8,163 bases of DNA, taken from positions 1 through 8,163 of the forward strand of contig JALHDK010000157.1 in the NCBI GenBank assembly GCA_022838965.1. The letters are read 5' to 3'. This DNA comes from Actinomycetales bacterium (GTDB lineage: Bacteria > Actinomycetota > Actinomycetes > Actinomycetales > Actinomycetaceae). How positions within the stretch are numbered: position 1 is the stretch's first letter; the number at the start of each line of letters is the position of its first letter. A program made the position numbers and the translations under genes. Positions 1-8,163 of this stretch are shown one piece after another. Under the pieces are notes generated by a model, which was not told the DNA's origin, searched no databases, and saw only the letters and a program-made list of their open reading frames with translations.

Positions 1-204
1 CTCGCCGGTGGTAAAGATGGCGAGCGTTTCCGGGCCAGCGGAGACTGTAAACATACTGGCCTGCCTGAGTCGCCCGGCAGGATAAACGGCGGCAATCGTG
101 TGCCCGTGCCATAGGTGCGTATCCTGCGCCGATTTGATGCTCGTTCCGGCTGTCAATGACAGCAGGGAGAACGGGAAGCCCGACCGGGGCAAGCGAACAG
201 GCAC
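1..204 (-). CDS. Partial hypothetical protein, runs off the left edge
   Basis: On the minus strand one frame stays open from a possible GTG at 204 to position 1 (68 codons) with no stop, so the 3' end lies outside the window. The part from about residue 17 reads like real protein, for example TAGTSIKSAQDTHLW and later MFTVSAGPETLAIFTTGE, with mixed hydrophobic and polar residues and no low-complexity bias. The start is uncertain: GTG at 204, TTG at 156 and ATG at 54 are all in frame and none has a clear ribosome binding site. I do not recognise the family and see no motif. A second minus-strand frame is also open here, so the call rests on amino-acid texture alone. Confidence 0.3.
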   Translation of the reverse strand, partial: MPVRLPRSGFPFSLLSLTAGTSIKSAQDTHLWHGHTIAAVYPAGRLRQASMFTVSAGPETLAIFTTGE

Positions 205-856
205 ATCCGGCCACGCGATGCCTTACGCGTAAAAAGTAGGCCATGCCTTCCCACTGTCAGCACGTGGGGCCAGCGGCACGGCAGTAAACCGCTGAGCTAG
301 GTGAAGCGAGCAGCATGAGCCGCAAAGTCGAGCAAGATGGCTGCGGACAACCAAAACTGCAACACCGTCGGCAGGTGCCAAAACTTGCTTGCCCGCATGA
401 GAGCGGGCGTGAAGGGGTGTCACGGGCTGAGCGCACAGCTTGTGGCTTCCTCGGTCATAAGTGGCCCGGTTCCCGCGTGGACCAGCCCGCCAAAAGTTAA
501 CTGCGTGAAATCCTCAGATCGCTTCTCTAGGCGACGGGGTTGAAAAAGGCACCCTCCGTTGTTGGGCTGCAACTCAACGACGTGCCTAAGCCCGAAGTTG
601 CACCAGCCGTTCGCGGTCACGGCTACGGCGACATACGACCGCCGCCGCCCTGTGTAGGTAACCAGCCCGTCAGGCGCATCAGGCTTAATCGGATTTAACG
701 AATCCGATCCCCAGTTCTTGTTCCGCCCCAGAACCGCTCGGCTAACTTCTGTGCCTCGTCGGTTATCAACGCTGGCTGCTCCTGCCCGTAGGAAGCGATG
801 CCGCGTTTCGATCACACGCTGCCGCTGTGCAGCGGAGTGAAGACAGCAATAACTAG
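205..856. other. Stretch of about 650 bases without a convincing gene
   Basis: Only short open frames exist here on either strand, and their translations look like shadows (arginine, serine, cysteine rich, no domain). GC is visibly lower and more mixed than in the pgl genes. Contents worth noting are a small hairpin (gcccgc at 391-396 with gcgggc at 403-408), the 8-bp inverted repeat at 688-708, and a minus-strand startless 38-codon peptide (811-695, including ITDEAQKLAERFWGG) between two stops that could be the remnant of a decayed gene. No tRNA, rRNA or CRISPR structure was seen. It could be plasmid or integrated-element backbone, but nothing here proves it. Confidence 0.4.
688..708. repeat. 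Perfect inverted repeat, 8-bp arms
   Basis: The arms atcggatt (688-695) and aatccgat (701-708) are exact reverse complements around the 5-base spacer taacg. No T-run follows on either strand, so it is not a good intrinsic terminator. It lies in AT-richer, gene-poor sequence and could be a protein-binding or recombination site. The function is unknown. Confidence 0.5.
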
Positions 857-893
857 GGGCGGTGTGCCGAGGCACGAGGAACACACACCGCCC
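857..893 (-). terminator. GC-rich hairpin just downstream of the 896-1369 gene
   Basis: The arms gggcggtgtg (857-866) and cacaccgccc (884-893) pair perfectly over 10 bp with a 17-base loop. On the minus strand the hairpin begins two bases after the TAA stop of the gene at 896-1369, which is where a terminator belongs. The tract that follows on the minus strand (CTAGTTATTGC) is only moderately T-rich. This fits the U-poor hairpin terminators common in actinobacteria but is weaker than a classical intrinsic terminator. Confidence 0.5.
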
Positions 894-895
894 AG

Positions 896-1369
896 TTAAG
901 ACGACGCACTTTGTACCTGCGTCTTGCGCGGTCGGCCACGAGGCCGATGGCCCGGTTGAACCGGCATCGCGCCATTCTTCCGGCAAACCTCCGCCTTGCG
1001 CGAACTGGGAGCTTCCCGGTGGCCAGCCTTGCACCGGCCCAAGCGCACCGCGCTTGGCAGGCGGTACGGCACGATCTTCTCCACGGGCAGCAACAGTTCC
1101 TCGCGCCCGGCCACCTTGAACGGCGCTGGCCGCCAAAGAGCGGCCCAGCCGCGTTGGATGGCGAAGACGTATCCGATGGTCTTGTCAGGCAAAACCACGG
1201 GCTGACCGCGCCAAGCACGCTTCCCGGCCAACATGCCGGTCCAGATTCGAGCAGCAGGTGGTAGCGGTGGATCATGCCAACGCCGCATGGCCATCGCGGC
1301 CCCGGCCTCGGTCGCCTCGAAGGCATCGTGCGCCTCGGCTTCGAGCCTGCGAATGTCGTCCGGTGTCAT
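896..1369 (-). CDS. Hypothetical protein (157 aa) with basic AT-hook-like tail
   Basis: The minus-strand frame starts at ATG 1369 and ends at TAA 896-898. The product begins MTPDDIRRLEAEAHDAFEA, an acidic amphipathic helix. A more hydrophobic central part follows (VVLPDKTIGYVFAIQRGW, then EELLLPVEKIVPYRL), and the C-terminus is basic, with RPRGRPRK at about residues 142-149, the core of an AT-hook-like minor-groove binding motif. Codon third positions are GC-rich but less extreme than in pglW. Support comes from the protein-like composition and the hairpin directly after the stop. No strong Shine-Dalgarno lies upstream of 1369, so the start is uncertain. I do not recognise the family. The context of gene remnants suggests an accessory or plasmid-type gene, possibly DNA-binding, which is inference. 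The overlapping plus-strand frames are read as shadows. Confidence 0.55.
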   Translation of the reverse strand: MTPDDIRRLEAEAHDAFEATEAGAAMAMRRWHDPPLPPAARIWTGMLAGKRAWRGQPVVLPDKTIGYVFAIQRGWAALWRPAPFKVAGREELLLPVEKIVPYRLPSAVRLGRCKAGHREAPSSRKAEVCRKNGAMPVQPGHRPRGRPRKTQVQSASS

Positions 1370-1474
1370 GGGCGCATGTGCGCTTTTGGTTTTTCCCGGT
1401 GCCCCGGCTGGGGTGTTCTTGGGTTACGGGCAGTTTTCCATTTGAGTTGCCGCTGTTTATCGCAAATCAGCCGG

Positions 1475-1738
1475 TCAGACCCGGAAGGTTCGCGTGCGCG
1501 GGCCGCCGGATTGAAAAGCGGGCCAGTCGCCGACAGTTGGGTCCGGCGCGGGCGGCAGGTTCCGTAGCGGCTTCGGTGGTGTTGTAGGGGCCGGGGTAGG
1601 CGGCTTTCCCGGCTTGCGCAGGCGCACGTGGGCTTTACCCTCGCGCTCGATGCGCCCGGCGCGGAGCAGGCCGCGTAGGCGGCACAGGAGCCGGGCCACC
1701 AGCATCCAGAGGTACCTGCTCGGGACGGCCCCGAGCAC
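1475..1738 (-). CDS. Hypothetical proline-rich protein, probably the 3' end of a truncated gene
   Basis: The minus-strand frame is open from just after an in-frame TAG at 1772-1774 to the TGA at 1475-1477. The first usable start is GTG at 1738, giving 87 residues, but protein-like sequence already precedes it (CSSSQIDVLGAVPSRYLW), which suggests the true start has been lost. Visible parts are a helical stretch (LVARLLCRLRGLLRAGRIER), a short basic strand (GKAHVRLRKPGKP) that could be the wing of a winged-helix DNA-binding fold, and a proline-rich tail. GC at third codon positions is high, supporting real coding. I do not recognise the family. The break lies next to the insertion-sequence-like debris at 1775-1815, so a rearrangement may have cut the gene. 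It lies upstream of the 896-1369 gene in the same direction, 105 bases away. Confidence 0.45.
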   Translation of the reverse strand: MLGAVPSRYLWMLVARLLCRLRGLLRAGRIEREGKAHVRLRKPGKPPTPAPTTPPKPLRNLPPAPDPTVGDWPAFQSGGPRTRTFRV

Positions 1739-1895
1739 GTCGATCTGAGACGAGGAACAGTCCCGTGGACACTAGCCAGGGGTTGTGTCAACGACGGCTG
1801 AAAGTGGACCCCGGAATCTCGCCCCGACCAGGAAGCCGCACTCGCCCGCGCCGTCGTCCTGGCCTACGACCTCGACCTCCCGCTGCTCGAGTTCG
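1739..1895. mobile_element. Debris between gene remnant and mazF, with a possible insertion-sequence end
   Basis: The stretch gtcaacgacggctgaaagtg with following gaccccgg (1787-1814) resembles the ends of IS21-type elements, where copies of a tgaaaa-tgacccc-like unit recur. This is from memory and inexact. No transposase gene is present, so at most it is a solo end or scar. After it, plus-strand sequence at about 1814-1897 reads through as a plausible peptide (PDQEAALARAVVLAYDLDLP), cut off by the mazF 3' end, possibly a gene fragment. The whole interval looks like a breakpoint between the left block and the toxin-antitoxin/pgl block. Confidence 0.25.
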
Positions 1896-2222
1896 CTACC
1901 GGGCCATTCCGAGGAAGGTCAGCAGGAGTCGCTCCAACTCGACCATCTGCTGGCTCGATAGCCGCCCAATCCGGTCCTGAACGTTGCTGCGCCTCACGGT
2001 GGTCAACTTGTCCACCATCACGTCACTGTCGTGAGTCAACCCGGCCACGCCGCCTGCAGGCACCCGCAGGCGCAGCAGAGGAGCATCCGTCAACGTCGTC
2101 GTCAGCGGCGCGACCGTGACCGACTCGGTCAGGTCGAACAGGTCGTCCTGGACGATGACGGCGGGTCGAGGCCTGGACGCGTAGACCCCGCCGGCTACCG
2201 TCCACACCTCCCCGCGCCTCAC
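1896..2222 (-). CDS. mazF: MazF/PemK-type mRNA endoribonuclease toxin
   Basis: This family cleaves single-stranded mRNA at short sequence motifs in the cytoplasm and is held inactive by binding the C-terminal tail of its antitoxin. The product is 108 residues, the usual MazF size. Family marks are the N-terminal MRRGEVW (residues 1-7), the PRPAVIVQDD strand (about 18-27), the core SVTVAPLTTTL, and near the C-terminus DKLTTVRRSNVQDRIGRLS followed by a final helix. The start is GTG at 2222, overlapping the antitoxin stop as GTGA, so the pair is translationally coupled and co-transcribed from upstream of the antitoxin. No strong terminator was seen after the TAG at 1896. The family assignment is firm. 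The RNA target cannot be predicted from sequence. Confidence 0.9.
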   Translation of the reverse strand: MRRGEVWTVAGGVYASRPRPAVIVQDDLFDLTESVTVAPLTTTLTDAPLLRLRVPAGGVAGLTHDSDVMVDKLTTVRRSNVQDRIGRLSSQQMVELERLLLTFLGMAR

Positions 2223-2425
2223 TCCTCATCCCAGTCGACAGACACGGCCTCGATGAAGTCCTGGTCATCAGTACGGCGGTCGACCCGGGCGACGAGAGCA
2301 GCTTGGCGACGTGCCTCACGGGCGAACTGCTCGGTCCGCACGTCCGGCACCCACACCTGGACGGGTCTATAGCCCCGCGCCCTCATCCGGTTGCGATACT
2401 CGCCCACACGATCTCTCACAGCCAC
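2219..2425 (-). CDS. mazE: MazE-family antitoxin (DUF3018-like)
   Basis: A 68-residue protein is encoded directly upstream of mazF, sharing four bases with it. The N-terminus is basic (VRDRVGEYRNRMRARGYRP) and leads into VQVWVPDVRTEQF at about residues 22-34, the signature I associate with the DUF3018-type antitoxin MazE of actinobacteria and proteobacteria, probably the DNA-binding part. The tail is acidic (DDQDFIEAVSVDWDEE), as expected for the segment that wraps the toxin. Antitoxins of this type neutralise MazF and repress their own operon. The start is taken as GTG at 2425. A second in-frame GTG at 2419 is possible. No clear Shine-Dalgarno precedes either, which fits a leaderless transcript. 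Confidence 0.85.
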   Translation of the reverse strand: MAVRDRVGEYRNRMRARGYRPVQVWVPDVRTEQFAREARRQAALVARVDRRTDDQDFIEAVSVDWDEE

Positions 2426-2460
2426 ACCCGCATGTTACATGTAACGAACCTGCTGAGCCA
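2426..2460 (-). promoter_or_regulatory. Putative mazEF promoter with palindromic operator
   Basis: A perfect 12-bp palindrome, gttacatgtaac (2434-2445), sits 9 bases upstream of the antitoxin GTG. Read on the minus strand it overlaps a TAACAT (2437-2432) that fits the TANNNT -10 pattern of actinobacterial promoters. It ends 6 bases before the GTG, the spacing expected for a leaderless mRNA. A poor -35 (TGGCTC, 2460-2455) lies 17 bases further up. A palindrome over the -10 box is a natural operator for autorepression by MazE or MazEF. The palindrome is seen directly; promoter and operator roles are inferred. Confidence 0.5.
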
Positions 2461-2699
2461 GAGCCTGAGGGCGCCACCCCACGCCGCCAACGCATACCAC
2501 GGGGCTAGTTGAGGACGTGCACTTCTGCTCCGCGCGGCATCAGGGACCGAGGCCCTCAGTTTGGTGGTGTCGAGAGTCACCCCCTCATGCACGTCGCGCC
2601 TCCGTGGCAAGATGGAAGAGCAAACCGATCCACAGGCCGCGTGGGCGCGCGCCTGTCCACAGGTGGATGGGGCACCGGAGCACACACCGCGGGGGTTGT
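2446..2699. other. Divergent intergenic region between mazE and pglW
   Basis: About 250 bases separate the two divergent transcription units. The pglW reading frame stays open upstream to 2517, but that extension is arginine and histidine rich with no domain and is treated as non-coding. Visible repeats are tccacagg at 2629-2636 and again at 2656-2663, the arms acaggc (2632-2637) and gcctgt (2651-2656), and the near-palindrome cctgtccacagg (2652-2663). Part of it, ctgtccaca, is one base from the high-GC DnaA-box form ttgtccaca. These could bind a regulator of pglW. I see no convincing -35/-10 pair for pglW. Confidence 0.35.
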
Positions 2700-5600
2700 A
2701 TGACGTCGACGTCGGAGAGGTGGGTGAGCCTCGGCGAGCCTGCGTCGGCGGCGGAGGCGGCGGCCTTGCAGGCGTTCCGGCGTCTGCTCCCGGACGACGG
2801 CGTCACGCGGGCGTGGGCGAACCTCACCTTCCTGGACACGAGCGGCCGCTCGGCCGAGGTGGATGTGCTGCTGTTGTCCCCGGTCGGGTTGTACGTGGTG
2901 GAGTTGAAGGGCTGGCACGGCACCATCAGCGGGGATCAGCAGAACTGGCAGGTGCAGTTCGCGGACCATCTTCCGCCCCGCTTCGAGCGCAATCCGTATC
3001 TCCTGGCGGACGGGAAGGCGAAGCGGCTGGCGGGCCTGTTGAAGCAGACCGCTCCCCGGGGCCACCAGGATGTGGTGCCGTTCGTGCAGGCCGTGGTGGT
3101 GCTCCACGGCCGGGACGCCCTGGTCGAGCTGGACGGGCTCGCCGCGTCCCACGTGCTGGCGCTGGATGGGTACAACGTGCGCGGCCTGCCGCCCGAGCGC
3201 ACCCTGTCCCGCTTCCTGGCCACCCCGCCGGTGAACCCGCGCCATCAGATCACCCCCCGGCAGGCGGAGCAGCTCGCCGCGCTGATCGCGGCGGCGGGGT
3301 TCGTCCCCACCCCCAAGATGCGCATGGTGGGGCGTTACCGGCTCACCAGCGCGGAGCCGATCGCCACGGGGAAGGGCTGGCAGGATCATCTGGCCGCGCA
3401 CCCGGACGTGCCGGGTCTCACGCGGCGGGTCCGGCTGTTCGATCTCCCGCAGGGGGCCTCCCGCTCGGACCGTGAGGAGCTGGAGCGGCTCGCGCAGCGG
3501 GAGTTCTCCCTCACGCGGGGTATCCGGCACGCGGGCATCGAGGCGCCGGTCGATTTCGTGCGCACGGATGCCGCTCCAGCGTTGATCTTCGAGCACGACG
3601 AGCGGGCCCTCCCCCTGGACGCGTACCTGAACGCGCACGCGGCCACGTTGTCGTTCACGTCCCGGTTGGCGCTGATCCGCCAGATCGCGGAGGTGGTGGC
3701 GTACGCGCATTCCCGCCGGCTGACGCACCGGGCGCTGGCGCCGGACCGGGTGCGGATCACAACGGTGGACGGCGCCCCGCAGGTGCGGATCCGGGACTGG
3801 ATGACGGGCCGGCGGACGGAGGCGTCCTCCCACCAGCCCACCCTGACGGTGTTGTCCGCCGGGACGGGGGATGTCGCGGGTCTGCTGGACTTCACGCAGT
3901 GGGCGTATCTCGCGCCGGAGACGCTGCGTGGCGCGTCGGATCCGCCTCCGATCCCGCTGGACGTGTACGGGGTGGGTGCCCTCGCCTATCTCATCGTGAC
4001 GGGGCAGCCGCCGGCGAAGGACATGGCGGAGCTGCAGGACCGCGTCCTGACCGGCCAGCCGCTGGACGCCGCCGCGATCCGTCCGGACCTTCCGGAGCCG
4101 CTGGTCCAGCTCGTGCGGGCCGCGACCAGCCCGAACGAGCTGGACCGCCCGGCCACGGTGGCCGAGTTCCTGGACCGGCTGGCCGAGGTGGAGGCGTCCA
4201 CCCGGGCCGTCACGGTGGCCGCCCCCACGGATCCGCTCGAGGCGGTGCGGGGGACGCGTCTGGCGGACCGTTTCGAGGTCCGCGCGCGCCGTGGCCGCGG
4301 GTCCACGGGCACGGCGCTGCTGGTGGACGACGAGGTGGGGGACCACGAGGGCGTGGTGTTGAAGATCGCCCGGGACGATGCGGCCGCGGCCCGCCTCGAC
4401 GCGGAGGCCGCCGTCCTGGCCACCCTGGACCACCCCCGCATCGTGCAGCTCCTGGAAGGCCCGCTGGACGTGGACGGCCGCCGCGCCATCCTGCTGTCCG
4501 ACGCCGGCCGGAAGACCCTGGCGGACCGGCTCGCCTCGGAGGGGCGGGCCACGATCGAGCAGCTGGAGAACTTCGGCCGCGACCTGCTGGAGGCGGTGGC
4601 CTACCTGGAGACCGCGGGCGTGTTCCACCGGGACATCAAGCCCACCAACCTGGGGGACGCCCCGGACCGGGGCACCCGCAAGCCCCGGCTCACCCTGTTC
4701 GATTTCTCGCTGGCCCCGGAGCCGGTGGAGCGGCTGGGCTCGGGCACGCCCGGCTACCTGGACCCGTTCCTGGGTACCGGCCGGCGCCGCCAGTATGACC
4801 GGGCCGCGGAGTTGTACGCCGCCGCGGTGACGTTGTTCGAGATGGCCAAGGGCGAGTTGCCGGTGCTGCCCACCATGTTCGATCCGGCGGTGGGGGAGCA
4901 GTTGACGGCGTTCTTCACCCGGGCGTTGCACCCGGACGCGGCGCAGCGGTACTCGAATGCCGCGGACCTGGGCCGGGCGTGGGCGGGCGTGTTCGCGCAC
5001 CTCGACCGTGCTCCCGGGGCGGGCGACGACGGCGAGTCGGATGCCGCCCGCGCCGCGCGGGACGCGCAGGCCGCCACCGCCACGCTCACGACGCCGCTGG
5101 CGGAGTCGGGGCTCTCGCCACGGGTGTTGTCCGCGTTGGCGGCGCGGGAGGACGTGGCGACGGTGGGGGAGCTGATCGCGATCCCTGCGACCCGGCGGAA
5201 CTCGATCCCCGGGCTGGGGGAGCGGTACCGGCGCGAGCTGGCGGCCCGGGTGCAGGAGTGGCGCGCGGCGCTGCTGCCGGGGACCACGATCCAGCCGGCC
5301 GAGGAGCTGCCGGAGGGGCAGCTCGGGGTGGAGCGCATCGCGGAGGGGCTGATCCCGCGCCGCAGCCCGGCCAACACGGTGGAGGTGGAGGCCCTGGGCG
5401 TGCTGTTGGGGCTGGAGCGGTCGCCGTCGGTGTGGCCCACGGTCCAGGAGGTGGCCGCCGCGGTCCGGGCGCCGCGGGGGGAAGTGGAGCGCGCGCTGGA
5501 GAACGCGACCCGCCGGTGGGTCAAGGGCAGGCGCCTGGCGGCCACCGAGGAGCTGCTCCTCGAGGTGCTACGGTCCCGCCAGGGGGTCGCGGAGCGTTGG

Positions 5601-5867
5601 GGTCCACGGTGGAGGGGGAGGACCGGTACCGGGTGGCGGCGGGGGTGGTGCGCGCCGTCGTCGAGGTGGACGCGCGGCGGGATCAGCCGCGGCTGGTGGT
5701 CCGCCGTGTGGCCGACGGCGCGGCCCTGCGTGCCGTGGTGGTCGCGGCCACGGATCCGGGGGTGGTGCTGCACGGCGACACGGCCCTCGACCTCGTGCAG
5801 GCGCTCGCGGCGGCGGCGGACGGGCTGGTCGCGGAGCGGTCGCTGGTGCCGCAGGCGCACGCGGTGA
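2700..5867 (+). CDS. pglW: PglW, serine/threonine kinase of the Pgl/BREX type 2 system; frame breaks near 5600
   Basis: PglW is the large cytoplasmic Ser/Thr kinase of the phage growth limitation system. I start it at ATG 2700 (MTSTSERWVSLGEPASAAE), because conserved sequence begins there. Domains: a NERD nuclease-like domain at about residues 45-165 with AEVDV (E53, D55) and VELKG (E68, K70); a kinase-like domain at about 208-500 whose catalytic loop reads HRALAPDR (from H343) and whose DFG position reads RDW, so it looks inactive; a second kinase at about 520-770 with GRGSTG loop, K555, E569, HRDIKPTN (643-650, D645) and DFS at 668-670, which looks active; then a helix-hairpin-helix-like part at about 803-865 (SIPGLGERYRREL). 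True PglW sequence continues to about residue 967. After that the frame yields about 88 arginine/tryptophan-rich residues and stops at 5867, while the real continuation lies in the -1 frame to 6796. Joined, the protein would be about 1365 residues. Family and domain order are secure. Whether full-length protein is made is open. Confidence 0.9.
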   Translation: MTSTSERWVSLGEPASAAEAAALQAFRRLLPDDGVTRAWANLTFLDTSGRSAEVDVLLLSPVGLYVVELKGWHGTISGDQQNWQVQFADHLPPRFERNPYLLADGKAKRLAGLLKQTAPRGHQDVVPFVQAVVVLHGRDALVELDGLAASHVLALDGYNVRGLPPERTLSRFLATPPVNPRHQITPRQAEQLAALIAAAGFVPTPKMRMVGRYRLTSAEPIATGKGWQDHLAAHPDVPGLTRRVRLFDLPQGASRSDREELERLAQREFSLTRGIRHAGIEAPVDFVRTDAAPALIFEHDERALPLDAYLNAHAATLSFTSRLALIRQIAEVVAYAHSRRLTHRALAPDRVRITTVDGAPQVRIRDWMTGRRTEASSHQPTLTVLSAGTGDVAGLLDFTQWAYLAPETLRGASDPPPIPLDVYGVGALAYLIVTGQPPAKDMAELQDRVLTGQPLDAAAIRPDLPEPLVQLVRAATSPNELDRPATVAEFLDRLAEVEASTRAVTVAAPTDPLEAVRGTRLADRFEVRARRGRGSTGTALLVDDEVGDHEGVVLKIARDDAAAARLDAEAAVLATLDHPRIVQLLEGPLDVDGRRAILLSDAGRKTLADRLASEGRATIEQLENFGRDLLEAVAYLETAGVFHRDIKPTNLGDAPDRGTRKPRLTLFDFSLAPEPVERLGSGTPGYLDPFLGTGRRRQYDRAAELYAAAVTLFEMAKGELPVLPTMFDPAVGEQLTAFFTRALHPDAAQRYSNAADLGRAWAGVFAHLDRAPGAGDDGESDAARAARDAQAATATLTTPLAESGLSPRVLSALAAREDVATVGELIAIPATRRNSIPGLGERYRRELAARVQEWRAALLPGTTIQPAEELPEGQLGVERIAEGLIPRRSPANTVEVEALGVLLGLERSPSVWPTVQEVAAAVRAPRGEVERALENATRRWVKGRRLAATEELLLEVLRSRQGVAERWGPRWRGRTGTGWRRGWCAPSSRWTRGGISRGWWSAVWPTARPCVPWWSRPRIRGWCCTATRPSTSCRRSRRRRTGWSRSGRWCRRRTR

Positions 5868-6796
5868 CGGTGCTGCGGGAGACGCTGCACCGGGCGCGGG
5901 CGGAGGCGGTGTCCGCGGCCCTCGACGACGACCGGCTGCTGCGTCTCGCGGCGGCGGGCGCCCTCCGGGCGAGGGTGTCGTCGCGGGGGGAGCTGTACCC
6001 GCGTGACCTGCCGGGCACGGAGGCGGTGCTACTGGCGCTGCGCGGCTCGACCGCCCGGATGCTCACCCGCGAGCGGGCGCGGGCCCGGGTGACGGGCCGG
6101 TTCCCCGCGGTGGTGGGCGTGCCGGACGGGCCGGCGTTCGTGGAGCTGGTGGAGCAGGCGCTGCCGGCGCTGAAGTGGGACGGGGAGCGGTTCACGCAGG
6201 TGGATCTGACCGCGGGGGCGTCGGTGACGTCGCCGACGGTCACGGACCTGCACACCGTCAACGTCCCGTCCGCGGACCGGATGCTGCGGGCCTCGCTGCG
6301 GACCCGTTCGGCGCTCACCCTGGCGGTGAGCCCGGGGCGCTACCTGGACACGGCGGCGGCGCTGGCCGAGCGGTACGGGGTGAGGGTGGTGGATGGTGCG
6401 GCGCTGGTGGTCGCCGCGTTGCGGGAGGGGGCGGCGGCCCACGGGGCGGAGTGGGACGCGGTGACCGGCCTGGACGCCCACCCGGAGCGGGAGGACCTGT
6501 TCGGGATCCTGCGGGGTCTGGCGCGCGAGGTGGTGCCGCCCCGGTGGGAGGAGATCGCGGCCCGGCCCGAGCCGTTGCTGGTCGTCAACGCGGGCCCGCT
6601 CGCCCGGTACGGGCTGACGGACCTGCTCGCCCGGTTCTTCGACCTCGCACGGCCGCGTCCGGCAGCGCGGTGGCTGCTGGTGGCCCGCCGGCCGGCCGAC
6701 GCGGTGCCCACCCTGGACGGCTATCCGGCGCCGCTCGGCCCGGACGGGTGGGTGGACGTGCCGGTGGGCCTGACCGAGATGAAGGGGATCGCATGA
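5609..6796 (+). pseudogene. pglW: 3' part of pglW in the shifted frame
   Basis: From about 5600 the protein-like sequence moves to the -1 frame: STVEGEDRYRVAAGVVRAV, and later EAVLLALRGSTARMLTRERA, ALTLAVSPGRYLDTAAALAE and PLLVVNAGPLARYGLTDLLA, ending in GLTEMKGIA before the TGA at 6794-6796. This is the C-terminal region expected of PglW, and it abuts pglX exactly as a normal pglW would. I give the start as GTG 5609. GTG 5633 is an alternative, preceded by a good Shine-Dalgarno-like ggaggggg-agg run at 5611-5621, so separate translation is conceivable. From GTG 5609 the product would be 395 residues. Inserting one G in the run at 5599-5602 would join both halves as ERWGSTVEGED; inserting one at 5614-5618 would also work. 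The frame change itself is certain from the given bases, and its cause is not. Confidence 0.8.
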
Positions 6797-8163
6797 TCAA
6801 CTCCACGGCCCTGCTCGCGGACCTGAAGGCCCAACTGAAGGCGCTGACCGCGGATCTGCGGGCCCAGGCGGAGGATCCGGGCCAGCGGTGGTCGCGGGAG
6901 CTGCGCGCCCAGTTCGCGGAGGCGACGGCGGCGGAGCGGACCGGGCTGTCGTGGCCGGAGTGGCGCGACGGCGAGGTGGACCAGGCTGCGGTGGCGTGGC
7001 TGGTGACCTGCGCTTTTGTGCGGTTCTGCGAGGACAATCACCTCCTCGACGGCGCCCGTGACGGCTCGGGCCGGCTGGTGGCGGTGCCGTGGCTGGCCGG
7101 GCCCGGGGAGCGGTTGGCGCGGGCGGCGGAGAACGAGGAGGCGTTCTACCGTTCGCGGCCGACGGCGAACTCGCGGGACTGGTTGCAGCAGGCGTTCGGG
7201 GTGCTCGCGGATCTGCCGGCGGGCCGGTTGCTGGTGGACCGGCAGCACAATCCGGTGTGGTCGGCGCTGATCAGCGCGGAGGCCGCGCAGCGGCTGGTGG
7301 AGTTCTGGCGGCGTACGGATGCGGCCGGGGCGCTGGTGCACGACTTCACCGATCCGGACCTGGGGACCCGGTTCCTCGGGGACCTGTACCAGGAGCTGTC
7401 CGAGTTCGCGCAGAAGAAGTACGCGCTGTTGCAGACCCCGGTGTTCGTGGAGGAACTGATCCTCGACCTGACCCTGACCCCCGCAATCGAGGAGTTCGGG
7501 CTGGAGGGGCTGAAGCTCATCGACCCCACCTGCGGGTCCGGGCACTTCCTGCTGGGCGCGTTCGCCCGGCTGGATGAGCTGTGGCGGGTCCACGCCCCGG
7601 GGTTGGAGGACCGCGCCCGGGTCCAGCGTGCCCTGGACTCGATTCACGGGGTGGATCTGAACCCGTTCGCGGTGGCGATCGCCCGGTTCCGGCTCACGGT
7701 CGCCGCCCTGCAGGCGTCGGGGGAGCCCTCGCTGGTGACGGCGCCGGCGTACGACTACCACCTCGCGATCGGGGATTCCCTGCTCGCCGCCCAGGGCCGG
7801 CAGGCCGAGTTCTCCTTCGACGACGCCGAGCCCTTCGCCTACACGGCGGAGGACGTGGCCGAGTACCGGGACATCCTCGCCGAGGGCCGGTATCATGTGG
7901 TGGTTGGCAACCCGCCGTACATCACGGTGAAGGACAAGGCACTCAACCAGCAGTACCGGGCCGCGTACTCCACCTGTCACCGGCAATACGCCCTCTCGGT
8001 CCCGTTCATGGAGCTGTTCTTCCGCCTCGCACAGAGGGCGTTGCCGTCCGGTGGGGCGGGGTTTGTCGGGCAGATCACCTCCAACTCGTTCATGAAGCGC
8101 GAGTTCGGCACCAAGGTCATCGAGAACCTGCTCTCCGGCGCCGACTACGCCAACCCCGTGGAC
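6793..8163 (+). CDS. pglX: PglX, adenine-specific DNA methyltransferase of the Pgl/BREX type 2 system (5' part)
   Basis: PglX transfers a methyl group from S-adenosylmethionine to adenine N6 in DNA. In BREX-type systems it marks host DNA, and in Pgl it is thought to modify phage DNA released in the first infection cycle. The frame opens at ATG 6793, overlapping the pglW stop as ATGA, so the two are coupled. It runs without a stop to the right edge (457 codons), so the C-terminal part with the rest of the target-recognition region is missing. The first 230 residues are mostly helical (AVAWLVTCAFVRFCEDN, QTPVFVEELILDLTL). The SAM-binding motif I is DPTCGSGHF at 244-252, followed by GVDLNPFAVAIARFRL, and the catalytic motif IV is NPPY at 373-376. 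No frame break was found in this part. The ATGA junction and the adjacent pglW make the PglX name firm rather than a generic type I or IIG methylase. Confidence 0.92.
   Translation, partial: MINSTALLADLKAQLKALTADLRAQAEDPGQRWSRELRAQFAEATAAERTGLSWPEWRDGEVDQAAVAWLVTCAFVRFCEDNHLLDGARDGSGRLVAVPWLAGPGERLARAAENEEAFYRSRPTANSRDWLQQAFGVLADLPAGRLLVDRQHNPVWSALISAEAAQRLVEFWRRTDAAGALVHDFTDPDLGTRFLGDLYQELSEFAQKKYALLQTPVFVEELILDLTLTPAIEEFGLEGLKLIDPTCGSGHFLLGAFARLDELWRVHAPGLEDRARVQRALDSIHGVDLNPFAVAIARFRLTVAALQASGEPSLVTAPAYDYHLAIGDSLLAAQGRQAEFSFDDAEPFAYTAEDVAEYRDILAEGRYHVVVGNPPYITVKDKALNQQYRAAYSTCHRQYALSVPFMELFFRLAQRALPSGGAGFVGQITSNSFMKREFGTKVIENLLSGADYANPVD

Follow-up and report, generated by a model that had tools for sequence, protein, structure and literature searches.

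Does a frame break among short runs of G in the defence gene pglW mark a reversible switch, or is it the trace of something larger? The window, as the whole stretch of DNA analysed here is called, comprises 8,163 nucleotides of contig JALHDK010000157.1 (assembly GCA_022838965.1, an Actinomycetales bacterium). In Streptomyces coelicolor, a phase-variable G tract in pglX was reportedly described by Sumby and Smith in 2003. The first-pass annotation had assigned the broken gene to pglW and placed the break in a cluster of three G runs, one of them supposedly short by a G. It considered a switchable site, with a sequencing error or an inactivating mutation as the fallback.

The gene name is right. 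The PglW profile of PADLOC (PDLC02512) matches over profile positions 3-975 in frame +3 and over 989-1387 in frame +2, and the NCBIfam model NF033442 is matched in the same two frames over positions 2-974 and 987-1384. The two halves score 905.9 and 215.2 bits with NF033442, so that neither alone passes its cut-off of 990. An intact counterpart was found among predicted proteins: P0001, a PglW of 1392 aa that reaches 1183.1 bits against the same cut-off. Of the 1365 residues that the window shares with P0001, 1363 are identical and two are substituted. P0001 represents a five-member cluster built at 90% identity, in which a broken member could hide. Together with its intact relative, the window gene displays the architecture of BREX type 2 or Pgl PglW proteins (NF033442, PDLC02512), i.e. 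a NERD domain, two kinase-like domains and a C-terminal region; the combination of NERD and a Hanks-type kinase domain by which BREX-2 PglW is recognized is present. Judged from its sequence, the gene is by descent a BREX-2 PglW, broken as read.

As in BREX type 2 systems, pglX comes next on the plus strand with an overlapping stop and start: its ATG overlaps the pglW stop as ATGA (6793-6796). The 5' part of this gene, coding for the BREX-2 adenine methyltransferase, occupies 6793-8163 and runs past the window end; it scores 633.9 bits with NF033451 (cut-off 400), which identifies the neighbour as a pglX of BREX-2 type. A search of plasmids with the P0001 protein returned 103 records, none of them covering 80% of P0001. 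The search for close relatives gave no match among phages and a single record among plasmid DNA, limited to 59 nt (8066-8124) that are 86% identical to part of the gene for an N-6 DNA methylase on a Streptomyces plasmid; this match is a conserved methyltransferase stretch of pglX.

GC content starts at about 61% on the left side of the window, peaks at 79.5% over 5601-6000 and is back down to 64% at the right end; the left 2.5 kb of the window may have another origin. A PemK/MazF-type toxin gene (PF02452; 1896-2222, minus strand) lies there on the strand opposite pglW and is overlapped by a small ORF of the same strand (2219-2425) that fits a MazE-like antitoxin. DNA about 65-70% identical to this region occurs in 13 plasmid records, seven of them from Mycobacterium, and a search with the PemK-like protein found no relative in viral contigs. 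Further left, a minus-strand ORF of 157 residues (896-1369) has neither a Pfam nor a PHROG match; none of its 19 homologs (identity up to 85%) carries a Pfam domain, and 15 of the 19 lie on contigs of at most 5910 nt. The sequence at 1780-1812 may be akin to an insertion-element end. No tRNA or other RNA family was detected within the window.

The frame break itself is real in the letters. The pglW coding sequence, whose start at ATG 2700 was set from the start of P0001 (the open frame itself opens at 2517), runs in frame +3 over 2700-5594 and then in frame +2 over 5594-6793. The two frames are recovered by PADLOC, by NF033442 and by the GC content of the codon phases, which is free of homology. 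The latter places the change at 5596, with 5594-5597 within two units of the optimum, in coincidence with the homology-derived junction; over 5300-5899 the log-likelihood is -247.3 with one change, versus -314.4 and -363.8 when either frame is kept throughout. A pattern scan of 5400-5800 returned no promoter or terminator.

Comparison with P0001 by tblastn gives the size of the lesion. On the plus strand, pglW falls into three parts. The first (2700-4862) corresponds to P0001 residues 1-721, with 720 of 721 identical, and carries the NERD domain, the first kinase-like domain and the N-terminal portion of the Hanks-type kinase domain, as seen in the Pfam NERD and kinase matches. The second (4863-5594) keeps the same frame and corresponds to residues 739-982 (244/244 identical). 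The third (5594-6796) corresponds to residues 993-1392 in frame +2, with 399 of 400 identical, and ends with the TGA at 6794-6796. What is absent at the frame break (5594-5595) is residues 983-992 and one nucleotide, a gap of 31 nt beside the G runs and not the one missing G that had been put forward. The profile positions skipped between both PglW matches already hinted at a loss larger than a single base.

The first-pass annotation had overlooked a second gap, of 51 nt, located 732 nt upstream of the frame break. At the 4862-4863 junction, P0001 residues 722-738 are absent, i.e. 17 residues of the kinase domain lost in frame, and no run of at least four G is found there. Such a gap is invisible from reading frames alone. 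The Pfam kinase match was considered as a proof of damage: in the window it ends at profile position 197 of 263, versus 251-254 in four of the five intact proteins scanned. This argument is weakened by the fifth, the intact protein P0025, whose match ends at 201.

Both missing stretches are widespread in the family. When the best 120 of the 360 homologs found, P0001 among them, are aligned, residues 983-992 are complete in 119 of the 120 and residues 722-738 in 116; at least 70% of either stretch is kept in 120 of the 120. Their presence throughout these 120 best homologs makes the window most simply the derived form. Where the two gaps lie, how long they are and what they do to the frame are direct observations from the comparison with the near-identical intact P0001. 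The frame break is very probably what a 31-nt deletion left behind in a BREX-2 pglW that is otherwise ordinary but also bears a second deletion of 51 nt. No copy of the break was found elsewhere in viral contigs or among the scored protein candidates. The sole match in the genome contigs, L002, stops short of the break site.

This leaves little room for slippage in runs of four or five G as a source of phase variation of pglW. The three runs do lie where the first-pass annotation had put them, at 5582-5586, 5599-5602 and 5614-5618 on the plus strand, the first in the upstream half and the other two downstream of the break. Aligned to P0001, however, all three have the lengths that P0001 predicts and each already encodes the homologous residues in its own frame, so that no run is short by a G. 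The claim that an extra base in the region restores a single frame holds arithmetically, and a G tract, of 8 G in M145, does drive the variation of S. coelicolor pglX (PMC4365076, in its accessible part). Ten codons would nevertheless remain absent after any change in a run. The gap of 31 nt differs from the single homopolymer unit by which a phase-variable G tract shifts the frame, and runs of 5, 4 and 5 G are shorter than the 8 G of M145 pglX.

Nor are such runs distinctive in this gene. Over 2700-6796 there are 40 runs of at least four G (24 of four, 14 of five and two of six), the longest having six. Three such runs within 37 nt occur in five of 4060 windows of that length, at two places, of which the other, 5312-5351, has no break; the cluster is thus mildly unusual. 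With runs of the expected length and a 31-nt deletion beside them, phase variation of pglW is extremely improbable and the switch as proposed is not real. The accessible parts of three open-licence papers (PMC4365076, PMC9009780, PMC9122589) report no frame switch in pglW.

Programmed ribosomal frameshifting, which would fuse both frames into a working and slightly shorter PglW, was considered as well. It would accord with the coherence of both frames as far as the junction. However, no heptamer of the form X XXY YYZ starts in any frame at 5490-5867, the stretch at the break is missing from none of the aligned homologs (the best 120 of 360), and the product would still be ten residues short. 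This explanation is accordingly regarded as highly implausible.

How the gaps could have arisen was addressed at the junctions. Inferred from the P0001 protein, and assuming that the ancestor of the window encoded the same residues, the possible junction homology amounts to at most 1 nt for the 51-nt gap and at most 3 nt for the 31-nt gap, for a chance expectation of about 0.9 nt. If the ancestral residues were the same, these values argue against tract slippage and against deletion or collapse between direct repeats. Repeat-mediated deletion or collapse was rejected for want of a direct repeat at the deletion ends beyond these 1 and 3 nt; the longest one shared by the flanks (60 nt each) has 7 nt and lies away from the junctions. 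Neither gap would thus be a reversible switch, since neither is at a tract or a repeat, and no sign of reversibility was found at the pglW gaps.

Two further candidates were discarded. Skipping of a hairpin formed by pairing of the flanks would require strong pairing, and the sequences on either side of the junctions pair less strongly than those around most of 792 sampled positions: with flanks of 20, 30 and 40 nt, the 51-nt site ranks 671, 768 and 784 and the 31-nt site 659, 709 and 711 (rank 1 being the strongest). A GC peak behind an assembly gap was likewise set aside, the junctions lying at the 8th and 66th percentiles of GC in 100-nt windows. Two causes remain: the letters were lost in library preparation, in sequencing or in assembly, or the deletions are real and free of homology. 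These correspond to the fallback of the first-pass annotation, which is what survives of its interpretation.

That both deletions are library, sequencing or assembly errors, the pglW of the organism being intact like that of P0001, is judged somewhat better than an even bet. In our judgement, deletions of 51 and 31 nt beside two substitutions make an odd ratio for natural divergence; two mid-size deletions next to only two substitutions in 1365 residues are what tips the balance towards error. Consistent with it, no near-identical C-terminal fragment was found when 7995 predicted-protein candidates were scored, the five matches reaching 47% identity at best. Against an error stand the junctions without repeats, which at the level of the protein rule out a simple collapse of the graph, their unremarkable GC content and, for both junction GC and flank pairing, the lack of any positive artefact signature.

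Contig L002 (JALHFZ010000059.1), a metagenome contig filed under a Synergistaceae MAG, bears on the same question from both sides. Within its segment 7472-9346 it matches the window at 6721-8067 with a single mismatch, at 6723, adjoining a join. The join falls inside a guanylate kinase gene (Pfam PF00625), near its start, and the DNA continues from there as the end of pglW followed by pglX. Guanylate kinase was matched in ten of the ten genomes searched (G001 and nine relatives), and in three aligned relatives the match starts at the same phosphate-binding stretch. The window spells part of that stretch in antisense at this place, a short similarity that may be what led to the join. L002 thus looks like a chimera mis-joined at window positions 6721-6723, which suggests that near-identical DNA has been misassembled elsewhere. 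That the same DNA was probably misassembled at least once speaks for an error in the window too. On the other hand, L002 equals the window at all 1344 positions of 6724-8067, and the window is therefore not of poor quality there.

The alternative, that the strain inactivated its pglW by deletion and that the window shows a real and irreversible loss-of-function allele, is given a credible chance, if one a little short of even. It agrees with the presence of at least 70% of both lost stretches in each of the best 120 of the 360 homologs and with the notion that costly or toxic defence genes may be inactivated. For S. coelicolor, PMC4365076 describes toxicity of PglX when PglZ is absent and calls PglW-His6 likely toxic to Escherichia coli. 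It also reports secondary mutations in pglZ knock-outs: two of the three M145 knock-out strains had a contracted pglX G tract, and the third was mutated elsewhere. Two deletions are present, however, although one would suffice, and neither pglW nor as much of pglX as the window contains shows further decay.

The consequences of such an allele would be severe. Translation from ATG 2700 is predicted to end at 5867, giving 965 native residues followed by 90 foreign ones encoded out of frame on the plus strand over 5595-5867 (TGA at 5865-5867). This product would lack the C-terminal 400 residues as well as 17 residues of the kinase domain. The stop-start overlap of pglW and pglX, expected to couple the two genes, would be lost to translation, and that of pglX would probably suffer. 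A broken pglW would leave the system Pgl-minus. The kinase activity of S. coelicolor PglW is required for resistance, the K677A mutant being phage-sensitive (PMC4365076, accessible part). With this activity needed and PglX toxic in the absence of PglZ, a genuine deletion allele would make the strain Pgl-minus, and selection could favour it. It is tentatively suggested, with rather low confidence, that among near-identical strains some have an intact pglW and others one broken by deletion, the activating kinase and not PglX being lost under selection against cost.

Compared with known BREX type 2 or Pgl PglW, the window gene differs by the absence of 17 and 10 residues and by the shift out of frame that goes with the latter. 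With the phase-variable pglX of S. coelicolor it has in common a pglW-pglX pair and a disturbed frame in a pgl gene. In that system, as presented in the accessible part of PMC4365076, a tract of 8 G gains or loses a G, whereas here 31 and 51 nt are gone from pglW with no tract or repeat involved. The disrupted BREX reading frames covered in the accessible part of PMC9122589 are similar in that a BREX gene has a broken frame; they concern PglX, in contrast to PglW here, where an error is also possible. The locus mostly calls for caution: a frame break amid short G runs mimicked a phase-variable switch, and a single intact relative exposed a gap of 31 nt. Real deletions would add one more defence system turned off by irreversible loss, and would suggest PglW as a target of such loss.
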